From Meiothermus cerbereus DSM 11376 (lineage in GTDB: Bacteria; Deinococcota; Deinococci; Deinococcales; Thermaceae), in NCBI RefSeq assembly GCF_000620065.1, contig NZ_JHVI01000009.1:1-64000 (forward strand): 64,000 bases of DNA. Direction: 5' to 3'. The notes under the pieces are model-generated. The model was not told where the DNA came from and did not search any database. It was given only the letters and a program-made list of their open reading frames with translations. Positions 1 through 64,000 of the stretch are shown piece after piece. Numbering within the stretch: position 1 is the stretch's first letter; the number at the start of each line of letters is the position of its first letter. The translations under genes were made by a program, and so were the position numbers.

Positions 1-347
1 AGGTGATAGACGTGTTCCATGCCAGTCAGTATCTCGAACAGGTCATGCTGGAGCTGGGCTGGTCGGAAGAGGCCCGCAGCGCAATCCAGTACCTGGAGCA
101 ACGGGCCGATCGGATGGACTACCCGGCCTATAAAGCCCGGGGCTGGCCCATCGGTTCAGGCCAGGTGGAGGGGATGAACAAGCATGTCATCGGTGCCCGC
201 ATGAAACGCTCGGGGATGCAGTGGAGTCGCCCTGGGGCTTCGCGCACAGCAGCCCACCGCGCCCAGCTATGTAGTTCCCATCCGCTGGTGGCCTTCGAGG
301 CCCTGAGGTGGAGGGCTTTCCCTGTACGGAATTGCTGAGATGCACCC
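1..347 (+). mobile_element. Right end of an ISKra4-like insertion sequence (cut by window edge)
   Basis: The window opens inside an insertion sequence. The transposase stop codon (336-338) overlaps the sequence TGAGATGCACCC at 336-347, whose complement GGGTGCATCTCA resembles the terminal inverted repeats I recall for ISKra4-type elements. The boundary at 347 is therefore a good guess. The left end lies outside the window, so target duplication cannot be checked. Confidence 0.7.
3..338 (+). CDS. ISKra4-family transposase, C-terminal part (5' end outside window)
   Basis: The last about 111 residues of a DDE transposase. The diagnostic block is YKARGWPIGSGQVEGMNK (residues about 43-60), followed by KRSGMQWSRPGA, matching the conserved 'G-x-IGSG-x-VE' and 'R-M-K-x-SGM-x-W' signature of ISKra4-family transposases. 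The Glu in QVEG would be the catalytic E of the DDE triad; the two Asp residues must lie upstream of the window. The frame is open to the left edge, so this is a partial gene and not necessarily a broken one. The stop overlaps the putative terminal repeat, as expected for a compact IS. Family assignment rests on motif recognition only. Confidence 0.75.
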   Translation: MIDVFHASQYLEQVMLELGWSEEARSAIQYLEQRADRMDYPAYKARGWPIGSGQVEGMNKHVIGARMKRSGMQWSRPGASRTAAHRAQLCSSHPLVAFEALRWRAFPVRNC

Positions 348-362
348 ACCGATTACATGGGT

Positions 363-391
363 TTGACACAAGGCGGCCAGACCCCTAAAAT
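363..391 (+). promoter_or_regulatory. Sigma-70 promoter of tRNA-Gln
   Basis: TTGACA at 363-368, a 17-base spacer, and TAAAAT at 386-391: a near-consensus housekeeping promoter. Predicted start of transcription is near 398, giving a 5' leader of about 59 bases before the tRNA. Confidence 0.85.
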
Positions 392-456
392 ACCGATTGC
401 TGTCCTGCGGGTTTCGCAGTGCCATTGGTGTGCAAATCCAAATGACCGCTCCACGC

Positions 457-530
457 TGGGGCATCGTCTAATGGCAGGACAACGGTCTTTGGAACCGTCG
501 GTCGTGGTTCGAGTCCACGTGCCCCAGCCA
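457..530 (+). tRNA. tRNA-Gln (anticodon TTG)
   Basis: A 74-base cloverleaf with encoded CCA. The acceptor stem pairs TGGGGCA (457-463) with TGCCCCA, followed by discriminator G and CCA (528-530). The anticodon arm is ACGGT / CTTTGGA / ACCGT with anticodon TTG, reading CAA and, by wobble, CAG glutamine codons. The T arm carries GGTTCGAGTCC. It sits alone between an IS end and its own terminator, so it is a single-gene transcription unit. Confidence 0.97.
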
Positions 531-545
531 AGCCCAGCACGAGAA

Positions 546-580
546 AAGCCGAGGGTGTGTTACCCTCGGCTTACTCGTTT
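546..580 (+). terminator. Intrinsic terminator of tRNA-Gln
   Basis: Perfect ten-base stem AAGCCGAGGG (546-555) with CCCTCGGCTT (563-572), seven-base loop, then ACTCGTTTT. It lies 16 bases after the tRNA. Confidence 0.85.
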
Positions 581-755
581 TGCGGTGATTTTACAGTTGG
601 TGGATTTAGGCATTGGTGCGCGGTGGGTGTGTGGTTTAGATTTGGTTACTGTATTATTGTGCTGGACAGCGCAACACAAGCCTTCTGGGGTTTTCTGGCA
701 TCGCTGTGACATTTGAGCTTGGGGCTGGCTTTTGGTCTGGTACTATCTAGGCTGT

Positions 756-1148
756 ATGGCGGAAGCAGTGCCCAATAATAAGGTGTTGGTAGTTACCTCG
801 AGCCAGACTCTGCGAGCTTTGCTGGAAATGGCAATCGAAGAGCAGGGTATTGAGGCCCAATTTTTCGAAAAAGCCAAGGACGGCCTGGATTATCTCAAAG
901 CCCATACCCCGCGTGCGATTGTGCTAGACGATGCAATAGAGATTGACCCCTTTTCCATTGCTTCCCGCCTGAAAATGAGCCGCCGACTGCGGGAAGTGCC
1001 GGTTGTACTCTTCATCGCAGATAATGATGAACGAGCCAAGCTAACTGCCGAGTTTGCCAGGGTGGAGCATGTACTCTCCAAGCCGGTGGACCGCAAGGTT
1101 TTCTCCAATATTCTGCGTAATCTGCCACAGCAGCAAGCCAGCGCTTAG
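756..1148 (+). CDS. Degenerate receiver-domain protein (stand-alone response-regulator-like)
   Basis: A 130-residue protein that folds, by pattern, as a single CheY-like receiver: beta strand VLVVTSSQTL near residue 9, VLDD (phosphoacceptor region) near residue 52, VVLFIAD near 85, and the conserved Lys in LSKP near 111. It lacks the usual acidic pair after the first strand (TSS instead of DD), so Mg binding and phosphorylation may be impaired. There is no output domain. The start ATG at 756 follows a -10-like TACTAT (741-746) by nine bases, with TTGGGG at 719-724 as possible -35, so the message may be nearly leaderless. A TTG start at 732 is in frame but would add an unconserved, odd N-terminus. 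The PBP gene begins 14 bases downstream. Confidence 0.65.
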   Translation: MAEAVPNNKVLVVTSSQTLRALLEMAIEEQGIEAQFFEKAKDGLDYLKAHTPRAIVLDDAIEIDPFSIASRLKMSRRLREVPVVLFIADNDERAKLTAEFARVEHVLSKPVDRKVFSNILRNLPQQQASA

Positions 1149-1162
1149 ATCGGTTCCCACGA

Positions 1163-3484
1163 ATGCCCAGGGTGGGGCCTTGGGCCAGGTTTCTTGCTCT
1201 TACAAACCCTCTAATCAATACTGCTAGACTGAAGCACGTGCATAGATTGCTCCAGATTTTGCGGGTGGTGCTGTTTGCGGGGTTCCTGGGAGCGCTGGGG
1301 GCAGCAGGGTATGTGTCCTGGTTGCTGCTGCGCGACCTGCCTAGCCTCGAGACCCTCGAGGACTTGCGCTTTACGGCAACCTCGACATTTTTTACCCGCG
1401 ATGGAATACCCATCGCAGACCTGGCCTCGGTGGAGGATGGGCGGGCCATTGCCCGGCAACTGGTGCGGCTTTCCGAGGTATCGCCAGCGGCAGTGGTGGC
1501 GGTGGTGGTCTCGGAGGATCAGCGTTTTTTCAGGCATTACGGCATCGACTTTATCCGGCTGGTGGGGGGCCTGTACTACTCCCTGCGCGGCGACCTGCAG
1601 GGCGGTTCCACCATCACCACCCAGGTGGTTAAGAACACCTTGCTGCGCGACCTGGCGCTCGAGCGCCGTGGTATTAGCGGCCTCGAGCGCAAGCTAAAAG
1701 AGTTCCCTCTAGCCATCCAGATTGAACGCCGCTACTCCAAAGAAGAAATTTTGGAGATGTACCTCAACGTGGTTCCCTGGGGCGGCAACGCCCAGGGAAT
1801 CTGGGCGGCGGCCCAGGCCTATTTTGGCAAAGAGCCTTCCGAGCTAAACTTGGCCGAAGGGGCTTACCTGGCGGTTCTGATTCCTGCGCCCAACACCCGC
1901 TACCTGGACTACGCCTCGACCCGCCGCCGCATGAATGTTTTGCTGGGCAATATGGTCTCGGAGGGGTGGGTAAGCCAGGCCGAAGCCGACGCAGCCTGGC
2001 GCTACAAGCTGGTACCCAAAGGCTGGGAAGTGGCCTACGACGAGAACGGCAACCTGAAAACGGCCAGGCTGGTTGACCCCAGCGTGCGCATTGTGCCCGA
2101 GCGGAACGTGCGCCTGGCCCCTTATTTCGTATATGAAGTACAGCGCTACCTTAAAGAAAAAATTGGCGCTGAAAAACTGCGCGACCAGGGGGGGTTGCGA
2201 ATCATCACTACCCTTGACCTCAAGATGCAGACTGCTGCTGAAAAGGCGGTGGTGGGCCGTCGCCTGCCAGACCAGGCACAGCTAGCCCTGGTGGGCCTCG
2301 AGCCCAACTCGGGTGAGGTGCTGGCCATGGTGGGAGCGCGCCCGGGCACCGAGGGGGAGTTTAACCGGGCCACCCAGGCCTGGCGTAGCCCTGGCTCGGC
2401 CATTAAGCCATTTACCTATGGTGTGGCTTTAGAGGCTGGCTGGACGCAGGCCACCACCGTGCGCGACTCGCCGGTGGAGTACCGCACACCCAGGGGTGTG
2501 TGGCGGCCAAAAAACTTTGATGGCCGCTACCTCGACCGCCCGGTCAGCATCCGGTATGCCCTGGACAGGTCTTTGAACCTGCCTGCCATCCGTACTGCAG
2601 AGGCCATTGGGGTGCAGCGCTTAGGTGATAAGCTGCGGGCTGCAGGTTTCCGCCTGACTGGGAATATGGCGGTGCTGGCCAACTCAATTGGCGGGGGCGC
2701 CGAGATTACCCCCATGGGCCTGGCGGCGGCTTATGCCAGCTTTGTCAACGGCGGCTACCGGGTCGAGCCACAGCTTGTGCTTAGGGTAGAGGACAGCAAT
2801 GGCCGCATCATCTTTCAGCCCGAACCTAAAAAAGTCTTGCTCTGGACACCGCAGGTGGCCTATCAAATCTGGGACATGCTCAAAGGTTACGTCTACGATG
2901 TACCGCCTGGCTTCCGCTCGAGCCTGGCTTCTGAGGCACGCATTCCTGGGCGTATCGTGGGAGGCAAGACCGGAACCAGCGACGATGCCATCGACCTGTG
3001 GTTTGCAGGGGCCACACGGGGCCTGGTGGCTACCCTCTGGATAGGCCGCGACGACCATAAGCCGCAGCGTATGGGTGGTGTGGAGCCGAGCAGCTCGATG
3101 GTGAACCCCCCTATATGGCGCGACTTTGTGGAGCAGGCCCTGCGGGGCCGTCCTGCGGGCGATTTCCCGCAGCCTTCTGGGCTGGTTCAGGCCACCTTCG
3201 ATCTGCTGACCGGCAACATTAGTTCCAGTGGGGTTACAGCGCTTTTCCCTGCCCATCAAGTGCAACGCCTCGAGGCCGCTAGAAGCCAACCCGCCGTGCT
3301 CGATACCCTGCCACAACCCACCTATATTGCCCGGCCAGGCCCTGCGGTGGCTACTAGCCGGGTCTACCTGACCATTGCCGTAGACCGTCTGACCAACTGT
3401 CTGGCGTCGCCTCAGACCCCTACTGAACGGGTGGCCTGGCTACAGGTGCCGGAAGCTCGTCTTAGCGAATTCCAGTGCAACTGA
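1163..3484 (+). CDS. Class A penicillin-binding protein (bifunctional peptidoglycan synthase)
   Basis: Polymerises lipid II and cross-links peptidoglycan outside the inner membrane. Features in order: one N-terminal membrane anchor (about residues 34-56); glycosyltransferase-51 domain with EDQRFFRHYG near 118 and GGSTITTQ near 147; transpeptidase domain with the SxxK active site in SPGSAIKPF near 410, SLN in DRSLNLP near 470, and KTGT near 602. About 100 C-terminal residues have no motif I recognise. All catalytic motifs are intact. The annotated ATG is at 1163. An in-frame GTG at 1238, preceded by TTGCTC (1194-1199) and AATACT (1217-1222), would remove 25 unanchored residues and is a serious alternative start. 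It is close behind the receiver-like gene, so the two may be cotranscribed. Confidence 0.93.
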   Translation: MPRVGPWARFLALTNPLINTARLKHVHRLLQILRVVLFAGFLGALGAAGYVSWLLLRDLPSLETLEDLRFTATSTFFTRDGIPIADLASVEDGRAIARQLVRLSEVSPAAVVAVVVSEDQRFFRHYGIDFIRLVGGLYYSLRGDLQGGSTITTQVVKNTLLRDLALERRGISGLERKLKEFPLAIQIERRYSKEEILEMYLNVVPWGGNAQGIWAAAQAYFGKEPSELNLAEGAYLAVLIPAPNTRYLDYASTRRRMNVLLGNMVSEGWVSQAEADAAWRYKLVPKGWEVAYDENGNLKTARLVDPSVRIVPERNVRLAPYFVYEVQRYLKEKIGAEKLRDQGGLRIITTLDLKMQTAAEKAVVGRRLPDQAQLALVGLEPNSGEVLAMVGARPGTEGEFNRATQAWRSPGSAIKPFTYGVALEAGWTQATTVRDSPVEYRTPRGVWRPKNFDGRYLDRPVSIRYALDRSLNLPAIRTAEAIGVQRLGDKLRAAGFRLTGNMAVLANSIGGGAEITPMGLAAAYASFVNGGYRVEPQLVLRVEDSNGRIIFQPEPKKVLLWTPQVAYQIWDMLKGYVYDVPPGFRSSLASEARIPGRIVGGKTGTSDDAIDLWFAGATRGLVATLWIGRDDHKPQRMGGVEPSSSMVNPPIWRDFVEQALRGRPAGDFPQPSGLVQATFDLLTGNISSSGVTALFPAHQVQRLEAARSQPAVLDTLPQPTYIARPGPAVATSRVYLTIAVDRLTNCLASPQTPTERVAWLQVPEARLSEFQCN

Positions 3485-3653
3485 TCGTGGCCCCACAATT
3501 ACACCGCACCGCGTGCGAAGTAATTTTGAAATCTCGCTGGATTGTTCCCTTGATGCAGCGAGCCTGAGCGATAGCACCAAAGTGAGCTAGAGGGATGCGC
3601 CATATGAACCTCGTCCCCCAGAAATTGGGTTTTGTTCGACGCAGCGCCCAGAT

Positions 3654-3682
3654 TTGACTTTTGCTCGAGTTGCCATTATCGT
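3654..3682 (+). promoter_or_regulatory. Promoter of the threonine leader peptide and asd
   Basis: TTGACT at 3654-3659, 17-base spacer, TATCGT at 3677-3682. Predicted transcription start is about 3688-3690, only two to four bases before the leader-peptide ATG at 3692, so the leader ORF would be translated from an essentially leaderless RNA. Confidence 0.7.
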
Positions 3683-3691
3683 TGTTCGCAG

Positions 3692-3718
3692 ATGGTTTGG
3701 TATACCACCACTACCTAA
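3692..3718 (+). CDS. Threonine-rich attenuator leader peptide MVWYTTTT
   Basis: Nine codons including stop: ATG GTT TGG TAT ACC ACC ACT ACC TAA. Four consecutive threonine codons directly precede the stop, and a long hairpin starts at the stop codon itself. A terminator follows 27 bases after the stop and asd begins 71 bases after it. This is the arrangement of ribosome-mediated attenuation leaders such as ThrL of enteric bacteria. There is no Shine-Dalgarno; the ORF begins almost at the predicted transcription start. Aspartate semialdehyde made by Asd is the precursor of threonine, so the four Thr codons fit the regulated pathway. Function is inferred; the peptide is too short for homology. 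Confidence 0.75.
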   Translation: MVWYTTTT

Positions 3719-3768
3719 GCGGCAGCTCGCTCGAGTTGCCGCTACCTGCCAGTTGTGGCAGGTTTTTT
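3718..3768 (+). promoter_or_regulatory. Attenuator of asd: pause hairpin plus terminator
   Basis: Hairpin 1 pairs 3718-3728 with 3733-3743 (AGCGGCA with TGCCGCT, continued by a G-T pair and CTC/GAG; loop GCTC). Hairpin 2 pairs CCTGCCA (3745-3751) with TGGCAGG (3756-3762), followed by six T, an intrinsic terminator. A competing pairing of 3736-3742 with 3755-3761 (seven pairs, two of them G-U) would use the 3' arm of hairpin 1 and destroy the terminator. Ribosomes stalled at the Thr codons (3704-3715) would cover the 5' arm of hairpin 1 and favour this antiterminator. The exact switching scheme is inferred. Confidence 0.7.
3745..3768 (+). terminator. Intrinsic terminator (attenuator) upstream of asd
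   Basis: Seven-pair G+C-rich stem, loop GTTG, T6 tract at 3763-3768. It lies 20 bases upstream of the asd start, inside the asd leader, so it cannot be just the end of the PBP gene 260 bases away. Confidence 0.85.
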
Positions 3769-3788
3769 GTTGAAGAAAGGAGAGTGCT

Positions 3789-4787
3789 ATGAGAATTGGG
3801 ATTGTAGGGGCTACCGGAGCGGTTGGAAAAGAGTTGTTGAATGTGCTGGAGAAGCGCAACTTCCCGGTTTCGGAGTTGCGGCTCTATGCCTCGGCGCGCT
3901 CTGCTGGTCGAAGCCTGCTCTTTCGGGGGAAGGAAATCCCTGTGGAAGTCCTGCCCGAGACCCCCTTGCCGGTAGATGTGGTGCTGGCGAGTGCGGGGGG
4001 GGGCATCTCCAAACGCTACGCTCCTATCTGGGCTATGCAATCGGTGGTGATAGATAACTCTTCAGCATTCCGCTACGAACCAGACGTACCGCTGATTGTG
4101 CCCGAGATTAACGCACATGCCATGCGCCACCACAAGAACATTATTGCCAACCCCAACTGCACCACGGCCATCCTGCTGATGGCCCTTTATCCGCTACACA
4201 AAGCCTTCAAGGCCAGGCGGGTGATCGTGAGCACCTACCAAAGCGCCTCAGGGGCTGGCGCAAGCGGAATGGAGGAGCTGCTTCATGGCACCAAGGAGTT
4301 TCTGGCAGGGCATCCAGTTGAACACAAAACCTTTGCCTACCCGTTGCCCTTCAACGTGATCCCACAAATAGATGCCTTCCAGGAAAACGGCTATACCAAA
4401 GAAGAAATGAAGGTTTTGTGGGAAACCCAAAAGATAATGGAAGATCCGCAGATCAGGGTCTCCTGCACGGCAGTAAGGGTTCCTACCTTGCGGGTTCATT
4501 CCGAGGCCGTAACGGTTGAATTTGAGCATCCGGTCAGTCCTGAAGCCGCTCGAGAGGTGTTGCGTGTGGCCCCTGGGGTAGATCTGGTCGATGATCCGAT
4601 CGGCAGGCGCTATCCCATGCCACTTACCGCGACGGGCAAGTTCAACGTAGAGGTGGGGCGGATCCGCAAAAGCCTGGCTTTTGATAACGGGCTGGATTTC
4701 TTTGTGGCGGGTGACCAGTTGCTCAAAGGGGCTGCTTTAAATGCGGTGCAAATTGCGGAGTTGCTACAAAAGCCGATAACAACCTGA
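3789..4787 (+). CDS. asd: Aspartate-semialdehyde dehydrogenase
   Basis: Reduces aspartyl phosphate to aspartate semialdehyde with NADPH, the branch precursor of threonine, methionine and (by the DAP route) lysine. The 332-residue length is typical. Visible landmarks: nucleotide-binding GATGAVGKE at residues 7-15, the active-site Cys124 in NPNCTTA, and [12 protein letters not shown] near 155-165. The ATG at 3789 has a strong ribosome site, AAAGGAGA at 3776-3783. It stands alone, not in a threonine or lysine operon, and is preceded by a threonine-type attenuator. Confidence 0.96.
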
Positions 4788-4826
4788 GCCTTCCCAACCC
4801 CCTTTGGAGTGGGTTTGACCTGGCTA

Positions 4827-4933
4827 GCTTTGATTGGTTCTTTTTTGGGGCCCCCGCCTGAAGCGCGGGCAACAGCTCGAAAAACGATGGTGCTCCAACA
4901 ATCCCTAGCGAAACGATTCAGGCGGGGTTCATA
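4827..4933 (+). repeat. Interspersed repeat family R1, copy A (about 110 bp)
   Basis: One of four copies in this window (others at 30231-30352, 33516-33640 and 35299-35411). The core has inverted arms CCCGCCTGAAGCG and CGATTCAGGCGGGG around a middle containing GGTGCTC and AATCCCTAGCG. This copy lacks part of the usual left end and abuts a different repeat (R2) on its right. Such short, structured, non-coding copies are MITE-like or REP-like. Confidence 0.8.
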
Positions 4934-5095
4934 TAATACCGGATTCAAAAAGATAATCTTCAAACAAAAAGCGCTAAGAGGCTATCTTTTTGAATCCTAG
5001 AGCACACCCCTCGCTGCGCTCGGCGAAGAAAGCGTATCCCTTCGGTCGGGTTAGTTCGTCACCGTTCGGTGACGAACTAACCGAATCTGGTATAA
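4934..5095 (+). repeat. 162-bp MITE-like repeat R2, copy 1
   Basis: I find no difference between this and the copy at 53926-54087. The ends are imperfect inverted repeats (TAATACCGGATTC; complement of right end TTATACCAGATTC). Inside are a 15-bp inverted repeat (GGATTCAAAAAGATA 4941-4955 with 4983-4997) and a perfect 15-bp hairpin with loop GTTC (5049-5063 with 5068-5082). No coding capacity. It is inserted between repeat R1 and an IS4-type transposase stump. Confidence 0.85.
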
Positions 5096-5338
5096 GAGCT
5101 GCAGGATCAGCCGTCCGATGGTTTCCTGGTCGAAGCTGAACCCGGCCAGGAACCTTTGGCAGCGGCGGTAGTTGGAGGCGATGTGCACCCAGGGGTTCAA
5201 TGCTACGGCGATCTGGGCCAGGTTGACACTGCGGACGCGGATCAAGGCCAGCACAAATGCGGCCAGAAAGTCCAGTCGGGCTCGATGCCACTGCAGGTGG
5301 GGTCGAAAAACTTCGCTGAGTTCACTATGATGATTCAT
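5096..5338 (-). pseudogene. IS4-type transposase, N-terminal fragment
   Basis: About 80 codons starting at ATG 5338 (minus) encode MNHHSELSEVF, then a stretch with LIRVRSVNLAQIA and SNYRRCQRFLAGF, typical of the N-terminal region of IS4-family transposases with a following catalytic domain of about 250-300 residues. Here the reading frame runs into repeat R2 and stops, so the DDE catalytic core is absent. The fragment cannot transpose. Its upstream side (5339-5366) contains an inverted GGGACT/AGTCCC pair that may be a remnant of the IS end. Confidence 0.7.
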
Positions 5339-5478
5339 GGGACTACCTCTTGGCGGGGCAGTCCCTATTTTTATCAGCTCCTACGTGCTTCTGGCAAGTT
5401 TTGTCGTGTACCTAGACCCTGGCCATTCATCACAGCAAATGGACCACGCTGGCCCGTATACTTGGCGCGGAGGTTTTT

Positions 5479-5928
5479 ATGCACAAATGGCTCATCTTGT
5501 TGGTTTTGTTGCTCAGTCCGGCTTTCGCTCAGAGTGTACAGGTAACTGCCGGTAGCCCTTTTGGCATCAATGCGGGTGTGCGCTTTCCGCTGGTGCCTTT
5601 CCTGGTGGATGGGCGGGTTTATGGCGGCGCCAACCTCTTGACCGGTGGCCCTGCTTCGCTGGGCGGTGGTGCGGATGTGCTGGTTTCGGTACCCCTGACC
5701 GACCTTTACGCCGGGGCGGGCCTGTTTTATGCCACTGGAACCACTGTCTCGCTCGTTGCGCAGGGTTCCAGCAGCGGGGGCCTGGGGGCCCGGGGGGTTG
5801 TTGGAACCTATCTGAACGTGGGCTTGCCGCTCATTGGTTTTTTCGTTGAGGTACACCCCATGCTGTTCTTTGGAGGCTCGAGCACCTTTGGTTTGGGTGC
5901 GGCTGTGGGTGCGAACATCGGCTTCTAG
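5479..5928 (+). CDS. Secreted, glycine-rich envelope protein of unknown function
   Basis: 149 residues with a clear signal peptide (MHKWLILLVLLLSPAFA, cleavage after AFA near residue 17). The rest alternates short hydrophobic stretches with Gly/Ser turns (FGINAGVRF, GGANLLTGGP, FGLGAAVGANIGF) and ends in Phe, a pattern suggesting a small outer-membrane beta-barrel. That is inference; no family is recognised. The ribosome site GGAGG (5468-5472) precedes ATG 5479. A TATACT at 5457-5462 overlaps this leader region and could be the -10. A terminator follows 21 bases after the stop, so it is monocistronic. Confidence 0.7.
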   Translation: MHKWLILLVLLLSPAFAQSVQVTAGSPFGINAGVRFPLVPFLVDGRVYGGANLLTGGPASLGGGADVLVSVPLTDLYAGAGLFYATGTTVSLVAQGSSSGGLGARGVVGTYLNVGLPLIGFFVEVHPMLFFGGSSTFGLGAAVGANIGF

Positions 5929-5949
5929 CTTCTAGAATACTGAATATCA

Positions 5950-5980
5950 ACCTGGGGGCTGTTAAAAACCCCGGGTTTTC
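5950..5980 (+). terminator. Intrinsic terminator between convergent genes
   Basis: ACCTGGGG (5950-5957) pairs with CCCCGGGT (5969-5976) with one G-U pair, followed by TTTTC. It ends the secreted protein gene; on the minus strand it lies just after glpX but has a weak T tract there. Confidence 0.7.
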
Positions 5981-6000
5981 TTGCTTGCAAGGGCAAAGTC

Positions 6001-6987
6001 CTATACGCGGATATTGACTCTTGCGCCACTTTCAAACAAATGTATTGCGTCGATAAAGCGCACTACTTTGGTCTGATACCCCATCACGATGGAGTGGGTG
6101 CGGGCTCCGCCACCAAAGTAGCGTACCCCCTCGAGCAACTCCCCGTGGGTAATGCCGGTGGCAGCAAACACAATTTGGCGGCCAGGGGCAAGGTCATTGG
6201 TGTGGTAGACTTTCTTTTCGTCTACGCCCATCGCGTGCAGCCGCTGAAGTTCGGCCTCGTTGCTGGGCAAAAAACGGCCTTGAATTTCACCGCCCATGCA
6301 CTTCAGAGCGGCCGCAGCCAGCACCCCTTCGGGTGCGCCACCGCTGCCCATCATCACGTGAGCGCCGGTTCCTCGAATGGCAACCGACACGGCAGCTACC
6401 ACGTCGCCGTCGGTGATGAGCTTGACCCTTGCGCCAGCTTCGCGTACCTCGCGGATAAGCTGCTCATGTCGCGGGCGATCCAGGATGACCACTACCAGGT
6501 CTTCTACTTTGCGCTGGAGGGCATCGGCAACGATGCGCAGGTTGGCCTCAACCGGAAAATCCAGGCTCACCTTGCCGGCGGCCGGAGGGCCCACCACCAG
6601 TTTTTGCATGTACATATCGGGCGCGCCCACCAGGCCACCCTTTTCGCTAATAGCGATGACCGTGATGGCGTTGGGGAGCCCTTTGGCAGTAATGTTAGTG
6701 CCTTCTACAGGGTCTACTGCGATATCCACCTCGGGGCCCCCACGGCCGAGAACCTCTCCAATGTAGAGCATGGGGGCCTCGTCCATTTCCCCCTCCCCAA
6801 TCACTACCCGACCAACGATGGGTAGCTCAGAGAGTACCCGACGCATAGCGTCGGTTCCAACAGCGTCTACTTCGTCTTTTTTACCCATTCCAGCTAATCG
6901 GCTGGCTGCTAGCGCGGCCTGTTCAGTAACACGGGCGACCTCGAGCACCAGCAAGCGCTCAATATCCATGTCGGAGTCAAATCGCAT
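6001..6987 (-). CDS. glpX: Fructose-1,6-bisphosphatase class II (GlpX)
   Basis: Hydrolyses fructose 1,6-bisphosphate to fructose 6-phosphate in gluconeogenesis. 328 residues, normal for GlpX. Class II signatures are present: [15 protein letters not shown] near residues 35-49, [11 protein letters not shown] near 64-74 (metal-binding acidic cluster), [11 protein letters not shown] near 88-98, and [11 protein letters not shown] near 211-221. The start is ambiguous: ATG 6987 gives [12 protein letters not shown], and a second ATG six codons on gives MDIERL, where family similarity begins. No Shine-Dalgarno is visible upstream. Confidence 0.95.
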
Positions 6988-7050
6988 GCTTTAAGCTTAC
7001 CAAGGTCGGTAGGGATTATGGCCTTGGTAGCATTTCCAAACAGTATGCTT

Positions 7051-7668
7051 CTAAGGTTTGTGTCTTCCCCACAGGGTATGGGCCAGGTCAGTAGGGCTAA
7101 CACCTTGTTCGGCCAACAGAAACAACAAATGAAACAGTAGATCCGAAGCCTCCCAAACCAGCTCCTCGCGGCTTTGGTTTTTAGCAGCAATGATGACCTC
7201 GCCCGCTTCCTCACCAATTTTCTTGAGTATTCGATCCAGGCCAGCCTGGTGCATCTTGGCCACGTAAGAGCCTTCCGGCAGCGTAGCAATCCGCTGTTCG
7301 ATGGTCTGATAAACCTTTTCCAACACTTCACCCAACGAGGGCTCGTTAGAACCGGATAGAGGCTGATGAAAGCAGCTCTCGGCCCCGGTGTGGCAGGCTG
7401 GGCCATGTGGGATGACTTTGTACAGCACAGCGTCCTGGTCGCAGTCTAGTAGCACCTCGAGCACCTCCTGGGTATGGCCCGAGGTCAGGCCCTTGACCCA
7501 AAGCTCACCCCGGCTGCGGCTAAAAAAAGTGCTCTGGCGGGTTTGTAGGGTCTGCTTTAGGGCCTCGAGGTTGGCGTAGGCCAGGGTTAATACCTGTCCC
7601 GTGCGTGCGTCCTGCACAATAACTGGAACCAGGCTGCTGGCATCAAAACGAACATTGGCGAGATCCAT
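7051..7668 (-). CDS. hisIE: Bifunctional phosphoribosyl-AMP cyclohydrolase / phosphoribosyl-ATP diphosphatase
   Basis: Catalyses the second and third steps of histidine synthesis. The N-terminal HisI half (about 1-115) shows FFSRSRGELWVKG and the zinc/metal residues in LLDCDQDAVL and HTGAESCF. The C-terminal HisE half (about 120-205) shows LPEGSYVAKMHQ and KKIGEEAGEVIIAAKN, the MazG-like helix with acidic metal ligands. Fusion of the two is common. It lies 62 bases downstream of hisF on the same strand and is probably cotranscribed with it; the rest of the his pathway is not in the window. Confidence 0.95.
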   Translation of the reverse strand: MDLANVRFDASSLVPVIVQDARTGQVLTLAYANLEALKQTLQTRQSTFFSRSRGELWVKGLTSGHTQEVLEVLLDCDQDAVLYKVIPHGPACHTGAESCFHQPLSGSNEPSLGEVLEKVYQTIEQRIATLPEGSYVAKMHQAGLDRILKKIGEEAGEVIIAAKNQSREELVWEASDLLFHLLFLLAEQGVSPTDLAHTLWGRHKP

Positions 7669-7730
7669 AAACTACCCGAGGCCCATTCTGGGCGAGGGAA
7701 CCCTAGATTGCAACCTGCACGAACACACCA

Positions 7731-8507
7731 TCATGCCCAGGGCAGGGGAGATTCAATGCGCACGGGGATGCCTTGTTGTGCCAGATAGGACTTGAGTTCT
7801 GGAATGGGAATCTCGCCAAAGTGAAAAACGCTGGCGGCTAGGGCTGCATCGGCAACGCCATCCTGCAAAACTTCTGCAAAGTGTTCCATGCTACCCGCCC
7901 CGCCCGAGGCAATCACCGGAATTCCCACCACCTGCGAGACCGCCCGGCACAAAGCCACTTCGAACCCCGCTTTGGTTCCGTCGGCGTCCATGCTGGTAAG
8001 CAAGATTTCGCCTGCGCCCAGAGCTGCCCCCTGCTCGGCCCACTTCAGCGCATCGAGTCCCGTGGGCGTGCGGCCTCCAGCCACATACACTTCCCAGGAG
8101 GCCCCTCTTCGCCGGGCATCAATGGCCAGCACCACGGCCTGGTTGCCAAAGTGATCGGAAAGCTCCTGGATTAGCTCAGGCCGCTTGACGGCCGCCGAAT
8201 TGACTGACACTTTATCGGCTCCGGCCAGCAGCAAGGCCCGGGCGTCCTCGAGGCTGCGCACACCCCCGCCTACCGTAAAGGGAATAAATACCTGCTCGGC
8301 CACCTGGGTGGCAATCTCCAGCAGGATGCCCCGCTCTTCGTGGGTGGCGCTGATGTCTAGAAAAACCAGTTCATCGGCCCCGGCCAGGTTGTAGGCTTTG
8401 GCCGCCTCTACGGGGTCACCCGCATCACGCAGGTTTACAAAGTTAATACCCTTGACCACCCGCCCCTGGTGGACATCGAGACAGGGGATGATGCGTTTAG
8501 CCAACAC
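7731..8507 (-). CDS. hisF: Imidazole glycerol phosphate synthase, cyclase subunit
   Basis: Uses ammonia from HisH to convert PRFAR into imidazole glycerol phosphate and AICAR. A full (beta-alpha)8 barrel: [15 protein letters not shown] at residues about 6-20 (catalytic Asp in CLDV), VGGGVRS near 81-87, DARRRG near 130, [14 protein letters not shown] near 172-185 (second catalytic Asp), IASGGAG near 203. I place the start at GTG 8507 ([12 protein letters not shown]) and not at ATG 8549: the family begins at this point, and a promoter sits exactly to give a leaderless GTG message. hisIE follows. Confidence 0.95.
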
Positions 8508-8514
8508 AAAGACG

Positions 8515-8543
8515 ATTCTCGGAGATGGCCGCTCAAAGTGCAA
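8515..8543 (-). promoter_or_regulatory. Leaderless promoter of hisF-hisIE
   Basis: On the minus strand: TTGCAC (8543-8538), 17-base spacer, GAGAAT (8520-8515), then seven bases to GTG 8507. Transcription would begin at the start codon. This decides the hisF start. Confidence 0.75.
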
Positions 8544-8582
8544 GGGCATCTGAAGGGGGGGCGTAGGCGGCTTGTTCTGTGA

Positions 8583-9821
8583 TTATTCGCGTGACAGAAG
8601 GCTCAGCACTTCGATATGGTGGGTAAAGGGGTAAAAGTCGTAGGGGCGTACAAAGCGCAGGCGGTACCCCCCCTGCACAAGCCGACCGAGGTCTCGAGCC
8701 CAGGTGGCCGGGTCGCAGGCAATGTACAGGATTTGCCGGGGCTTTTCTTGCAGCAGGCTGGCCAGCACTTCGGGTGCCAGGCCCGAACGGGGCGGGTCTA
8801 CCATCACCAGATCGGCGGGCAGGTGCCTGGCGAGAACCCTGGCGTCGTCCTGCTTGAAAACCAGGTTCTGCACCCCCAGCCTGTCCCGATCGGCCTCCCC
8901 CCGCCTGACCGCACTGCGGTTGATCTCAATGGCCACCATCTCGCTAAAAAGTGGGGCCAGGTGCAGGCTCAATACGCCGCTGCCGGCATAAAGCTCCACG
9001 GCTTTGTGCCCTGGCTCCACCACTGAAGCGGCCTCCTGAAACATCAGTCCGGCGGCTTTGGGGTTGACCTGTGCGAAGCTCTGCACATTGACCGTAGAGA
9101 GCACGCCGCCAAAGTCCTCGAGCAGATGGGTGGCCCCGGCCAGGTGTCGAACCTGGCCCCGGAAGCGGCCCTTGGGGCTAGACTCACCCCAGACCACGCC
9201 GGCAATGCCCTCTTGCACCAGGGCCTGGGCGGTTTTTTTGAAATACCGGGCGGTCCCCCCAATGAACCCCACCTGCACCTTTTGCTCGTAGATTGAGCCC
9301 CTGAGCACCACCTCCTCGAGGTTGGCGAGCGGCCAGTTGCTGAGGAGTTCGAAGGCTGGCTGAAGTGGTGTGGCGATGAGGGGGTCGTGCAGGATGCGCG
9401 CCAGTTCGTTGCTCTGGGGCAGGCGGTAGGCCAGGCCGCCCAGGGGGTGCAGGGCATACTGGGCTGCGGTGCGGTAGTAGAGGCCAGGCTGGCCATAGCT
9501 GGGGGAGGGCGCTATGGGGGCCACCTCGAAGTTTAGCTTGGCGATGCGCTCAAGCGACTCCTGCACAAAGATCTGCTTGATCGGCAGCTGGGCCTGGTAT
9601 TCCAGGGGTAGGTCGGCGGAGGGCGGCAGGGGCCCCTGGTAGCGCGCAGGGTGGGGTTTTAAGACCTGGGTAACCCAACCCTCGAGGTGGTTCTTACGGG
9701 CTGTGAGCTCTGCTTCAACCACTTCGCCGGGCAGTCCTCCACGCACCAGGGCAGTTCCTTGAGGGGTTCGTGCAAGACCCATTCCACCCACAACCACTTT
9801 TTCAATTTCAATCCGTGCCAC
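8583..9821 (-). CDS. TrmA/RlmD-type 23S rRNA (uracil-C5) methyltransferase
   Basis: Methylates C5 of a uridine in rRNA using S-adenosylmethionine. An N-terminal TRAM domain ([18 protein letters not shown] through about residue 60) binds RNA. The SAM domain shows [14 protein letters not shown] near 278-291 and VDPPRSGL near 340. The catalytic Cys is in [13 protein letters not shown] near 369. The four cysteines of the Fe-S cluster found in E. coli RlmD are absent; the equivalent region reads [15 protein letters not shown], so this is the cluster-free subtype. The start is GTG 9821, with TATGGT ending six bases upstream and GAGGT in between, so it may be leaderless or weakly SD-driven. The exact target uridine cannot be told. 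Confidence 0.88.
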
Positions 9822-9918
9822 ACCTCACCATACCCTACCTGAGGCAGGTTGGTTGTGGAGGTTGACGTGGCGCCGACGGTGAGGAATAATCAACCCGGTT
9901 AGCTTAAGGAGGAGAGAA

Positions 9919-10866
9919 ATGAAAAAGATGCCGTTGCTATTGGCTGCGCTTGCACTAGCAGGCTCCGCCCTTGCTCAAACTTTTGTGACCATCGGTTCGG
10001 GTGGCACCACCGGGGTTTATTTCCCCGTCGCTACCGGCATTGCCAAGCTGGTGAACGACGCCAACATTGGGGTGCGGGCCAACGCCCGCTCCACCGGCGG
10101 GTCGGTCTTCAATATCAACGCCATTGCCTCGGGCGAGCTTCAGATGGGCCTGGCCCAAAACGACATTGCCTATTATGCCTACAACGGTACGGGCATTCCC
10201 GCCTTCGACGGCAAGCCGGTGAAGAACATCCGGGCGGTGGGCATCCTCTACCCCGAAGTGGTGCATGTGGTGGCCCGTGCTGGGGCTGGCATCAACACCA
10301 TTTCCGACCTCAAGGGCAAGCGGGTGGTGATTGGCGATGTGGGTTCCGGAACCGAACAAAACGCACGCCAGGTGCTCGAGGCCTACGGACTGGGCCTTGG
10401 CGACCTGCGCGAGGCCATCCGGGTCAACCCCAACAACGCCTTAGCCCTCATGCAGGATGGTCGGGCCGATGCCTTCTTTTTTACCGGGGGCCTGGGGGCG
10501 GCGGTGGTGAGCCAGGCGGCCCAAACCATCCGCATCCAGTTGGTTGAAGTAGAGTACCGCCGGGTGCAGGAGCTGGCCAAGAAGTACCCCTTCTACCGAG
10601 CTTTCAACATCGACGGCGGGATTTATCGGGGCGTGGATGTAACCACCCCTTCAGTGGCGGTGCTTTCGATGTGGCTCGCTGCTGAGAGCTTAAGCGCTGA
10701 TGTGGTTTACAACATGATGAAGGCAACCTTCGATAACCCCGAGTTTAAGTCCATCCACCCCAACCTGCAGCGTTTCTTCAACGTCAACTCGGCGGCCCGC
10801 AACCTTCCGATTCCGCTGCATCCCGGTGCTGAGCGCTACTATCGCGAAAAGCGCATCATACGCTAG
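9919..10866 (+). CDS. TAXI-family TRAP transporter solute-binding protein
   Basis: Periplasmic receptor delivering a substrate to the TRAP permease encoded next. Signal peptide MKKMPLLLAALALAGSALA, cleaved near residue 19. The family hallmark GSGGTTGVYFPVATGIAKLV follows (residues about 26-45), then TGGSVFNINAIASGELQMGLAQND (about 60-82), and LKGKRVVIGDVGSGTEQNAR (about 133-152). These are standard for the TRAP-associated extracytoplasmic immunogenic family, which in several cases binds glutamate or related acids, though the ligand here cannot be read. A strong ribosome site, AAGGAGGAGA (9906-9915), precedes ATG 9919. A terminator lies directly after the stop, which should make this protein more abundant than the permease. 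Confidence 0.94.
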   Translation: MKKMPLLLAALALAGSALAQTFVTIGSGGTTGVYFPVATGIAKLVNDANIGVRANARSTGGSVFNINAIASGELQMGLAQNDIAYYAYNGTGIPAFDGKPVKNIRAVGILYPEVVHVVARAGAGINTISDLKGKRVVIGDVGSGTEQNARQVLEAYGLGLGDLREAIRVNPNNALALMQDGRADAFFFTGGLGAAVVSQAAQTIRIQLVEVEYRRVQELAKKYPFYRAFNIDGGIYRGVDVTTPSVAVLSMWLAAESLSADVVYNMMKATFDNPEFKSIHPNLQRFFNVNSAARNLPIPLHPGAERYYREKRIIR

Positions 10867-10883
10867 GCACTTCTGGACACCAG

Positions 10884-10912
10884 GGCCGACCCTCGAGTCG
10901 GCCTTCCTTTTT
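10884..10912 (+). terminator. Intra-operon terminator between TRAP receptor and permease
   Basis: GGCCGAC (10884-10890) pairs with GTCGGCC (10897-10903), loop CCTCGA, then TTCCTTTTT. A leaky terminator here would set the receptor to permease ratio; alternatively the permease has its own promoter in the 200 bases that follow. Confidence 0.8.
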
Positions 10913-11114
10913 GCTGGTAGAGGCGAGCAAAAAATGGACGCAAATGGCCTTTGGGTGTAAAACTATGCAAGCTCTGAGGTTTTCTGAGGCATCTTTGATG
11001 CGTCCCCGGAAACTGCATGACCGACTGTGCAGCTTGCTGAAAGGTCCAGAAGCCTCATAAACCGGTGGGGTGCAGTTAAATCGCACGAAGGGGATAACGC
11101 GCAGGAGGTGGTGA

Positions 11115-13160
11115 ATGCATAAAGATAAGCCGGAGGCTAAAGCGACAGATCTGGTTGAAGAGGTAGAGCTGGGGGGTCGAAAACCCAGCGACTGGTCACG
11201 CTGGCTCATTCTGGGGCTGGCGGTAGGGTGGAGCGTGTTTCAGGTCTGGGCTACCTGGATAGGTTCGCTGGATCAGCTGTTTTTCCGGGCAGCCCACCTG
11301 GCCTTTGCTTTTGCCCTGGTATTTTTGGTATACCCCTTTAATCGCCGCAGCCGCCGCGACCGGATTCCGCTGTTCGACTGGGTTCTGGGAATTACCGCAA
11401 CCCTCTCGGCGGGCTATGTAATGTGGCAGTACAAAGAGATGATCGAGATCCGGGGTGGGCTGGCCAACCAGACCGACCTGATTGTTGGTAGCGTGACCAT
11501 TTTGATGCTGCTGCTGGCCGGTTGGCGCGCTTTGGGGCCAGCCATGCCCATCATCTCCCTGGTGTTTATGCTGTTTGCCCTCACCGGGCCACAGGGCATG
11601 TTTCAGTGGCAGCTGCCAGGGGCCCTGGGCCAGCTGCACGCCGGGGTGCAGTGGCGCTCCCTGGTCAGCCAGCTGTTCATGAACGCTTCGGATAGCATCT
11701 GGGGAACCCCCATTGGGGTAGCGGCCCGCACGGTATTTGTGTTCGTGCTGTTTGGGGCCATCCTCGAGCGGGCCGGGGCGGGAAAATGGTTCACCGACCT
11801 GGCCTTTAGCCTGTTGGGGGGGGTGCGTGGGGGGCCGGCCAAGGCTTCCATCGTTTCCTCGGCGCTCACCGGGGTGGTCTCGGGCTCCTCGATTTCCAAC
11901 GTGGTTACTAGTGGAACCTTTACCATTCCGGCCATGCGCCGGGCAGGCTATTCTGCCGAGAAGGCGGGCGCAGTCGAGGTGGCGGCCAGCTCCAATGGGC
12001 AGTTGATGCCCCCGGTGATGGGGGCGGCGGCCTTTATCATGGCCGATTTTTTGGGGGTACCCTACTCGGCCCTGGTTTTGATGGCCATCGTGCCCGCATT
12101 GCTGGCTTATACCACCCTGTTTATTCTGGTAGACCTCGAGGCCGTCAAACTTGGCCTGAAGGGGTTGCCCAGGGCCGAGCTGCCCAGGTTCTGGCCCACC
12201 TTGCGGGCCGGTTTGCACTATGTATTTCCCCTGGCCTACCTGCTGTATGCCCTGCTCATCATCGAGCTATCACCCGAACGGGCAGCCCTCAATACCATTT
12301 TTCTGATGATTGGGGTTGCACTGCTGCAAGAGCTTTACCTTGCTACACGCTCGGGGCGGGGGATAGGCAGCGGATTGCGCTCGTTTGCCCAGATTGTAAT
12401 CGAGGGTTTTGCCAATGGGGCCCGCAACATGGTGGGTATTGCCATTGCAACCGCTTTGGCTGGCATCATTATTGCGGTAGTGCTGATCACCAACATTGGC
12501 TTTGGCCTTACCGACCTGCTCCAGACCATTTCTGGAGGCAACTTATTGGTTGCCCTGTTGCTGGCACAGCTGATCAGCCTGGTTTTGGGAATGGGCCTCC
12601 CCACCACCGCCAATTATGTGGTGATGGCCAGCCTGGTGGTGCCGGTGATTACCAAGATTGCCTCACAAAGCGGTATAGACTACGGCACGCTCACCTTTTC
12701 GGGCCAGGAAGTGCCCATTTTGAAAATTGTGGCCCATATGTTTGCCTTTTACTTTGGCATTATGGCCGACTCCACCCCGCCCGTGGCGCTGGCGGCCTAT
12801 GCGGCTTCGGCCATTGCCAAAGGCGACCCTTTCAAGACGGGTGTCCAGGGCTTTATCTACGAATTGCGAACGGCCTTGCTGGCCTACATGGTCTTCTTCA
12901 ACCCCGGCCTGCTCTTGATTGGGGTGGGTGGTGCGCTCGAGGGCGGGCGCATCATCGGGACGGCCCTGGTAGGCCTTACGGCCTTCTCGGCGGCCACACT
13001 GGGGTACTTGCTGGGCAACGCCAACTGGCTTCAGCGCTTGCTCTATCTGGCTGCAGCCTTCCTGCTAATGCCCAACAACCCCAACAGCGAAATCATTGGG
13101 CTTGGGGTGATGGCCTTAACCCTGGGCTGGCAGTGGTGGATCCGTCGTGCGATTGCCTGA
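11115..13160 (+). CDS. TRAP transporter fused permease (DctQ-M type)
   Basis: Inner-membrane sodium-coupled carrier of the TAXI-TRAP system. 681 residues with many hydrophobic helices. The N-terminal about 170 residues correspond to the small DctQ-like part and the rest to the DctM-like transport domain, as usual for fused TAXI permeases. Recognisable DctM blocks: SSALTGVVSGSSISNVVTSG near 249-268 and LVLGMGLPTTANYVVMA near 490-506, plus PPVALAAYAASAIAKGDPF near 555-573. AGGAGGTGGTGA (11102-11113) is a very strong ribosome site for ATG 11115. A small membrane protein gene follows 18 bases later. Confidence 0.93.
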   Translation: MHKDKPEAKATDLVEEVELGGRKPSDWSRWLILGLAVGWSVFQVWATWIGSLDQLFFRAAHLAFAFALVFLVYPFNRRSRRDRIPLFDWVLGITATLSAGYVMWQYKEMIEIRGGLANQTDLIVGSVTILMLLLAGWRALGPAMPIISLVFMLFALTGPQGMFQWQLPGALGQLHAGVQWRSLVSQLFMNASDSIWGTPIGVAARTVFVFVLFGAILERAGAGKWFTDLAFSLLGGVRGGPAKASIVSSALTGVVSGSSISNVVTSGTFTIPAMRRAGYSAEKAGAVEVAASSNGQLMPPVMGAAAFIMADFLGVPYSALVLMAIVPALLAYTTLFILVDLEAVKLGLKGLPRAELPRFWPTLRAGLHYVFPLAYLLYALLIIELSPERAALNTIFLMIGVALLQELYLATRSGRGIGSGLRSFAQIVIEGFANGARNMVGIAIATALAGIIIAVVLITNIGFGLTDLLQTISGGNLLVALLLAQLISLVLGMGLPTTANYVVMASLVVPVITKIASQSGIDYGTLTFSGQEVPILKIVAHMFAFYFGIMADSTPPVALAAYAASAIAKGDPFKTGVQGFIYELRTALLAYMVFFNPGLLLIGVGGALEGGRIIGTALVGLTAFSAATLGYLLGNANWLQRLLYLAAAFLLMPNNPNSEIIGLGVMALTLGWQWWIRRAIA

Positions 13161-13178
13161 TCCAGGGCTCTGTCGTAC

Positions 13179-13601
13179 ATGAAGCTCTACTGGATAGAAC
13201 TGTTGGATAGCCAGGTACCCCTAGCCTTGCGGCGGCGCGGCTTGCTGCAGCTGAGTGGGCTGGCCCTGGTGGTTCAGTTGTTCCACCTGGGTCTGGCCTG
13301 GCTGGCCTTGCCGGAAATGGCCGGATTGCCGCTGTGGTTGGTCTGGGCTGTGAGCAGTTTTTTTGCCTTGCTGCTGCTGGTTATCGGGGTGCTTTATTTT
13401 CGCCCAGAAGTCCGCAAGCCCCGGCTCGAGCCCGCAAGAAAGGCTTTTTTGAGCGCACTCTGGCTTGGGGTGGCCTGTCTGGCTGCGATATTCGCAGCGC
13501 GGATGGGCTTTGATTTAGGAGTGGCGTTGTTTTTGGCTCTGGGACTGGTGGGATATGGGGCTGCCTTTGGAGACCTGTGGTTTGGGCTGAATAAAGCGTG
13601 A
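13179..13601 (+). CDS. Small membrane protein of the TRAP operon, function unknown
   Basis: 140 residues, with about four hydrophobic segments (residues about 25-45, 48-72, 88-108 and 112-132) and no charged signature. It begins 18 bases after the TRAP permease and so is probably cotranscribed. TAXI operons elsewhere often carry an extra small gene (for example DUF1850), but I see no match to that family. Its last 87 bases overlap the 3' end of the patatin gene on the other strand. No Shine-Dalgarno of note precedes ATG 13179. Confidence 0.65.
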   Translation: MKLYWIELLDSQVPLALRRRGLLQLSGLALVVQLFHLGLAWLALPEMAGLPLWLVWAVSSFFALLLLVIGVLYFRPEVRKPRLEPARKAFLSALWLGVACLAAIFAARMGFDLGVALFLALGLVGYGAAFGDLWFGLNKA

Positions 13602-14432
13602 CCACCAGGGTTTGCTGGCAGGGGCGGGCTTTGCCAGCAATTGTCTAATTTTGGGCAGGGCTTCTTCGGCCCGCTTTCGACCCAGTTCGTAGGCCAGCTG
13701 GGCCTTGGTGTAATCGAAGGTTTCGATGGGGGGGTCGGCCTCCAGCGCAATCACCAGGTCGGCCTGAGAAAGCGCCATGCTCAAGAGTCGGCGGCGCGAA
13801 GCCTCACCCGCCTGGAGGGCCGCTTCCAGTGCGCTTTTGGGCTCGCTGGGCACCGTCCGATTGGATATGTCCACGGCCACCACTGGCCCCGCTTGCAGGG
13901 CTTTGGCAGCGGTAACCGGTACTTTTTCGGCCACATCACCATCTACCAAAAGCCTTCCGTGCCACTGTACCGGAGGGAAAATGCTGGGTACTGCGCTGCT
14001 GGCAGCCAGGGCCTCGGCAACAGGCCCAGCCCGCAGCATAATGAGCTCTCCGGTGTTGAAGTCGCAGGCCTGGATCACCAGGGGAATCGGGCTCTCTTCG
14101 ATGCGGCGCTTGCCAAACAAAGCACTGTAGCCCTGGCGAATCTTGATGCCTTCGGCCAGGTAGGGCCGCCGCACAAAATCGACCAGACGGCTTACCTGGT
14201 GCAGGGCACCATTTTTTTGCAGGCGCTCGAGCTCGGGCTCTTTGAGCCACTCACTCAGCTCACTGTGGTGCACGGAAATACCAAAGGCGTATAAAGCAGC
14301 TGCCAGCGCACCAGCAGAACTGCCGGCCAGCCCGGCAATAGGAATGTTGGCCTCGGTTAGCACATCGAGCAGTGCTGTGTGTGCGCTGCCCCGTACACCA
14401 CCACCTCCCAGTGCCAGCACGATGCCATTCAT
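13515..14432 (-). CDS. Patatin-like phospholipase / serine esterase
   Basis: A cytoplasmic or membrane-associated lipid acyl hydrolase of the patatin family. The catalytic dyad and oxyanion hole are intact: LALGGGGVRG at residues about 5-14 (oxyanion loop), GSSAG near 36-40 (nucleophile Ser), and DGDVA near 171-175 (catalytic Asp). The start is placed at ATG 14432 because the family begins there and TAGCAT ends eight bases upstream, suggesting a leaderless start; ATG 14441 is a close alternative. The last about 35 residues are Pro/Ser/Gln-rich and extend 87 bases into the convergent membrane protein gene. The substrate is unknown. Confidence 0.85.
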   Translation of the reverse strand: MNGIVLALGGGGVRGSAHTALLDVLTEANIPIAGLAGSSAGALAAALYAFGISVHHSELSEWLKEPELERLQKNGALHQVSRLVDFVRRPYLAEGIKIRQGYSALFGKRRIEESPIPLVIQACDFNTGELIMLRAGPVAEALAASSAVPSIFPPVQWHGRLLVDGDVAEKVPVTAAKALQAGPVVAVDISNRTVPSEPKSALEAALQAGEASRRRLLSMALSQADLVIALEADPPIETFDYTKAQLAYELGRKRAEEALPKIRQLLAKPAPASKPWWSRFIQPKPQVSKGSPISHQSQSQKQRHS

Positions 14433-14753
14433 GACTGCCATGCTAGCAGAAAATTTGAACCAGGTGCAGTGATTTTGATTAAGCTTTAGATAAAAAGCTT
14501 GAGCAGTATGCACCAAACTCGAGAGCCGGGCTTGGCGGCTTTTGGGCTGCTGATAAGAAAGGTTTTTGATCTACGCTTTTTGCATGGGCTCCCACCTGAA
14601 GCTGCGCCAAGAGCTGCCCATGCATCGGGTGGTTTTTGACCTGCCCTAAACAGACAGCTTTAGAACCCCAGTATGTAAGGACGAAGCCGAGCCCAGCCCG
14701 ACATTAGAAAATTGTCATGTGGGGATGAGGAATAAAGCGGTAGCATAGGAAAT
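14433..14753. other. Intergenic region between patatin and trpC
   Basis: Divergent promoter space of about 320 bases. It contains a stretch GGGCTCCCACCTGAAGC near 14587-14603 that resembles the core of repeat R1, and arms TGCATGGGC and GCCCATGCA flanking it, so a decayed repeat is likely. TAGCAT at 14741-14746 lies seven bases before the trpC ATG and could be its -10. No RNA gene or convincing attenuator is seen. Confidence 0.5.
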
Positions 14754-15533
14754 ATGGTTCCAGAGCTAGCAAAAGTACCGGGTGTGTTGGGGCAGATTTC
14801 ACGGCGGCGTCTTTATGATGTGATGGGGCTGGAGGGGCGGGCGTGGCCGAAGCCGGTGGCCCCGCCCTCGTTTAGCCAGGCTTTGCGTTTGCCCGGCCTA
14901 TCGCTGATCGCCGAAGTCAAACGCAAGAGCCCCTCACAGGGCGAGATTGCCCTGCAGCTCGAGGCTGCCGAGGTAGCCCGGGCCTATGTGGCGGGTGGTG
15001 CTCGAGCCATCAGCGTGCTGACCGAACCGCACTACTTTGCCGGCTCGGATCAGGACCTGCAGGAGGTGCGCGCGGCAGTGGAGGTGCCCATTCTGCGAAA
15101 GGATTTCACCGTGCACCCGGTTCAGATTGCCGAGTCCAGGGCCCTGGGGGCCTCGGCGGTGCTGCTGATTGTGGCGGCGCTGGGACGCCTGACCGGGTCT
15201 TATCTGCAGCTGGCCCAGCAGGAGGGCCTGGACGCACTGGTGGAGGTGCACGACGAAACCGAGCTCGAGCTCGCCCTATCGGCGGGGGCCTCGATTATTG
15301 GCGTCAACAACCGCAACCTGACCGATTTGAGCATAGACCGCAGCACCGCGCCGCGCCTGGGGCGCCTGGCTCGTGCGGCGGGGTTCAGGGGGTTGCTGGT
15401 TGCGGAGTCGGGCTACAGCGATGCAGCGCAGCTGGCCGAGCTGGAGGGGCTTTTTGACGCCGTGCTGATAGGAACCAGCCTAGCCCGCAGCAACAACTGG
15501 CAGATGGCGGCGGCCCAGATGAACCGCCCATAA
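14754..15533 (+). CDS. trpC: Indole-3-glycerol phosphate synthase
   Basis: Closes the indole ring in tryptophan synthesis. 259-residue TIM barrel with the expected motifs: LIAEVKRKSPSQGEI near 47-61 (catalytic Lys), ISVLTEPHYFAGS near 86-98, VPILRKDFTV near 112-121 (catalytic Lys), VEVHDETEL near 163-171, GVNNRNLTDL near 183-192 and AESGYS near 217. Other trp genes are not adjacent. ATG 14754 has no SD; a -10-like TAGCAT seven bases upstream suggests a leaderless transcript. Confidence 0.96.
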   Translation: MVPELAKVPGVLGQISRRRLYDVMGLEGRAWPKPVAPPSFSQALRLPGLSLIAEVKRKSPSQGEIALQLEAAEVARAYVAGGARAISVLTEPHYFAGSDQDLQEVRAAVEVPILRKDFTVHPVQIAESRALGASAVLLIVAALGRLTGSYLQLAQQEGLDALVEVHDETELELALSAGASIIGVNNRNLTDLSIDRSTAPRLGRLARAAGFRGLLVAESGYSDAAQLAELEGLFDAVLIGTSLARSNNWQMAAAQMNRP

Positions 15534-15680
15534 CAGCCCCACCAGGCTAGACTAGGGATATACCGTGCCGGCAAAGCCCAGGGCCGCAGTGGACAAAACA
15601 CCGGGCTCGATGGCAGCCAAAATACAGATTTTTTTGGCCTGGCCGCAGGAGCAGTAGGCGAAAATATCGAGAGGTATTGC

Positions 15681-18600
15681 ATGGCCCTCTATCTCAGCTT
15701 GCTTGGCCCGCCCCAGCTCTGGCAGGACGGCAAGCTGGTCATGGTGCTGCCCCGCAAAGCTGTGGCCATGGCAGCTTTTTTGGCCGTGATGGGCCATTCG
15801 GTCGAGCGGGGCCGTCTGGCCGATATGCTGTGGGACGGCGACGAGGCGGCAGTTCGCAGAAACTTGCGCCAGGAACTATTCCGTCTGAAGAATACTCCCT
15901 GGGAGCAGGTATTTATACAGACGCCCACAAGCATTGGACTGGGGCCAGTGCAAACCGACCTCGAGGCCTTTCTGGCCCGCATGGCCAAAGGGGCTTGGTC
16001 CGAGGCTGCGGCCCTATGGCGGGGAGGGTTTTTAGCAGAAGTGGAGCCCAGGGCCTCGGAAAGCTACCTGGACTGGCTGATTCCCGAGCGTGAACGCTGG
16101 GCTGCCCTCTACCGCGAGGCCCTGCTAGGGCTGGCCCGGAGCTTCGAGGCGGCGGCCAACTACCCGGAGGCCCTAAAGGTATACACGCGGATTCTGGGCG
16201 AGGATCCCCTTCAGGAACCCGAGCAAATGGCCGTGATGCGGCTGTACTTGCAGATGGGTGACCGGGGGGCGGCCCTGCGCCAGTTTGAGCAGTTCGGGGT
16301 TTTGCTAAGGGAGCAACTCGGCCTGGATATGAGCCCAGAAATGCAGGCCTTTGGCGCACAGCTGCGGGCAGGTCGGCCTATCCCAAGCCAGCAAGGCAGG
16401 GGTTTGGCCCTGGGCGAGCCGCCCCTGGTGGGCCGCGATGAGGCCATGTTGTGGCTCGAGGCCAGTTGCGGCCAGGGGCTGTTGCTGCTGCTGGGTGAAG
16501 CGGGGGTGGGTAAAACCCGCCTGGCCCTGGAGTACGCCAAGCGTCGGGTGGGCGCGGGGCCAGCCGAACTACTTCGCATTCGCCAGCGCGAGAGCGGCCA
16601 GGAGATCGGGTTTAGCGCAATTCTGGAAGTCTTGCGCCAGGCTTACGAAGAACAAAAACTGACCCAGCTGGAGTCGCCCTGGCGGGAAGAGCTGGCCCAG
16701 CTTCTGCCCGAACTGGGTTTCCCACCTACCAACTCACATAAGACCCGCTTTTTTGAAGCCCTCTGCCGAGGGCTTCAAGCCATTGTCCGCCCGGGTGGGG
16801 TGGTGCTGTGGGACGATCTGCACTGGCTGGACTGGGCGAGTTTGGAGTTTTTGCCTTACCTGGTACGCCGGGCGGGGGCGCTGGGTATTGTTGTGCTTGG
16901 CACCTCGAGGCCTGAAGCGCTTCAGAAGAACCTGCCCGTGCGGCGTGCGCTGCACGAGCTGGCCCAGGAGGGGTACATACAGCAACGGTTGCTCGAGCCC
17001 ATCGAGCTGCCCGCACTGGTACAGCTACTGCGCCAGATGTCGGGCCAGCACGAGGGGGGCGAACGTTTCGCTGAGCACCTGTATCGGGCTACCGAGGGCA
17101 ACATGTTTTATGTCCTCGAGACCCTGCGCTATCTTTTCGACCAGGGCTTGTTGCGGGCCGAGGGCGGGGCCTGGCACACCCCTTTCGACAGCTTTACCGA
17201 GGATTACCGCGAACTGCCATTGCCCCCCAGCGTGCGTGATGCGCTGCTGGAGCGTTTGCAGCGTATTGGCGAGGACGCCCTGCTCATCGTACAGGCCTTT
17301 GCTCTGGCCGATTTTCCCTTATCCCCAGAGCTGGTGGCCTGCCTGCTGCGTCAGCTCGAGGCCTCCATCACCCGGCTGGAAAGCCTGACCCAGGGGGGTT
17401 TTCTGCGTCTGGGTTCCACCGGCTATAGCCTGCGCCATGAGCTGGTGCGACAGACCGTGCTGGCCGAGATGACTGAGTCGCGAAAGCGCTGGTTGCACGC
17501 CCGGATTGCCGATGCCCTGCGAGAGGTGTCCGGCCCCCTACCCCTGCTGGCAGCGCATCTCGAGGCTGCCGGCCAGCGCGCGGAGGCTTATGTGGCTCAC
17601 CTGATGGCAGCGCGCGGCCTTCGTCGGGGGCCACTGGCCCGGCAAGCCCTGGAACACTACCAGCGGGCTCAGGTACTGTGCCCACCCCTGGAACCCGAGC
17701 TCGAGCGGTTTCGCATGTTGATTGAAGCAGCCGAAACCCGGGTCTCGTTGGGGCAGATGCAAATTCCTGAGCGCCGGGAAATAGCCCGGCTGGCCGAACA
17801 GCTGGGCGACCACGAGCGCTTTCGTGTTTTGTTGCTTAACACCGATGCCGCGCTGGCCTCTGGCCAGGTGGCCGAGGGTATCGAGGCAGCATACGAAGCT
17901 ATGCGCCTGGCCCAGACCCCCTGGCAGCGTGGCCATGCCCAGTTTAAGCTGGCCTGGCTGGAGTACCGCGGTGGCGACCCCGATGTGCAGCTCGAGCCCT
18001 TGCTGGCGGCCATCCGGGCTTTCCACGATATTGGCGACCAGGTCATGGAAGCCCTGGCCTTGCGCAATTTGTCGGGCTACTGGTTTCGCCTGGGCGACCT
18101 GGAAAAGTTCGACCAGGTTTATGCCCAGGCGTTTATGCTGGCTGTCCAACTGCGCGATGACCTGCTGCTGCGACGTTTGCGGGCCGATAAGCTGGTGGTG
18201 GACTGGGTTAAGGGTGACTATGCCGCCAGCCTTCGGGTGGCCGAGCTGCTGTATCAGGAAGCCCGCGAGCGGGGCGACTGGTGGGCGGTGTGGGATGCCT
18301 TGCAGGGTTTGCTGCTCAATGCTGCCGTATTTGGCCTGGAACCCGAGCTCGAGGCCACCGTCCAGCAGGCCATGCTCGAGGCCGCCGAGGTGGGAGCCTG
18401 GCGCGACCTGGCCCTGCTGCGTTCCGACTACGGCAATGCTTTGATGGTCGCGGGCCGTCTGGAGGACGCCAAGCGCGAACTCGAGGCCACCCTGCACAAT
18501 CTGCGTGAGATGGGTGAGCGTGCCCGCCTGGGCCATGTGCTGTTCAACCTGGGCTTTACCCTGCTCGAGCTGGGCGATCTCGAGTACAGCCAGCTAACCC

Positions 18601-18950
18601 TCGAGGAATCGGTGCGGCTTTGGCGCAATCGCAAGGAATACCGCCACACCGCCCGCTCGCTGGCGGCCCTGGCCCTGAACCACCTGCGGGCGGGCAAACG
18701 CAAGGAAGCCCAGCAAATCTCTGCAGAAGCTTTCGAACTGCGGGCTTCGTGGGCGCTGGGCATCTACGACCTTCCCCTGGTGCTCTACATCCGGGCACGG
18801 GCCCTGGGAGACCCCCAGGGCAGTGCCTACCTGCGCGAAACCCAGCAACTGCTGCACAATCTGGCCCAGCAGCTACCGCCCCCCCTTGCCGAGCGGCTTC
18901 TGAAGAACCGCTATGTGGCCTGGGCTTTGAGTAAAACAGCAGGTGTCTGA
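15681..18950 (+). CDS. SARP/AfsR-like transcriptional regulator with ATPase and TPR domains
   Basis: A 1089-residue signal-integrating regulator. Residues about 1-95 form a winged-helix DNA-binding domain (LPRKAVAMAAFLA, then NLRQELFRLK). Residues about 98-235 form a bacterial transcriptional activation (BTAD) domain (TDLEAF, ALYREALLGLARSFE). An ATPase follows with Walker A GEAGVGKTRLAL near 272-283 and Walker B VVLWDDLHWLD near 374-384. The remaining about 450 residues are TPR-like helices (for example NLGFTLLELGDLEYSQLTLEE near 955). The ribosome site is GAGAGG before ATG 15681. It neighbours a giant lipoprotein gene downstream; whether it controls it is unknown. Full-length and apparently intact. 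Confidence 0.85.
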   Translation: MALYLSLLGPPQLWQDGKLVMVLPRKAVAMAAFLAVMGHSVERGRLADMLWDGDEAAVRRNLRQELFRLKNTPWEQVFIQTPTSIGLGPVQTDLEAFLARMAKGAWSEAAALWRGGFLAEVEPRASESYLDWLIPERERWAALYREALLGLARSFEAAANYPEALKVYTRILGEDPLQEPEQMAVMRLYLQMGDRGAALRQFEQFGVLLREQLGLDMSPEMQAFGAQLRAGRPIPSQQGRGLALGEPPLVGRDEAMLWLEASCGQGLLLLLGEAGVGKTRLALEYAKRRVGAGPAELLRIRQRESGQEIGFSAILEVLRQAYEEQKLTQLESPWREELAQLLPELGFPPTNSHKTRFFEALCRGLQAIVRPGGVVLWDDLHWLDWASLEFLPYLVRRAGALGIVVLGTSRPEALQKNLPVRRALHELAQEGYIQQRLLEPIELPALVQLLRQMSGQHEGGERFAEHLYRATEGNMFYVLETLRYLFDQGLLRAEGGAWHTPFDSFTEDYRELPLPPSVRDALLERLQRIGEDALLIVQAFALADFPLSPELVACLLRQLEASITRLESLTQGGFLRLGSTGYSLRHELVRQTVLAEMTESRKRWLHARIADALREVSGPLPLLAAHLEAAGQRAEAYVAHLMAARGLRRGPLARQALEHYQRAQVLCPPLEPELERFRMLIEAAETRVSLGQMQIPERREIARLAEQLGDHERFRVLLLNTDAALASGQVAEGIEAAYEAMRLAQTPWQRGHAQFKLAWLEYRGGDPDVQLEPLLAAIRAFHDIGDQVMEALALRNLSGYWFRLGDLEKFDQVYAQAFMLAVQLRDDLLLRRLRADKLVVDWVKGDYAASLRVAELLYQEARERGDWWAVWDALQGLLLNAAVFGLEPELEATVQQAMLEAAEVGAWRDLALLRSDYGNALMVAGRLEDAKRELEATLHNLREMGERARLGHVLFNLGFTLLELGDLEYSQLTLEESVRLWRNRKEYRHTARSLAALALNHLRAGKRKEAQQISAEAFELRASWALGIYDLPLVLYIRARALGDPQGSAYLRETQQLLHNLAQQLPPPLAERLLKNRYVAWALSKTAGV

Positions 18951-19042
18951 CTCGAGTCTTCACATATCAAACCAGTGACCTGGCTTCTGAACCGCCGACA
19001 GGCTGTGGCCGGTATGCGTGAATGGCTCGAGTTCAGCTTGTG

Positions 19043-19074
19043 TAACGCCAATATAACGCCGACACTGCTAGCCT
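19043..19074 (+). promoter_or_regulatory. Direct-repeat promoter (TAACGC box) of the lipoprotein gene
   Basis: TAACGC at 19043-19048 and again at 19054-19059 (11-base period), then nine bases, then TAGCCT (19069-19074) as -10. The same layout occurs at 35451-35482. Tandem sites spaced by one helical turn upstream of a -10 with no -35 are typical of activation by OmpR/PhoB-type response regulators. Confidence 0.6.
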
Positions 19075-19125
19075 CTTGCTGGCTACAACCCGAAACCCAA
19101 CATTCGGTTGAGCACGGAGGTTTGT

Positions 19126-20643
19126 ATGAAACGTCTATTGTGGCTCCTGAGCACGGGTCTGATTCCATTGCTAACGGCTTGTCCTGGTGGAGGTGGAACC
19201 TCGCCCGCCCTAACGGTTTCCCCCACCACAGCTACGCTAACTGCTGGGACGGGAAACCAGGTCTTTAATGCGACTCTAAGCAATGCAACCGGCACCATCA
19301 ACTGGGCGCTCAGTCCGAATGTGGGCACACTCTCGGCAACCACAGGTGCCTCAGTAACCTACACGCCCCCAGCTACGGTAACCAGCTCCACCACAGTGCA
19401 GCTCACTGCAACCTCGGGCTCGCTAACGGCCACTGCGAGCATAACAGTCAATCCGCCGGCTAACATCAATGTTTCTGGTACGGTAATCGGTATCAATCTG
19501 CAACCGGTTGCCAGTGCGCCGGTGGTCATTACTTCTGGCGGCACCAATTTCAGCACTACCACCAATGCCAGCGGCGTGTTTAGTGTAAGTGGTGTAACAA
19601 CTCCATACGACGCAACTGTGGTTACTGGGAACCAGTCGCTTATTTACAAAGGTTTGACCCGCACCGATCCAACCCTGGTGTTTTTAGGGGTTTCTCCAGG
19701 TGTTTCCCGATCGGCCTCTCTGAGCGGGACTGTCCTGGGAGGTGCGGGCTTCCCTCAACCGGCAAACCACCTGACTCGAGTTGCTTTTGGATCGCCCGAG
19801 GCATTGGACAATGCAACGGCCAACACCACTACCGGAGCCTACAACATGGGTACGATCAGCTGGTTTGGTCCCACCACCACTACCGGAAATATCCATGCGC
19901 TTCAATGGTTGTTTGATGGTACGAACCTTCCCACCGACTACAAAGGGTATGGGGAGAAGCTGGGTGTGGCGCTCTCGGATGGCGGAGCGTTTGCTAGTCA
20001 GAATGTAACCATGTCTGGGGTAAGCGAAGCCACGATATCGGGTTCAGTCACTCTTCCGGCTGGTTACACCCTCGCAAACAAGCGCATGTCCGTGGGCTTT
20101 GCAGACCGCTCGCTTATCAATGTGCTTAGCGACTCTGGTGCAAGTGTCAGCTTTGCCTACACCACGCCCAATATCACCGGTGCTACCATACAAATGCAAG
20201 TTACGGCAAATAATGCCACAGGAACCAGCGTAATCACAACCAAACCCGGTCTTGCGATCAATGCTACCAGTGTTTCGATTCCCCTGCCTGCAGGCTCGGA
20301 GCTTAGCCTGCCGCCAAACGCCGCTACCGGCGTCAGTAACAGCACCACCTTTTCGTATACACCCTTCTCAGGCGGTGTGCATTTCGTGGTGTTTAATGGT
20401 CCAGGAGCCAGCCCCGATTATGTCGTGGTAACTACTGCCAGCAGCACCACCATTCCCAATCTCAGCTCGGTTGGGCTTGGGTTGCCTGCATCCACGGTCT
20501 ATTCCTGGAGCGTTGTGGGGGCTGCACCATTCGCAACTGTAGACGCTGCTGCGGGGCCTGGGGGTTGGCTGGCTGTCTTTTTAGGCACTGCTGAAGGCAG
20601 TCGGACTCAATCTACAAGCCGCACATTTACCACCGCACCCTAG
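19126..20643 (+). CDS. Large secreted lipoprotein with Ig-like repeats
   Basis: About 505 residues. A lipoprotein signal peptide ends in the lipobox LTAC (Cys at about residue 19), followed by a flexible PGGGGTSP linker. Next comes an Ig-like (Big-type) domain (ALTVSPTTATLTAGTGNQVFNATL through ITVNPP, about 27-115), then a carboxypeptidase-regulatory-like beta-sandwich (NVSGTVIGINLQPVASAPVV, about 118-190), and further Thr/Ser-rich repeats. Composition is low in Lys/Arg and rich in Thr, Ser, Ala and Gly, typical of surface-exposed proteins. The start ATG 19126 has ribosome site GGAGG (19117-19121); an upstream in-frame ATG at 19108 would spoil the signal peptide. The function is unknown, perhaps adhesion. 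Confidence 0.8.
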   Translation: MKRLLWLLSTGLIPLLTACPGGGGTSPALTVSPTTATLTAGTGNQVFNATLSNATGTINWALSPNVGTLSATTGASVTYTPPATVTSSTTVQLTATSGSLTATASITVNPPANINVSGTVIGINLQPVASAPVVITSGGTNFSTTTNASGVFSVSGVTTPYDATVVTGNQSLIYKGLTRTDPTLVFLGVSPGVSRSASLSGTVLGGAGFPQPANHLTRVAFGSPEALDNATANTTTGAYNMGTISWFGPTTTTGNIHALQWLFDGTNLPTDYKGYGEKLGVALSDGGAFASQNVTMSGVSEATISGSVTLPAGYTLANKRMSVGFADRSLINVLSDSGASVSFAYTTPNITGATIQMQVTANNATGTSVITTKPGLAINATSVSIPLPAGSELSLPPNAATGVSNSTTFSYTPFSGGVHFVVFNGPGASPDYVVVTTASSTTIPNLSSVGLGLPASTVYSWSVVGAAPFATVDAAAGPGGWLAVFLGTAEGSRTQSTSRTFTTAP

Positions 20644-20674
20644 AGCGGTCTTTGCTAAAGGTTGTCCAGCCATC

Positions 20675-20700
20675 AAGGCCGGGGAACTCCCCGGCCTTTT
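20675..20700 (+). terminator. Bidirectional intrinsic terminator (lipoprotein / sodA)
   Basis: AAGGCCGGGG (20675-20684) pairs with CCCCGGCCTT (20689-20698), loop AACT, with TT following; the minus strand also has a GC-rich stem and T-rich flank, serving convergent sodA. Confidence 0.85.
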
Positions 20701-20712
20701 GCTACAGTTCAG

Positions 20713-21318
20713 CTAGAACCGGCTGGCTACCCTGTCCCAGTTGATGACGTTCCAGATGGCGGCCAGGTAGTCCGGGCGGCGGTTCTGGTATTTGAGGTAG
20801 TAGGCGTGCTCCCACACATCAATGCCCAGCAGCGGGGTGTGGCCTTCCATGAGGGGAGAGTCCTGGTTGGCGGTGCTGTAGACCAAAAGCTTGCCCGAGG
20901 CATCCTTCACCAGCCAGCTCCAGCCCGAACCAAAACGGGTCAGGCCGGCCTGGGTCATCTTGGCCTTGAGCTCATCAAAGGAGCCAAAGGTGGCGGCGAT
21001 GGCTTCGGCCAGCTTGCCGCTGGGTTCTTTGGCGCCACCGGGGGCCAGGATGTCCCAGAACAGGGTGTGGTTGTGGTGGCCGCCGCCGTTGTTGCGTACG
21101 GCGGTGCGGATGTCTTCGGGTACTTGGGCGATTTTGGTAAGCAGGTCCTCGAGGCTCCAGCCATGCAGCTCGGGGTGTTTCTCCAGGGCCGCATTGAGGT
21201 TATTCACGTAGGCGGCGTGGTGCTTGCCATGGTGGATTTCCATGGTCTGGGCGTCAATGTAAGGCTCGAGGGCATCTTTGGGATAACCGAGGTCGGGTAG
21301 TTTGAACGGATAACTCAT
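20713..21318 (-). CDS. sodA: Manganese superoxide dismutase
   Basis: Converts superoxide to hydrogen peroxide and oxygen in the cytoplasm. About 201 residues. Metal ligands are visible: His in EIHHGKHH (near 27), His in [11 protein letters not shown] (near 81), Asp and His in [11 protein letters not shown] (near 164-168). The manganese-type residues GGGH and Gln in TANQDSPL distinguish it from iron SOD. The start is ATG 21318 ([10 protein letters not shown]) because GGGAGGTT precedes it; the 11 codons upstream are unlike any SOD. A separate transcription unit, convergent with the lipoprotein gene and sharing its terminator. Confidence 0.96.
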
Positions 21319-21476
21319 AGTTGAACCTCCCAGGTGTACTCTACGCCCCAAAGTCTAATACATGCTGTGATTGAGTTTGCAAATTGGCCTTGCGGCCTTT
21401 ACCGGATGGCCCCAAGGCCATGTCTGCTCACATAGACGGGCTGCTAAAAAACACAGACCTACACACCTGTGATGGA

Positions 21477-22868
21477 CTAGTTGTGTGTCATCTCGAGCGG
21501 CACCACCCACTTGTCGAACTCTTCCTCGGTCAGGTAGCCCAACGCCAAGGCGGCTTCTTTAAGGCTGGTACCTTCTTTGTGGGCCTTCTTGGCAATGGCT
21601 GCGGCCTTATCGTAGCCAATATGACGGTTGAGGGCAGTAACCAGCATCAGGTTTTTCTCGAGGTTCTCCCGGATGCGCGGCAGGTTGGGTTCGATCCCTA
21701 CGGCGCAGTGGTCGTTGAAAGATGAACAGGCATCGCCTAAGAGCTGGATGCTGGTCAGGACGTTGTAAACCATCACCGGCTTGAACACGTTAAGCTGAAA
21801 GTTGCCCTGGCTGCCTGCAAAAGCCACTGCTGTGTCGTTGCCAAAAACCTGCACACAGACCATGGTCATGGCCTCACTCTGGGTGGGGTTGACTTTTCCC
21901 GGCATGATGGAGCTGCCGGGTTCGTTTTCGGGGATGATAATCTCCCCAATTCCGTTGCGGGGGCCAGAGGCCAGCCAGTGCACGTCGTTGGCCATCTTCA
22001 TCAAGGCCCCGGCCAGGGTGCGTAGGGCAGCACTGGTGGTGACCAGGGCATCGTGGGCCGAGAGGGCGGCAAACTTGTTCTTGGCCGAAACAAAAGGGAA
22101 GCCCGTTTCCCTAGCAAAGTAGGAAGCAGCCAGGTCGCCAAACTTGGGGTGGGCGTTGAGCCCGGTGCCCACAGCCGTCCCGCCGATGGCCAACTCGTAC
22201 AGGCCTTGCTCGGCGTGGCGAACCTCGCCCAGGCAGTAATCAATCTGGGCTACCCAGCTCCCAATTTCTTGTCCCAGGGTGATGGGGGTGGCGTCTTGCA
22301 GGTGGGTGCGCCCCACTTTTACCACGTCTTTGAAGGCCTCGGCCTTGGCGGCCAGAGTGTCGCGGAGCTTCTGCACATTGGGGTAAAGGTGGCGGTGTAG
22401 CTCCTCCACCACGGCGATGTGCATGGCTGTGGGGAAGGTGTCGTTGGAGGACTGACCACGGTTAACATCGTCGTTGGGGTGAATGGGTTTTTTGGAACCC
22501 AGCACGCCACCGGCCAGCTCGATGGCCCGGTTGGCAATAACTTCGTTGGCGTTCATGTTGGTCTGGGTACCCGAGCCGGTCTGGAAGACCACCAGCGGGA
22601 AGTGATCGTCAAGCTTACCCGCGATCACCTCGTCGGCGGCCCGCACAATCAGGTCGGCCTTGTCGCGGGGTAGTTCGCCCAGATCGGCATTGGCCAGGGC
22701 GGCTCCTTTCTTCAGTATGCCCATGGCCCGGATGATGGAGCGGGGCATTTTGAAGCGCTCCTGCCCAATTGGGAAATTCTGTAGCGAACGCTGGGTTTGG
22801 GCACCCCAGTAGCGGCTTTCTTCGACCTGAACTTCGCCCATGGTGTCGGTTTCGATGCGGTATCCCAT
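21477..22868 (-). CDS. fumC: Fumarate hydratase class II
   Basis: Interconverts fumarate and malate in the TCA cycle; iron-free homotetramer. 463 residues, normal length. The superfamily signature [16 protein letters not shown] (about 317-332) and [18 protein letters not shown] (about 96-113) are intact, as are [20 protein letters not shown] (about 127-146). The start ATG 22868 has no SD; TAGAAT/GAATAT boxes lie about seven to nine bases upstream, suggesting a leaderless transcript. Confidence 0.96.
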
Positions 22869-23013
22869 AGCGGCTATATTCTATTGGGCTTCTGGGACTC
22901 GGGTATAGGGACGGTCTGCCCAAAGCGACCACAGACCTTGCCTGAAGCGGTGCGAGTGAGCGGGCTTGGCTGTACAGCACTTTGGGGTTGCGGCAGCCTC
23001 GAGGTGTGCGGGT

Positions 23014-24192
23014 CTAAACCGTAACTTTTCCCCGAATCCTCCAGTACACGTAACCGTAAAAGATAATCAGCAGGCCACACACCACCGCACCACCCCAAAA
23101 TGGGCCGCTGGGACCCAGCCAGTCCCACAAAAAACCACCCACAGCAGGGCCGGTGGCTGCCCCAAGCCCTTCGACCACCATCAGCGAGCCCCAGATGGCC
23201 GCGCGGTTTTCGATGGGCAACAGGCGTACCAGAAGCGCATTCCAGCTAGGTACAAAAGTGGCAAAGGCCACGCCACCCAGCAGACACAACAGCAGGAAGT
23301 AAGGGTAAGAAGGCTGCTGGGCGATAAGCAAGAAGATGGCCGCCAAAGCGCCCAGGCTGGTGATTAGGGGCAGCCAGACCCCTTTTCGATCGGGCAAGCG
23401 ACCAAAAATGCCTGCTCCCAGAAAGACCACCACCGCAGCCAGGCCAATGGCCAGGTAAAGCTGCCACTCGGTGAACTTGAGCTGGGTTAGGGTGAATTTG
23501 AGGATGACCAGATTAAAAAGGTTTTGCAAAAAGAGCTGAGCAAAGGCGGTTGGAACGATGATCAGCACTGGCAGTAGTTGCTTTAAGCTCAGGCTTTGCT
23601 TGGGCAAAGGCTCGCGCACGCCCAGGCTTATAAGACCTAACAGGGTGACCAGTCCCAGCGCCACAAAAAAAACAATGGGCGTGTTTTCTGGCAGATTTTT
23701 GATGAAGAAGGTTCCCAGAACCCAGCCCAAACCAATCCAGGGCATCACCAGAAACTGGGAATACGCAATGGCCCTGCCTTCTCTTCCCGGAACTGCAATT
23801 CGGCTGGCAAAGGATAGATAACCCGGTTGCAAGCCCGAGATACTGATGCCCCACAGCAGCATGCTGGCCAGTAAAAACCAGCCGTTGGGGTGGAGAATTG
23901 TGCCGGATAATGCCAGCAGACCCACCAGGCCCGATAGAACGCCCACAGCACCAAAGCCGATGCGCTGAACCAAAAACCCGCCGATCCCTCGACTCAAAGC
24001 TTCGGTAAGGGAGTGCACGACCCAGGCCAGGCCAACCAAACTTAGGCTGAGACCCAGTTCATTGGATGAAAAGGGCATGTATACCCAGAAGAAAGCCGAG
24101 CGGGTGAACTCTAAAAGCCCCAGCGTGGAAAGCATTGCCAGGAACTGTGGGAAGTTTTGCTTCTGCCAAGGAAGTTTGTCCAGGGCTTTCAT
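23014..24192 (-). CDS. MFS transporter, substrate unknown
   Basis: A 392-residue major-facilitator carrier with twelve predicted membrane helices and short loops. A loop 2-3-like motif (GIGGFLVQRIGFGAVG near 66-81) and a similar FGRLPDRKGVW near 254-264 between helices 8 and 9 fit the family pattern of two homologous halves. AAGGAGGG sits just before ATG 24192. It lies between fumC and a glycosyltransferase but its direction and a 246-base gap suggest an independent unit. Exporter or uptake role cannot be read. Confidence 0.85.
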   Translation of the reverse strand: MKALDKLPWQKQNFPQFLAMLSTLGLLEFTRSAFFWVYMPFSSNELGLSLSLVGLAWVVHSLTEALSRGIGGFLVQRIGFGAVGVLSGLVGLLALSGTILHPNGWFLLASMLLWGISISGLQPGYLSFASRIAVPGREGRAIAYSQFLVMPWIGLGWVLGTFFIKNLPENTPIVFFVALGLVTLLGLISLGVREPLPKQSLSLKQLLPVLIIVPTAFAQLFLQNLFNLVILKFTLTQLKFTEWQLYLAIGLAAVVVFLGAGIFGRLPDRKGVWLPLITSLGALAAIFLLIAQQPSYPYFLLLCLLGGVAFATFVPSWNALLVRLLPIENRAAIWGSLMVVEGLGAATGPAVGGFLWDWLGPSGPFWGGAVVCGLLIIFYGYVYWRIRGKVTV

Positions 24193-24438
24193 TTAGCCCT
24201 CCTTGGGGATTTGTCTGCAAAAAGCAGCGTGGAGATATGTGAATCTCTTACACCTGAAAATACATGGTGAGTTCCATGAATGTTTTGGTGAGCTGCACAG
24301 ACTCGGCAAGAGGGCTTTGCCCTGAGAAAAGTCATGGTGCGATTCTAACAGCCCGGGCAATCCTCAATAAATATAATCCATGCCTCCTCGAGACATTCTC
24401 CCGGCTAGTGGTTTTTGGCTGGGTTTGAATAGTTATCA

Positions 24439-25320
24439 CTAGAAATCGATTTTTGTATCCGGGGAGGTGCGAAAGCCCTCGAGCCAGCCTTTCCAAATGG
24501 GGGTGCCGCCTTTTAGTCCCTTCTCCTTCAGGCGGGCTAGAAAAACTCCCAGGCTGTTCAGCAGCCAGTAGGTTTTACCAAGAGGCCCAAAGGCATCTGA
24601 GCGAACCAGCCAAGCCCGGTTGCGGGCCTCGAGGAAAAACATCTCATCCGATGCGGTAATGGCTGAGCTGTAGGGGTTGCGGGTTTTATGAACTGTAAGG
24701 CTGTCTTTAACCAGGTAGCCAACCCCTCGCCGCAACAGCCTTCCGCTGTACTCGAGGTCATCGTTATACAGAAAATAGGCTTTGGTCGGAAGGGGATATT
24801 CACGTGCGATACGCAGGTTGACCAGCATGGAAGCATAAGTGCCAAACCGTACGGGCAGCAGGCCAAGCGGAAGTGCTTTGAGAAAAAGCCCTGGCCTGCG
24901 AATATCGGGCCACGGTATACCCATGGGGTGGGTGCGTCCGTCCAGCCAGAGCAAGCGGCTGAGCAGCAGGCTGGGCTCAGGCCCGATGGTACGTGCTTGC
25001 TGGAGACCCATTAGCAATTTTTGCAGGCTGTCAGGGTGGGGGTGGGCATCGTCGTCCAGGAGCCAGACCCAGTCGAAGTCCCGCTGGCATGCCTCGGCCA
25101 GACCCGTGTGGAATCCCCCCGCGGCGCCGGTGTTGGCCTCTAGGCGCAAATGCTCAACCTGGCGCTGTGCCAGCAGAGCTGCGGTACCATCAGTTGAGGC
25201 GTTGTCGACAACTAAAACATGGTCGGGTGGGCGAACTTGCGAGGACAGCAAGTCCAGACACTCGGCCAGTAGGGGCTTGCGGTTGTGGGTTACGACCAGG
25301 GCCAGCACTTTTTCGTTCAT
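24439..25320 (-). CDS. Family 2 glycosyltransferase
   Basis: GT-A fold enzyme transferring a sugar from a nucleotide donor to an unknown acceptor, probably an envelope glycolipid or polysaccharide. 293 residues. Visible: LALVVTHNRKPLLAECLDSL-type start (residues 6-24), VVDNASTDGTAALL near 37-50, and the metal-binding WLLDDDAHPHPDSL near 86-99. Architecture resembles rhamnosyl- or galactofuranosyl-transferases. Its ATG overlaps the stop of the preceding LpxB-related gene by four bases (ATGA at 25317-25320), so translation is probably coupled. Confidence 0.88.
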   Translation of the reverse strand: MNEKVLALVVTHNRKPLLAECLDLLSSQVRPPDHVLVVDNASTDGTAALLAQRQVEHLRLEANTGAAGGFHTGLAEACQRDFDWVWLLDDDAHPHPDSLQKLLMGLQQARTIGPEPSLLLSRLLWLDGRTHPMGIPWPDIRRPGLFLKALPLGLLPVRFGTYASMLVNLRIAREYPLPTKAYFLYNDDLEYSGRLLRRGVGYLVKDSLTVHKTRNPYSSAITASDEMFFLEARNRAWLVRSDAFGPLGKTYWLLNSLGVFLARLKEKGLKGGTPIWKGWLEGFRTSPDTKIDF

Positions 25321-26492
25321 AGCGCGGATTGGATTTCTGTAGCGATTTTGGACAGAGCCCCTGGCGGCCCATTGCGCTCGAGGCCATCCCGACGGGCTTC
25401 CTCACGGGCTACGGGGTCATCAACAAACTGCCGAACAGCGCCCGCTACCACCTGGGGACTCGCTTCAACTAGGCGCATGGCTTTACCCAACAAGCGACTT
25501 TGCCTGAGGGCATTGGGATAGATGTACTGGGGCCCTGGGGTGGGGAAGGCCACCACCGGAATACCCATTCCGGCGGCCTGCTCGTTGGCGGTGCCGGCGG
25601 TACCAATAGCCACATAGCCCGTATGCAGTATAGCCGAGAAGGCCCCGCGCAATAGCCATACCCGCTGCGTGTCTTTGCGGGCAATGGCGGTCTGTTCATC
25701 TTCGATTTCGAGCTCCCAACCCTCGGCCAGCGGTACCTCGGAAAAGTCGGCGGCCCAGGCCACCAGGGGCTGCAAGTCGGGCAGCAGCGCTGAACTTTGC
25801 AGCATCAGGGGTAGGCTGAAGCGCACATCGGCCCGTGTGCCAGGCAGCAGCACCAGCACCTTGCGCCCGTCCAGCAGCCCGCTCAGGTTGCGTTCGGGGG
25901 GGCCCAGGGTGTCCATGGCCATGCTGCCTACAAATCTGGCCTTGTACATGCCGAGTTGATGGGCCCGCTGTTCGCTGACTTTGTCGCGCACGTAAACCGC
26001 CCGCACAAAGCGATGCATCCAGCGCTCGTAGAACATATAGTCCTCAGCGCCGAACTGGTTGGGCTGGCGCAACCGCTCCCAGACGCTTCGCCCTGCCCAG
26101 TAGTAGTGTGAAATCTGGGGCTGAAGGTGAAAAAGGGGCAGATGTCCCCAGTTGGAGGCCAGCACCCCCACCGCCAGGGCGTAGGCATCGCCCACTGCCG
26201 CTACGGCCCGCACCTCGCGCCGAGCAAGCTGGGCAGCGCGAATCTGCAAGTAAATTTCCTGCAAAAACCCTGCCCGTAGGTCGGCCAGCAGGTTCTCCAG
26301 GCTGTTGAAAGGAAACCCCCCTGAGGGCATCTGTTTGCGTGGCCCCAGGATGCGCTCTACGCGGCCTTCGTAGCGCTTGCCCGGGCCTACCAGCGGCAGT
26401 GCAGCTAGGTGCAGGCCCTCGAGCTGCTGGCAGAGCGTGGCCCCAATCAGGTCTTCGGCGTTACCGCCCGAGATGATGAGCACGTCGGTCAT
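25317..26492 (-). CDS. Lipid-A-disaccharide-synthase-related protein
   Basis: A 391-residue GT-B-fold protein that resembles the cyanobacterial and Deinococcota family related to LpxB (TIGR03492-like, named from memory). Seen: an N-terminal nucleotide-binding-like start DVLIISGGNAEDLIG (3-17), LLPGTRADVRFSLPLM near 217-232, and a C-terminal donor-site region GTAGTANEQAAGMGIPVVAFPTPGPQY near 298-324, the Glu there being typical of GT-B enzymes. Organisms of this group lack lipid A, so the sugar acceptor must be something else. Both ends overlap neighbours by four bases (ATGA), making a tight three-gene operon from pcp to the GT2 gene. Confidence 0.78.
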   Translation of the reverse strand: MTDVLIISGGNAEDLIGATLCQQLEGLHLAALPLVGPGKRYEGRVERILGPRKQMPSGGFPFNSLENLLADLRAGFLQEIYLQIRAAQLARREVRAVAAVGDAYALAVGVLASNWGHLPLFHLQPQISHYYWAGRSVWERLRQPNQFGAEDYMFYERWMHRFVRAVYVRDKVSEQRAHQLGMYKARFVGSMAMDTLGPPERNLSGLLDGRKVLVLLPGTRADVRFSLPLMLQSSALLPDLQPLVAWAADFSEVPLAEGWELEIEDEQTAIARKDTQRVWLLRGAFSAILHTGYVAIGTAGTANEQAAGMGIPVVAFPTPGPQYIYPNALRQSRLLGKAMRLVEASPQVVAGAVRQFVDDPVAREEARRDGLERNGPPGALSKIATEIQSAL

Positions 26493-27097
26493 ATGGCTAC
26501 CACGGCAGACTTCAGGGCTTCTTCCAAGGCCAGCTTAACTGCTCGCGCCTGTAGCTCTAAGGGCAGGTAGGCCTGGGGCTTTTGCAGGGCCAGGGTTTCG
26601 TCCGGGGGCAGGTGGATAAAACCCACCGGTACTTCGACAGGCAGCCAGGATAAGGCCAGATACATCACCTGGTTGCACAGGTAAAGCCCAGCGCTATTGC
26701 TGATGACCCCTGGGATTCCGGCCTCGGCCCAGCGCTTTTTTATGGCCTGCATAGGCAGCCGGGTAGCCAGCGCCAAAGGGGCCCCGGGCAGGATGGGGGT
26801 GTCCTGCAAACGCAGGCCCGCGTTGTCAGGCAGCTCAAAGTCGAGCAGGTTTACTGCCAGGCGCTCGAGCGCAAGCAAGGCCCGCCCCGTTGCCAGCCCC
26901 AGGTGCAGGGCAACCACGGGCTGATGCGCTTTGTATAGCCGCTGCAACTCGACCGGGGCCTGCTGGGTGTCAACCGGCAGGGTGGCCCGGATGAGCTGGG
27001 CCTTACCTAAGGTTTCGGGTAAATGTGCCAGGAGGGCACTGCTGGGGTTATGCGGCAGCCCAGCAAAGGGCTCAAAGCCGGTGACTAAAACCTTCAC
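26489..27097 (-). CDS. pcp: Pyroglutamyl-peptidase I
   Basis: Cysteine peptidase of family C15 that removes N-terminal pyroglutamate. 202 residues. N-terminal VTGFEPFAGLPHNPSS (5-20) is the family signature. The triad is apparent: Glu in ALLALERLAVN near 78, Cys in GLYLCNQVMYLAL near 142, His in GFIHLPPD near 162. The start is GTG 27097, with TACACT six bases upstream, so the operon transcript is probably leaderless. Its coupling to two glycosyl-transfer genes is unexpected for a peptide-salvage enzyme. Confidence 0.9.
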   Translation of the reverse strand: MKVLVTGFEPFAGLPHNPSSALLAHLPETLGKAQLIRATLPVDTQQAPVELQRLYKAHQPVVALHLGLATGRALLALERLAVNLLDFELPDNAGLRLQDTPILPGAPLALATRLPMQAIKKRWAEAGIPGVISNSAGLYLCNQVMYLALSWLPVEVPVGFIHLPPDETLALQKPQAYLPLELQARAVKLALEEALKSAVVAI

Positions 27098-27264
27098 CTC
27101 GTTAGTGTAACAAGACCTTATGTGAGCCTCCAGCCTGGGAGTAAACTAACTTGCCCCCCCAGGCGCTTCTGGTGGAGGGTTTTTTGACGATTAGTGCTCG
27201 GCTTGCTTCAAGATGGCAAAAATAGCCAGCGTGCAGCAATCTGACTCCCCAGGCAACCCAGACC

Positions 27265-30228
27265 ATGAACCTAAACGCAGAATCTATCCTGAACCACTAC
27301 TTACCCGGCCTGCCCCAGGTAGCCCGGGCGCTGCTTTTCGCCCAGACCGCTGGCCCCCGGGTGCTGCTCTGTCCAGCAGAGCGGCTGGCCCAGTATGCCG
27401 ACCTGGCCGCGCTGGGTGTGACGGCCTACTTGAATCCGGGCCTCGAGGTCTTTGGGCAGGCCCAGGCCGTGGTGATGAGCTACGAGGAGGCCCTGGCCCC
27501 CTTCCCCGAGTGGCCCGAGGAGTGGCGCCTGGTGCTTATGCCAGGCCAGCAGTACTTGCGCGACCCGCTTTTGGAGTTGCTCACCCGCATGGGTTATGTT
27601 CGGGGTGAGGATTTGGCAGTGCGGGGGGACACCCTCGAGCTCGAGGAGCTTCGGCTGGAGTTTTTTGGCGATGTGCTAGAAGCAATCTGGTTTCAGGGCG
27701 CCCCCCAGCCACGCCATGTACTCACGGCCAAGGCTGGCAAGGCCGAGGCCTGGACCTCCCATAAAATCCTGCACTTCCCTGGAGTGGTTTTCCTCGACAC
27801 CCCCTCACTGGCCCCAGCTGAGCTTTGGCCCCTGCTTGCGGGGCGGGCCCAGGTGAGCTTTGGGCTGGGGGGCCCGGAGCTGCCCCCGTTGCACCTGCCT
27901 TACCAGCCCCTGCCCCCCTACCGGGCCCGCATCTCGCAGTTTGTAGAAGATGTGCAGGCCTGGCTGGCCCAGGGCTATGCGGCGGTCTTCTTTTACCGTC
28001 ACGCAAAAAGCCGCAGCTACCTGTTGCAAAAGCTCGAGGCCTCCTCACTCAACCCCAAGGCCCTGCGCTCTACCCCAACCCTGGCCCCCCAGCCGGGCAC
28101 CCTGAACCTGGTTCCAGCGCCCTTTGAAGGGGCCTTTCTGGACACCGAAGGCCGCACCGCATACCTAAGCGAAGCCCATCTGTACGCATTTGCTGGGGCC
28201 GAGCTGCTGCGCAGCCGAAAACTTTTGCTGGGTGAGGCCGACCCGGGAACCCTGGCGGTGGGCGACTACCTGATTCATCCCGAGCACGGCATTGGTCAGT
28301 ACCTGGGGCTCGAGACCCGTGAAGTGCTGGGTGCGAAGCGGGACTATCTGGTGCTGCGTTACGCCGGCGAGGCCCGCATGTACCTGCCGGTTGAGCAGCT
28401 CCCTCTCTTGAAGCGCCACCCGGGTACTACCGACGACCCTCCCGCGCTCTCCTCGCTGGGTAAAGGCGAGTGGAAAAGAAGCCGTGACAAAGCCGCCAAA
28501 GATGCCGAAGAGCTAGCGCAGCGTCTGCTGGTGCTACACGCTAAGCGCGAGGCCACACCCGGTCGGGCTTTTGGGCCGTTGCCGGACTGGGATGCGCTCA
28601 TCGAGCAGAACTTTCCTTTTGCCCTGACCCCCGACCAGCAGAAGGCTCTCGAGGAGACCCTGCGCGACCTCGAGGCGCCCCGCCCTATGGAGCGCCTCAT
28701 CTCAGGCGATGTGGGTTTTGGCAAGACCGAGGTGGCCCTCCGTGCTGCCTTCCGGGTGGTGGGGCACGGGGCCCAGGTGGCGGTTTTGGTGCCCACCACG
28801 CTTCTGGCCGAACAACACAAAGAAACCTTTCAGAAGCGCTTGGCAGGTCTGCCGGTGCGGGTGGCCGCGCTCTCGCGCTTTACCTCCGAGCGAGCGGCGA
28901 GGGAGATCCTGGGGGGGTTGGAGCAGGGTACTGTAGACATCGTAATAGGCACCCACCGCCTGCTCTCCAGCGACGTGCGCTTCAAGAACCTGGGCCTTCT
29001 GGTGGTAGATGAGGAGCACCGCTTTGGGGTGGGCCAGAAGGAACGCATCCGCGAGCTAAAAGAGGCTGTGGACACGCTTTACCTTTCCGCGACCCCCATC
29101 CCTCGTAGCCTTTACAGCGCCCTGGTGGGCCTGCGCGACCTCTCCAGCATCCAGACCCCACCCCCCGGGCGCAAGCCCATCCGCACCCTGCTGGCCCCCT
29201 ACGACCCGGCCCTGGTGCGGCAGGGCATCATGGACGAACTCGAGCGCGGCGGAAAGGCCTTTTACGTCCACGACCGGGTGGCTACCATCCTGGCCCGACG
29301 CAAATACCTGGAAGCCCTGGTGCCCGAGGCCCGCTTTGGGGTGGTGCACGGGCAGATGGGGGAGGCCGAGGTGGAGGAGACCATGCTGGCCTTTGCCGAG
29401 GGGGCTTTTGATGTGCTGCTGGCTACCACCATCATCGAGTCCGGCCTGGACATCCCCGAGGCCAACACCATCCTGGTTGAACGGGCCGACAAACTGGGCC
29501 TGGCCGCGCTCTACCAGCTTCGGGGCCGGGTGGGTCGGCGCGACCAGGAGGCCTGGGCCTACCTTTTTCACCCCCTGCGCCTGACCGAAGGCGCCGAGCG
29601 TCGTCTGGCGGCGATTGCCGACCTCTCGGACCTCGGCTCGGGCCACCTGCTGGCCGAGAAGGACATGGAAATACGAGGCGTGGGCAACCTCCTGGGCCCC
29701 GAGCAGCACGGCCATATTCGTGCGGTAAGCCTGGAAATCTACACCGAACTCTTGTCCGAGGCCATCCGCAAGCTCAAGGGCGAGCAAACCGAACCCGAAC
29801 GCCACGTCACCATCGACCTGCAACTCTCGGCCCGCCTGACCCCGGAATATATTCCCAGCCCTGCTGCCCGCAGCCGCTATTATGGCCGCCTGGCCGAATG
29901 CAGAAACCTGGCCCAGCTCTCCCACCTGGCTAAAGAACTCAAGGAGCGCTACGGCCCGGCCCCGCAGGAGGTAGAAAACTTTTTGTCCCTGACCCGCCTG
30001 CGCCTTTTAGCCGAGGGGCGGGGAGTGATATCGATTACGGAAGACCTGATGTATCTGCAGCTGGCCTTTGCCAAGCCCAGCCTGGACTACGATGCCAAAG
30101 CCCTGCGGGCCCTGCCCTTCCGGGTCGAGGCCACCCAGTATCCCCTCGGCTTCCGCATCTCAAAAAAAGGCTTGCGGGCCGAGGAGTATATTCAGGCCCT
30201 TAGCGATGTGCTGTACCTGGTGGGCTGA
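27265..30228 (+). CDS. mfd: Transcription-repair coupling factor
   Basis: Removes RNA polymerase stalled at DNA lesions and recruits UvrA. 987 residues, shorter than the 1148 of E. coli but similar to Thermus proteins. Domains in order: reduced UvrB-like N-terminal module (about 1-300), RNA polymerase-interacting domain (GDYLIHPEHGIGQYLGLE near 333-350), and SF2 translocase: Walker A SGDVGFGKTE near 480-489, VPTTLLAEQH near 513, DEEHRFGVGQKE near 579-590, SATPIPRSLYSAL near 607-619. The C-terminal UvrA-binding/autoinhibitory domain (about 850-987) is present. The gene is divergent from pcp. Repeat R1 copy B begins two or three bases after the stop. Confidence 0.95.
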   Translation: MNLNAESILNHYLPGLPQVARALLFAQTAGPRVLLCPAERLAQYADLAALGVTAYLNPGLEVFGQAQAVVMSYEEALAPFPEWPEEWRLVLMPGQQYLRDPLLELLTRMGYVRGEDLAVRGDTLELEELRLEFFGDVLEAIWFQGAPQPRHVLTAKAGKAEAWTSHKILHFPGVVFLDTPSLAPAELWPLLAGRAQVSFGLGGPELPPLHLPYQPLPPYRARISQFVEDVQAWLAQGYAAVFFYRHAKSRSYLLQKLEASSLNPKALRSTPTLAPQPGTLNLVPAPFEGAFLDTEGRTAYLSEAHLYAFAGAELLRSRKLLLGEADPGTLAVGDYLIHPEHGIGQYLGLETREVLGAKRDYLVLRYAGEARMYLPVEQLPLLKRHPGTTDDPPALSSLGKGEWKRSRDKAAKDAEELAQRLLVLHAKREATPGRAFGPLPDWDALIEQNFPFALTPDQQKALEETLRDLEAPRPMERLISGDVGFGKTEVALRAAFRVVGHGAQVAVLVPTTLLAEQHKETFQKRLAGLPVRVAALSRFTSERAAREILGGLEQGTVDIVIGTHRLLSSDVRFKNLGLLVVDEEHRFGVGQKERIRELKEAVDTLYLSATPIPRSLYSALVGLRDLSSIQTPPPGRKPIRTLLAPYDPALVRQGIMDELERGGKAFYVHDRVATILARRKYLEALVPEARFGVVHGQMGEAEVEETMLAFAEGAFDVLLATTIIESGLDIPEANTILVERADKLGLAALYQLRGRVGRRDQEAWAYLFHPLRLTEGAERRLAAIADLSDLGSGHLLAEKDMEIRGVGNLLGPEQHGHIRAVSLEIYTELLSEAIRKLKGEQTEPERHVTIDLQLSARLTPEYIPSPAARSRYYGRLAECRNLAQLSHLAKELKERYGPAPQEVENFLSLTRLRLLAEGRGVISITEDLMYLQLAFAKPSLDYDAKALRALPFRVEATQYPLGFRISKKGLRAEEYIQALSDVLYLVG

Positions 30229-30230
30229 CT

Positions 30231-30352
30231 CATAGGAAATGTCTTTGATTTGGTCTTTTTCTGGGGCCCTGCCTGAAGCGTGGGCAGCTTTAGCTCGAAT
30301 AACCAGGGTGCTCTGACAATCCCTAACGGAACGATTCAGGCGGGGTTTACAC
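30231..30352 (+). repeat. Interspersed repeat family R1, copy B
   Basis: Starts CATAGGAAATGTCTTTGAT and ends GGCGGGGTTTACA, carrying the diagnostic inverted arms GCCTGAAGCG and CGATTCAGGC. It fills the whole gap between the convergent mfd and cupin stop codons; its right end meets the cupin stop. Confidence 0.8.
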
Positions 30353-30612
30353 TACACCTTCCAGACCGCCAGCACACTGGGGTCGATGGGGGTGATCTGG
30401 TGTGGGCTTTGGAGATAAGCGGCCTCGCCCTTGCGCAAGTGCAGGTAGCTGTGGTCGGGAAGGTCTACGACCACCTCACCCTCGAGCACAATGTACAGGC
30501 GTGGCTCCTCTACCTGCTCCGGCTGGGTTAGCAGGTAGGTAAAGAAACCCTCCAGGCCAGGGAAGCGGGCCTGTCCCTGACGCTTGGCGAGCCGCAGGAG
30601 GTGAAGTTTCAT
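30352..30612 (-). CDS. Small cupin-fold protein
   Basis: About 86 residues from ATG 30612. RLYIVLEGEVVVDLPDHSYLHLRKGEAAYLQSPH has the rhythm of a single cupin beta-barrel: Gly-rich turn, then a Gly in KGEAAYL, and a terminal His. The usual two-His metal motif is only partly present, so metal binding is uncertain. The start was chosen because topA ends four bases upstream (TAG at 30617-30619), a spacing that suggests coupled translation. It is therefore probably the last gene of the topA unit. The stop meets repeat R1. Confidence 0.65.
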   Translation of the reverse strand: MKLHLLRLAKRQGQARFPGLEGFFTYLLTQPEQVEEPRLYIVLEGEVVVDLPDHSYLHLRKGEAAYLQSPHQITPIDPSVLAVWKV

Positions 30613-30616
30613 GGTG

Positions 30617-33364
30617 CTAGGCCCCAACCGCTTCCTTGCGGGATTTGCCATACTCCATGCGTAGCTTGAACATGGCCTGACGGAAGAGCTTGAGCACAGC
30701 CTCTTCCGGCTGGTTGAGGGCCTTAGCTACCTCTGGAACGGCTTTTTGCTGGCCCTGGGTGCGCCTGGCCACCTCGGCCTGTTCGGGGGTCAGGCCCACC
30801 TGGGCGATGAGGGGCTCGAGGTCGGCCCAGGTTGCGCTTTTCTCGCTTTGTTTGGCTTTTGTGGTCTTGCGCTTGGCCTTGCTTGGCGATTTGTCCTGCT
30901 CGCCCCTAGCTTTGTGTCTTCCGTACTCCATTCGTAGCTTGAACATGGCCTGACGGAAGAGCTTGAGCACAGCCTCTTCCGGCTGGTTGAGGGCCTTGGC
31001 TACCTCTGGAACGGCTTTTTGCTGGCCCTGGGTGCGCCTGGCCACCTCGGCCTGTTCGGGGGTCAGGCCCACCTGGGCGATGAGGGGCTCGAGGTCGGCC
31101 CAGGTTGCACCCGAGCTGGAGGTGCTATTGCCTTTGGCCTTGGCTTGGCTCTTGTTGCGGCGCTCGCTAAGGGCTTGTAGGTCGGGCCCACCATAGCGAG
31201 AGCAGCCGGGGTTGGAACAGGCCCGTTTGCCGGAGCGGCCCTTGGCTACTTCGTTCCAGCCACACAGGGGGCATTTCTCAGGTACCAGCGGGTCGAAGGA
31301 CAGGAAGTCGCAGCTCTGATTGTTGCAGCGGTAGTAGGGTTTGCCCCGCTTGCTGGTTTTTTGCACCACCTCGCCAGCGTGACACCTGGGGCATTCGATT
31401 CCGGTAGAAGGGGCTTCGTCGCGGGTGTACTTGCACAGAGGATAGCGGTTACAGCTGATGAAGGTGCCATAGCGTCCGTGCCGCCGTACCAGCTGGCCCT
31501 CCTGGCAGGCCGGGCAGGCTTCACCGATTGGCTCGGGTTCTTTTTTCTGCTCGAGCCGCTCGGTGTATTTGCACTCAGGGTAGCCGGTACAACCCAGAAA
31601 CTGCCCGAACCTGGAAACCTTTAGCTCCATGGGCCGCCCGCACTGGGGACACGTTTTTTGGGGAAGCCGGGCAAAGTCCTTGAGGAAAGGCTCGTAAAAC
31701 TCGCGCACAACCCTGGGCCAGGCCGCCTTGCCTTCCTCTATTTCGTCGAGGCGGGACTCGAGCTGGGCAGTAAAGTCGTAGGCCACCACATCGGGGAAGC
31801 TCTTGACCAGATACCCGGTCACTTCGCGGCCCAGTGGGGTGGGCTTTAGCGCTTTACCAGCCCGCTCCAGATAACCCCGGCGCTCGAGGGTGTCTATGGT
31901 GGGGGCGTAGGTGGAGGGCCTTCCGATGCCCATCTCCTCGAGGGTCTTGACCAGGCTGGCATCGGTATAGCGTGGGGGTGGCTCGGTAAAGTGCTGTTCG
32001 GGCGTAACCTTAAGCAGTCGGGCCGTGGCATTTTCACGTAGGGAGGGTAGCTGGTTCTCGGCATCGTCGCCCTCTTCGCGCCCATACACTCGCAAATAGC
32101 CATCGAACTTCAGCACTGAGCCCACCGCCCGGAAGACCATCTCACCGCCAGCGATGTTCACGGTGGTCTGGTCAAAGACGGCGGGGGCCATCTGGGAGGC
32201 CACAAAACGCTGCCAGATAAGCTGGTAAAGCCTGTACTCCTCGTCGGTCAGGTGTTTGCGCAGGGCCTCGGGGGTGCGCAGGGTGGAAGTCGGGCGGATG
32301 GCCTCGTGGGCATCCTGGGCATTGGCGGCTTTTTTGCTGGCAAAAAAGTTGGGTTTCTCCGGCAGGTAAGCCGGGCCAAAGTGGCTCGGAATAAACTCGC
32401 GCACTTCGGCCAGGGCCTCCTGTGAGACCCTGGTGGAGTCGGTTCGCATGTAGGTGATGAGGCCCACTGCACCTTCGGGCAGGTCTATGCCTTCGTAGAG
32501 CTTCTGGGCGATTCGCATGGTGCGGCTGGCTGTCCAGCCCAGGCGGCTGCTGGCGGCCTGTTGCAGGGTAGAGGTGATGAAGGGCGGGGGGGCGTTGCGG
32601 CGGCGTTCGCGGCGCTCGATGCTGCTGATGCGGTAGTTTTGTATGCCTTCGGCCCGGCGGGTGATGTCTTTGGCCTGGCCTTCACTGGTAATGAGAAACC
32701 TCTCGCTGGTCTGAACCCGCTCCTGGCCCACACTATAGAGCATGGCCCTGAACTGCTGGCCCTCCGACTCAAACTGCCCCTCAACCGTCCAGTATTCCTG
32801 TGGAACAAAAGCCTCTATCTCTTGTTCGCGCTCTACCAGCAGCCTTAGCGCAACCGACTGCACCCGGCCTGCCGATAGCGCCCTGCGCCGAAACTCCATG
32901 CTGAGTACCGGCGAAAGCTGGTAGCCCACCAGCCGATCCAGCACCCTTCGGGCTTGCTGGGCGTCCACCAGGCTCTGGTCTATGGGTCGGGGATTCTGCA
33001 CGGCCGCACGCACCACCTTGGGGGTGATTTCGTGAAACTCCACCCGCAGGGGGGTTTGTGGGTTGAGCCCCAGCAGGCGGGCCACATGCCAGCCAATGGC
33101 CTCGCCTTCACGGTCGGGGTCGGTGGCGATCAGTACCCGTTTTCCCTTAGCAGCCCGCTTGAGCTCATTCACCACGGGCTGCTTGTCTTTTTTGACTTCA
33201 TACTGCGGGGTAAAGTCGGCCTGGGTGTCCACGCCCAGTTCGCGTTCGGGTAGGTCGGCCACATGTCCTTTACTGGCCCGCACCTCGTACCCGGCACCCA
33301 GCATTTTTTGAATGCTTTTCGCCTTGGCGGGAGATTCCACTACAATTAACGTTGAATCCGGCAT
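30617..33364 (-). CDS. topA: DNA topoisomerase I with extra C-terminal modules
   Basis: Relaxes negative supercoils by single-strand passage. TOPRIM domain from LIVVESPAKAKSIQ (residues 5-18) through DPDREGEAIGWH; the catalytic Tyr is in ITYMRTDSTRVS near 300. Three zinc-ribbon segments follow near 560-700 (CPQCGRPMEL, CPACQEGQL, CPRCHAGEV, CPLCGWNEV, each paired with a downstream Cys pair). The C-terminus carries two almost identical modules of about 61 residues, described separately. The start is ATG 33364: it follows TATACT by seven bases and begins the family homology; an 18-codon extension to 33418 is unlikely. A small cupin gene follows. Confidence 0.96.
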   Translation of the reverse strand: MPDSTLIVVESPAKAKSIQKMLGAGYEVRASKGHVADLPERELGVDTQADFTPQYEVKKDKQPVVNELKRAAKGKRVLIATDPDREGEAIGWHVARLLGLNPQTPLRVEFHEITPKVVRAAVQNPRPIDQSLVDAQQARRVLDRLVGYQLSPVLSMEFRRRALSAGRVQSVALRLLVEREQEIEAFVPQEYWTVEGQFESEGQQFRAMLYSVGQERVQTSERFLITSEGQAKDITRRAEGIQNYRISSIERRERRRNAPPPFITSTLQQAASSRLGWTASRTMRIAQKLYEGIDLPEGAVGLITYMRTDSTRVSQEALAEVREFIPSHFGPAYLPEKPNFFASKKAANAQDAHEAIRPTSTLRTPEALRKHLTDEEYRLYQLIWQRFVASQMAPAVFDQTTVNIAGGEMVFRAVGSVLKFDGYLRVYGREEGDDAENQLPSLRENATARLLKVTPEQHFTEPPPRYTDASLVKTLEEMGIGRPSTYAPTIDTLERRGYLERAGKALKPTPLGREVTGYLVKSFPDVVAYDFTAQLESRLDEIEEGKAAWPRVVREFYEPFLKDFARLPQKTCPQCGRPMELKVSRFGQFLGCTGYPECKYTERLEQKKEPEPIGEACPACQEGQLVRRHGRYGTFISCNRYPLCKYTRDEAPSTGIECPRCHAGEVVQKTSKRGKPYYRCNNQSCDFLSFDPLVPEKCPLCGWNEVAKGRSGKRACSNPGCSRYGGPDLQALSERRNKSQAKAKGNSTSSSGATWADLEPLIAQVGLTPEQAEVARRTQGQQKAVPEVAKALNQPEEAVLKLFRQAMFKLRMEYGRHKARGEQDKSPSKAKRKTTKAKQSEKSATWADLEPLIAQVGLTPEQAEVARRTQGQQKAVPEVAKALNQPEEAVLKLFRQAMFKLRMEYGKSRKEAVGA
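30651..30835 (-). repeat. topA internal duplication, unit 2
   Basis: 185 bases, matching 30924-31108 with two mismatches, both synonymous. It encodes TWADLEPLIAQVGLTPEQAE and on to FKLRMEYG. The offset of 273 bases (91 codons) keeps the frame. A Lys-rich linker separates the two units. Confidence 0.95.
30924..31108 (-). repeat. topA internal duplication, unit 1
   Basis: First copy in protein order of the same module; followed by the linker RHKARGEQDKSPSKAKRKTT. The helical pattern LTPEQAEVARR ... VPEVAKALNQPEEAVLK ... AMFKLR resembles a sigma-70 region 4 helix-turn-helix. Confidence 0.9.
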
Positions 33365-33371
33365 ACGGCTA

Positions 33372-33403
33372 AGTATATGGACGAGGCGCGGGTGGTTTGT
33401 CAA
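33372..33403 (-). promoter_or_regulatory. Leaderless promoter of topA
   Basis: Minus strand TTGACA at 33403-33398 and TATACT at 33377-33372, seven bases before ATG 33364. The TATACT spacing is long (20); an overlapping CATATA gives 18. Either way transcription starts at or next to the start codon. Confidence 0.65.
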
Positions 33404-33515
33404 GGGCGTACCTGACACAAGGCCTCGAGCCCACTATAAAAAAGCAAGTGCTAAACGGGTTTTTTTGACAAACCCACCCACCCTGGCAGTCGAAGTAAAC
33501 TGTGAGAAAAGTCTG

Positions 33516-33640
33516 ATATGAACCCCGCCTGAATCGTTTCATTAGGGATTGTCAGAGCACCCTGGTTATTCGAGCTGATGCTGCCCACGCTTCAGGTGGG
33601 AGCCCCAGAAAAAGAACAAATCAAAGACATCTCTTATGAG
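33516..33640 (-). repeat. Interspersed repeat family R1, copy C (longest)
   Basis: About 125 bp, running on the minus strand from CTCATAAGAGATGTCTTTGA to GGCGGGGTTCATAT. Shares with copy B the middle GGGTGCTCTGACAATCCC. Sits in the gap between topA and the acetyl-CoA hydrolase gene. The remaining gap (33641-33834) holds a hairpin and a 13-bp inverted repeat but no gene. Confidence 0.85.
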
Positions 33641-33710
33641 GTATTCCCGGGGCTACGCCAAATAATTAGCTGGCCTACGCCATGCGTGGGGCAATTTCGG
33701 CTATTTTATG

Positions 33711-33807
33711 GCACCCTTCACAGACGTGGCCTCCCATGCGGGAGGCCACTGTGCTGTGCAGGACAAAGCAATCAAGCTGTGAGCAGCTCAATATCTGTGA
33801 AGAGCAA
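33711..33807. repeat. Inverted-repeat element with central hairpin (copy 1 of 2)
   Basis: GCACCCTTCACAG (33711-33723) and CTGTGAAGAGCAA (33795-33807) bound 97 bases; a similar 98-base unit occurs at 38984-39081. Inside is a perfect hairpin, GTGGCCTCCC (33726-33735) with GGGAGGCCAC (33740-33749), loop ATGC. No T tract follows on either strand, so it is not a standard terminator. Confidence 0.5.
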
Positions 33808-33834
33808 ACGGCAACTGTTCAGCCAAACCCGGCC

Positions 33835-35214
33835 TTACTGGCGAGGAGGGGAGAACCCAGGGTAGCTTTTGGGCAGGAGACCGCGCTCGAAAGCAGCCTG
33901 GCTGAGTTCTTCGCGGAAATTGGGGTGGGCAATGCCGATGAGGGCCTGGGCCCGCTCGCGCAGGCTCTTGCCGAAGAGTTCGGCCACGCCGTATTCGGTT
34001 ACCACGTAGTGCACATCGGCCCGGGTGGTCACCACGCCAGCGCCGGTTTTGAGCAGGGAGACAATGCGGCTAAATGCGCCGTTCTTGCCGCTGCTGGGCA
34101 GGGCGATGATGGGCTTGCCGCCGTTGCTGGCTGCGGCTCCGCGGATAAAGTCGAGCTGGCCACCAAAGCCCGAATAGATTCGAGTCCCGATCGAGTCGGC
34201 ACAGACCTGGCCGGTGAGATCTACCTCGAGGGCCGAGTTAATAGCGATCATGTTGTCGTTGCGGGCCACGTTGAAGGGGTTGTTGATCCAGTCGGCGGGC
34301 CGCATCTCGAAGAGGGGGTTGTTGTGCACAAACCGATACAGCCGCTCGGAGCCCAGTACAAAAGTGCCTACTACCTTGCCGGGCAGCAGGGTCTTGCGCT
34401 GGCCGGTCACGATGCCTCTTTCCAGAGCTTCCATCACCCCATCGGAAACCATTTCGGTATGAATGCCCAGGTCTTGCCGTCCCGTCAGATTGGCCAGAAC
34501 TGCATCGGGGATAGCCCCAATGCCCAGCTGCAAAGTGCATCCGTCGTCGATGAGATCGGCCACGTATTTGCCAATTTTGGCCTCTACCTCTCCATACTTG
34601 TCTCGAGGCAGCATCGGTAGCGGAAAATCTATTTCCACGAAGGCTGCAAACTTGGAAACATGCACGAAGGTATCGCCCAGGGTACGCGGCATCTGGGGGT
34701 TGACCAGGGCGATAACCCGCCGGGCGGTCTCTACTGCGGCCTTGGTTGCAATAACCTCCACACCCAGACTCACAAAGCCAAACTCATCTGGGGGTGAAAC
34801 CTGTACCAGGGCATAGTCCAGGGGCAGCACACCGCGCTTGAACAACCAAGGCACCTGGTGGAGGGAAATGGGTACGTAATCGGCCCGACCTGAGTTGACC
34901 GCCTCACGGTCGGCAGGGCCCACAAACAAGGAGCGTCTGCGGAAATGCCCCTCCATCTCGGGGGCCAGGAAGGGGTCGGAGCCAAGCTGTAGCACGTGAA
35001 CCAGCTCGACATCCTCCAGTTCATTTTTGCGCTGGGCCAGAGCCTCTAGAAGGGGCGTGGGTGTAGCAGCGTTGCCCGAAACGAAAACCCTCGAGTGGCT
35101 TTTGATCATGCCTGCAGCCGCTTCCAGGCTAGCTAGCTTGCTCTGGTAAACCTTTTCTGCCTCGCTGCGCCCAAGGGCTTTTCCGGTACGTGAAATCGCT
35201 TCCATAGCCTCCAT
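33835..35214 (-). CDS. Acetyl-CoA hydrolase / CoA-transferase family protein
   Basis: About 459 residues from ATG 35214. The protein resembles the acetyl-CoA hydrolase/transferase and 4-hydroxybutyrate CoA-transferase family. Seen: VFVSGNAATPTPLLEAL near 43-59, GLGVEVI-type turn, LQLGIGAIPDAVLANL near 230-245 (conserved Gly loop), the likely catalytic Glu in IHTEMVSDGV near 253-262, and FSGGGQ-like YSGFGGQLDFIRGAAAS near 350-366. The frame continues upstream to 35346 through repeat R1, but those codons are repeat-derived. ATG 35214 lies two bases after GCGTTA; a second ATG three codons on is also possible. The acyl group and CoA acceptor cannot be decided. Confidence 0.85.
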   Translation of the reverse strand: MEAMEAISRTGKALGRSEAEKVYQSKLASLEAAAGMIKSHSRVFVSGNAATPTPLLEALAQRKNELEDVELVHVLQLGSDPFLAPEMEGHFRRRSLFVGPADREAVNSGRADYVPISLHQVPWLFKRGVLPLDYALVQVSPPDEFGFVSLGVEVIATKAAVETARRVIALVNPQMPRTLGDTFVHVSKFAAFVEIDFPLPMLPRDKYGEVEAKIGKYVADLIDDGCTLQLGIGAIPDAVLANLTGRQDLGIHTEMVSDGVMEALERGIVTGQRKTLLPGKVVGTFVLGSERLYRFVHNNPLFEMRPADWINNPFNVARNDNMIAINSALEVDLTGQVCADSIGTRIYSGFGGQLDFIRGAAASNGGKPIIALPSSGKNGAFSRIVSLLKTGAGVVTTRADVHYVVTEYGVAELFGKSLRERAQALIGIAHPNFREELSQAAFERGLLPKSYPGFSPPRQ

Positions 35215-35298
35215 ACTAACGCGGCGCAAACAGGACAGATGCCCGTAAGCGCTAGCAGGAAAAAGTACTGGATGCCATGCAAGCCGGGTTGATAGATG

Positions 35299-35411
35299 AT
35301 ATGAACCCCGCCTGAATCGTCCGCTAGGGACAGGCTTGAGCACCATCGTTCTTCAGGTTGTTGCTGCCCACGCTTCAGGCGGGGGCCCCAGAAAAAGACA
35401 TTTCTTATGAG
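35299..35411 (-). repeat. Interspersed repeat family R1, copy D
   Basis: About 113 bp, running on the minus strand from CTCATAAGAAATGTCTTTTT to GGCGGGGTTCATAT. More diverged in the middle than copies B and C. Lies just upstream of the acetyl-CoA hydrolase gene and could move its promoter. Confidence 0.8.
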
Positions 35412-35450
35412 CTGACCCTGGTACCGCTAGCCAGGGAAGTAGGCTGCATA

Positions 35451-35482
35451 TAACGCAAATGTAACGCTATGGCCGCTACCCT
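35451..35482 (+). promoter_or_regulatory. Direct-repeat promoter (TAACGC box) of a 68-residue protein
   Basis: TAACGC at 35451-35456 and 35462-35467, nine bases, then TACCCT at 35477-35482, then six bases to ATG 35489. The same spacing as at 19043-19074. The start codon would be the first transcribed base, give or take one. Confidence 0.6.
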
Positions 35483-35488
35483 GGCGAC

Positions 35489-35695
35489 ATGAAAGGGGGT
35501 GTTGTGCGCCCAAAGGCGGTGACTCTAATTGTTCGCATGTGGCGAGGTTCCGATGGCGCCGTCAAAGCTTCGGTCAAGGCTGCCGAGGGTGGGCCAACCC
35601 GCTACTTCCCCAACCTCGTGGCGCTATTGCATTACCTCGAGCAGGCCCAGGAAAAAATCGAGGAGATCCCCCTGCCGTCCCAGGGCTTGCGCTAG
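35489..35695 (+). CDS. Small basic protein of unknown function
   Basis: 68 residues, no signal peptide or membrane segment, net basic at the N-terminus (KGGVVRPKAVTLIVRMWRG), amphipathic later (YFPNLVALLHYLEQAQEKIEE). No family recognised. It has a promoter of its own with a TAACGC direct repeat; ATG 35489 would be leaderless. An alternative GTG five codons downstream follows a G-rich stretch resembling a ribosome site. Its stop shares four bases (CTAG, 35692-35695) with the stop of the convergent DUF502 gene. Confidence 0.6.
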   Translation: MKGGVVRPKAVTLIVRMWRGSDGAVKASVKAAEGGPTRYFPNLVALLHYLEQAQEKIEEIPLPSQGLR

Positions 35696-36351
35696 TTACT
35701 GGGTTTGGGTGGAACTGCGCTGGCTTCAATTAACTGCTTGGCCCGGTTGTTGGGCAAAATAAAACCGGCCGACACCACGTACTTGAGGGCTTCTTCAATG
35801 CTAATATCCAGGGGAATGATGTCCGCAGTTGGCACAATAATGGCCATTCCGGAGGCCGGAACCGGGCTGGTAGGTACCAGTACCACCGTGTAGCCTTCGG
35901 GTAGCGGTGATAGGTTTTTACCAACCTTGGGGGTGGCTATAAAACAGAGGGTGTACAGGCCTTTGCGGGGATACTCAATAAGTGCAGCACGCTGAAACTG
36001 CACCTCGGGCTGGCCCAGCAGGGTGTGCGCGATTTGCTGCACAGCATTGTAGACCTCGCGCACCAGGGGGATGGTTTTGATGCTGCGGTCAATGGCACCC
36101 AAAATTAGCCGCCCTACGTAGTTATTAGCCAGTGCACCCACCAGAACCACCAGGCCAAGGGTGGCCAGGATACCTAAAATAGGCAGAAACGGCAAAAGCC
36201 AGCGCGAAGGTTCAGCGTCTATGGCCCGCAGGATGCTTCCGATGATGTTGTTCGACCAGTTGTATACCCACCACAAAAAGTAAAACGTTACCGCAATGGG
36301 CAGCGTGGACAACAATCCGGTCAGGAAGTAGCGGCGGAGTCGAGCAGCCAT
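35692..36351 (-). CDS. DUF502 membrane protein
   Basis: About 219 residues. Two N-terminal membrane helices (YFLTGLLSTLPIAVTFYFLWWVYNW, positions within about 9-33, and LLPFLPILGILATLGLVVLVGALA, about 54-77) and a soluble domain with the characteristic IPLVREVYNAVQQ, TLCFIATPKV and VLVPTSPVPASGMAIIVP blocks. This is the DUF502 pattern; function unknown. The start was chosen at ATG 36351 (MAARLRRYFLTG), where family similarity begins; 28 extra codons upstream look unconserved. Divergent from the DUF456 gene. Confidence 0.85.
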   Translation of the reverse strand: MAARLRRYFLTGLLSTLPIAVTFYFLWWVYNWSNNIIGSILRAIDAEPSRWLLPFLPILGILATLGLVVLVGALANNYVGRLILGAIDRSIKTIPLVREVYNAVQQIAHTLLGQPEVQFQRAALIEYPRKGLYTLCFIATPKVGKNLSPLPEGYTVVLVPTSPVPASGMAIIVPTADIIPLDISIEEALKYVVSAGFILPNNRAKQLIEASAVPPKPSN

Positions 36352-36452
36352 ATATCTCAAGAGTGTACTGGCCCGGGTGGCTTTGAAAAGAGACTTTCCT
36401 GACCGATGCCTGGTCTGCGCTTTTGCCTTGCGCATTGCTACACTAAGAGCCT

Positions 36453-36932
36453 GTGAATGCTTTTGCAGACTGGCTGTTTGTGGTGGTGTGGGCAGTGGCG
36501 CTGGTTGCCACTTTTATTCCGGTGGTCCCGGCTGGGTTTGTTATCGTTGGGATGGCTTTCCTGCACGAGCTGCTGGTGGGGTTCGGCGAAATTTCCCTAC
36601 CCATCTGGATTGCCCTGGCGGTTTTGACCCTGCTGTCGTCGCTGGTTGATAACATCGCCGGGGCAATGGGTGCCAGGCACTTTGGTGGTAGCCGGCAGGG
36701 GGTGTGGGGGGCATTTTTGGGCGGCATTCTGGGTATTTTTGTTTTGCCTCCACTGGGCCTGTTCCTGATGCCATTTGTCGGGGCTTATGTGGGGGAACTT
36801 GTGGCAGGGCGTTCGCCAGAGAATGCGCTGCGGGGGGCCTGGGGGGCTGTGCTGGGTTTGTTGGGAGGTTTGGCAGGCAAGTTTCTAATCCACTTGCTGA
36901 TGGGCATTCTGGTCATTCAGGCCATTTTTTAG
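36453..36932 (+). CDS. DUF456 membrane protein
   Basis: 159 residues, four to five hydrophobic helices with Gly-rich turns (FGGSRQGVWGAFLGGILGIFV, in segments, near 78-98; GRSPENALRGAWGAVLG near 118-134), the typical DUF456 repeat. Function unknown. The start is GTG 36453: TACACT at 36439-36444 lies eight bases upstream, suggesting a leaderless transcript. Confidence 0.82.
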   Translation: MNAFADWLFVVVWAVALVATFIPVVPAGFVIVGMAFLHELLVGFGEISLPIWIALAVLTLLSSLVDNIAGAMGARHFGGSRQGVWGAFLGGILGIFVLPPLGLFLMPFVGAYVGELVAGRSPENALRGAWGAVLGLLGGLAGKFLIHLLMGILVIQAIF

Positions 36933-36992
36933 ACCCAGAGCAACGGCCGGGCAGGGTACTCGCCAACCTTTTTACAGCGTAGGATATGGCCC

Positions 36993-38281
<1,289 letters not shown>

Positions 38282-38283
38282 GT

Positions 38284-38982
38284 ATGGCAGTCTATCGGCT
38301 GGATGAACACGTACCGCAGATTCACCCCAGCGCCTTTATTGCCCCCACCGCGCTTATTGTTGGGCAGGCCGAAATCGGCGAGAACGCTTCGGTCTGGTTT
38401 GGTGCGGTGGTGCGCTCGGATACCGAGAAGGTGGTAATAGGTGCGGGTAGCAACGTGCAGGACGGCGCGATTTTGCACGCCGACCCCGGCGACCCCTGCA
38501 TACTGGGGCAAAACGTGACGGTGGGCCACCGGGCGGTGGTTCACGGTGCGTTGGTGGAGGATGGAGCGCTGATCGGGATTGGCGCAGTGGTGCTCAACCA
38601 GGCCAGGGTAGGGAAGGGGGCCATGGTGGGGGCTGGTGCGGTGGTGCCGCCGGGGATGGAAATTCCGGCGGGCATGCTGGCGATTGGCATCCCGGCCAAG
38701 ATCCGCGGCCCGGTGGAACCTACCCAGAATGCCGAGCGCTACGTGGAGCTATCGCGCCGCTACCTGGCACACCTTGCACCCATTGCCCCGATTGGCCGCT
38801 ACCAGATTACCCTGCGCGGGCAGGACGCCCTGAACCCCTTTAGCGACCTGCACCTGCAGCTCAAGCGGGGGGAGCCCGAAGCCCTTTCGGCCCTGAAGGC
38901 CATTGTGGAGGGGCGGGCCCAGGAGGCCAAGCCCGAGGTGCTGCATGAGCTGGTTCGTGAGGGGCTAATCCGACCTATATAG
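38284..38982 (+). CDS. Gamma-class carbonic anhydrase-like hexapeptide protein
   Basis: 232 residues. Left-handed beta-helix built of hexapeptide repeats (IGENASVWFGAVVRSD, VIGAGSNVQDGAILHAD, ILGQNVTVGHRAVVHGA), residues about 28-140. The three zinc-ligand His positions of the gamma-CA/YrdA family appear in ILHAD, VGHR and VVHG. The last about 85 residues (RYVELSRRYLAHLA onward) are an unusual helical extension. ATG 38284 follows AAGGAG by five bases; a GTG at 38278 that overlaps the previous stop is less likely. Whether it is an active carbonic anhydrase is not decided. Confidence 0.85.
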   Translation: MAVYRLDEHVPQIHPSAFIAPTALIVGQAEIGENASVWFGAVVRSDTEKVVIGAGSNVQDGAILHADPGDPCILGQNVTVGHRAVVHGALVEDGALIGIGAVVLNQARVGKGAMVGAGAVVPPGMEIPAGMLAIGIPAKIRGPVEPTQNAERYVELSRRYLAHLAPIAPIGRYQITLRGQDALNPFSDLHLQLKRGEPEALSALKAIVEGRAQEAKPEVLHELVREGLIRPI

Positions 38983-38983
38983 A

Positions 38984-39081
38984 GCGCTCTTCACAGCCTC
39001 TGAACCACCCACAACTTGAATTGCCGAGTTCGGCACAGCATAGTTGCCTCCCGGATGGTAAGCAATGTCTGTGAAGAGTGC
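38984..39081. repeat. Inverted-repeat element (copy 2 of 2)
   Basis: GCGCTCTTCACAG (38984-38996) and CTGTGAAGAGTGC (39069-39081), one mismatch in 13, spanning 98 bases between the gamma-CA gene and the DUF2946 gene. The interior has no clear similarity to the 33711-33807 unit except AGCAAT near the right end. Confidence 0.45.
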
Positions 39082-39127
39082 GATAAGCTGCAAAGGCAAA
39101 ACCTCGCCGTAGATTAAGCTTTGCGGG

Positions 39128-39517
39128 ATGGCAGCGCGTGACCTGTCAGCATACCAACCCATCGCAGTTTCAGGGTTGATATGTATGGTATTGCTTACCT
39201 CACTGCTGTTTGGGTTGCGGGGGATGCTGATGTACCCTTCGCAGACCATCGGTGTGGAACATCACCACCCAGGCTCGAGCGACACCGACGAATCGCACCA
39301 GGGGCACTGTCCCCTTTGCTTTTTGCTGTTGCTGGCCCCTCACCTGACGCCAGCGCTGAATGGGGTTTGGTCGCCATCTATCGTTATTTGGCTGTGGATG
39401 GGAGCGCCCCGGGCCAAAGACGAGTTTCTGAAAGCTATTGCGGCCAGGGGGCCCCCAGCAAGCCAGACTGCCCGGATATCCGAACCCTTCCTGAGGCTAC
39501 GCGAAGGCCGGGTATAA
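39128..39517 (+). CDS. DUF2946-like periplasmic protein of a copper operon
   Basis: 129 residues. An N-terminal membrane segment (residues about 15-33) is followed by a His-rich stretch (GVEHHHPGSSDTDESHQGHC, about 42-61) and HCPLCFLLLL near 60-69, the HCPLC motif of DUF2946. The His/Cys cluster is a plausible metal-binding site. It opens the copC-copD-mbnP-mbnH series. TAAGCT (39115-39120) ends seven bases before ATG 39128, so a leaderless message is likely. Confidence 0.65.
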   Translation: MAARDLSAYQPIAVSGLICMVLLTSLLFGLRGMLMYPSQTIGVEHHHPGSSDTDESHQGHCPLCFLLLLAPHLTPALNGVWSPSIVIWLWMGAPRAKDEFLKAIAARGPPASQTARISEPFLRLREGRV

Positions 39518-39633
39518 CTGGCTGAAAAGGAGCGCTCCACCTGCGGGTGTTTTGGGTAGGGGCCTCAGCAGGCAAATCGAATCAGGACGATTTTGGCAAA
39601 GCCCTCGGTTTTGCCTCGTGCTCGGGAGTTGTA

Positions 39634-40071
39634 GTGGACAGGTTTTTTTTCTTCATGCTGGTGCTGCTAGGGCCTGTGCTGGCCCATGCCGAGTACAAAA
39701 GCTCCACCCCAGCATCCAACTCGACCGTCAAAAGCATGCCCCAGACCGTGGTTATCAACTTTACCGAGGCTGTGGAGGTGCGGCTCTCGACCTTCAAGGT
39801 CTATCCCCTCGAGGCCCCCCCGGAGGCCTGGGGTAGCTCGACCCGCCTGCGCCGGCTGGCCCAGCCCCTGGTGCGCCGGGTGTTGCTGCTCAAAAACGAT
39901 GCCGCCCGGCGGGCAGACGCAGGCCTTGCCACCACTGCCCGTACCAGCCGAACCGTAACCCTGGCGCTCAAGCCGGGCCTGAATCCGGGGGCCTATGTGG
40001 TGATGTGGAAGAATCTGGCTGTGGACGGCCACACCGAGAGTGATTTCTTTGTATTCGTCTACAGGCCATAG
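39634..40071 (+). CDS. CopC/YobA family periplasmic copper-binding protein
   Basis: About 145 residues. Signal peptide (hydrophobic FFFFMLVLLGPVLAHA); the mature protein begins with or near HAEYKSSTPA, whose N-terminal His is a typical CopC copper ligand. The Ig-like CopC sandwich follows: VVINFTEAVEVRLSTFKVYP near 53-72, and GAYVVMWKNLAVDGHTESDFF near 121-141, with the conserved DGH. The start was placed at GTG 39634 after GGGAG; the frame is open further upstream but without a plausible signal. Part of the copper operon. Confidence 0.85.
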   Translation: MDRFFFFMLVLLGPVLAHAEYKSSTPASNSTVKSMPQTVVINFTEAVEVRLSTFKVYPLEAPPEAWGSSTRLRRLAQPLVRRVLLLKNDAARRADAGLATTARTSRTVTLALKPGLNPGAYVVMWKNLAVDGHTESDFFVFVYRP

Positions 40072-40121
40072 GTTTTTGATCGGGCGTAAGCAGTGGTCAA
40101 AGCAGCCTTGCTTGAGGGGTT

Positions 40122-41333
40122 ATGCCCATTTGTAAAGAGCCGACGGTTTTTAGCCTGTCGAACCTAAATCCGCTTGCGACCATGCCGCACGAACACGACA
40201 GTACCCAGCCCGTCCTGCGGGCACTCCTTTATGTGGGTGTTTTTTTGTTGCTGGGAGCCGGGGTGTTTGTCCGCTACGTGGGGCCGGAGGCTGCGCGTAC
40301 CCAGCGCTGGCGGCTATGGTACCTGCTTTCGGGGGGCTTTCTGCTGGCCCTGGGGGCTACCCTCTACGGGGTGTATCACCTGACCTGGATGCTCGGCGAC
40401 ACCGCCCTTGTGGGGAGCTACCTGCTCGAGACCTCGCAAGGGAACTGGTTGTTGCTGCGGATGGGTTTGCTGGTGGGTTTGCTGTTTATGTCTATGGGCT
40501 GGTTTCGCCTGGACCGCTGGCTGTACCCCCCGCTGGTTCTGGGGCTTCTGTTTACCCTTACCCTCACCTCGCATGCTGCCGGGGGCGGGCCGGGGCAGTT
40601 GGCCACTGGCCTGGCCCACTTGGCTTTTGCAGTGGTTTGGGGGGGAAGTGTGCTGGCGCTGGCGGTGGTCTGGCCCGGCACAAAGTACGACGCAGTGCTG
40701 CGGGCCATTCAACGTCTTTCGAGTCTGGGCCTTGCTGCGGTCATACTTTTGTCGCTGATGGGTGTGTACCTGTCCTGGGTTCGCCTGGGCGAGTTCTCGA
40801 ACCTATGGAACGCTGTTTACGGTCAACGCCTGCTTCTAAAGCTGGGGCTGGTGGGGCTGGTGGTAGGGGTGGCGGCGGTGAACCGGCTGTGGCTTTTGCC
40901 GCGTTTACAGGCCAAGCAGGCTAAGGGATTACAGACGGTGAGCCTCGAGGCCGCTTTGATTCTGGGTGTGCTTTTAGCCAGCGGTTTTCTGGCTACCACC
41001 GAACCACCTCCGCCGGCCAGCCAATCTGCACCCCGCGTGATAAACATCGCTGAGACCGAGGGCGATAAGCGCTACACGGGTCAATTGTTCAGCCAGGGTG
41101 GTCTAATTCACCTCTACCTCGACTTGCGCGATGCTGAGGGCAACCTGCTGCCAACCGGCCCCAGCCTGCGGCTAGAGGCCCTGCAGGGAACGCAGCTTTT
41201 GCAGGACGCCAAGGGCCCCTTTTACAAGTCGCAGTACCACATTGTGCTCATTGCCGAGACGCCCGGCGAATGGCTGGTGACGTTAGATCTGCCGGACAAG
41301 ACCCTCGAGTACACCCTAAGCGTGGCCCCTTGA
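40122..41333 (+). CDS. CopD-family copper resistance membrane protein
   Basis: 403 residues with about eight membrane helices between about 30 and 300, then a soluble C-terminal domain (about 305-403) resembling the YtkA/FixH-like sandwich. Conserved CopD features: SHAAGGGPGQLATGLAHLAF near 150-169 and VWGGSVLALAVVW near 171-183, the His residues of which are candidate copper ligands. The start is uncertain between ATG 40122, weak ribosome site GAGGGG close by, and ATG 40182 (MPHEHDSTQP). It follows copC by 50 bases and probably cooperates with it in moving copper across the inner membrane. Confidence 0.82.
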   Translation: MPICKEPTVFSLSNLNPLATMPHEHDSTQPVLRALLYVGVFLLLGAGVFVRYVGPEAARTQRWRLWYLLSGGFLLALGATLYGVYHLTWMLGDTALVGSYLLETSQGNWLLLRMGLLVGLLFMSMGWFRLDRWLYPPLVLGLLFTLTLTSHAAGGGPGQLATGLAHLAFAVVWGGSVLALAVVWPGTKYDAVLRAIQRLSSLGLAAVILLSLMGVYLSWVRLGEFSNLWNAVYGQRLLLKLGLVGLVVGVAAVNRLWLLPRLQAKQAKGLQTVSLEAALILGVLLASGFLATTEPPPPASQSAPRVINIAETEGDKRYTGQLFSQGGLIHLYLDLRDAEGNLLPTGPSLRLEALQGTQLLQDAKGPFYKSQYHIVLIAETPGEWLVTLDLPDKTLEYTLSVAP

Positions 41334-41389
41334 GCGCCGGTTCACGCGAAAACCGCAGGGGTTCTGCTAACCTCTAAGAAGGAGTGGCT

Positions 41390-42133
41390 ATGAGAAAATG
41401 CTGGCTGGTCTTTTTGCTCAGTATAAGTGCCTATGCGCTCTCTGCCCCCGTCGAGCTGAAAGTGAACCTGCGGGTGGGCAGTCAGCCCTTGCAGTGGGGC
41501 CAGACCTACCAGACCCCCCAGGGGCTGCGCTACCAGATTGACCTCCTGAAGTTTTACATCTCGGAAGTGGCCCTGGTGCGCCCGGATGGCCGCGAGGTGC
41601 GCTTAGACGGTCTATCCCTGGCCGAATTCAAACGGGATGGCCCCACCCAGGGGGTGCGCGTCATGATGATGGACGTGCCGCCGGGCCAATACCGCGGGCT
41701 GCGCTTTAATGTGGGTGTGCCGCGCGAGCTCAACCACCTCGACGCGGGTACCCAGCAGCTACCCCTGGGCGTCAACTCCGGCATGTACTGGGCCTGGAAC
41801 CCCGGCTATATCTTCTACCGCCTCGAGGGCACCGCTTTACTCCCGGAAGGCAACCAAAAATGGGTGATTCACATGGGAACCGACACCTTCCGCCTACCGG
41901 TGCGCCTGCACGACCTCCAGACCCGGCGGGTGCAGATCAACATCCCGCCCGGTGGGGGGGTCATCTCGCTCAACCTGGATGTAGCCAAGGCCTTTGAGTC
42001 GGGGCCAGGCGGGGCTTTTGTGGACTGGCGTAAGCAGTCACTGCGCCAGCTGCACGGTCTCAGCCCCGAAACCAGCCTGCTGATGTCGGTGGTGTACTTC
42101 AACATGCAGTCGGCCTTCTCGCTGGCCCCGTAG
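41390..42133 (+). CDS. MbnP-like copper-binding protein
   Basis: 247 residues, signal peptide MRKCWLVFLLSISAYALSAP. The MbnP domain is recognised by LLKFYISEVALVRPDG near 50-65 and GVNSGMYWAWNPGYIFYRLEG in parts near 128-148; MYW-W is the conserved Trp-containing block in which a Trp is converted to kynurenine by MbnH in methanotrophs (established for methanobactin systems). SD GGAG (41381-41384) serves ATG 41390. Followed by its oxidase partner mbnH after 13 bases. No methanobactin precursor is visible. Confidence 0.8.
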   Translation: MRKCWLVFLLSISAYALSAPVELKVNLRVGSQPLQWGQTYQTPQGLRYQIDLLKFYISEVALVRPDGREVRLDGLSLAEFKRDGPTQGVRVMMMDVPPGQYRGLRFNVGVPRELNHLDAGTQQLPLGVNSGMYWAWNPGYIFYRLEGTALLPEGNQKWVIHMGTDTFRLPVRLHDLQTRRVQINIPPGGGVISLNLDVAKAFESGPGGAFVDWRKQSLRQLHGLSPETSLLMSVVYFNMQSAFSLAP

Positions 42134-42146
42134 CAAGGGAGGTAAG

Positions 42147-43220
42147 GTGCGACGGCGATGGGTATGGGCGGGCCTGCTCCTTCTGGGGGTGGGGGTGCTG
42201 GGCTACTCTCTCTGGCCCAGGCCAACGCCACCAGCCCCCGAAGCAGCGCCACCCCCCCCTCACCAGGCCAGCCCCCCCATTCTTTTTGCCGAACGCACCG
42301 TGCCCATCCCAGAGGACAACCCCCAGACCCCGGCCAAAGTGGAGCTGGGGCGGCGGCTGTTTTACGACACAAGGCTTTCCAAGGACGGCACCGTGGCCTG
42401 TGCAAGCTGCCACAAGCCCGAGTTCGCTTTTAGCGATGGGGGAAAGCCAGTAAGCACCGGCATCTTTGGCCGAAAAGGTCTCCGCAACGCACCCACCCTG
42501 ACCAACGTGGCCTTCCGCCGCCACCTGTTCTGGGAAGGGCGTTCGCCGCGGCTCGAGCTGCAGGCGGTTGGCCCCCTCACGGCCCACGACGAGATGGGCC
42601 TCGAGCCCGAGGAGCTCGCGCAAAAGCTAGGGGCCATTCCCGAGTATGCCAGGGCCTTTCAGGAGGTCTTCGGCGAGGCCCCCAGCCTCAAAACCGTTAC
42701 CTACGCCATTGCGGCCTTCGAGCGTACCCTGGTGTCTTATAACAGCCCCTTCGACCGCTACCAGGCCGGCGACGACTCGGCCATGAGCCAGGCGGCCCTG
42801 CGCGGGATGGAGCTTTTCTTCGGCGAGAAGGGCGACTGCTTCCACTGCCACGTCGGCCCCGACTTCACCGACGACGAACCCCGCAACACCGCCCTCTACA
42901 CGGTCTACAAAGACATCGGGCTGGCCCGCGCAACGGGCAAAGACGAGGACGTGGGCAAATTCAAAACCCCCACCTTACGCAACGTGGCCCTGACCGCACC
43001 CTACATGCACGACGGCTCCATCCAAACCTTGCGGGAGGCGGTGCAACACTACAACCGGGGCGGCGAGCCCAACCTGAACGCCGACGCCCTGATTCGGCCA
43101 TTGGGCCTGACCGACCCGGAGGTAGAGGATCTGGTGGCGTTTCTGGAGTCCCTGACCGATAGGAGCTTTACTACCAACCCGGCCTTGCTGCCGCCCAGGG
43201 GAAAGGGGAGTACGCCATGA
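42147..43220 (+). CDS. MbnH-like di-heme cytochrome c peroxidase (MauG family)
   Basis: 357 residues. One N-terminal membrane anchor (VWAGLLLLGVGVLGYSLW) and Pro-rich linker, then two c-type heme sites: CASCH (Cys85, Cys88, His89) and CFHCH (Cys231, Cys234, His235). GIFGRKGLRNAPTLTN near 107-122 and FKTPTLRNVALTAPYMHDG near 271-289 are MauG/CcpA-family blocks. Adjacent to an mbnP gene, so the probable role is oxidation of the MbnP tryptophan. Start GTG 42147 behind GGGAGGTAAG. Its stop overlaps the next gene by four bases. Confidence 0.88.
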   Translation: MRRRWVWAGLLLLGVGVLGYSLWPRPTPPAPEAAPPPPHQASPPILFAERTVPIPEDNPQTPAKVELGRRLFYDTRLSKDGTVACASCHKPEFAFSDGGKPVSTGIFGRKGLRNAPTLTNVAFRRHLFWEGRSPRLELQAVGPLTAHDEMGLEPEELAQKLGAIPEYARAFQEVFGEAPSLKTVTYAIAAFERTLVSYNSPFDRYQAGDDSAMSQAALRGMELFFGEKGDCFHCHVGPDFTDDEPRNTALYTVYKDIGLARATGKDEDVGKFKTPTLRNVALTAPYMHDGSIQTLREAVQHYNRGGEPNLNADALIRPLGLTDPEVEDLVAFLESLTDRSFTTNPALLPPRGKGSTP

Positions 43221-43639
43221 GGTACGTGTGGATTGGCTGGATTGTTCTGCTGCTCAGCGCGGGATGGGTCTGGGGGCATCCTTTTGAAGGAAACGGGGGT
43301 TACGTTCAGGGACAGGTAGACTTTGAGCCCAACGACGCGCCGCCGGTGGCCGGGAGGGCCACGGTGGCCTGGATTGAGTACATTCGGGTGGGCAGCCTGC
43401 CCATCAACCCGCAGGACTGCTTCTGCACGCTCTTGTTTTATCAGGGCCGGGTCAGCGCCACCGCCCAGCCCGATGCCCAGGTGCGCATGCAACTCAACCC
43501 GCGCACCGGGCGGGTGGAGGGGGTGGTGAAGTTTCCCAAGCCGGGCCCTTATTTCCTGGTGCTGATGGGGCGGCCTATGCCAGGCAAGCAGATTCCGCCC
43601 TTTATTATGCAAAGCATCATCCAGGTTCTGCCGCGCTGA
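43217..43639 (+). CDS. Small secreted protein of the copper operon, function unknown
   Basis: 140 residues with signal peptide MRYVWIGWIVLLLSAGWVWG (mature N-terminus HPFEGN). Contains CFC near residues 74-76 and two Met-containing motifs near the C-terminus (VLMGRPMPGKQIPPFIMQ), so a copper site is possible. An N-terminal His directly after the signal cleavage echoes CopC-type ligands. It is translationally coupled to mbnH (ATGA). No family recognised. Confidence 0.65.
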   Translation: MRYVWIGWIVLLLSAGWVWGHPFEGNGGYVQGQVDFEPNDAPPVAGRATVAWIEYIRVGSLPINPQDCFCTLLFYQGRVSATAQPDAQVRMQLNPRTGRVEGVVKFPKPGPYFLVLMGRPMPGKQIPPFIMQSIIQVLPR

Positions 43640-43984
43640 GGGTAGGGTCTGGAACCTCGAGGTCTGCGAATAACAGACTGGCCCTGGTTGTTGCTGGCGT
43701 GCCGTAATACATAGACAGTAAGCTTTTTTGTTGCCTAAACGCTCCTCATCCCAACCCTTCTCCCACTGGGAGAAGGGAACAAAAGAGTGCCGTTCCAATC
43801 CGATTAAGTCTTCTCTCCCTGTGGGAGAGGGATGAGCGAAGCGAAAGCCTTTCTTAAGGGGCTGCCCCTGCAGGATGGGCATCGGCATGGGGTGCGGTTT
43901 GCCGAACTGTAGACCTTCCTTCAGTCTGACCCCAGAATTTGCGGCGTAATGGTTTGTAGCTGGGATAAAAGGAGGAGGTACACG
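43640..43984. other. Intergenic region between copper operon and M16 genes
   Basis: 345 bases. The middle is a dispersed repeat (next entry). AAAGGAGGAGGT near 43967-43978 is the M16 ribosome site. No gene seen. Confidence 0.6.
43743..43836. repeat. Palindromic dispersed repeat (CTCATCCC ... GGGATGAG type)
   Basis: CTCATCCC near 43744-43751 pairs with GGGATGAG near 43827-43834. Inside, CCTTCTCCCA and TGGGAGAAGG pair around 43755-43776, and TCTCCC/GGGAGA around 43813-43828. The same CTTCTCCC ... GGGAGA pattern is common in many bacterial genomes. Confidence 0.6.
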
Positions 43985-45466
43985 GTGAGACGAATGGTCT
44001 GGTTGCTTTTACTGGTGCTGCTGTTGCCCGGGGCCATGGCCCAGCAGCTCCGCGAGCAGATACGCAAGTACACCCTGGACAATGGCCTGCGGGTGCTTAT
44101 GGTGCCGGACAAAACCGCCCCGGTCATCCACTTCAACCTTATGTTCGATGTGGGGGGTGTGGACGAGGCGCCGGGCCTGGGGGGGATTGCCCACATGGTC
44201 GAGCACATGGCCTTCAAGGGTACGCAGAGCATCGGCAGCCTGGACTGGCCTAAGGAAAAAGCCGCCCTCGAGGCCATAGACAAAGCCCGCGCCGAGCTGG
44301 ATCGGGCCATCGCCAACCGGGCATCGCAAGAAGAGATCCAGCGCCTTACAGCGAGGTTCAACGAAGCCCGCGAAGAAGCCAAGAAACTGGCCTTGCCCAA
44401 CGCCATTGACCAGCTCTTTACCAACAACGGCGAGCAGGGGCTCAACGCCTCGACGGGCTACGACCGCACCGATTACCGGGTTTCGCTGCCCTCCAACCGG
44501 CTCGAGCTCTACCTACGGGTCTATGCCGATGTGCTGATGAACGCTGTTTTTCGCAGCTTTTATGAAGAGGCCGATGTGGTGCTGGAGGAGCGCCGCCAGC
44601 GCTCCGAAAACGATCCCAACGGGGCTTTGAGCGAGGCCTTTTTGCGGGCTGCTTTTCAGGTGCACCCCTATGGCCGTCCCCTGATTGGCAGCCGCGAGGA
44701 AATTCAGGGCTACCGGGTCGACAAAGCCCTGGAGTTCTGGAAGACCCACTACCACCCCAACCGGGCGGTGCTGGTGCTGGTGGGGGATGTCGAACCCGAG
44801 CGGGATATCCAGCTGGTGCGCCGTTACATGGGGGCCATTCCCAGAGGCCCGGAGCGTCCCAGCCTGAACATTCCCGCCGAGCCGCCCCAGACTGCCGAAC
44901 GCCGCACAAGCATCGAGTACAACGCCCAGCCCAGCCTGCTCATTGGCTTTCACAAGCCCACCTACCCCAACCGCGAGGCCTACGTGATGGACATGATTGA
45001 TTCGATCCTGACCGAGGGCCGCACCAGCCGGCTGTTCCGCCGCCTGGTGATCCAGGAGCAGGCCGCCCTGAACGTGAGCGCCAGTTCGGCCTCGCCGGGC
45101 TTCCGCTACCCCAACCTGTTTACCATCTCGGCCCAGCCCCGCGCCCCCCGCACCACCCAGGACCTCGAGCGTCTCATCTACGAGGAACTGGAACGCCTCA
45201 AAAACGAGCCGGTGAGCCCGCAAGAACTGCAAAAGGTGCGTAACCAGACCCGAGCGGCCTATTTGCGGGTCTTGCAGGGGGGGCCCGGCCTGGCCCAGGC
45301 CCTGGCCTTTTACGAGCTATTCTTCGGCGGCTATCAGCGCATCTTCGAGGAGGAAGCCATCTACAACACCATCACCGCCGAGGAAATTCAGCAGGCCGCC
45401 CGCAAATACTTCACCCCGCAAAACCGCACCGTGGCCACCCTCATCACCCGTGGAGGTAGCCGATGA
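43985..45466 (+). CDS. M16 zinc metallopeptidase, catalytic subunit
   Basis: Envelope processing peptidase, about 493 residues. Signal peptide (MVWLLLLVLLLPGAMAQ near residues 4-20). The inverted zinc motif HMVEH (His70, Glu73, His74) and the distal Glu in LEERRQRSEND near 200 are present. The insert AELDRAIANRASQEEIQRLTA (in parts near 103-123) is a helical hairpin not found in the smallest members. Start GTG 43985 after GGAGGAGG (43970-43977); ATG 43994 is the alternative. Followed by its inactive homologue with a four-base overlap. Confidence 0.9.
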   Translation: MRRMVWLLLLVLLLPGAMAQQLREQIRKYTLDNGLRVLMVPDKTAPVIHFNLMFDVGGVDEAPGLGGIAHMVEHMAFKGTQSIGSLDWPKEKAALEAIDKARAELDRAIANRASQEEIQRLTARFNEAREEAKKLALPNAIDQLFTNNGEQGLNASTGYDRTDYRVSLPSNRLELYLRVYADVLMNAVFRSFYEEADVVLEERRQRSENDPNGALSEAFLRAAFQVHPYGRPLIGSREEIQGYRVDKALEFWKTHYHPNRAVLVLVGDVEPERDIQLVRRYMGAIPRGPERPSLNIPAEPPQTAERRTSIEYNAQPSLLIGFHKPTYPNREAYVMDMIDSILTEGRTSRLFRRLVIQEQAALNVSASSASPGFRYPNLFTISAQPRAPRTTQDLERLIYEELERLKNEPVSPQELQKVRNQTRAAYLRVLQGGPGLAQALAFYELFFGGYQRIFEEEAIYNTITAEEIQQAARKYFTPQNRTVATLITRGGSR

Positions 45467-46863
45467 AAGCGATTTGGAGTCTGCTTGTAGGCCTTCTGAC
45501 CCTGGGTCTGGCCCAGGGGGTGCCCGCCGACTGGCCCGACCCCTTCAAGATGCAGTTCCAGCGGCTGCAGCCTGCGGCCATTCAGCCCACCCGCGTTCAG
45601 CTTTCCAACGGGCTGACGGTGTTGCTGATTGAAGACCGTGCGCTGCCGTTCGTAAGCGGTCGGGTCTACCTGCGGGCGGGGGCCATCTATGAACCGGACG
45701 ACAAGGTGGGCCTGAGTGGGATTTTCTCTAGCGTCCTGCGTACCGGTGGAGCGGGCGAGCGCACCCCCGATCAGGTGGACGAAACCCTGGAGACCCTGGC
45801 GGCTTCGGTGAGCGTGAGCATTGACAACCTCTTCACCTCGGTGGCCTTCAACACCCTGACCGAGAACCTGGACCAGGTTTTGCAAATTTGGGCCGATGTG
45901 CTGGTGCACCCGCGCTTTGCCCAGGAACGGCTGGATCTGGAGAAGGGGCGGGCCCTGGAAGCCATCCGCCGCCGCAACGACCAGCCCACCCAGATTGCGG
46001 TGCGGGAGTTCGTGCGCCGCATCAACGAGGGCCACCCCGCAGGGCGCATTAGCAGCGCAGCCTCGGTGCAGTCCATCACCCGCGACGACCTGCTAGCTTT
46101 CCACCAGCGCTTCTTTAAACCCAACGGGGCGGTGCTGGCCATCACCGGCGACTTCAACACCCAGGAGATGGTGGCCCGGCTCGAGCGTGTGCTGCAAGGC
46201 TGGCAGCAGGGCCCAGTGAGCCTGCCTACCTTCGCACCCCCCAGCCCCAAGCCCGGCATCTACTTTTTGCAAAAAGAGACCAACCAGAGTGTAATCTACA
46301 TGGGCAACCCCACCGTCACGGCTTTTGCCCCGGGCTACAGCGAACTTGACCTGGCCAGCCGGGTGCTGGGCGATGGTTTCAACAGCCGCCTGTTTGTGGA
46401 GGTGCGCACCAGGCGGGGTCTGGCCTATGCCACCGGGGGGGCCCAGTCGCAGGGCTTTGGCTGGCCCGGTTTTTTCTACGGTGCGTCTATCTCCAGGGTG
46501 GAGAAAACCGCTGAAGTCATTGAGTTGATGCTGGCCCAATTCCGCGACCTGCGCGAACGTCCGGTGAGCCAGGAAGAGCTCGAGCTCTTCCGCAACAACA
46601 TCCTCAACGCCGAGGTTTTTCGCTTCACCTCCAAGCAGGCCGTGGCCGAGCGCATCGCCCGTACCCAGATGCTGGGTCTCCCGCCCGACTACTACGAGCA
46701 GTACATCCGCCAGATTCAGGCCGCCACCCCTGTCGACCTGCAACGGGTGGTGCAGCAGTATGTGCGTCCGGAGCAGTTTGTGATTGTGGTGGTGGGGGAT
46801 AAACGCCAGTTCGACAAGCCGTTGCAAAGCCTGGGCAACGTGGTCGAAGTTCCGCTGGAATAG
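45463..46863 (+). CDS. M16-like peptidase, non-catalytic subunit
   Basis: 466 residues, signal peptide MKAIWSLLVGLLTLGLAQG. The HxxEH site is replaced by GIFSSVLRTGG, so no zinc binding is expected. The substrate-binding Arg/Tyr pair typical of the partner subunit is kept in VRTRRGLAYAT near 310-320. Together with the upstream gene it forms the two-subunit M16 arrangement known from mitochondrial processing peptidase and bacterial M16B pairs. The ATG overlaps the upstream stop (ATGA). Confidence 0.88.
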   Translation: MKAIWSLLVGLLTLGLAQGVPADWPDPFKMQFQRLQPAAIQPTRVQLSNGLTVLLIEDRALPFVSGRVYLRAGAIYEPDDKVGLSGIFSSVLRTGGAGERTPDQVDETLETLAASVSVSIDNLFTSVAFNTLTENLDQVLQIWADVLVHPRFAQERLDLEKGRALEAIRRRNDQPTQIAVREFVRRINEGHPAGRISSAASVQSITRDDLLAFHQRFFKPNGAVLAITGDFNTQEMVARLERVLQGWQQGPVSLPTFAPPSPKPGIYFLQKETNQSVIYMGNPTVTAFAPGYSELDLASRVLGDGFNSRLFVEVRTRRGLAYATGGAQSQGFGWPGFFYGASISRVEKTAEVIELMLAQFRDLRERPVSQEELELFRNNILNAEVFRFTSKQAVAERIARTQMLGLPPDYYEQYIRQIQAATPVDLQRVVQQYVRPEQFVIVVVGDKRQFDKPLQSLGNVVEVPLE

Positions 46864-46882
46864 CAGGCCCCTATCCAAAGCC

Positions 46883-46906
46883 CTATTGATAGCATATTAT
46901 CAGTAG
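46883..46906. promoter_or_regulatory. Palindromic operator upstream of the Zn/Mn ABC genes
   Basis: Arms CTATTGATA (46883-46891) and TATCAGTAG (46898-46906) match as inverted repeats in eight of nine positions, with six bases between. It overlaps the -10-like TATTAT and ends two bases before ATG 46909. Location and symmetry suit a metal-sensing repressor (Fur/Zur or DtxR/MntR type); which one cannot be told. Confidence 0.55.
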
Positions 46907-46908
46907 GT

Positions 46909-47679
46909 ATGACCGCACCTGCGGTGGAGATTGAGCGGTATTCGGTGCGCTTTGGTGAGTTCCAGGCGCTGCACGATGTGAGCCTGAGCGTGCCCGAGGG
47001 GGCCTTCGTAGCTATTGTAGGCCCCAACGGAGCCGGCAAGAGCACCTTGCTTAAGGCCCTTCTTGGCTTAGAGCAGGGCTTGCTGCGCGACGGCCCTACC
47101 CGGATTGCTGGCAGCGTACGGGTTTTGGGCCACCCCCCCCGGGAGGTTCCGCCCGGCTGGGTGGGCTATGTGCCACAGGTCAAGGGCTTCGACCGCAGTT
47201 TTCCCGCCCTGGCCCTCGAGGTGGTGGTATCGGGGTTGCGGCGGCACTGGCCTTTCGTTGTTAGCCGAGAAGAGCGTAGACGCGCCAGCGAAGTGCTAGA
47301 AAAGGTGGGTGCTTTGCACTTAGCAAACCGCCGCCTGGGCAGGCTTTCTGGGGGTGAGCTTCAGCGGGTTTACCTGGCCCGTAGCCTGATCCGCCGTCCC
47401 CGGCTTTTGCTCCTGGACGAGCCCGCTACCGGTGTGGACGTGGTAGGGGAGGCCGATCTGTACCGCCACCTCGAGGCCTACCAGGCCGAGAGCGGGGCTA
47501 CCATCCTGATGATCACGCACGACTGGGAAGCAGCCCAGCACCACGCCTCGGCGGTGCTGGTGCTCAACCGGCGGGTGATTGGCTATGGTCCGCCCGAAAA
47601 GGTGCTGTGCCACGAGTGCCTGAGCCAGGCTTTCGGACACGTGGGCCATGCACACCAGGTGATTTTGGGGGGACGCTAG
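46909..47679 (+). CDS. Metal (Zn/Mn-type) ABC transporter, ATP-binding protein
   Basis: 256 residues. Walker A GPNGAGKSTLL near 39-49, Q loop in VPQVKGFDRSF near 88-98, signature LSGGELQRVYLARSL near 145-159, Walker B LLLLDEPATGVD near 164-175, switch His in ITHDWEA near 201. The GYVPQ and DxSFP region and the permease partner indicate the ZnuC/MntB-like subfamily. No substrate-binding protein lies nearby; it must be encoded elsewhere. A 24-bp palindrome sits in front. Confidence 0.88.
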   Translation: MTAPAVEIERYSVRFGEFQALHDVSLSVPEGAFVAIVGPNGAGKSTLLKALLGLEQGLLRDGPTRIAGSVRVLGHPPREVPPGWVGYVPQVKGFDRSFPALALEVVVSGLRRHWPFVVSREERRRASEVLEKVGALHLANRRLGRLSGGELQRVYLARSLIRRPRLLLLDEPATGVDVVGEADLYRHLEAYQAESGATILMITHDWEAAQHHASAVLVLNRRVIGYGPPEKVLCHECLSQAFGHVGHAHQVILGGR

Positions 47680-48470
47680 TGCTCGAGGCCCTGCAACTTC
47701 CCTTTATGCAGCGGGCCCTGCTGGCCGGTTTGCTGGTGGGGGCTTTGGCCAGCTACCTGGGGGTGCTGGTGGTGCAGCGTCGCCTTTCCTTTCTGGGGGA
47801 TGGCCTGGCCCACGCCGCCTTTGCGGGGGTGGCCCTGGGCCTTCTGCTTCAGCAGGATCCCCTGTGGGTAGCCATCCCCTTTGCGGTGGGGGTCTCGCTG
47901 CTCATCACCTGGGTACGGGAAAAGAGCAGCCTGGGTGACGACACCGCCATCGGGATATTTTTTGCCGTCTCGGTCGCGCTGGGGGTGCTGTTCATGTCCC
48001 TGCGGCAGGGCTTTGCCCCCGATGCGGTGGCCTACCTGTTTGGCTCCATCCTGACCGTTACCTCCACCGACCTGGGGCTGATGGGCCTGATCGCCCTGGG
48101 GGTGGTGCTCCTGGCCCCCTTGTGGCGCTACTGGGCCTATGCCACCTTCGACCGGGAGCTGGCCCTGGCCGACCGGCTGCCGGTGATCCGGCACGACTAC
48201 CTGCTCTCGGCTTTGATTGCGCTGGTGGTGGTGGTCTCGGTGAAAGTGGTGGGAATCGTGCTCATTGCGGCTTTTGTGGTGATTCCAGCGGCCACAGCCC
48301 GCTTGCTCAGCCAGACCTTTGCGGCCATGACCCTGGTTTCTGTTCTGATTGGCACGCTATCGGTGCTGCCGGGCCTGGCGGCGGCCTACCTGTTTGATCT
48401 GCCTGCCGGCAGCGCCATTGTGTTGATCCAGGCCTTGCTGTTTGTGCTGGCCCTGTTGCTGCGCCGATAG
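47679..48470 (+). CDS. Metal (Zn/Mn-type) ABC transporter, permease
   Basis: 263 residues, about eight membrane helices. Matches the ABC-3 family of Zn/Mn permeases: FLGDGLAHAAFAGVALGLLL near 37-56, GDDTAIGIFFAVSVALGVL near 86-104 and VKVVGIVLIAAFVVIPAATA near 188-207. Start GTG 47679 overlaps the previous stop by one base (TAGTG). Ligand could be zinc, manganese or iron. Confidence 0.88.
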   Translation: MLEALQLPFMQRALLAGLLVGALASYLGVLVVQRRLSFLGDGLAHAAFAGVALGLLLQQDPLWVAIPFAVGVSLLITWVREKSSLGDDTAIGIFFAVSVALGVLFMSLRQGFAPDAVAYLFGSILTVTSTDLGLMGLIALGVVLLAPLWRYWAYATFDRELALADRLPVIRHDYLLSALIALVVVVSVKVVGIVLIAAFVVIPAATARLLSQTFAAMTLVSVLIGTLSVLPGLAAAYLFDLPAGSAIVLIQALLFVLALLLRR

Positions 48471-48527
48471 GGGCAAAGGTGAAAACCCCCCTATTCCATA
48501 CGGGTTTTAGGAAATTATACTGTGGGC

Positions 48528-49007
48528 ATGTGGGTTTCGACGAAGGCGCAGTATGGTCTGAGGGCGCTGGTGGAAATTGGCCTGCGCCAGCCGCAGGCCG
48601 TACCCCTCAAGGACGTCGCTGAGGCCCAGGGCATTAGCCAACACTACCTCGAGCAGATCGCGGCCCAGCTTCGCCGGGCGGGGTTTATCCGTAGCGTGCG
48701 GGGGGCCCGTGGCGGCTATAAGCTGGGCCGCCCCAGTGAGAAAATCGATGCCCTCGAGGTGGTGGAGGCGCTGGAAGGAAGCCTGGCGCCGGTGATCTGC
48801 CTGGATGACCCCGAGCTGTGCTGGCAGACCGGGCACTGTTCCACCGAGAACCTCTGGAAGCGAGTGGATGAGGCCATGCGGGGGGTTTTGCGCAGCACCA
48901 CCCTGAAGGACTTAATCGAAGAGCGACGGCTGATCGAGTCCCGCAAGCTGGTGCAGCTCGAGCCAACCATGTCCCTGACGCAGGGCGGCACGCCGCTCCA
49001 GCCATGA
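48528..49007 (+). CDS. Rrf2-family Fe-S regulator (IscR-like)
   Basis: 160-residue winged-helix regulator. HTH region VPLKDVAEAQGISQHYLEQI near 24-43 and wing RSVRGARGGYKL near 55-66. Three Cys at 91, 98 and 104, nearly the positions of E. coli IscR (92, 98, 104), are candidate ligands of a 2Fe-2S cluster. It is coupled to iscS (ATGA overlap), so it probably reports cluster status. TATACT (48516-48521) is six bases before ATG 48528, so leaderless; there is no -35-like hexamer. Confidence 0.88.
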   Translation: MWVSTKAQYGLRALVEIGLRQPQAVPLKDVAEAQGISQHYLEQIAAQLRRAGFIRSVRGARGGYKLGRPSEKIDALEVVEALEGSLAPVICLDDPELCWQTGHCSTENLWKRVDEAMRGVLRSTTLKDLIEERRLIESRKLVQLEPTMSLTQGGTPLQP

Positions 49008-50128
49008 TTTACCTCGACTACGCCGCGACCACGCCCCTCGACCCCGAGGTAAAGGCCATGGTGGAGGGGGTACTGGGGGTATACGGCAACCCCAGCTCGG
49101 TGCATAGTCCAGGGCGGGAGGCCCGAAGCCTGCTTGAGGAAGGGCGCGAGCGGCTGGCCCGGGCGATAGGGGCTAAGCCTCGAGAACTCGTGCTGACCAG
49201 TGGGGGCACCGAGGCCGACGCCCTGGCTCTGTATGGGGTCGCCCTGGCCCGGGGGCGGGGGCATCTGGTAAGCACTGCGGTAGAGCATTCTGCGGTACTG
49301 CTGGCCCTGAAGAACCTCGAGCGCCTGGGCTTTGCGGTTACCTTGCTTCAGCCCGACCAGCACGGTCTGGTCTACCCCGAACAGGTGGCCGAGGTCATCC
49401 GCGCCGATACCGTGCTGGTCTCGGTTATGGCGGTGAACAACGAGATTGGCACCCTGTACCCCATTCAAGAGATTGCCCAGGTCTGCCAGGCCCGGGGTGT
49501 ACTTTTTCATACCGATGCGGTGCAGGCGCTGGGGAGCGTACCCTGCCACCTCGAGCATCTGGGGGCCGACCTGCTCTCGCTGGCGGCCCACAAGTTTTAC
49601 GGCCCCAAAGGCGCTGGGGCCCTCTATGTGCGCAAGGGGGTGGAGCTTTTCCCGATTGTGCCGGGCAAGCAGGAGCAGGGCTACCGGGGCGGTACCGAGA
49701 ACCTGCCGGCGGTGTATGGGATGGGCCTGGCTGCCGAAAAGGCGGTGGCGCTTTTGGCCGAGGAATCCCAGCGGCTTTTGGCCTTGCGGCAGCGGCTCGA
49801 GGCCCGGCTGCTGGCCCTGCCTGGAGTGGAGCTCAACGGCCACCCCACGCTACGCAGCCCCCGGCATGTAAACGTCACGGTCAAAGAGGCCGACGGTGAA
49901 GGGCTTTTGCTCAACCTCGACCTGCTGGGCGTGGCCGCTTCCTCGGGCTCAGCCTGCAGCAGCGGGAGCCTCGAGCCCTCCCATGTGCTGCTGGCCATTG
50001 GACGCAGCAGGGAAGAGGCCAGGGCCTCGGTGCGCTTTAGCCTGGGGCGCTTCACCACCGAGGCCGAGGTGGATCAGGCCGCCCGGGCCTTTGCCGAGGC
50101 CGTGGGGCGCTCGAGGGTCTACACCTAA
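49004..50128 (+). CDS. iscS: Cysteine desulfurase
   Basis: PLP enzyme that mobilises sulfur from cysteine for Fe-S cluster and tRNA thiolation. 374 residues. PLP Lys197 in AAHKFYGPKGAGA; active-site Cys318 in SSGSACSSGS; substrate-binding HSAVLLAL near 91. Extended active-site loop is of the group I (IscS/NifS) type. Overlaps the Rrf2 gene upstream. Convergent with fadD, sharing four bases (50125-50128). Confidence 0.95.
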   Translation: MIYLDYAATTPLDPEVKAMVEGVLGVYGNPSSVHSPGREARSLLEEGRERLARAIGAKPRELVLTSGGTEADALALYGVALARGRGHLVSTAVEHSAVLLALKNLERLGFAVTLLQPDQHGLVYPEQVAEVIRADTVLVSVMAVNNEIGTLYPIQEIAQVCQARGVLFHTDAVQALGSVPCHLEHLGADLLSLAAHKFYGPKGAGALYVRKGVELFPIVPGKQEQGYRGGTENLPAVYGMGLAAEKAVALLAEESQRLLALRQRLEARLLALPGVELNGHPTLRSPRHVNVTVKEADGEGLLLNLDLLGVAASSGSACSSGSLEPSHVLLAIGRSREEARASVRFSLGRFTTEAEVDQAARAFAEAVGRSRVYT

Positions 50129-51813
50129 CCCCCTACTTTTTGCCGTTGCTTGAGGGCGGCTTCGCGCAGCTCACGCCGTAAAACTTTGCCCACGGCAGTT
50201 TTAGGCAGCTCGCTGCGAATCTCGTAGATGCGTGGCACTTTGTAGGCGGCCAGGTTCTCACGGCAGTATTTGTCCAGCTCTTCGCTGGAGAGGGTAATGC
50301 CGGGCTTGGGCACCACAAAAGCCGCCACTGTTTCACCCCGGTACTCATCGGGAAGCCCCACCACGGCGGCCTCGGCCACGCCGGGATGGGCAAACAGCAC
50401 CTCCTCCACCTCACGCGGGTAGATGTTGTAGCCCCCGGCGATAATCATGTCTTTCTTGCGATCGACAATGTAAAAGTAACCGTCCTCATCCATGCGGGCC
50501 ATGTCGCCTGTGAGGAGCCAGTCGATTTTGATGGTCTTGGCGGTCTCATCGGGGCGCTGCCAGTAGCCCAGCATGATGTTGGGCCCCCGCACGGCCAGCT
50601 CGCCCACCTCGCCCGGTGGCAGCTCGTGCAGGTTCTCGTCCAGAACTTTGGCATCGATGCCCGGCATGGGAATACCAATGCTGCCCATCTTGCGCAGGCC
50701 CGAAAGGGGGTTGCAGTGGGTGCAGGGTGCCGCTTCGGTAAGGCCGTAGCCCTCCACCAGCTTGCCTCCGGTGAGGGCTTCAAATTTTTTGGCTACCTCC
50801 ACCGGTAAAGCCGCTGAACCGGAGATGCAGACCCTCACCGTGCCCACCTTGCGCTTTTCTATGCCAGGGAAGTTGATGAAGCCAATGTAGAGTGTGGGCA
50901 CCCCAGGAAAGTGCGTAACCCCATGCTTCTCGATGGCCTCGATGCAGGGCTTGACCTCGGGGCGGGGCAGCAGCACGATCTTGTACCCACCTGCCAGGCC
51001 GTAGTTCATGCCCACAGTCATGCCGTAGACGTGGAAGAAGGGAATGGCCCCCAGCATGACCCCCTTGCCTTCGAATTCCTTTACCTCCTCGCCACCCCAG
51101 GCAATAACCTGGTAGGTGTTGGCCACCAGGTTGCGGTGGGTGAGCATGGCCCCCTTGGAAAGGCCGGTGGTTCCCCCGGTGTACTGCAGCAGGGCTACAT
51201 CGTCGGGTTTGGCAGGGTAGGGCTCGGCAACCGGGGTTGCGCTGCGCAGGGCTTTGCTAAAGTCCAAACGCTTTGGATGCTGGGGAAGTGTGACCCAGCG
51301 CTTTTCCCGCCGGGCTTTGAGGGGGAAGAGAAGGTTTTTGGGGAAGGGCAGGTAGTCCTGGATGCCGGTGGTAAAGACCCGCTTGACCGGCACGTCCTCC
51401 TCAATTTCGGCGTAGCGGGGCCAGAGCATATCCAGGATGATCAGGGTCTCGGCCCCGGCATCGGAAAGCTGGTGGCGTAGCTCGCGGGGCGTATACAGGG
51501 GGTTGACGTTTACACAAATGCCCCCAGCCGCCAGCGTTCCGTAAAAAGCAATCACAAACTGGGGGGAGTTGGGCAGCATGATGGCGACCCTATCACCCGG
51601 CTGCACGCCCTGGGCCCTTAGGGCCCCAGCAAACTTCAGCACCGATTCCCAGAGCTGACGGTAGCCGATGACTTTACCCATGAACTCGAGGGCTACGTTA
51701 TCGGGGTACTTTTGCGCACTATCGGCCAGCAGTTTCCAAAGCGGCGCCTCGGGGAACTGAACATCCGCCGGGACGCCTTTATCGTAGTGTTTTAGCCAGG
51801 GTTTCATCATCAT
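50125..51813 (-). CDS. fadD: Long-chain fatty-acid-CoA ligase
   Basis: Activates fatty acids to acyl-CoA at ATP cost. About 562 residues. Adenylation motifs: YTGGTTGLSKGAMLTHRN near 187-204 (P-loop), GYGLTEAAP near 335, DGYFYIVDRKKDMIIAGGYN in parts near 438-457, and catalytic Lys in PKTAVGKVLRREL near 538-550. Several adjacent start codons (GTG 51816, ATG 51813, 51810, 51807); AGGAG lies four to ten bases before them. Confidence 0.95.
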   Translation of the reverse strand: MMMKPWLKHYDKGVPADVQFPEAPLWKLLADSAQKYPDNVALEFMGKVIGYRQLWESVLKFAGALRAQGVQPGDRVAIMLPNSPQFVIAFYGTLAAGGICVNVNPLYTPRELRHQLSDAGAETLIILDMLWPRYAEIEEDVPVKRVFTTGIQDYLPFPKNLLFPLKARREKRWVTLPQHPKRLDFSKALRSATPVAEPYPAKPDDVALLQYTGGTTGLSKGAMLTHRNLVANTYQVIAWGGEEVKEFEGKGVMLGAIPFFHVYGMTVGMNYGLAGGYKIVLLPRPEVKPCIEAIEKHGVTHFPGVPTLYIGFINFPGIEKRKVGTVRVCISGSAALPVEVAKKFEALTGGKLVEGYGLTEAAPCTHCNPLSGLRKMGSIGIPMPGIDAKVLDENLHELPPGEVGELAVRGPNIMLGYWQRPDETAKTIKIDWLLTGDMARMDEDGYFYIVDRKKDMIIAGGYNIYPREVEEVLFAHPGVAEAAVVGLPDEYRGETVAAFVVPKPGITLSSEELDKYCRENLAAYKVPRIYEIRSELPKTAVGKVLRRELREAALKQRQKVGG

Positions 51814-51850
51814 CACGCTCCTGCGTTGGAGTCCTGCTTGGTTTGCTCCA

Positions 51851-51878
51851 AGTCTAGCAAAACCTATACCGAGTTCAA
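51851..51878 (-). promoter_or_regulatory. Promoter of fadD
   Basis: Minus strand TTGAAC (51878-51873), 16-base spacer, TAGACT (51856-51851). Start predicted near 51844, leaving about 30 bases with a ribosome site. The rest of the 51879-52109 gap shows no gene. Confidence 0.65.
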
Positions 51879-52109
51879 GCTGCGGCTGCTATTTGTGTCC
51901 TGAACAGACTTTGGGCCAGGTAGCCAACCGGCCCAGCACAGCCTTTTGTGGCAGGTATCCGGCAAGGAGATTGGCAGTGCTGCCTGGCTCGCTGCGCTGA
52001 AGGGCACGTGCGAAGTCATCGGGGCAAACAGGCTCGGCCCTGGCCTTTGGGGAACGGTGTCCAGCGCCCGCAGTTGACGGGCTGCCCCTGCGGTGTTTGA
52101 CTATGGCGT

Positions 52110-53279
52110 ATGAACCTTCAAGAAGCCATCGCCGCAATTACCCCCAGTCTGATTGAGATGCGCCGGGACTTTCACCGCCATCCCGAGCTTGCTTTTCAAG
52201 AGGTGCGAACGAGCGCCAGGTTGGCCGATTTTTTGCAGGGGCTGGGCCTCGAGGTTACTCGAGGGGTAGCCCAGACGGGTGTGGTGGCACGGCTTAAAGG
52301 TGCGAGGCCGGGTAAAACCGTGCTGGTGCGGGCCGACATTGACGCCCTGCCGATACAGGAGGCCTCCGGGGTGGAGTACAGCTCCCAGACGCCCGGTGTA
52401 ATGCACGCCTGCGGCCACGACGGCCACGCCGCAATTGCCGCCCACGTGGCAGCCGTGCTGGTTCGCTTCAAAGACCAGATTGCCGGTGAGGTGCGATTTG
52501 CCTTTCAGCCAGCCGAAGAAATTGTTTCTGGGGCAAAGCCCATGGTGGAGGCGGGCGTGCTGGAAGGGGTGGACTCGGTGGTGGGTCTGCACCTCTATAG
52601 CCTGATGCCGACAGGCAAGGTGGGCGTGCGGCCGGGGCCCTCCATGGCTGCCGCCGATGCTTTTACCATCGAGCTGACCGGCAAGGGGGCCCATGCGGCC
52701 ATGCCCCACGAGGGTGTGGACACGGTGCTGATGGCCGCACAACTCATCGTGGCGCTGCAAAGCCTGGTCAGCCGCGAGACCGACCCCATCCAAACAGCCG
52801 TAATCACCATTGCCACGGTTTCTGCTGGCGAGGGAGCACACAACATTATTCCCGAGACTGCCATCCTCAAAGGCACCTTGCGTACCTTCGACCCGACTTT
52901 GCGGGAAAAGCTTATACGGCGCATTAACGAGCTTTCGCAAGGCATAGCTGCCGCGATGGGCGGGCGTGCCTCTGTGAACTGGTTACCGGGTTCTCCGGCG
53001 GTGGTCAACGACCCCCAGATGGTAGAGCGCTTTCGGCGGGTAGCCCGTGAGGTGGTGGGGGAGAGCGCAGTGCTGGAAGTGCCTCCGGTAATGGGCGGCG
53101 ATGATATGTCCGAGTTTTTGAACCGCCGGCCGGGCGTGTACTTCTGGCTGGGGGCTGGCGACCCCGACCTGGGCAAAAACCGGCCCCACCACCACCCTGG
53201 CTTTTGGATCGACGATACGCGCGCGCTACCACTGGGGGTAGAACTCATTACCCGTACCGTGCTAGATTTCCTGGCATAG
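52110..53279 (+). CDS. M20D amidohydrolase (N-acyl-L-amino acid amidohydrolase)
   Basis: 389-residue zinc/manganese-dependent hydrolase removing acyl groups from amino acids (hippurate-hydrolase type). Landmarks: MRRDFHRHPELAFQE near 17-31, LVRADIDALPIQE near 72-84 and MHACGHDGHAA near 98-108 (Cys and His metal ligands), FAFQPAEEIVSGA near 130-142 (catalytic Glu), GKGAHAAMPHEG near 188-199 and HHHPGFWID near 353-361. Divergent from fadD. GACTAT lies six bases before ATG 52110. Confidence 0.93.
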   Translation: MNLQEAIAAITPSLIEMRRDFHRHPELAFQEVRTSARLADFLQGLGLEVTRGVAQTGVVARLKGARPGKTVLVRADIDALPIQEASGVEYSSQTPGVMHACGHDGHAAIAAHVAAVLVRFKDQIAGEVRFAFQPAEEIVSGAKPMVEAGVLEGVDSVVGLHLYSLMPTGKVGVRPGPSMAAADAFTIELTGKGAHAAMPHEGVDTVLMAAQLIVALQSLVSRETDPIQTAVITIATVSAGEGAHNIIPETAILKGTLRTFDPTLREKLIRRINELSQGIAAAMGGRASVNWLPGSPAVVNDPQMVERFRRVAREVVGESAVLEVPPVMGGDDMSEFLNRRPGVYFWLGAGDPDLGKNRPHHHPGFWIDDTRALPLGVELITRTVLDFLA

Positions 53280-53499
53280 GGTGGTCTTCGGAAAGAATGG
53301 CCCGACCCCAATCGGGAGAAGGGCTGTGGGTTCGTTTTTGCTGCTGAGAAGCTCGAAAACATGTGCCTGGGCTAGGTAGGCCACATCGCGGCATTTCCTG
53401 GTAGGCGCCCCCTTGTTTTCTCGGAGCAGTAAGAATGGTCAAGACCGCGATAGTGGGAGCTACCACAAAAAGCGGCTCTACAGACGGGCACACTAGGAT

Positions 53500-53928
53500 A
53501 TGCCATTATTGCTGCTGGTTTTGCTTTTGTCCTGGGCAGGGGCGCAGCGCTTACAGGATGTCCCGGCCCGGGATCAGGCGGCAATCCGGGCTGTAATCCT
53601 GGCCCAGATGGAAGCCTTTAAACGGGACGATGCTGCGAGGGCTTTTTCCTTTGCCTCACCTGGTATTCGCCAGGCCTTTCAGACCCCGGCGCGCTTTTTG
53701 GAGATGGTCAGGTCGTCGTATGCCCAGATTTACCGTCCCCTCAAGGTGACATTTGGTTCGGCACAGCGGTCGGTTGGCGCGCTCATGCAGGTGCGGCAGG
53801 TGGTCAACCTGGTGGGCCTCGATGGTCAAAAGGCGGTGGCCTATTACCTGATGGAGCGCCTGGAGGACGGAAGCTGGGTGATTGCTGGCGTGTACCTCGA
53901 GCTCGTCACTGACGACCAGACCATCTAA
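53500..53928 (+). CDS. DUF4864 secreted protein, terminated by a repeat
   Basis: 142 residues, signal peptide MPLLLLVLLLSWAGAQ; mature part DQAAIRAVILAQMEAFKRDDAARAFSFASPGIRQAF, in pieces, matches DUF4864 (NTF2-like), with FLEMVRSSYAQIYRPLKV near 66-84. Function unknown. ATG 53500 follows TAGGAT directly, so the start is uncertain. The stop codon TAA (53926-53928) is the first three bases of repeat R2, so the original C-terminus may have differed. Confidence 0.75.
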   Translation: MPLLLLVLLLSWAGAQRLQDVPARDQAAIRAVILAQMEAFKRDDAARAFSFASPGIRQAFQTPARFLEMVRSSYAQIYRPLKVTFGSAQRSVGALMQVRQVVNLVGLDGQKAVAYYLMERLEDGSWVIAGVYLELVTDDQTI

Positions 53929-54087
53929 TACCGGATTCAAAAAGATAATCTTCAAACAAAAAGCGCTAAGAGGCTATCTTTTTGAATCCTAGAGCACACC
54001 CCTCGCTGCGCTCGGCGAAGAAAGCGTATCCCTTCGGTCGGGTTAGTTCGTCACCGTTCGGTGACGAACTAACCGAATCTGGTATAA
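53926..54087 (+). repeat. 162-bp MITE-like repeat R2, copy 2
   Basis: Matches 4934-5095 with no difference found, 49 kb away. Inserted at the 3' end of the DUF4864 gene, supplying its stop. The right end GGTATAA is followed by unrelated sequence. The identity implies recent movement or gene conversion. Confidence 0.9.
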
Positions 54088-54215
54088 CAGGAAAACCCCT
54101 GATCTTCTACATCAGGCGGGCAAAGTGCTGGCCGCCGCTTCCGCCAAAGGCCCAGCCCAGAACGAACCCTACTTGAATGGCCTGGAAACCCATCATCAGG
54201 TAAGCTACCCCAGGT

Positions 54216-55109
54216 ATGGAAGCCCTGCTCAATACGGTGGTTCCGGTGGCCTTTATTGTCCTGACGGGCTACCTGGTGGGAAAGCGGATCGACTTCGACC
54301 TGCAAACCCTTTCCAAGCTGTCGATATATGTGCTGGTTCCGGTGCTGATATTTGACGCAATGCTCCGGGCCAAGCTGACTGGCGCCAGCGTGCTTGGTAT
54401 TACCGCCGGCTTTTTTCTGGCATCGCTCGGGCTTTACTTGCTGGCGCTGGGCCTGAGCCGTTGGCTGCGCTTTGAGCAGGGTACAGCCAAGGCTATGATC
54501 GCTTCGGCCACCTTTCCCAACTCGGGCAACATGGGCCTATCGCTGACCTTTTTCGCCCTGGGGCAGCCGGGCCTGGATCGGGCCATTGTTTTTTTTATCG
54601 CCAGCAGCGTGTTGATGTTTGGCCTGGGGCCTGCGTTTTTGCGCGGGGGCGGTTTTTTGCAAAGCCTCTGGTTCACCCTGAAGCTGCCTCTGTTCTGGGC
54701 CCTGGCTGGGGGGTTGCTGGTGCGGGGGTTGAGCATTCCCCTGCCGCTGGGGTTGGGCGAAGGGGTGCACCTCTTAGGCCAGGCCTGCATCCCGGTGATG
54801 CTCCTGACCCTGGGCATTCAGATCGCTCGCTCCAAACCGGAGTGGGGCGGTTTTGAGCTTCAGGCCAGCGCTTTGCGCCTGGTGGCCGCCCCCCTGCTGG
54901 CGGCCCTGGCAGGGTGGGTTTTGGGGCTAGAGCGGCTCGACATTCAGGTTCTGGTGCTGCAAAGCGCCATGCCCATTGCCGTCAACGCCTTTTTGATGGC
55001 AGGGGAATTTGGTGGCGACGGTGTCCGGGCCGCCCGGGCGGTGGTGGCTTCGTCGGTGCTTTCATTTGTAACGATTCCAGTGGTGCTGCTGTTGATTGGG
55101 GTGGGCTAG
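54216..55109 (+). CDS. AEC-family (auxin efflux carrier-like) transporter
   Basis: 297 residues, about ten membrane helices. VPVAFIVLTGYLVGKRIDFD near 9-28 and ASATFPNSGNMGLSLTF near 92-108, and PIAVNAFLMAGEFGGD near 252-267, are the AEC family blocks, with the conserved Asn-Pro/Asn-Gly region. Members in bacteria export organic acids such as malate; the substrate here is unknown. No strong ribosome site; ATG 54216 follows CCAGGT. Confidence 0.85.
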   Translation: MEALLNTVVPVAFIVLTGYLVGKRIDFDLQTLSKLSIYVLVPVLIFDAMLRAKLTGASVLGITAGFFLASLGLYLLALGLSRWLRFEQGTAKAMIASATFPNSGNMGLSLTFFALGQPGLDRAIVFFIASSVLMFGLGPAFLRGGGFLQSLWFTLKLPLFWALAGGLLVRGLSIPLPLGLGEGVHLLGQACIPVMLLTLGIQIARSKPEWGGFELQASALRLVAAPLLAALAGWVLGLERLDIQVLVLQSAMPIAVNAFLMAGEFGGDGVRAARAVVASSVLSFVTIPVVLLLIGVG

Positions 55110-55114
55110 CTCTT

Positions 55115-55504
55115 TTAGCCGGAAGGAGGGGCTGGAGGGGGCGGAAAAAACGGCGAACCCACCTCGAGCTGCAGCAAGGGGCTATTCTGCACCAGCACCA
55201 CCAGGCGGTAATAACCATCATCCAGGCGTTCGAAGCGGGCCTGGTAGGTGCCCGGCTTTTCAACCCAGATGGAGCGCTCCTGAAATAGCTGATCGCCTTT
55301 GTACCAGCGCAGCTCGAGGTACACCGGCTCGGCCAGGTGCCGCACCGTCAGCCGGGCTACCGCTGCGCTTTCAGCGGGTTCCAGGGTTCCGCTGAGGCTG
55401 GTGCGGTTGGGCAGGGTGGCGCGACCCGGGTCGAGCGGCACAAAGGTGTAGCGGCAAGCCGGTAACAGCAGGCCAACTAGTAAAAGCCAATGTAGGAGCT
55501 TCAT
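55115..55504 (-). CDS. Small lipoprotein, unknown function
   Basis: 129 residues. Signal peptide MKLLHWLLLVGLLLPAC with lipobox LPAC (Cys17). The mature part is a single beta-sandwich-like domain (PAESAAVARLTVRHLAEPVYLE in parts; RFERLDDGYYRLVVLVQ) ending FFPPPPAPPSG. The ATG overlaps the rsmE stop by four bases (55501-55504), so it belongs to the rsmE transcript. Confidence 0.7.
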   Translation of the reverse strand: MKLLHWLLLVGLLLPACRYTFVPLDPGRATLPNRTSLSGTLEPAESAAVARLTVRHLAEPVYLELRWYKGDQLFQERSIWVEKPGTYQARFERLDDGYYRLVVLVQNSPLLQLEVGSPFFPPPPAPPSG

Positions 55505-56199
55505 AGTCCTTCACCGGCTGTGACCAGGCTCAAAAGGGCCACCGGCGCGGTTTCGGCCCTCAGGATACGTGGCCCCAGTGTGATGGGGGTGAAACCCCGC
55601 TCTTCCAGTAGCTGTATCTCATCGTCGCTGAGGCCCCCTTCTGGGCCGGTCAGCAGGGCGGTGGGCTTCTGGGGGTCCCACACCTCCCGCACCCGGGCCG
55701 AGGTTCTGGGCTGGGCTACCAGCCCCTGCGACACTGGGGGAAGCAGTTTGAGCGGCAGGAGTGGCTTTACTTCGGGAACCACGCTGCGCTCGCACTGCTT
55801 GGCCGCCTCGAGGGCAATCCGGCGCAGGCGCAGCAGCTTGTTCTCGCTTATCTCCCGCACCACACAGTGCTGGGTCAGGATGGGCACAATGGTGCTGGCT
55901 CCCAGCTCGGTGGCGGCCCGCACCACCTCGGCCAGGTGGTCGCCCTTGAGCAGGGCCACATACAGGCTGACAGGGTGTGGGGGCTCTTTGCTGGCCGGCC
56001 AGGTTTCTTCCACCTGCAGGCGCACCCAGCCTGGCTCGGTTTGCACCACCCGGGCGCGGCCTTCTGTGCCCTTGCCGTCGAATACCGTGAGCGTGTCGCC
56101 CACCCGGGCCCGCAGCACATCCAGCAGGTGGTGGGCCTCCCGTCCGCCCAGCTCGACTTCGGGCTGGATGATGGGAACAAAAGCACGGTGGGGACGCAT
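55501..56199 (-). CDS. rsmE: 16S rRNA (uracil-N3)-methyltransferase
   Basis: SPOUT-class enzyme that methylates U1498 of 16S rRNA. 232 residues. PUA-like N-terminus (residues about 1-68), then the trefoil-knot domain: ELGASTIVPILTQH near 93-106, LLTGPEGGLSDDE near 180-192 and LGPRILRAETAPVALL near 208-223 (SAM-binding knot). Six bases after prmA, so it is in an operon with prmA and the lipoprotein. Confidence 0.95.
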   Translation of the reverse strand: MRPHRAFVPIIQPEVELGGREAHHLLDVLRARVGDTLTVFDGKGTEGRARVVQTEPGWVRLQVEETWPASKEPPHPVSLYVALLKGDHLAEVVRAATELGASTIVPILTQHCVVREISENKLLRLRRIALEAAKQCERSVVPEVKPLLPLKLLPPVSQGLVAQPRTSARVREVWDPQKPTALLTGPEGGLSDDEIQLLEERGFTPITLGPRILRAETAPVALLSLVTAGEGL

Positions 56200-56205
56200 A
56201 GCTCT

Positions 56206-56967
56206 TTAGCAGGCGGCATAGGTCAGGCAGACCCACTCGCCTTCCTGCCTGCGTGACAGCAGCTCGAAGCGGTTGGCCTCGAGGGCGCTGCGAACGATGG
56301 GCTCACGTTCGGCCAGGATGCCGGAGAGGATCAGGGTTCCACAAACCCCAAACAATTCGCGGTACTTTTGGGCAAAATAGGCGTGCAGCTCGGCAAAGAG
56401 GTTGGCTACTACCAGGTCGAAGGGGCCTTCTATGTCGTCCAGGCTGCCCTGCTTAAACGAGGCCTCGACCTGGTTGTACCGGGCATTTTCGACGGCCTGG
56501 GGGATGACAGTTGGGTCGATGTCTATTCCCAGCGCCTCCGCTCCCAGCAGGGCCGCCCCAATGGCCAGAATGCCCGAACCCGTGCCTAGGTCGAGCACCC
56601 GCATCCCGGGCTCGGTTCGCTGGGCCAGGGTTTCCAGGGCCATACGGGTAGTCTCGTGATGGCCGGTGCCAAAGGCCATGCCCGGCTCGATGACAATGCG
56701 TTTTTCCTGGCCTTCCCACTCATGCCAGGGGGCCAGCACCACAAAAGGCCCGGCCCGTACCGGCTTCAGGTCGCGCTTGTAGGCCTCGAGCCAGTCGGTA
56801 TCGGGCAGCTCGAGCCACTCCCCCGGCAGGGGCAGTTCAACCCGCTCGGGAAAATAAGCCCAGACCTCGCCGGGCTTCTCCTCGAGGCCCCTGGCCCCTT
56901 GCTCGAACAAAAAGGCCGAGTATAGGTCGAGGGTTTGAAAGTCTCCACGTAAACGAAAAACGTGCAT
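56206..56967 (-). CDS. prmA: Ribosomal protein L11 methyltransferase
   Basis: Trimethylates lysines and the N-terminus of ribosomal protein L11. 253 residues. GMAFGTGHHETTRM near 96-109 and LDLGTGSGILAIGAALLGA near 126-144 (SAM site), ANLFAEL near 188-194 (an NPPY-like site). The start is ATG 56967 (MHVFRLRG), with TAAACT five bases upstream; an ATG ten codons earlier is possible but unlike the family. Preceded by the aldose epimerase gene with a 26-base gap. Confidence 0.94.
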   Translation of the reverse strand: MHVFRLRGDFQTLDLYSAFLFEQGARGLEEKPGEVWAYFPERVELPLPGEWLELPDTDWLEAYKRDLKPVRAGPFVVLAPWHEWEGQEKRIVIEPGMAFGTGHHETTRMALETLAQRTEPGMRVLDLGTGSGILAIGAALLGAEALGIDIDPTVIPQAVENARYNQVEASFKQGSLDDIEGPFDLVVANLFAELHAYFAQKYRELFGVCGTLILSGILAEREPIVRSALEANRFELLSRRQEGEWVCLTYAAC

Positions 56968-56993
56968 ACCATAGTTTACCTGCTGAAGGCTCT

Positions 56994-57908
56994 TCAACCG
57001 CTGGGCACTAAGGTCAGGCGCAGGCTTCCCGCAAGCTTTTCGCCCGGTTCCAGCACCCGCACCCCCGTATTTTCCCAGCCCTGGCTCAACAGGTTGAAGC
57101 CATCGGTGGCGTGAGTGACGGGCTCGAGGGCCACGCTTCCATCGGGGGCGGTGAAGACCACCAGGTGCGAGAAGATGGGGTCTGCGCTTAGCTCCATGCG
57201 CCAGTCGGAACCGGGCCAGTCCAGGCTTAGCTTTCCATTCCAGCCTGCGAACACGTGGTCCAGCGTGGTCGCGCCGACCGGCCTGGGCTGCGAGAAGTCG
57301 AACTCGGGCGGTATGGCCTCGGCAGGCCGGGTGGGGAGGCAGCTGGCATCGGTCAGGTAGATGTGATCGGCCCCGAAGCAGAGCAGGGCCTCGCGAGAGT
57401 TGCCCAGGTGGCGCATGAAGTACGGGTGATGCCCAAACCCCGCCGGCATGGGTTCAGTTCCCACATTCACCAACGTCGTCGAGGTTTCAAGGCTATCCCC
57501 TTGCAGCCGGTAGGCTACTTCCACCCTGAAGGGGAACGGGAAGTTCAGGTCGTGGAGGCTCGAAGCGTCGAAAGCGCAATGCAGGGTGTGCTCGTTGATG
57601 CGCAGTGCGCTCCAGGGCCGCCCGTGTACCTCGCCGTGCAGGGTCTGCCCGTCGGGCCAGTTGGGGCGAAGCTGGTAGGTTTTACCGGCAAACACAAAGC
57701 GCCCCTCCCGGATGCGGTTGGAGTAGGGGGCCAGGATGTAGCTCGAGGTGTCGGGGGAGTGCTTTTGCACCAGGGCTGCGGGCGAGGTTGGGCGCAAAAT
57801 GGGCAGCCAGAATCCCGCTTGGTGGAGCTCGAGGCCCACGATGCTAGCCCCCAGCTCGGGCGCGACGGTCAGGCGGAGTGAGCGGTTTTGCAGAATCTCT
57901 AGGTGCAT
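56994..57908 (-). CDS. Aldose 1-epimerase family protein
   Basis: 304 residues from ATG 57908. Beta-sandwich galactose-mutarotase family: APYSNRIREGRFVFAG near 93-108, TLHGEVHGRPW near 120-130 (catalytic His), FGHHPYFMRH near 175-184 (second His), and VTHATDGFN near 267 (Glu/Asp region). It interconverts sugar anomers; the sugar specificity is not clear. The reading frame is open far upstream to 58364 but that part overlaps the BtuF-like gene in another frame and is not coding. Confidence 0.88.
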   Translation of the reverse strand: MHLEILQNRSLRLTVAPELGASIVGLELHQAGFWLPILRPTSPAALVQKHSPDTSSYILAPYSNRIREGRFVFAGKTYQLRPNWPDGQTLHGEVHGRPWSALRINEHTLHCAFDASSLHDLNFPFPFRVEVAYRLQGDSLETSTTLVNVGTEPMPAGFGHHPYFMRHLGNSREALLCFGADHIYLTDASCLPTRPAEAIPPEFDFSQPRPVGATTLDHVFAGWNGKLSLDWPGSDWRMELSADPIFSHLVVFTAPDGSVALEPVTHATDGFNLLSQGWENTGVRVLEPGEKLAGSLRLTLVPSG

Positions 57909-57958
57909 TGGCTTCAGTCTGAAGGTTAGCGGGCAAAAATCCAAGCCCTGGGCACTTT

Positions 57959-58756
57959 TCAGGCGGGCAATAGCGCGCGAATCTGCCCGACCAGGGCCTC
58001 GAGGTAGTCGAAAAACAAAGGGCCGTAGTGGGCCAGCTCGTCGCCCCCGGTAACCACCAAGGGGAAGCACCAACCCCGTTCGGCCAATAGGCGTTGGGCT
58101 TTTTCCAGTGGCCTCGAGCGGTGCGGTTTGGGTTCGTATATCACCAGCTCTGGCCCCCGGCGCGCCACCTCGGCCAGATCGGGCTGGAAGTAGCTCTGGG
58201 GGTGCTCGGCGAAGATGTTTTGCAGGCCCAGGTAGCGCAGGGCTTCGCCCACATAGCTGCCCCGCCCTACCGTAATGGGGCCGCCCAGGTCGAACTCGAG
58301 GTAAACCCGAAGGGGTGGAAGCGCTTTGTAGAGCGCGCCATAGCGCTCTGAAAGACGGGCACACAGCCCGGTGGCCGCCTCAGTTGCCTCCAGCAGGGCC
58401 CCCAATACGGCGATGTTCTCCAGGATGCCATAGGGGCTTTGCGGCAGGGGGATTGGGAAGATGGGAAAACCCCGCCGGTGCAGCTCAAAGAGCAGTTCCC
58501 GCTGTACGCCGGTGCTGATGAGCACTAGGTCGGGTTTGAGGCTTTCCAGCAGTTCCCAGCGCACCCGGGTATAGCTCGAGACCACCGGCAGGCTCAAGGT
58601 AGCGGCAGGGCGGTAACAGAAGGCGCTGCGCCCCACCAACCGCTCGCCCAGGCCCAGGGCAAAGAGGGTCTCGGTGACGTTGGGGGCCAGCGACACAATG
58701 CGCTGCGCAGTGTCGGGCAGCTCGAGGGGCCCCAGCCAGTCGTGCACCAGCTTCAC
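57959..58756 (-). CDS. BtuF-like binding protein without signal peptide
   Basis: 265 residues of the helical-backbone-metal/cobalamin receptor fold: RIVSLAPNVTETLFALGLGERLVG near 19-42, LLESLKPDLVLIS near 69-81, VAVLGALLEATE-like IAVLGALLEATEAA near 114-127, and GRGSYVGEALRYLGLQN near 163-179. There is no N-terminal signal peptide or lipobox (starts MKLVHDWLGPLEL), so it should be cytoplasmic, unlike true BtuF. Start ATG 58756 overlaps the coaE stop. Confidence 0.82.
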   Translation of the reverse strand: MKLVHDWLGPLELPDTAQRIVSLAPNVTETLFALGLGERLVGRSAFCYRPAATLSLPVVSSYTRVRWELLESLKPDLVLISTGVQRELLFELHRRGFPIFPIPLPQSPYGILENIAVLGALLEATEAATGLCARLSERYGALYKALPPLRVYLEFDLGGPITVGRGSYVGEALRYLGLQNIFAEHPQSYFQPDLAEVARRGPELVIYEPKPHRSRPLEKAQRLLAERGWCFPLVVTGGDELAHYGPLFFDYLEALVGQIRALLPA

Positions 58757-59331
58757 CGTTGCACCTCCTCGAGCCAGGCCTCCACCCTGCTGTACAGGGT
58801 GTCCAGGTCGGCGTCGTTCCAGATGACCCAGGTGGCCCGACGCACCTTATCCTCTTGCGGGAGCTGGCTCTGGTCGCGGGCCTCGAACTCGGCTTCGGAG
58901 AGGCCGCTGCGGGCCATCACCCGGGCTTTGCGTAGGTCAGTGGGGGCGGCCACCACCAGCACCCCGGCAAAATCTTTTTCACGCCCGGTCTCGAACAGCA
59001 GAGGAATGTCGTGCACCACCAGGCGGTGCCCCGCTTGACGGGCTTTTTCGGTTTCTTCCCGCATGCGCTGGCGCACGTAGGGGTGGATCAGGGCCTCGAG
59101 CCGCCTGCGGGCCTCTGGGTCGCTGAATATCAATCGCCCAAGTGCAGCACGATTGATCTCTCCACCTGAACACGCCTCTGGAAAGGTTTGGCAAATCTCC
59201 GACTTCAAGACCAGAGCTCCTTCACGGGCATATTCGTCCGCATCCAGAACCGGCACACCCAACGCCCGCAAACGCTGGGCCACCGTGCTCTTGCCGCTGC
59301 CAATGCCTCCGGTAAGACCAATGAGCCGCAT
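58753..59331 (-). CDS. coaE: Dephospho-CoA kinase
   Basis: Last enzyme of coenzyme A synthesis; phosphorylates the ribose 3'-OH. 192 residues. P-loop GGIGSGKST near 8-16, LDADEYARE near 29-37, and HDIPLLFETGREKDF near 107-121, RARDQ-like SEAEFEARDQSQLPQEDK near 145-162. TATGCT (59345-59340 on minus) lies eight bases before ATG 59331, so nearly leaderless. Confidence 0.95.
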   Translation of the reverse strand: MRLIGLTGGIGSGKSTVAQRLRALGVPVLDADEYAREGALVLKSEICQTFPEACSGGEINRAALGRLIFSDPEARRRLEALIHPYVRQRMREETEKARQAGHRLVVHDIPLLFETGREKDFAGVLVVAAPTDLRKARVMARSGLSEAEFEARDQSQLPQEDKVRRATWVIWNDADLDTLYSRVEAWLEEVQR

Positions 59332-59419
59332 CAGGGCCTAGCATACTGCCCTTCTTTATGTAACGCCGAGCGGTGACTTCTTCACCGGCCAGGGCCAAAA
59401 ACGGTGTCAAACTGGGGCT

Positions 59420-59914
59420 ATGCGATGGTTTTTGGTAGCCGTGTTGACTGCACTGGCAGCCTGTACCGCTAACCCTGGGGTCTCGTACACCCCAGAGGAC
59501 CATCTATCCTCTTTGAATGCCGTCAACCAGGCCCGTGCCCAGGCCCGTAGCTGCACCACGGATGGCAACACCAAAGCCTACTACCCTGCGCCTGCCCTTA
59601 CCTGGAACGGCCTGCTGGGCGAGGTGGCCCGCCAGCGGGCGGAACACATCCAGCAGACCGGTCAGTTTAGCCATAAGGAGGGCTCGAGCAACACCTATGC
59701 CGTAGCTATCCGAGCCCAGCAGGTGGGCTACAAATACCTTGACATTCGAGAGAACCTGGCCTACAACTACGCCTCCGCTGAGACGGTAGTGGCTGCCTGG
59801 TCATCGAGCACCAGCGGCCACTGCAACACCCTCATGGAACCCCATCTGCGCGAGATGGGCATGGTTCGGCGCGGCGACTACTGGGTGCTGGTGGTGGCCC
59901 AGCCCCAGCCCTAG
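59420..59914 (+). CDS. CAP-domain (SCP-like) lipoprotein
   Basis: 164 residues. Lipoprotein signal MRWFLVAVLTALAAC (lipobox LAAC, Cys15). CAP domain: LNAVNQARAQARSC near 32-45, GLLGEVARQRAEHIQQTGQFSH in parts near 65-86, IRENLAYNYASAETVVAAW near 110-128 and GHCNTLMEPHLREMG near 134-148. Two to three Cys could form disulfides. Function in bacteria is unclear. A single TAACGC (59361-59366) lies upstream. Its stop and the rnr stop share CTAG (59911-59914). Confidence 0.82.
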   Translation: MRWFLVAVLTALAACTANPGVSYTPEDHLSSLNAVNQARAQARSCTTDGNTKAYYPAPALTWNGLLGEVARQRAEHIQQTGQFSHKEGSSNTYAVAIRAQQVGYKYLDIRENLAYNYASAETVVAAWSSSTSGHCNTLMEPHLREMGMVRRGDYWVLVVAQPQP

Positions 59915-62379
59915 CGCCTGCGGCGGCGCTTGCGCTTCGATGAAGAAGCCTTTTCCCCACTTGGCTGGGGGGATGCGCTTGGCGCTTCGCCCCAGGAGCC
60001 AAAATAAATTTTCTGAGCATTGACCTTAACCGGCTTCTGGAAACCCCGCCGCTCGTCGGGCGGGCCCACCACCCGCCTCGAGCGGGCCCTGGTATGGGGG
60101 GCCGGGCTTTTGGGTTCGGTGGCGACTATCTTGCGCGCTGGCTTGGCGGTCGCAGCCGCCTTGGGCTCCTGGGCGGCTGGTTTTGTGCCCTTCCCACGCT
60201 TGCCCCGGCGGCGCTTTTTGCTCTGCTCCTGTTTGGGTGGTTCGGGTGGGGTTTCCGACTGATAAAACTTTTCTGTCGGCACCAGATCAATCTGCCGGGC
60301 CGATGGGTTGGCTCCTTCAATTTTTACTTCCATCTCGTCTCCTATTCGAATGCGGCGTTTGGTTCGCAGGCCTTCCAAAGCCAGCAGGTCTTCGATGTAC
60401 TGGTAGTGGTCGTCCTCGAGGGCCCCTAGCCGAATCATGCCCTCCACCCCGTTCTTGAGGCTCACAAACACCCCGAACCCGGTAACGCCCGAGACCGTGC
60501 CCCGGAAGGTCTCGCCTCGGTGCCTTAAGGCCCACAGGCACTGGTAGTACTTGGTCAACTCGCGCTCGGCGTTTTCGGCGGCCCGCTCGCGTTCGGAGGT
60601 ATGCTCGGCAATTTTAGGAAACCGCTGGCTCCACTCCTCCTTACGGGCCTGGGTAATGCGGCGCTGGAGCAGGGTGCGCAACACCCGGTGCACCACTAGA
60701 TCGGGATACCGCCGGATGGGGCTGGTGAAGTGCAGATAGTGTTCGGCAGCCAGCCCAAAATGCCCCAGGTTTTCAGCAGCATAGCGGGCCAGGCGCAAAG
60801 AGCGCAGCAGCAGGGTCGAGACCACAGGCTCCTCTGGGCGGCCTTCGGCTTGCTTCAGGATGCTTTGCAGGGCCTTGGGGGAGAGCTCGCCTCCCGGCAG
60901 GCTGTAGCCCAGCTTACCCAGGGCGGCCACCAGCTTATTGTAGGCCTCTTCGCTGGGGTCCTCGTGGACGCGAAACAGGGTGGGGATGTCTCGCTCGGCC
61001 AGGTGCTTGGCCACCACCCGGTTGGCCAGCAGCATCAGCTCTTCGATCAGGCTGCGGGCGCGGGGCTCATTCTGCGGAATCAGGTGCAGGCTGCCGTCCT
61101 CGTCTACCTCCACCTTTACCTCGGTGAAGCGAAAATCCAGCGCGCCCTCTTCCAGTCGGCGGGCTTTTAGGGTCTGGGTGAGCCTGAGCAGGAGCTTCAG
61201 GTCTTCTTCGAGCCCCGAACTCCTGTCGGGTGGCAAGACCTGGGTTTGTTCGGGGTGCTTTAGCCCCTCGGCAAAGGCCTCGACCTCGGTATAGGTCAGG
61301 CGGGCCACGCTGCGGATGACCCCCTCGGCAAAGCGGTAGTCCTTGACCTTGCCCTTGGGCGTGAGCTCGACCAGCACCGAGATGACCAGCCGGTCTTCGT
61401 AAGGTTTGAGCGAACAGATGCCGTTGGAAAGCTGCTCGGGCAGCATGGGCAGCACCCGGCCCGGCAGGTACACGCTGGTTGCGCGGGCGTAGGCTTCGTG
61501 ATCTAGGGGCGAGAACTCTTTCACATAGTGTGAGACATCGGCAATGTGGATTCCCACCCGGTAGTTGCCGTTCGGGAGCTGCTCGATGTGAATCGCGTCG
61601 TCGAAGTCTTTGGCATCGGCCCCATCGATGGTAAAGACCCGCAAGGCCCGAAAATCCTCCCGCCGCTCAACTTCTTTTGCGTCCAGATGGGCTATCTTTT
61701 GGGCTTCCTCCAGCGCTTCAGGCGGGAATACACTCCTAAGCTCGTACTTGGCGATGATGGCCTCGGTCTCGACCTCGGGGCTATCGCCTTGGCCCAGATA
61801 GCCGGCAAACTCGCCGTAAGGCTCCTGGGGCTTGCGCCCGCTGGGGTAGGTGACCCGCACCACCAGACGCGCCCCGCTTTCCAGGCCCTCGAGCCCCTCG
61901 GGCTTGAGCTTGAGCGCGGGCAGCCGGGCATCGTCGGGCTTGAGCCAGGCAAACCCCTGCTTGAAGTAGAGCCGTCCCACCACCTGGTGATGGGCCCGCT
62001 CGAGCACCTCCACCACCACCCCCCAGGGTTTGCCATCGCGGCCTGGGGGACGCGGCTCGGCGCGTACTCGATCCCCGTGCCAGGCCCCGCCGGTGTGGCC
62101 TTTGGGAATGTAAAGGTCGGGTAAGTCGGGGTTGGCCGGGATCACAAACGCAAATCCTGCGGCGTGGGCTTGCAGACGACCCTCGAGGCCCTTTTGCGCT
62201 AGCGCCTCGGGAAGCTGGTAGAGTTTGCGCCGTGGCTCGACCACTTTGCCCTCGACTACCAGCAAGTCCAGGGCCTCTTTGGCCTGCTCCTTGTCGAGCC
62301 GCAGGCTCCGCACCAGCTCGCGCAGACTAAAGCGCTTTTTGGGGTGCTTTTTGAGATACTCGTAAATCTGCTCAAGCAT
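59911..62379 (-). CDS. rnr: Ribonuclease R
   Basis: Processive 3'-5' exoribonuclease that degrades structured RNA. 822 residues. Winged helix (MLEQIYEYLKKHPKKRFSL, 1-19), two cold-shock OB folds, RNB catalytic domain with TIDGADAKDFDDAIHIEQL near 262-280 (metal-binding Asp cluster) and LVVHRVLRTLLQRR near 560, S1 domain near 638-712 (FRGTVSGVTGFGVFVSLKNG). The last about 100 residues are Lys/Arg-rich and low-complexity (QSKKRRRGKRGKG, SSKRKRRRRR), probably RNA-binding. Confidence 0.95.
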   Translation of the reverse strand: MLEQIYEYLKKHPKKRFSLRELVRSLRLDKEQAKEALDLLVVEGKVVEPRRKLYQLPEALAQKGLEGRLQAHAAGFAFVIPANPDLPDLYIPKGHTGGAWHGDRVRAEPRPPGRDGKPWGVVVEVLERAHHQVVGRLYFKQGFAWLKPDDARLPALKLKPEGLEGLESGARLVVRVTYPSGRKPQEPYGEFAGYLGQGDSPEVETEAIIAKYELRSVFPPEALEEAQKIAHLDAKEVERREDFRALRVFTIDGADAKDFDDAIHIEQLPNGNYRVGIHIADVSHYVKEFSPLDHEAYARATSVYLPGRVLPMLPEQLSNGICSLKPYEDRLVISVLVELTPKGKVKDYRFAEGVIRSVARLTYTEVEAFAEGLKHPEQTQVLPPDRSSGLEEDLKLLLRLTQTLKARRLEEGALDFRFTEVKVEVDEDGSLHLIPQNEPRARSLIEELMLLANRVVAKHLAERDIPTLFRVHEDPSEEAYNKLVAALGKLGYSLPGGELSPKALQSILKQAEGRPEEPVVSTLLLRSLRLARYAAENLGHFGLAAEHYLHFTSPIRRYPDLVVHRVLRTLLQRRITQARKEEWSQRFPKIAEHTSERERAAENAERELTKYYQCLWALRHRGETFRGTVSGVTGFGVFVSLKNGVEGMIRLGALEDDHYQYIEDLLALEGLRTKRRIRIGDEMEVKIEGANPSARQIDLVPTEKFYQSETPPEPPKQEQSKKRRRGKRGKGTKPAAQEPKAAATAKPARKIVATEPKSPAPHTRARSRRVVGPPDERRGFQKPVKVNAQKIYFGSWGEAPSASPQPSGEKASSSKRKRRRRR

Positions 62380-62478
62380 GATGTTTTTAGGTCGAGAAGT
62401 TCGAACTACCGTATCGCACGCTCAGCGCTCCTCGCCTCATCATAAAGCACCCACGCTGGGTTATTCACACATCCCAGG

Positions 62479-63714
62479 CTAAAGAACGCCCTCGAAGGCC
62501 AGCCGGGTAGCGCTCAGGGCCCCCTCCAGCGCCTCCACGCACTGGTCGATGTGGGTTTTTTCCACGATCAAGGGTGGCTCCAGGCGCACCACCTTGGGAT
62601 TGTTGAGGCCAAAGGCCGTCAGTACCCCGCGGGTAGCCAGCTCGGCCACCACCACCGCGCCGATGTCGGCATCGCTGAACTCGAGGCCCACCAACAAACC
62701 CCGCCCCCGCACCTCCTGGATAAACTCGGGGTAGGCCTGCTGCAACCCGGCCAGTTGCCCCATCAGGTAGTGGCCCATTTCCAGGGCGCGGGCGGGTAGA
62801 TCCTCGCTGAGCGTTACCTCGATAGCCGCCAGTGCCGCCGCTGCTGCCAGCGGGTTGCCCCCAAAGGTGGTGGAGTGAATCAGGGGCTCGGTCTTGTAGA
62901 TGCTCAGGATTTCCGGGCGGCAGATGGTGGCCGAGATGGGCATCACCCCGCCCCCCAAGGCCTTGGCGCTCACCAGGATGTCGGGCTCTACCCGCTCCCA
63001 GTCCACCGCCCAGAGCTTGCCGGTGCGGCCCATACCGGTCTGCACCTCGTCGGCAATCAGCACCACCCCTTTTTCGCGGGTTATACGCCGCACCTCGCGC
63101 AGATACCCCTCGGGGGGCACCCGGATGCCCCCCTCGCCCTGGATGGGCTCCACGATCACCGCCGCGGTGTCGGGGCCGATGGCCGCCTCGATGGCCTGGG
63201 CATCGCCGTAAGGCACCACCGTTACCCCCGGCACCAGAGGTCGCGCCGGAAGCTGGTAGTGCTCGCGCGGCGTGACCGAGAGGGCCCCCAGGGTTTTGCC
63301 GTGGTAGCCCCCCTGGGTGGTGATAAAGCCCGGCTTGCCTGTGTAGAAGCGGGCAAACTTGAGCGCGGCCTCCACCCCCTCGGCGCCGGAGTTGCCGAAG
63401 TAGACCATCGAAAGCTCGCCAGGGGTAATCTCGGCCAGCCGGGCGGCCAGCCTGGTGGTGGGCTCGGAAACCAGCACCCGCACCGACATGGGCATTTTGT
63501 CGAGCTGGGCCTTGGCTGCCTCCACCACCTTAGGATGCCGGTGGCCCAGCGACAGGGTTCCGTACAGGCCCAGAAAATCCAGGTAGCGCTTGCCTTCGGT
63601 GTCCCAGACGTATACCCCTTCGGCGTGGGACTCTACTTTGTCCAGCCCGGTAAAGCGCAAAAGCCCTGCCAGGCCGGGGTTGATGTGTCGTTCGAACTGT
63701 TCGAAAAGGGTCAT
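62479..63714 (-). CDS. Class III (PLP-dependent) aminotransferase
   Basis: About 411 residues from ATG 63714 (MTLFEQFERHIN); the frame runs further upstream, but without conservation. PLP features: GNSGAEGVEAALKFAR near 107-122, YHGKTLGALSVTP near 139-151, ADEVQTGMGRTGKLWA near 223-238, and the PLP Lys in SAKALGGGVMP near 252-262. Length and order fit putrescine/ornithine or 4-aminobutyrate-type enzymes; GLYGTLSLGHRHPKVVEAA near 50-68 is typical. Substrate not assigned. 99 bases from rnr. Confidence 0.88.
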   Translation of the reverse strand: MTLFEQFERHINPGLAGLLRFTGLDKVESHAEGVYVWDTEGKRYLDFLGLYGTLSLGHRHPKVVEAAKAQLDKMPMSVRVLVSEPTTRLAARLAEITPGELSMVYFGNSGAEGVEAALKFARFYTGKPGFITTQGGYHGKTLGALSVTPREHYQLPARPLVPGVTVVPYGDAQAIEAAIGPDTAAVIVEPIQGEGGIRVPPEGYLREVRRITREKGVVLIADEVQTGMGRTGKLWAVDWERVEPDILVSAKALGGGVMPISATICRPEILSIYKTEPLIHSTTFGGNPLAAAAALAAIEVTLSEDLPARALEMGHYLMGQLAGLQQAYPEFIQEVRGRGLLVGLEFSDADIGAVVVAELATRGVLTAFGLNNPKVVRLEPPLIVEKTHIDQCVEALEGALSATRLAFEGVL

Positions 63715-64000
63715 GATCGGTTCTGAGTTTATCACGCTCGAGGCCGCACTGTTTGATGCGCGGTCTGGGGAACTACGCACGCTGTATGTGCTCCACGCGA
63801 AGCCTTCACTCTTGTTCTGGGCGACAAGGCGATATTTTGGCCCCAGGCGCGTACGAGCGCGCGCTGCATCCTGCATGATCATCGAGCGCTGCGAAGCCCT
63901 GCCGGATGAGTCCCGTCAGATTCTGGGGATTTGCACCAAGCACGAAGCCTCCGAGCGACCTTTTCGGGAGCTTTAGGCTTCAGGTTCGCTTCTTGCGTTT
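63715..64000. other. Upstream region of the aminotransferase; no gene recognised
   Basis: 286 bases up to the window edge. AT-rich start near 63725-63745 may hold the aminotransferase promoter (minus strand TAAACT). No convincing coding, RNA or repeat feature is seen. Confidence 0.5.

Follow-up and report, generated by a model that had tools for sequence, protein, structure and literature searches.

A ribosome stalled on a threonine-rich leader ORF probably decides whether transcription reaches asd in Meiothermus and its relatives

Organization of the asd leader region

The window analysed here is a stretch of 64,000 nucleotides from the genome (3.03 Mb) of Meiothermus cerbereus DSM 11376. 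Near its beginning, on the forward strand like the leader elements described in this section, lies asd (3789..4787, ATG at 3789), encoding an aspartate-semialdehyde dehydrogenase of 332 aa. The original prediction for this DNA had spoken of a lone asd, and indeed the gene is monocistronic; its product matches TIGR01296/NF011456 and is 79-90% identical to the Asd of named Meiothermus records. Sequence reading and a consensus scan place the -35 hexamer TTGACT at 3654..3659 and, after N17, the -10 hexamer TATCGT at 3677..3682, 9 nt before the ATG of a short leader ORF (3692..3718). This ORF, ATG GTT TGG TAT ACC ACC ACT ACC TAA, reads MVWYTTTT and ends at TAA; its four Thr codons in a row (ACC ACC ACT ACC, 3704..3715) are the proposed sensor. 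The leader start is occupied by a 17-nt block, ATGGTTTGGTATACCAC (3692..3708), invariant in 20 genomes, inside which the palindrome TGGTATACCA (3698-3707) is a possible operator.

Two hairpins follow. The first, here called P (3718..3743), has 11 bp and a tetraloop, starts from the last base of the stop codon and is the proposed antiterminator. The second, T (3744..3768), abuts P and is an intrinsic terminator consisting of an 8-bp hairpin (3744-3763) and a T run (3763-3768). Downstream of T, a Shine-Dalgarno-like sequence for asd, AAAGGAGAG, was read at 3776..3784, the gene having its own AGGAG. The consensus scan of the leader region recovered the promoter and the terminator at these positions, the expectation per shuffled region being 0.3 promoter-like and 0.5 terminator-like sites. 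Promoter, leader ORF, hairpin P and terminator T in front of asd are real, and when the sequence was re-read the first description of promoter, ORF, hairpin at the stop codon and terminator proved correct base by base. In an Rfam scan of the window the only match reaching threshold was a tRNA at 457-527; at the leader the gathering score was not attained, the best local match (OmrA-B, 16.6 bits) being at chance level.

Distribution and conservation of the leader

We compared asd and its upstream DNA in 50 Thermaceae genomes and 20 other genomes of the order, and a covariance model built from 26 leaders was run on 111 genomes of the phylum. The same leader anatomy was found in 22/22 non-Thermus Thermaceae genomes, many of which are closely related, so that they do not count as independent cases; separate lines of evidence come from Meiothermus, Calidithermus, the families f3 and f2, and a paralogue in front of ilvA. 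An alignment of this kind had been proposed together with the original prediction, and in it both the Thr codons and the hairpins are conserved, in agreement with the Thermaceae setting that had been suggested; the terminator claimed before asd is present in all leaders examined. The -35 hexamer of the 22 leaders is always TTGAC(T/A/C) or TTGAT, and in Thermaceae the covariance model gave a single match in each genome, in every case at asd (E 1e-15 to 1e-24).

The leader starts with ATG GTT TGG TAT ACC in 20 of the 22 Thermaceae. The two Calidithermus leaders (MSLARTTTT) begin instead with GTG AGC CTG GCT CGC, followed by ACC ACC ACT ACC. In the sister family f3 the leaders of three genomes read MNVWYTTTTTI, MQFWNTTTTTK and MSQRFNNTTTI. 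From these comparisons it is evident that the Thr run is kept in 22/22 Thermaceae and 3/3 f3 leaders, while the other residues of the peptide change.

Related leaders also occur in two genomes of family f2, G051 and G101. Both members present in G101 had gone unseen until the covariance model added them. One of them, MKFDSSTSNTTIF, precedes asd; the second, MKIQSSTPQIIIF (L239), lies before ilvA (TIGR01124) and has Ile-Ile-Ile in place of the Thr codons, and promoter, first codons, P and T are common to both. Since Thr is exchanged for Ile in front of a gene for isoleucine synthesis, codon identity follows the gene and its pathway, and this swap is the strongest single sign that the codons act as the sensor. 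The asd leader of G051 (L156) is MKLASHICNIMITP, with a single Thr codon. Besides this codon it has three for Ile, one for Asn and one for an internal Met, and it is possibly a broader sensor for the aspartate family.

In Thermus the upstream DNA contains no such leader and asd sits directly after other genes; nor was the leader found in the upstream DNA of families f4 and f5. Weak covariance-model matches in G061, G104 and G053:C216 (E 1e-3 to 7e-3) turned out on inspection not to be leaders. As a separate observation, further ATGGTCTGGTAYAC matches are present in some genomes.

Translation of the leader and its leaderless start

The ORF frame is kept in 28/28 leaders, with a length of 7-14 codons. 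The stop codon may be TAG (17 leaders), TAA (9) or TGA (2), and it shifts together with P. Three to five Thr codons, as ACC, ACT, ACG or ACA with varying synonyms, are present in 26 of the 28, as expected from the threonine leader peptide originally described. We also considered that ribosomes might read through the stop codon into asd, but rejected this, the frame relative to asd not being conserved (in frame in L005, out of frame in L002).

In the leaders that were read, the -10 hexamer lies 6-9 nt upstream of the start codon and leaves no room for a Shine-Dalgarno sequence; the 5' end of the asd mRNA is accordingly predicted 0-3 nt before the ATG at 3692, the leaderless start that had been foreseen. 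In Deinococcota, leaderless expression is signalled by TANNNT 6-7 bp upstream of an ORF (PMC12340547), and the asd leader has such a motif at about this distance and no Shine-Dalgarno sequence. Given this signal, leaderless initiation is normal here and not odd.

Hairpins P and T

P is paired in 100% of cells in the comparison, with a compensatory change in 6 of 10 scored pairs, and no shuffle attains the joint covariation of P and T. Measured against 20 mononucleotide shuffles per leader, a small number, the stability of P is about 5 SD beyond that of its own shuffled bases (median z -4.9, 38 leaders). P and T share no base and lie 0-3 nt apart. A weak 5' hairpin inside the ORF appears in single-sequence folds; it is missing from the consensus fold and does not pair with P or T.

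To place the ribosome we used the E. coli value for its front edge, +16 counted from the start of the P-site codon. With the ribosome at the first Thr codon, P is intact in silico, except for a single base in L012, L020 and L023; with the ribosome on the stop codon, the entire 5' arm of P is covered in 28/28 leaders. Counted from the first stop-codon base, the arm extends to 11-14 nt in all 28, most often to 13, which is also the assumed position of the edge. P being intact at the first Thr codon and covered at the stop, ribosome position controls P in this geometry.

The original prediction had placed the switch elsewhere, in a pairing of 3736-3742 with 3755-3761 (within 3736..3761). In this classical attenuator, 3736-3742 would become available to 3755-3761 once a ribosome has stalled on the Thr codons, and their pairing would break T. 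This single sequence allows the pairing (7 bp, 2 G-U), and most leaders allow a 5-pair core, partly G-U; comparison, however, gives it no support, as there are 0 compensatory changes in 26 sequences and pairing does not rise above that of shuffled partners. In addition, the B:D duplex has -1.9 to -7.1 against -8.0 to -10.3 for the arms of T, and a stall at the first Thr codon keeps P, which holds 3736-3742, folded. Even with the 5' arm of P masked, T exceeds the best T-free fold in stability in 25/26 leaders at 55 C, the averages being -8.6 kcal/mol for T and -4.9 for the T-free fold. We therefore consider this model improbable. By duplex energies, none of the antiterminator pairings tried (B:D, A:C, B:C, A:D) was both stable and conserved. 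The conserved element of the switch, as judged from the alignment, is hairpin P. The earlier interpretation is partly supported: it was mostly right, and its proposed switch was wrong.

Alternatively, P could be a pause hairpin for RNA polymerase that synchronises ribosome and polymerase, with T as a constitutive damping element and no threonine switch. P and T fold compatibly, and pause hairpins in leaders are established; but it leaves unexplained the Thr codons, their replacement by Ile before ilvA and the match between the arm length of P and the ribosome edge at the stop codon. Its probability appears to be similarly low.

The palindrome and a possible control at initiation

Nucleotides 3692-3708 are invariant at the DNA level in 20 genomes, beyond what the code demands, since GTT and TAT, both free to change synonymously, are included. 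In the same genome the leuC promoter carries a perfect palindrome, TTTGGTATACCAAA, between -35 and -10, and the ilvB promoter carries CGGTATACCAAA in the same place. The block may therefore hold both codons and an operator, and the palindrome could be part of a control at initiation.

This conservation at the DNA level and the near-identical palindromes of leuC and ilvB are what recommends a third explanation, in which the block serves chiefly as an operator in the DNA, TGGTATACCA, bound by a GntR-like repressor, and the peptide is a by-product. Two Calidithermus leaders and that of G056 in f3 are nevertheless without the palindrome and keep Thr codons, stop codon, P and T, none of the Thr codons, P and T being necessary to an operator. 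An operator as the main function seems to us even less probable than the classical pairing or the pause hairpin. As Calidithermus has the Thr run without the palindrome, the codon and operator functions are separable.

We also observed TTTGGTATACCA at the start of a GntR-type-looking regulator gene (L250:1496-1515; G000:C8:23314), whose product is a candidate for binding the palindrome.

Other leader peptides in the same genome

The asd leader had been treated as an isolated case, but the same genome has at least four further amino-acid leader peptides. Among loci found by family searches we count at least five in all: those of asd (Thr), trpBA and trpE (Trp), ilvB and leuC. A clear -10 hexamer adjoins the start codon in asd, trpBA, ilvB and leuC; at trpE the promoter is unclear. 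The leaderless leaders of ilvB (L182:1313-1500, G000:C15; branched-chain, MLLPSSLILVVVGLITRPTGDLV) and leuC (L251:1490-1654, G000:C17; MPTRVKQPLLSPASGV, Leu codons CTA CTA) are both accompanied by a terminator. In front of hom-thrC no such leader was seen, either by the scanner or by inspection of the upstream sequence.

The two tryptophan loci bear on the role of P. Upstream of trpB (L173/L183, G000:C53) there is a leaderless Trp leader, MRPRTPRSYKWHHQRWWRC. The trpBA leaders of Meiothermus (M..RTPRSYKWHHQRWW) show, in most genomes, a stop codon, P, 2-3 nt and T, and are unrelated in sequence to the asd leader; the recurrence of this layout supports P opposing T. The trpE locus (L180, G000:C3) has the Trp leader MLRFAHVKGWWWPG and an antiterminator hairpin, placed as P is, that overlaps the terminator. 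In folding, masking the 5' arm of this hairpin flips the fold to T, so that the trpE hairpin is a plain antiterminator, and this too supports P opposing T at asd.

Proposed mechanism

We consider it likely that the region before asd is a ribosome-mediated, threonine-responsive transcription attenuator acting on a leaderless mRNA. RNA polymerase would start 0-3 nt before the ATG at 3692, as suggested by the spacing from the -10 hexamer, and a ribosome initiating at the 5' end would translate MVWYTTTT, to which the conservation of frame and codons points. When charged tRNA-Thr is scarce, the ribosome would stall once the first Thr codon has entered the A site; according to the in silico geometry of 28 leaders its edge would be just short of P (3718-3743), which would fold. 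When threonine is plentiful, the ribosome would reach the stop codon and cover the 5' arm of P, so that P could not fold; T (3744-3768) would then form and transcription would presumably stop, the geometry of this step being that obtained above. Folded P would lie 0-3 nt before the base of T and make it harder for T to be completed within the exit channel of RNA polymerase, and asd would be transcribed. P would be an antiterminator through abutting T, without sharing bases with it, and the first half of the ORF would possibly double as a repressor operator.

Since the ribosome reaches only P, P must oppose T if the sign is the one expected for a biosynthetic gene. The least probable of the alternatives is a ribosome at the stop codon that pushes or couples to RNA polymerase and thereby reduces termination, with asd made when threonine is plentiful. 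A leading ribosome only ~15 nt behind T would suit it, but a biosynthetic gene would then be controlled with the wrong sign, and in the same genome the folding of the trpE leader follows the opposite logic.

The way in which P would hinder T, by abutting it, is the least certain step of the attenuator, and we see it as evenly balanced. The terminator hairpin is known to be completed within the RNA exit channel, and termination is prevented when the channel is blocked, as by the phage protein P7 (PMC6624301); a hairpin immediately adjoining the base of T would then need to be opened. Assuming that 6 or 8 unpaired nt are required 5' of the base of T, the cost of opening P outweighs the gain from T in 19/28 leaders at 6 free nt and in 26/28 at 8. 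In equilibrium folding P and T are never exclusive and T is folded at every ribosome position, a result that counts against the abutting-hairpin step.

A general Thermaceae design, with a self-contained antiterminator hairpin that starts from the stop codon, matches the reach of the ribosome in the length of its arm and blocks the terminator through abutting it, is a further possibility, though we lean slightly against it. By the classical rule an untranslated leader terminates; if the mechanism proposed for asd is true, termination would require translation and an untranslated leader would read through.

Comparison with known systems

Enterobacterial thr and trp leaders have a four-segment 1:2/2:3/3:4 layout and an ORF led by a Shine-Dalgarno sequence. 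The asd leader resembles them in its repeated codons (Thr or Trp) and in the terminator before the first structural gene, but differs in lacking a conserved 2:3 pairing and matching no Rfam family. It has pathway codons in a short ORF and an intrinsic terminator before the gene, and in silico the position of the ribosome alters a conserved RNA structure; an antiterminator sharing bases with the terminator, as in the classical four-segment scheme, was not found. We would thus class it under ribosome-mediated attenuation in the broad sense, and outside the classical type with overlapping antiterminator.

Leaderless leader peptides are known in Actinobacteria, among them the amino-acid leader peptides TrpL1, IlvL, LeuL and ThrL of Streptomyces lividans (PMC8079986). 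Like them, the asd leader is a short leaderless ORF rich in the regulatory codon, and, as with TrpL1, two hairpins and a U stretch come after it; S. lividans, however, belongs to another phylum, its ThrL precedes thrS without a clear terminator, and the P/T geometry is undescribed there (PMC8079986). In ilvBNC of Corynebacterium glutamicum the start codon is 1 nt from the transcription start, and the three-hairpin model likewise has serial hairpins and a ribosome that unfolds the antiterminator, but antiterminator H2 overlaps terminator H3, whereas P and T of asd only abut (PMC11857589). A similar logic operates in ilvB1 of Mycobacterium tuberculosis, where a ribosome that has reached the stop codon hides the antiterminator and leads to the terminator while a stall leads to the antiterminator; its leader sequence, though, has 166 nt and its terminator and antiterminator are mutually exclusive (PMC13236596). 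The mycobacterial polycysteine uORFs share the leaderless homopolymeric sensor ORF, but, in the account cited by PMC13236596, they are described as translation attenuation of the operon (Canestrari et al. 2020).

We found no report of leader-peptide attenuation or of leaderless leader peptides in Thermus, Deinococcus or the Deinococcota, older subscription literature lying outside the search. These leaders would then extend amino-acid leader-peptide attenuation to this phylum, where they would exemplify it on leaderless mRNAs of thermophiles and for several amino acids together. The change from Thr to Ile between the asd and ilvA leaders offers a natural experiment on the specificity of the sensor. 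Should P act through abutting T, the switch would be simple and modular (ORF, stop codon, an arm of ribosome length, terminator) and easy to design, and the asd leader could yield compact reporters of leaderless translation and ribosome position in Thermaceae.

The trpBA leader peptide

A last observation concerns the trpBA peptide. The Thermus form is RTPFAYKWRHGRYRP, downstream of which no terminator was seen. In Meiothermus and relatives RTPRSYKWHHQRWW is conserved far beyond its Trp codons, and it may be an arrest peptide or an otherwise active one.
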